Positions 1-7,088 of a DNA stretch of 7,088 nucleotides are shown piece by piece; positions within the stretch are counted from its first letter, which is position 1, and each line of letters begins with the position of its first letter. A model generated the notes under the pieces. It saw nothing but the letters and a program-made list of their open reading frames with translations, ran no database searches and was not told the origin of the DNA. The stretch spans positions 1 through 7,088 of the forward strand of contig JANOHV010000095.1 in NCBI GenBank assembly GCA_031406795.1, in the 5' to 3' direction. The stretch is from DATDCY01 sp031406795 [NCBI: Candidatus Rokuibacteriota bacterium]. GTDB taxonomy: Bacteria; JAUVQV01. The position numbers and the translations under genes are program-made.

Positions 1-30
1 GTTGGCTTCGGATCGGCCGGTCCCGGGCGA

Positions 31-46
31 GCGTTCCGGGGAACGC
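31..46. repeat. Short perfect inverted repeat (hairpin-capable)
   Basis: GCGTTC (31-36) and GAACGC (41-46) are exact reverse complements around a CGGG spacer; the arms can be read as 7 bp around GG. There is no T-tract after it, so it is not a convincing intrinsic terminator. It could be the tail of an upstream gene's terminator, an operator, or chance in GC-rich DNA. It lies about 150 bases upstream of the first gene. Confidence 0.3.
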
Positions 47-185
47 GCCTCCTAGCGGCTGCGCCTCACCGTCCTCGATCCGCTCTGCCCCGTCGTCAGG
101 AGCGGTGTCCTGGCACACCGTCATTTCGCACGCGCTTCATCGCGTTCTCATCACCGGCTGGCATCTTCCGGGACAAATCACAACC
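47..185. other. Non-coding leader of the first gene
   Basis: I see no gene, RNA gene or repeat here. Short reading frames cross it on both strands but none has coding-like composition or a recognisable product. A promoter for the zinc-finger gene is expected in this stretch, but I could not pick out a convincing -35/-10 pair or a sigma-54 type -24/-12 site. Confidence 0.4.
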
Positions 186-193
186 GAGGAGGT
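186..193 (+). promoter_or_regulatory. Strong Shine-Dalgarno for the DksA/TraR-family gene
   Basis: GAGGAGGT lies 5 bases upstream of the GTG at 199, a near-perfect complement to the 16S rRNA 3' end. It fixes the GTG as the start even though no ATG is available nearby. Confidence 0.8.
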
Positions 194-198
194 GCATC

Positions 199-591
199 GT
201 GCAGCTGGTTGCGGGGAAGTCCCTCACGAAGGTCAGGTCGCGTCTGGAGGAAGAACAGGCCAGCAAGCTGCGCAAAGCGGCAGTTCTTGCACGGTGCCGG
301 GGCTCCCTGGGGCACGTCCCGGAACCGCTCGTCGGCGACGAAGCCGACCTGGCGGTCGTTTCCATCGAGGAGCAGCTGGAGCACCTTGAGCTGCGACGGA
401 TCTCCTCATCCGTGCGCTCGATCGAGGCGGCCCTGTTGACTATGGAGCTCGGGCGCTACGGGGTCTGCCTCCGCTGCGACCTGCCGATCCCCTCCCGTCG
501 TCTCAAGGCGCTCCCATCGGCGATCCTCTGCCGCGAGTGCCAGGAGGGGGCGGAGGCGGTGCGGACAGAGCGGGCCGGGTGTTGTGCCTGA
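199..591 (+). CDS. DksA/TraR-family C4 zinc-finger protein
   Basis: A 130-residue protein of the DksA/TraR family, whose members insert a coiled coil into the secondary channel of RNA polymerase and, often with ppGpp, retune transcription of rRNA and amino-acid genes. Visible: charged helical stretches at about residues 10-35 and 53-80 that would form the coiled coil, an acidic tip D47-x2-D50-x-A52 matching the DxxDxA tip motif of E. coli DksA, and a C-terminal C4 zinc finger with Cys90-x2-Cys93 and Cys111-x2-Cys114 in the typical YGVCxxC...RLxAxPxAxxCxxC context. It is about 20 residues shorter than E. coli DksA (151 aa), and two further cysteines end the protein. The GTG start is supported by a strong Shine-Dalgarno. 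The stop overlaps the likely start of the CapA-like gene, so the two may be co-translated. Whether this is the housekeeping DksA or a paralogue cannot be told from the window. Confidence 0.9.
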   Translation: MQLVAGKSLTKVRSRLEEEQASKLRKAAVLARCRGSLGHVPEPLVGDEADLAVVSIEEQLEHLELRRISSSVRSIEAALLTMELGRYGVCLRCDLPIPSRRLKALPSAILCRECQEGAEAVRTERAGCCA

Positions 592-1622
592 TCACCCCGG
601 CACAGCCCGGGGAGCCCGGCGAGGTCGGGGTCCGACTCTGTCGGGCCGCCGAGAAGCCACGACGTCGCTTCTCCAGCCCCTACTCGTGGGCGGATAACCT
701 CGACTGGCTCCGGCATTACCTCTTCGGCCCGGCCGGAAAGCCGGTCGGCCGCATGGGTTTTCTGCCGCAGACGACTCAGCTCGAGTCGCTATCCCCGGAG
801 CTCACCATCGCCTTCCTCGGCGATGTCATGCCGCCGCGCGGGCGGGGGCTCAGGGTGGGAGAAGGCCTCCGGGAGTTCCTCGGGGGAGTCGACCGGCTGG
901 TGCTCAATCTCGAAGGAGTGATCAGCCGGGACCGCCGGGCATGGAACGGGCTGCGCCACGACCCTGCCATCATGACCTTCCTGGAGAGCCTCTTTCCCGC
1001 CGCGCGAACGATCGTCTGCTGTGCCAACAACCATGCGGCCGACTGCGGCTGGAGCGAATTCAAACGCTCCTGCGACTTGCTTGAGGGACGCGGGTTCACC
1101 GTCATCGGCAGCCGGGACCGTCCCGCGACGCTGCTGGATGGTCAGGTGCGCGTCGCCGCCTGCACGGCCTGGTCGAATCAGCGCGCCGACTACCTCGCAC
1201 GCCTGGTCCAGACCGACGTGGCGGGGTCTCCGGCGGCTTTCTCCATCCTTTTCCCGCACTGGGGGCACGAGTTTCACCTCTACCCGAGTCGGCGGCAGAC
1301 GAGGCAGGCGACACGACTGCTCCGGCGCTGGGACATGATCGTGGGCCACCACCCGCACTGTCCGCAGCCAGTCACCGTGCACCGGGGACGGCTCGTCGCC
1401 TACTCGCTGGGCGATCTTGTCTTCGGGACCGGGGACCGCCGCTTCGACCACGGTGTCGCCCTCCGGGTTGCGATCGGAAGGACGCCGGATGGCGCGCGGC
1501 GGGCCGGCCGCGTCGACTGGCGGTTCACGCGCCAGCGTCCCTTCGGCCGGAACGATCTGATGATCGACACGGCGCGCGACTGCCGGCTGTTCCCCGGAAG
1601 CGCTTCCGGGGGCATGGCGTAA
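579..1622 (+). CDS. CapA/PGA_cap family metallophosphatase-like protein
   Basis: A protein of about 347 residues with the full motif set of the CapA (PGA_cap) branch of the calcineurin-like metallophosphatase fold, known from poly-gamma-glutamate capsule synthesis proteins and many uncharacterised relatives. With a GTG start at 579 the motifs are GDV (81-83), NLEG (110-113), NNHxxD (150-155), HWGHE (227-231), GHHPH (256-260) and SLGD (276-279); the Asp/Asn/His residues are the expected metal ligands. The start is uncertain. The frame is open from 537 (GTG) and none of GTG 579, TTG 582 or ATG 753 has a good Shine-Dalgarno. The stretch before 753 contains an aromatic-rich segment (SPYSWADNLDWLRHYLFG) that reads as real protein, so I prefer an upstream start, overlapping the preceding gene by 13 bases. 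I see no signal peptide or membrane segment, so a cytoplasmic location is likely, unlike membrane-anchored CapA of Bacillus. The substrate is unknown. Confidence 0.8.
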   Translation: MLCLITPAQPGEPGEVGVRLCRAAEKPRRRFSSPYSWADNLDWLRHYLFGPAGKPVGRMGFLPQTTQLESLSPELTIAFLGDVMPPRGRGLRVGEGLREFLGGVDRLVLNLEGVISRDRRAWNGLRHDPAIMTFLESLFPAARTIVCCANNHAADCGWSEFKRSCDLLEGRGFTVIGSRDRPATLLDGQVRVAACTAWSNQRADYLARLVQTDVAGSPAAFSILFPHWGHEFHLYPSRRQTRQATRLLRRWDMIVGHHPHCPQPVTVHRGRLVAYSLGDLVFGTGDRRFDHGVALRVAIGRTPDGARRAGRVDWRFTRQRPFGRNDLMIDTARDCRLFPGSASGGMA

Positions 1623-1805
1623 GCCGGCCGGCGGCAAGATTAAAGCAATTTTCGCGCGTATTGTCGCGGCGGACGGGACCGCCCTCTGCGAATGCACCCG
1701 GCCCCAGCCCCGTCCCTGCAGTCTGTCCGAAACATTACCCGGCTCTAACAGCGAACTCACAAGGCGGGCCGATCCTTGAAACGGATCTGGAACTGAAAGG
1801 ACGAA
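1623..1805. other. Intergenic region upstream of the histidine kinase
   Basis: This 183-base gap has an AT-rich pocket at about 1636-1664, unusual against the GC-rich surroundings, and is the most plausible place for a promoter of the kinase/receiver genes. No clear -35/-10 pair can be assigned. A small 5-bp inverted repeat, GATCC (1771-1775) and GGATC (1783-1787), lies just before the kinase Shine-Dalgarno (GAAAGGA, 1795-1801). Confidence 0.4.
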
Positions 1806-3023
1806 ATGGTGCTGGCAGCGCTCGATGTCACTGCGGTCGCGGAACCGCAAGCCGTAAGGGGCCTGGTCATGGCCGTGCCGTTCGTTGCCCCCGACGTGCC
1901 GGTAGCCGACGTCGCGGACCGGTTCTTCAAGGAGGAGACGCTTGACGCGCTCGCCGTGGTGGAGGCGGGGCGCCCCGCCGGGCTCCTCACCCGGTCGAAG
2001 CTGCTTGCGACCGTGTTCCAGCCATTTGGCTTCGCGCTGTTCGGCCGCAAGCCCGTGACCGCCGTCGTCGACAGCGCGCCCTTGATCGTCGAGGAATCGC
2101 TGCCGCTCGACGCCGCAATGGAGCTCGCCTTGCGGCGGCCCCCGGCGAACGTGTACGACGAGATCGTCGTCATCGACAGCGACGGCCGGTACTGCGGGCT
2201 CCTCTCCGTCAGGCAGCTGGTGATCCAGCAGAGCCGGGCGCTCGCGAACGCCATGATGCGCGAGGAACTCACGCTGGCCCGCGCCGCGGAACTCGAGGCG
2301 ATGGGTCGCATCAAGTCCCAGTTCGTCGCAAATGTCACTCACGAGCTGCGCTCGCCGGTCAATGCCATCATTGGCCTGGCCGAACTGCTGCGGGACGCCT
2401 GCGACAAGGGGTACCTCGGGCAGGCCAGGGACCGTCTCGCCCTGATGCTCTCGAGCGCGATGCACCTGCGCTCGATCGTCACGAACATCCTCGACTTGTC
2501 CAAGCTCGAAGCGGGACGGATGGAGGTCATCGCCGAATCATTCGCGCTCGCCGAAGTCCTCGCTGAGGTCGCCGACACGACCCGCGTGCTCCTCGGCTCG
2601 AAGCCGGTGACCGTGGAAGACGGCGTCGACGGCCCCTTGTCCGTCGCCGAAACCGACCCGGTCAAGGTGCGCCAGGTGCTGCTCAACCTGGCGGCGAACT
2701 CGGCGAAGTTCACCGAGGTCGGGCGGATCACCATCCGCGCCACCGTGGCGGACGACGACTTCGAGGTCATTGTCTCCGACACCGGCTGCGGCATCGTCCC
2801 GGAGGACCTGGGACGGATCTATGAGGCCTTCACCCAGCTCGAAGACGCACACACGAAGCGCGCAGTCGGCACCGGGCTCGGCCTCGCCATCACGCAGAGT
2901 CTCATCGCCCTTCTCGGCGGGTCCATAACCGCCGCGAGCACCTACGGTGATGGCTCGGCATTCACCATCCGCTTTCCGGTGCGGTACATCCCGCCGGAGG
3001 AAGAAGAGGTTCGCCATGCCTGA
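1806..3023 (+). CDS. Soluble sensor histidine kinase with N-terminal CBS pair
   Basis: A 405-residue two-component kinase. Residues about 17-147 form two CBS repeats: a LAVVEAGRPAGLLTR-type core, the link segment FALFGRKPV (76-84) and a second core with YDEIVVIDSDG (117-127), resembling CBS pairs fused to GGDEF/EAL proteins. CBS pairs often bind adenine nucleotides, so a cytosolic nucleotide or energy signal is plausible but inferred. A short helical linker (about 145-168) leads to HisKA with phospho-acceptor His179 in the H-box (NVTHELRSP), then a HATPase_c domain with N-box Asn294/Asn298, G1 box DTGCG (325-329), F-box EAF (340-342) and G2 box GTGLG (355-359). All catalytic boxes look intact. 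There is no transmembrane segment. ATG 1806 has a GAAAGGA Shine-Dalgarno; the in-frame ATG at 1869 is a less likely alternative because it would cut into the first CBS repeat. The receiver gene overlaps the end by 8 bases, making it the evident partner. Confidence 0.92.
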   Translation: MVLAALDVTAVAEPQAVRGLVMAVPFVAPDVPVADVADRFFKEETLDALAVVEAGRPAGLLTRSKLLATVFQPFGFALFGRKPVTAVVDSAPLIVEESLPLDAAMELALRRPPANVYDEIVVIDSDGRYCGLLSVRQLVIQQSRALANAMMREELTLARAAELEAMGRIKSQFVANVTHELRSPVNAIIGLAELLRDACDKGYLGQARDRLALMLSSAMHLRSIVTNILDLSKLEAGRMEVIAESFALAEVLAEVADTTRVLLGSKPVTVEDGVDGPLSVAETDPVKVRQVLLNLAANSAKFTEVGRITIRATVADDDFEVIVSDTGCGIVPEDLGRIYEAFTQLEDAHTKRAVGTGLGLAITQSLIALLGGSITAASTYGDGSAFTIRFPVRYIPPEEEEVRHA

Positions 3024-3387
3024 GACCGCCAAGACGGTTCTTGTCATCGACGACGACCCGCAACACCTCAGCGCCACCCACGACATCCTCAGTGCCGAGG
3101 GTTACCAGGTGCTGACCCAGCAGCGGCCTTTCGGGGTCACCAATCTCATCGTACGCCACAAACCGGATCTGGTCCTGCTCGACGTGAACATGCCCGGTCT
3201 CTCCGGCGACGGCCTCGCCTTGATCCTCTCGGACAACCCCCTGTGCTCCGGTACTCCCGTCGTCTTCCACTCCTCGAACGACGAGGACTCGCTGCGGCTG
3301 CTCACGCGCAAGCACGGGGCGCGGGGGTACATCTGCAAGGGCAATCCCCACGACCTGCGCCGAAAGGTGGCGGCCTTTGTCGCCTGA
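3016..3387 (+). CDS. Single-domain response regulator (CheY-like receiver)
   Basis: A 123-residue stand-alone receiver domain. Acidic pocket Asp12-Asp14 (VIDDDP), phospho-acceptor Asp56 (LLDVNMPG), the switch Ser86/Ser87 after strand 4, and conserved Lys108 (YICKG) are all present. There is no room for a DNA-binding or enzymatic output domain, so it must act by binding a partner or by passing on phosphate, as CheY or Spo0F do. It starts 5 bases before the end of the histidine kinase stop codon, with an AGAGG Shine-Dalgarno 6 bases upstream of ATG 3016, so the pair is translationally coupled and the kinase is its likely phosphodonor. A frame continuing upstream to 2947 lies wholly inside the kinase gene and is not the start. 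Its target is unknown. The phn operon begins 117 bases downstream, but direct promoter binding is not expected from this protein. Confidence 0.92.
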   Translation: MPETAKTVLVIDDDPQHLSATHDILSAEGYQVLTQQRPFGVTNLIVRHKPDLVLLDVNMPGLSGDGLALILSDNPLCSGTPVVFHSSNDEDSLRLLTRKHGARGYICKGNPHDLRRKVAAFVA

Positions 3388-3402
3388 GGGAGGCGCGGGA
3401 CC

Positions 3403-3437
3403 CCGACGGACGCCGCGAACTGAAAGCACACCGTCGG
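3403..3437. repeat. Inverted repeat downstream of the receiver gene
   Basis: CCGACGG (3403-3409) and CCGTCGG (3431-3437) are exact reverse complements, 7 bp, separated by 21 bases. The long loop and missing T-tract make it a weak terminator candidate. It may be an operator or chance. Confidence 0.25.
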
Positions 3438-3477
3438 CTCACACTCCCCTGATCCCGGCCCTCGATGATGACCGTCA

Positions 3478-3493
3478 CGGGGCGGACACCCCG
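3478..3493 (+). promoter_or_regulatory. Possible leader hairpin at the phnG ribosome binding site
   Basis: CGGGG (3478-3482) can pair with CCCCG (3489-3493) around a 6-base loop. The 3' arm ends on the first G of the phnG Shine-Dalgarno (GGAGGAG, 3493-3499), so folding could modestly limit ribosome access. The stem is short, and no function is shown. Confidence 0.25.
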
Positions 3494-3504
3494 GAGGAGA
3501 CGAG

Positions 3505-3948
3505 ATGATCCAGCCAGCTGGCAAGTCACTCAAGGGTGAAGTCCTCGCCGTGCTGCCGGAGGCCTATCCGGAAGAGACGCAGCAGCTTCTCGAGGAGCTG
3601 GGGCCGGATGGCGTGGAGGTGACCCGCGCGCCCGCTCCCGCTCTCGTGATGATGGCCGCCCGCGACTGCTTCGGCACGCCGTTCCACCTCGGTGAGGTGC
3701 TGGTCACGACCGCCGCCGTGCAGCGCGATCGCCGGCCCGGGCACGGCACGATCCTCGGCGACGAGCCCGCGAAAGCCGTGCTGCTCGCCTGTCTGGACTT
3801 GCTCGATGAGCGCGAGCAACTGCTGGTGCGGGAGCGCCTCGCCCCGCACCTGGCGCGTCTCGCGCACCGTGCCGCGATGCGCCGCGGGCTGGCGGCCGGC
3901 ATGACGGGAAGCACCCGGGTCGACTTCCAAACCATGGCGGCGGAGTGA
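3505..3948 (+). CDS. phnG: C-P lyase core subunit PhnG
   Basis: A 147-residue protein close in length to E. coli PhnG (150 aa). It is part of the PhnGHIJ core complex that, with PhnI, swaps the base of a nucleoside triphosphate for phosphonate. Recognisable are the central GTPFHLGEVLVTTAAV segment (matching GERFFAGDATLTRAAV in E. coli as I recall it), the GHGTILGD turn followed by a helix with ACLDLL, and the diagnostic C-terminal STRVDFQTM (136-144) matching ASRVDFFTM. ATG 3505 has a strong GGAGGAG Shine-Dalgarno 5-7 bases upstream. The gene opens a compact operon after a 117-base leader. Its stop lies 5 bases before the preferred phnH start. I see no Pho box upstream, so control by PhoB is not evident here. 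Confidence 0.93.
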   Translation: MIQPAGKSLKGEVLAVLPEAYPEETQQLLEELGPDGVEVTRAPAPALVMMAARDCFGTPFHLGEVLVTTAAVQRDRRPGHGTILGDEPAKAVLLACLDLLDEREQLLVRERLAPHLARLAHRAAMRRGLAAGMTGSTRVDFQTMAAE

Positions 3949-3953
3949 ACGGG

Positions 3954-4529
3954 ATGATGAACATCGCCCACGCACTGGACCAGAGGATCTTCAGGACGCT
4001 GCTCGACGCGTTGAGCGCCCCGGGCCGGCGTCTGCCGCTCCCCGGCCATGTGCTGCAGCGCACCCGCGTCCCCGCCGCGAGAGTCCTGGAGGTCCTCTTC
4101 GACCAGGACAGCACCTTCGCCGTGACGGGGCCGGGCGCCGCCGACCTGACCGAGGAGATACGACTCGCCACGGGCGCGCGCCCGGTTGCGGTGCCTGAAG
4201 CGGACTTTCTCGTCGTGCTGGGGCCCTGGACGGACGGAGCGCTGCGGAGCGCACGTCGCGGCCGCCCGGAGAACCCCGAGGAGGGCGCGACGGTCTTTTA
4301 TCTGCTCGATCGCCTTGGCGGCATCCCGCCCACGGCGTCCTTCAGCCTGCGGGGGCCGGGGATCAAGCCCGGCGTCGATCAGGCGCCGGAAATGCCGGGG
4401 CTGTTCCGAGACGAGCTGCGTCTTCTGGGCGAGGTGAACCGGGACTTCCCGCTCGGCGTGGATGCCTTCTTTCTGGATCGGGAGTCGGTCATGGCCGTGC
4501 CGCGGTCGGTCGGGCTCGTCGAGGCCTGA
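3954..4529 (+). CDS. phnH: C-P lyase core subunit PhnH
   Basis: A 191-residue protein (E. coli PhnH is 194). PhnH is a structural subunit of the core complex with a fold related to PLP-dependent transferases but no PLP chemistry, and is needed for phosphonate use. Family hallmarks seen: N-terminal FRTLLDALSAPG (13-24), a PE-x-GATV segment in mid-protein, the LRGPGI turn, and the C-terminal NRDFPLGVDAFF (162-173) followed by a VPRS ending. ATG 3954 is chosen because GGAG (3942-3945) sits 8 bases upstream. GTG 3945, overlapping the phnG stop by 4 bases, is an in-frame alternative adding three residues, and ATG 3957 is also possible. A single base separates the stop from the TTG start of phnI. 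Confidence 0.92.
   Translation: MMNIAHALDQRIFRTLLDALSAPGRRLPLPGHVLQRTRVPAARVLEVLFDQDSTFAVTGPGAADLTEEIRLATGARPVAVPEADFLVVLGPWTDGALRSARRGRPENPEEGATVFYLLDRLGGIPPTASFSLRGPGIKPGVDQAPEMPGLFRDELRLLGEVNRDFPLGVDAFFLDRESVMAVPRSVGLVEA
4521..4524 (+). promoter_or_regulatory. Shine-Dalgarno that decides the TTG start of phnI
   Basis: GAGG, embedded in the last codons of phnH, ends 6 bases before TTG 4531. With the homology of the first residues, it supports TTG as the true start in place of the open frame further upstream. Confidence 0.6.
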
Positions 4530-4530
4530 G

Positions 4531-5610
4531 TTGGCCTACGTCGCCGTCCGTGGCGGCCGCGAGGCCATCGAGAGCGCGGAGCGCTACCTGCAGTTCCAGC
4601 GCGACCAGGGTCCCGCGCCGCCGCTCGAAGTCTCGCAGGTGGCGGCCCGGCTCCACCTCGCGGTCGATCGGGTCATGGGCGAGGGCTCGCTCTACGCCCC
4701 GGACCTCGCCGCCCTGGCGCTCATCCAGTCCGCGGGCGACACCTTCGAGGCGGCGTTCGCCCTGCGCGCCCACCGGGCGACGCTTCCGCGCATCGCCGCC
4801 ACGCCGGCGGAAGGAACCGGCTCGATGCGCGTCATTCGCCGCATCTCCTCAGCGTTCAAGGAGATCCCCGGCGGCCAGCACCTGGGGCCGACGGCCGACT
4901 ACACGCTGCGTCTGCTGGATTTCTCGCTGGTCGAGGAGGACCCGGCCGGCCGTGCCGCGCGGCTCGAAGCTTTCATGCGCGAGGCGGGGTCGGCGGCGCC
5001 TGCGCCCGAGACGTTCCCGAAGATGATCGACATCCTGCGGGCCGAGAACCTCCTCGCCGACGAGCCGGGCGCGGGGGAGGAGGCGCCGTTCGACGTCACG
5101 CGCGAGGCGCTGCGCTTCCCGGCGCCGCGCAGCGCGGTGCTCCAGACGCTCTCCCGGGGTGAGACCGGCGGGCTCCTCGCCCTGGCCTACTCCAACATGC
5201 GCGGCTACGGAGCGGTTCACCCGACGATCGGGGAGCTGCGCGTCGGGTTCCTCCCCCTGAGGGTGCCGCACCCGGTCACGGGCCGGATCGAGACCCTCGG
5301 CGAGGTGAAGGTCACCGAGGCGGAGATCATCTCCCAGTTCCCCGAGGCCGGCGCGGCTCCGCGGTTTCACCTCGGCTACGGCCTCTGCTTCGGCCACAAC
5401 GAGACCAAGGCGATCTCGATGGCCGTGCTCGACCGCGCGCTGCGCCAGCGGGGGAGCGCCCCGTCCGAGGACGCGGAGTTCGTGCTCTCGCACGTGGACG
5501 GCATCGAGGCCATGGGGTTCGCCGGCCACTTCAAGCTTCCGCACTACGTCACGTTCCAGTCGTCGCTCGATCGGCTGAGAAAGATGCAGGGGCGCGATGC
5601 TGGCGCGTGA
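4531..5610 (+). CDS. phnI: C-P lyase core subunit PhnI (phosphonate ribosyl transfer)
   Basis: A 359-residue protein of normal PhnI length. PhnI displaces the adenine of ATP with phosphonate, giving ribose-1-phosphonate 5-triphosphate; alone it acts as a nucleosidase. The N-terminus YVAVRGGREAI (3-13) matches the conserved YVAVKGGEKAI start of E. coli PhnI, which places the start at TTG 4531, one base after the phnH stop and with GAGG 6 bases upstream. Conserved blocks: LAVDRVMGEG (43-52), IPGGQHLGPTADY (112-124), LALAYSNMRGYG, LGYGLCFGHNETKA, and the C-terminal GHFKLPHYVTF. In that last block His333 and His338 match the two histidines that hold zinc in the E. coli core complex. The middle region (about 135-190) is acidic and variable. 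An in-frame ATG at 4462 exists but would translate 23 unrelated residues inside phnH. The end overlaps phnJ by 14 bases. Confidence 0.94.
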   Translation: MAYVAVRGGREAIESAERYLQFQRDQGPAPPLEVSQVAARLHLAVDRVMGEGSLYAPDLAALALIQSAGDTFEAAFALRAHRATLPRIAATPAEGTGSMRVIRRISSAFKEIPGGQHLGPTADYTLRLLDFSLVEEDPAGRAARLEAFMREAGSAAPAPETFPKMIDILRAENLLADEPGAGEEAPFDVTREALRFPAPRSAVLQTLSRGETGGLLALAYSNMRGYGAVHPTIGELRVGFLPLRVPHPVTGRIETLGEVKVTEAEIISQFPEAGAAPRFHLGYGLCFGHNETKAISMAVLDRALRQRGSAPSEDAEFVLSHVDGIEAMGFAGHFKLPHYVTFQSSLDRLRKMQGRDAGA

Positions 5611-6481
5611 GTGGATCGGCCGGAAAGAGCGACCGGTCGCGAGCCACGGCCACAACTTCGGGTTCATCGATGAAGGGAGCAAGCGCGAAGTCCGGCGCGC
5701 GATCCTCAAGGCCGTGGCGATCCCGGGGTACCAGGTGCCCTTCGGGTCGCGGGAACTCCCGATCGCCCGCGGGTGGGGCACGGGCGGACTGCAGATCACG
5801 CTCTCGATCATCGGGCCGGACGACGTCCTCAAGGTGATCGACCAGGGAGCCGACGACTCGGTCAACGCGGTCTCGATCCGCCGGTTCGTGCAGACGGTGA
5901 CCGGCGTGCGCACGACCACCGCCACGCGGGAGTCGTCCCTGATCCAGACTCGCCATCGAATCCCCGAGGAGCCGCTCGGACCGGGACAGATCCTGGTGCT
6001 TCAGGTGCCAATCCCCGAGCCGCTGCGGCTCGTCGAACCCTCCGAGGCGCAGACGCGCCGCATGCACGCCGAGGCGGACTACGGCCTGATGTGGCTGCAC
6101 CTCTACGAGGACATCGTCCGGTTCCGCGAGATCACGATCGCCTCGCGCTACCCGGTGCTCGTCAACGGACGCTACATGATGGACCCCTCGCCCGTGCCGC
6201 GCTGGGACCTGCCCCGGCTGCACCTGGCCGAAGCCCTCTTCCTCTTCGGCGCCGGCAGGGAGAAGCGCATCTACGCCGTGCCGCCCTGGACCCGGGTCGA
6301 GCCGCTCGAGTTCGCCGATCACCGCTTCCGGGTCGAGGACTTCGGGGGCCGCCGCTGCGCGCACTGCGGCGCGACGGACACCTACCTCGACGAACTGGTC
6401 GACGACGCGACCGGCGAGCGCACCCACAGCTGCTCGGACACCTCGTACTGCGGCAAGCGCCGGGACGGGAGGGCCGGGTGA
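5597..6481 (+). CDS. phnJ: Alpha-D-ribose 1-methylphosphonate 5-phosphate C-P lyase PhnJ (radical SAM)
   Basis: The 294-residue catalytic subunit, which cleaves the C-P bond of 5-phosphoribose 1-phosphonate to a hydrocarbon and a cyclic ribose phosphate using a 4Fe-4S cluster and S-adenosylmethionine. The block AILKAVAIPGYQVPFG contains Gly44, aligned with the glycyl-radical Gly32 of E. coli. Also present are WGTGGLQIT, VIDQGADD, LIQTRHRIPE, QVPIPEPLR, VNGRY and FGAGREKRIYAVPP. The C-terminus holds Cys254-x2-Cys257, Cys279 and Cys285, with the same spacing as E. coli Cys241/244/266 (cluster) and Cys272 (thiyl radical), so the enzyme should be active. It has about 12 extra N-terminal residues relative to E. 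coli; ATG 5597 is the only reasonable start before the core. It overlaps phnI by 14 bases, and its stop overlaps the phnK GTG in a GTGA junction. Confidence 0.96.
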   Translation: MLAREWIGRKERPVASHGHNFGFIDEGSKREVRRAILKAVAIPGYQVPFGSRELPIARGWGTGGLQITLSIIGPDDVLKVIDQGADDSVNAVSIRRFVQTVTGVRTTTATRESSLIQTRHRIPEEPLGPGQILVLQVPIPEPLRLVEPSEAQTRRMHAEADYGLMWLHLYEDIVRFREITIASRYPVLVNGRYMMDPSPVPRWDLPRLHLAEALFLFGAGREKRIYAVPPWTRVEPLEFADHRFRVEDFGGRRCAHCGATDTYLDELVDDATGERTHSCSDTSYCGKRRDGRAG

Positions 6482-7088
6482 CCGAAACGCGTCCGCTGCT
6501 CTCCGTGCGCGGTCTCGGCAAGCGCTTCGGCCGCGGCTGCGAGCTCTGCGCGGCCACCGTCCGGGAGGAGGGCGACCCGGTCCGCTGCCCGCGGTGCGGG
6601 ACGGTGGTCGCCTGCCACGACGTCGAGTTCGATCTCTTCCCGGAGGAGGTGCTCGGGATCGTCGGCGAGAGCGGCTCGGGCAAGAGCACGCTGCTGCGAC
6701 TGCTGCACTTCGACCGGGAGCCGACCGCCGGGAGCATGTTCATCGTCCCCGGCGCCGCCGGCAGCGACCGCGCCGAAGCGGCCGGGGAATCCTTCGACGG
6801 GCTCGCCGAGGAGAACCTCTTCGCGGCGAGCGCCTTTCGGCGTCGTCAGGTGCGCAACCGCCTGATGGGGATCGTCTACCAGAGCCCGCACCTCGGGTTG
6901 CGGCTGGACGTCTCCGCCGGCGGCAACGTCGCGGAGCGGCTGCTCGCCGCGGGATGGCGCAGCGTCGGGGAGATGCGACGCCGCGCGGCGGAGCTGCTCG
7001 AGCGGACCGAGGTGCCGATCGACCGCATCGACGACGCGCCGCGCACCTTCTCCGGCGGCATGCAGCAGCGCGTGCAGATCGCCAAGGC
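6478..7088 (+). CDS. phnK: C-P lyase ATP-binding protein PhnK with zinc-ribbon-like insertion (partial, 3' end outside window)
   Basis: The first 203 residues of an ABC-type ATPase; the window ends just after the signature motif. PhnK docks on PhnJ of the core complex and uses ATP in the C-P lyase cycle; it is not a transporter. Visible: LLSVRGLGKRFG (7-18), Walker A GESGSGKST (63-71), Q-loop Gln135 (IVYQSP), the PhnK-typical VSAGGNVAERLL (145-156) and signature FSGGMQQR (191-198). Walker B and the H-loop lie beyond the window. GTG 6478 overlaps the phnJ stop by 4 bases and has GGGAGGG (6467-6473) upstream. Two departures from E. coli PhnK stand out: Cys21-x2-Cys24-x12-Cys37-x2-Cys40 (plus Cys46) inserted before the strand leading to Walker A, which looks like a zinc ribbon; and about 20 extra residues between Walker A and the Q-loop (around 90-118). 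The identity as PhnK rests on gene order and the conserved blocks. Confidence 0.92.
   Translation, partial: MTETRPLLSVRGLGKRFGRGCELCAATVREEGDPVRCPRCGTVVACHDVEFDLFPEEVLGIVGESGSGKSTLLRLLHFDREPTAGSMFIVPGAAGSDRAEAAGESFDGLAEENLFAASAFRRRQVRNRLMGIVYQSPHLGLRLDVSAGGNVAERLLAAGWRSVGEMRRRAAELLERTEVPIDRIDDAPRTFSGGMQQRVQIAK

Follow-up and report, generated by a model that had tools for sequence, protein, structure and literature searches.

The PhnK protein at the end of the window (the whole stretch of DNA analysed, 7,088 nucleotides) carries a four-cysteine insertion. It occupies the tip of the hairpin between strands 1 and 2 and follows directly on the A-loop, the element that stacks against the base of ATP. 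PhnK with these four cysteines is a major subtype, present in many bacteria and some archaea, and the insertion is probably a tetra-cysteine metal site with a structural role; zinc is the likeliest metal, and the site would stiffen the hairpin near the core of C-P lyase.

The gene order in the window is G, H, I, J, K, with phnK placed directly after phnGHIJ (Table 1). Among NCBIfam models the PhnK fragment scores best with TIGR02323 (PhnK; 119.6 bits); it also matches PF00005, and its top sequence match in the PDB is E. coli PhnK (7z19_I). Walker A, Gln and SGGMQQR, three of the ABC ATPase motifs, lie within the window, and Walker B and H fall beyond its end; across PhnK representatives, the equivalents of Q90, D170, E171 and H204 are kept wherever aligned. 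The window PhnJ has all four Fe-S cysteines intact (codons 6356, 6365, 6431 and 6449). After Walker A, PhnK contains a second insertion, of 15 residues (about residues 96–110), which is absent from the other 24 rows of the PhnK alignment. A CBS-domain histidine kinase with a response regulator and a DksA/TraR-type zinc-finger protein are also encoded in the window.

Table 1 Features of the window
Feature	Position	Strand	Remarks
DksA/TraR-type zinc-finger protein	199–591		PF01258; near window start
CBS-domain histidine kinase and response regulator	1806–3387		just upstream of phnG
PhnG	3505–3948	+	PF06754 above cut-off; TIGR03293 79.1 bits, below cut-off of 89
PhnH	3945–4529	+	PF05845 and TIGR03292, both above cut-off
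PhnI	4462–5610	+	longest ORF; PF05861 454 bits, scanned from 4477
PhnJ, C-P lyase radical subunit	5597–6481	+	PF06007 473 bits
PhnK-type ABC ATPase, 5' part	6478–7088	+	203 aa; open at window end
A-loop aromatic Phe17	6526–6528	+	aligned with E. coli Tyr15; directly 5' of insertion
Four-cysteine insertion of PhnK	6535–6615	+	CxxC-x12-CxxC plus Cys46; codons Cys21 6538–6540, Cys24 6547–6549, Cys37 6586–6588, Cys40 6595–6597, Cys46 6613–6615
Walker A (GESGSGKS) of PhnK	6664–6687	+	sequence and alignment
15-residue insertion of PhnK	6763–6807		after Walker A

Read in frame from its GTG start, which overlaps the PhnJ stop, PhnK runs ...KRFGRGC21ELC24AATVREEGDPVRC37PRC40GTVVAC46HDVEFDL...GESGSGKS, confirming the five cysteines that the initial annotation had placed in a short insertion. 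The insertion lies between the A-loop (KRFG) and strand 2; in E. coli PhnK the A-loop residue is Tyr15, according to the structural study (PMC9947105). Absence of the motif from the E. coli protein, which the initial annotation had stated, was borne out both by its sequence, which has no cysteine at this position, and by a gap of ~20 residues there in the alignment of four E. coli-type PhnKs.

CxxC-x(4-24)-CxxC arose in 65 of 200,000 shuffles of the 203-aa fragment, which has 5 cysteines. Stronger than shuffling is the recurrence of the pattern at this position of PhnK in 78 loci (near-copies included), which makes a chance origin unlikely. The window by itself would leave room for an error of frame or assembly where phnJ meets phnK, but relatives refute such an error, the insertion being in frame in 77 other loci, finished plasmids included, and we regard it as exceedingly improbable.

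Distribution and loss of the cysteines

We searched 1,636 genomes from eight phyla for PhnJ (PF06007) and then read the adjoining PhnK. Because the phyla had been chosen for an already known insertion-bearing locus, the eight centre genomes were excluded, as were two sub-cut-off PhnJ matches, leaving 98 loci in seven phyla, of which 97 were scorable. PhnK contained CxxC-xn-CxxC in 48 of these 97 loci and in all seven phyla: Bacillota (16/16), Verrucomicrobiota (2/2), Actinomycetota (8/10), Chloroflexota (14/19), the phylum of locus L015 (5/9), Deinococcota (2/13) and Pseudomonadota (1/28). Five further PhnJ places in Pseudomonadota, outside the main count, all adjoined a site-less PhnK (5/5), and in Bacteroidota PhnJ was found in the centre genome only (1/168).

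Four-cysteine PhnK was also present in 5 of 12 plasmid loci, hand-picked from 215 matching records (three haloarchaea, a Thiothrix and a Mesobacillus), and in 22 of the 79 PhnKs read in a contig scan with the window PhnK, which were among the best 80 of 547 relatives and therefore biased towards the window protein's own motifs. The proposal of a lineage-specific PhnK subtype thus stands as far as the subtype is concerned; the survey rules out a lineage-specific oddity, with the site present in close to half the loci surveyed and in both bacteria and archaea. Two Mycolicibacterium loci with four-cysteine PhnK (L049 and L068) are very divergent and have long branches; with E. coli PhnL as query, phnL went unmatched in L049 and was matched weakly (28%) in L068.

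Across all loci read (near-copies and E. coli included), 78 had the four cysteines, 8 had an insertion that lacks the site, and in 98 PhnK was short. When tested, conservation in close relatives was not poor: after thinning, all four cysteines were kept in 48 of the 53 insertion-bearing representatives. The remaining bearers comprise four from Bacteroidota/Opitutales that keep the Cys37 equivalent alone and one (L093) that keeps none. No insertion with two or three of the four cysteines was seen among the 53 representatives, which indicates that the site is all-or-nothing.

Spacing between the cysteine pairs was 12 residues in 34 of the 48 representatives and 11 in 8, with 7, 9, 10, 13, 16 and 17 occurring once each. 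The fifth position, that of Cys46, was a cysteine in 30 of the 48, ruling out an essential fifth cysteine. Constant knuckles, a loop of 7–17 residues and a variable fifth cysteine are what would be expected of a four-ligand site. When 45 of the 48 four-cysteine (C4) representatives were aligned, leaving out the oddly spaced L084, L101 and L160, the invariant columns were the four cysteines and one glycine; because the cysteines are what defines the C4 class, this invariance is partly circular and the all-or-nothing count is the fairer test.

The insertion could instead merely decorate a variable hairpin tip and be dispensable, its cysteines inherited and dropping out together after a first loss. 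This would fit the several lineages that have deleted or degraded the insertion, the four or more changes of PhnK state on the PhnJ tree (at least 4), and the Actinomycetota sisters L092 and L093, which show two stages of site loss: L093 retains the insertion without cysteines, L092 has lost the insertion, and the PhnJ cysteines are intact in both. However, across many phyla and two domains the four cysteines have survived deep divergence around a variable loop, and we consider mere decoration quite improbable. The number of site losses is uncertain, since PhnK trees rejected neither Deinococcota-type and Bacteroidota-type as one clade (0.468) nor Deinococcota-type and E. coli-type as one clade (0.798). 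As to polarity, the trees are compatible both with a gain of the site and with its loss in the E. coli type: the Mycolicibacterium C4 rows were basal under LG+G4 and not basal under a mixture model, and an E. coli-type basal split was not rejected (p-AU 0.586).

A probable metal site and its proposed place at the core

For L162, the full-length relative nearest to the window PhnK in the tree, the AlphaFold2 model of PhnK had a mean pLDDT of 96.5 (96–98 over the insertion blocks), with strands at residues 2–13 and 39–50 flanking the insertion. This model matched E. coli PhnK (7z19_I) with Z 34.9 and rmsd 1.3 over 248/248 chain residues at 53% identity. The window ribbon segment modelled alone was poor (pLDDT 78.7), and a fold search with it against the PDB gave no match at E ≤ 0.001. 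A PDB profile search with 19 insertion segments likewise gave no match below E 0.031, so that homology of the insertion to a named zinc family is unsupported.

The two cysteine knuckles of the insertion, CxxC and CPxCG, are nonetheless those of zinc ribbons. In a Pfam scan, the TFIIB zinc ribbon was matched by 10 of the 19 segments, weakly, and most of the other families matched, all weakly, were zinc-binding; for the window segment, all 10 Pfam matches were under their cut-offs. A zinc-ribbon model of Pfam also picks up the Fe-S cysteines of PhnJ itself (22.2 bits), and this resemblance therefore cannot tell zinc from Fe-S. We take zinc to be the most likely metal. Because the CPxCG knuckle is common to rubredoxins, where it is the second knuckle, the site might instead bind iron (rubredoxin-like or Fe-S), or serve the [4Fe-4S] cluster of PhnJ in redox chemistry or electron transfer; we consider this unlikely, and the state of PhnJ beside each PhnK, described below, bears on it from both sides. 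Against the zinc reading, the E. coli-type and Deinococcota-type complexes manage without a finger. For RNA or DNA binding by the insertion, another early suggestion, we found no support.

If the zinc reading is correct, the two CxxC knuckles would together hold one metal ion, which would make the lengthened hairpin a rigid finger of the zinc-ribbon kind. The E. coli study (PMC9947105) describes PhnK and PhnL as docking on their partners in the same orientation, with PhnL contacting PhnK through a longer hairpin between strands 1 and 2. It further describes PhnK as binding PhnJ and driving core opening, and as contacting the central insertion domain of PhnJ and residues 226–229, which just precede the domain with the Fe-S cysteines (235–281). 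By analogy, the shared orientation and the reach of the PhnL hairpin suggest that the PhnK finger should point to the core. There it could reach the PhnJ surface formed by the central insertion domain and residues 226–229, beside the Fe-S cysteine domain, and might stiffen or tune the coupling of ATP binding to core opening.

Two E. coli PhnK residues that contact PhnJ, Arg82 and Tyr118 (PMC9947105), are mostly replaced in C4 types, by N in 29/46 and by V in 29/46, respectively, so that the PhnJ contact is remodelled. Site-less Deinococcota-type PhnKs likewise lack Arg82, and its change alone therefore does not implicate the finger. PhnL does not stand out as the partner of the finger: among the PhnLs compared, its hairpin is much alike across all PhnK types.

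PhnJ proteins without Fe-S cysteines

PhnJ cysteines 244, 266 and 272 (E. coli numbers), and sometimes 241, are replaced in some loci of Deinococcota, some Chloroflexota, rhizobial plasmids and Bacteroidota/Opitutales. A column comparison places the differences in PhnJ cysteine columns with the short-type PhnKs of Deinococcota/Chloroflexota and with Bacteroidota/Opitutales. Pfam scores the cysteine-less proteins as PhnJ (388–418 bits). PhnK was site-less in all 24 cysteine-less loci (near-copies included) and short in all of ten more that were found by similarity to one such PhnJ (Thermus thermophilus pVV8, six alphaproteobacterial plasmids and three surveyed Pseudomonadota genomes). Beside four-cysteine PhnKs the PhnJ cysteines were intact in all 77 cases in which PhnJ could be scored. 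The reverse does not hold: PhnK of the E. coli type, without the site, adjoins an intact PhnJ, and the PhnJ cysteines are intact beside 79 short PhnKs and L093.

The phn operons with cysteine-less PhnJ (L014, L018, L020, L022, L027, L151, L156–L158, L179–L189, L195, L197–L199, L201, L202, L205–L207, L210 and L211) are otherwise complete-looking, with the PhnK site broken or absent in each. As annotated, the Thermus pVV8 operon comprises phnC, D, E, G, H, I, J, two ATPases and a PhnM-type hydrolase. Three Pseudomonadota genomes hold two kinds of C-P lyase operon (L205/L209, L207/L208 and L206/L138), in which L138, L208 and L209 are classical copies with four PhnJ cysteines and L205–L207 their cysteine-less partners; outside those three genomes, we saw one PhnJ match per genome in part of the survey listings.

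On a tree of PhnJ from which the cysteine domain had been left out, cysteine loss amounted to two changes and absence of the PhnK site to at least 4. An independent-pairs test of co-loss on this tree was not significant and a single clade of cysteine-less PhnJ was not rejected (p-AU 0.695), and the co-loss thus rests on one or two events. For an iron or redox role of the PhnK site, the constant pairing of cysteine-less PhnJ with a broken site (24/24 plus 10/10) and of C4-type PhnK with intact PhnJ cysteines (77/77) are favourable, but the 79 short E. coli-type PhnKs and the L092/L093 pair retain the PhnJ cluster without the PhnK site, and the possibly one or two events behind the co-loss weigh against it as well. 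The tie to the radical enzyme PhnJ raised by the initial annotation accordingly has circumstantial backing from cysteine-less PhnJs, which in our sample always lie beside a site-less PhnK, and is called into question by the few events involved and by the E. coli-type loci.

Co-loss is consistent with a functional link, and equally with a change of chemistry in one lineage, followed by the loss of several features. It is possible, though we hold the idea only tentatively, that the PhnK site works with the Fe-S centre of PhnJ and that one branch of phn operons, cluster-free and with a different chemistry, shed both. Such a branch, if real, would take in Thermus, Deinococcota, some Chloroflexota, rhizobial and related plasmids and Bacteroidota/Opitutales; it would keep the rest of the PhnGHIJKL machine, the transporter and PhnM, and would be a relative of C-P lyase that coexists with the classical operon in some genomes. 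Cysteine-less PhnJs are annotated as C-P lyase, and it may be a mistake to include them among methane or phosphate producers.

Annotation and comparison with known systems

The equivalog cut-off of TIGR02323 (CP_lyasePhnK) is 302.85 bits. Five full-length C4 PhnKs all scored below it (258.6, 236.6, 230.1, 211.5 and 177.9), as did the site-less non-E. coli types L014, L182 and L197 (3/3), whereas the E. coli-type L028 (398.5 bits) and L074 (369 bits) passed (2/2). TIGR02323 was still the best model for each PhnK scored, the window fragment included. By context, fold and best model, the window protein is a divergent PhnK subtype that lies outside the TIGR02323 equivalog as curated. In annotated plasmid loci that bear the site, the sole name given to PhnK is 'ATP-binding cassette domain-containing protein'; with this generic name and scores below the NCBI cut-off, the long form is missed by name-based surveys. 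In the open-access literature (most subscription journals lie outside it) we found no report of the PhnK cysteine motif or of PhnJ without cysteines. Among the PDB sequence matches shown, the only PhnK of known structure is the site-less one of E. coli, and models of ATP-driven C-P lyase opening rest on one of two main PhnK forms.

E. coli PhnK (PDB 7z15–7z19) resembles the C4 type in its fold, its ABC motifs, its gene order after phnJ and its conserved Arg78, which is R in 39/46 C4 representatives; it differs in having neither insertion nor cysteines at this place and in the Arg82 and Tyr118 that C4 types mostly lack. Its sister ATPase in the same complex, PhnL, has a lengthened hairpin between the same two strands, as described in PMC9947105, but that hairpin is cysteine-free and meets PhnK at its C-terminal helices. 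Zinc ribbons and knuckles of the TFIIB type share the paired CxxC knuckles with CPxCG, as reflected in the weak Pfam matches, whereas the ribbon predicted for PhnK sits in the hairpin of an ABC ATPase and is shorter than most. Cysteine metal sites are grafted on other ABC ATPases as well, in the zinc modules of UvrA and the zinc hook of Rad50; these lie elsewhere in the ABC fold than the site in PhnK, and they bind DNA or pair molecules.
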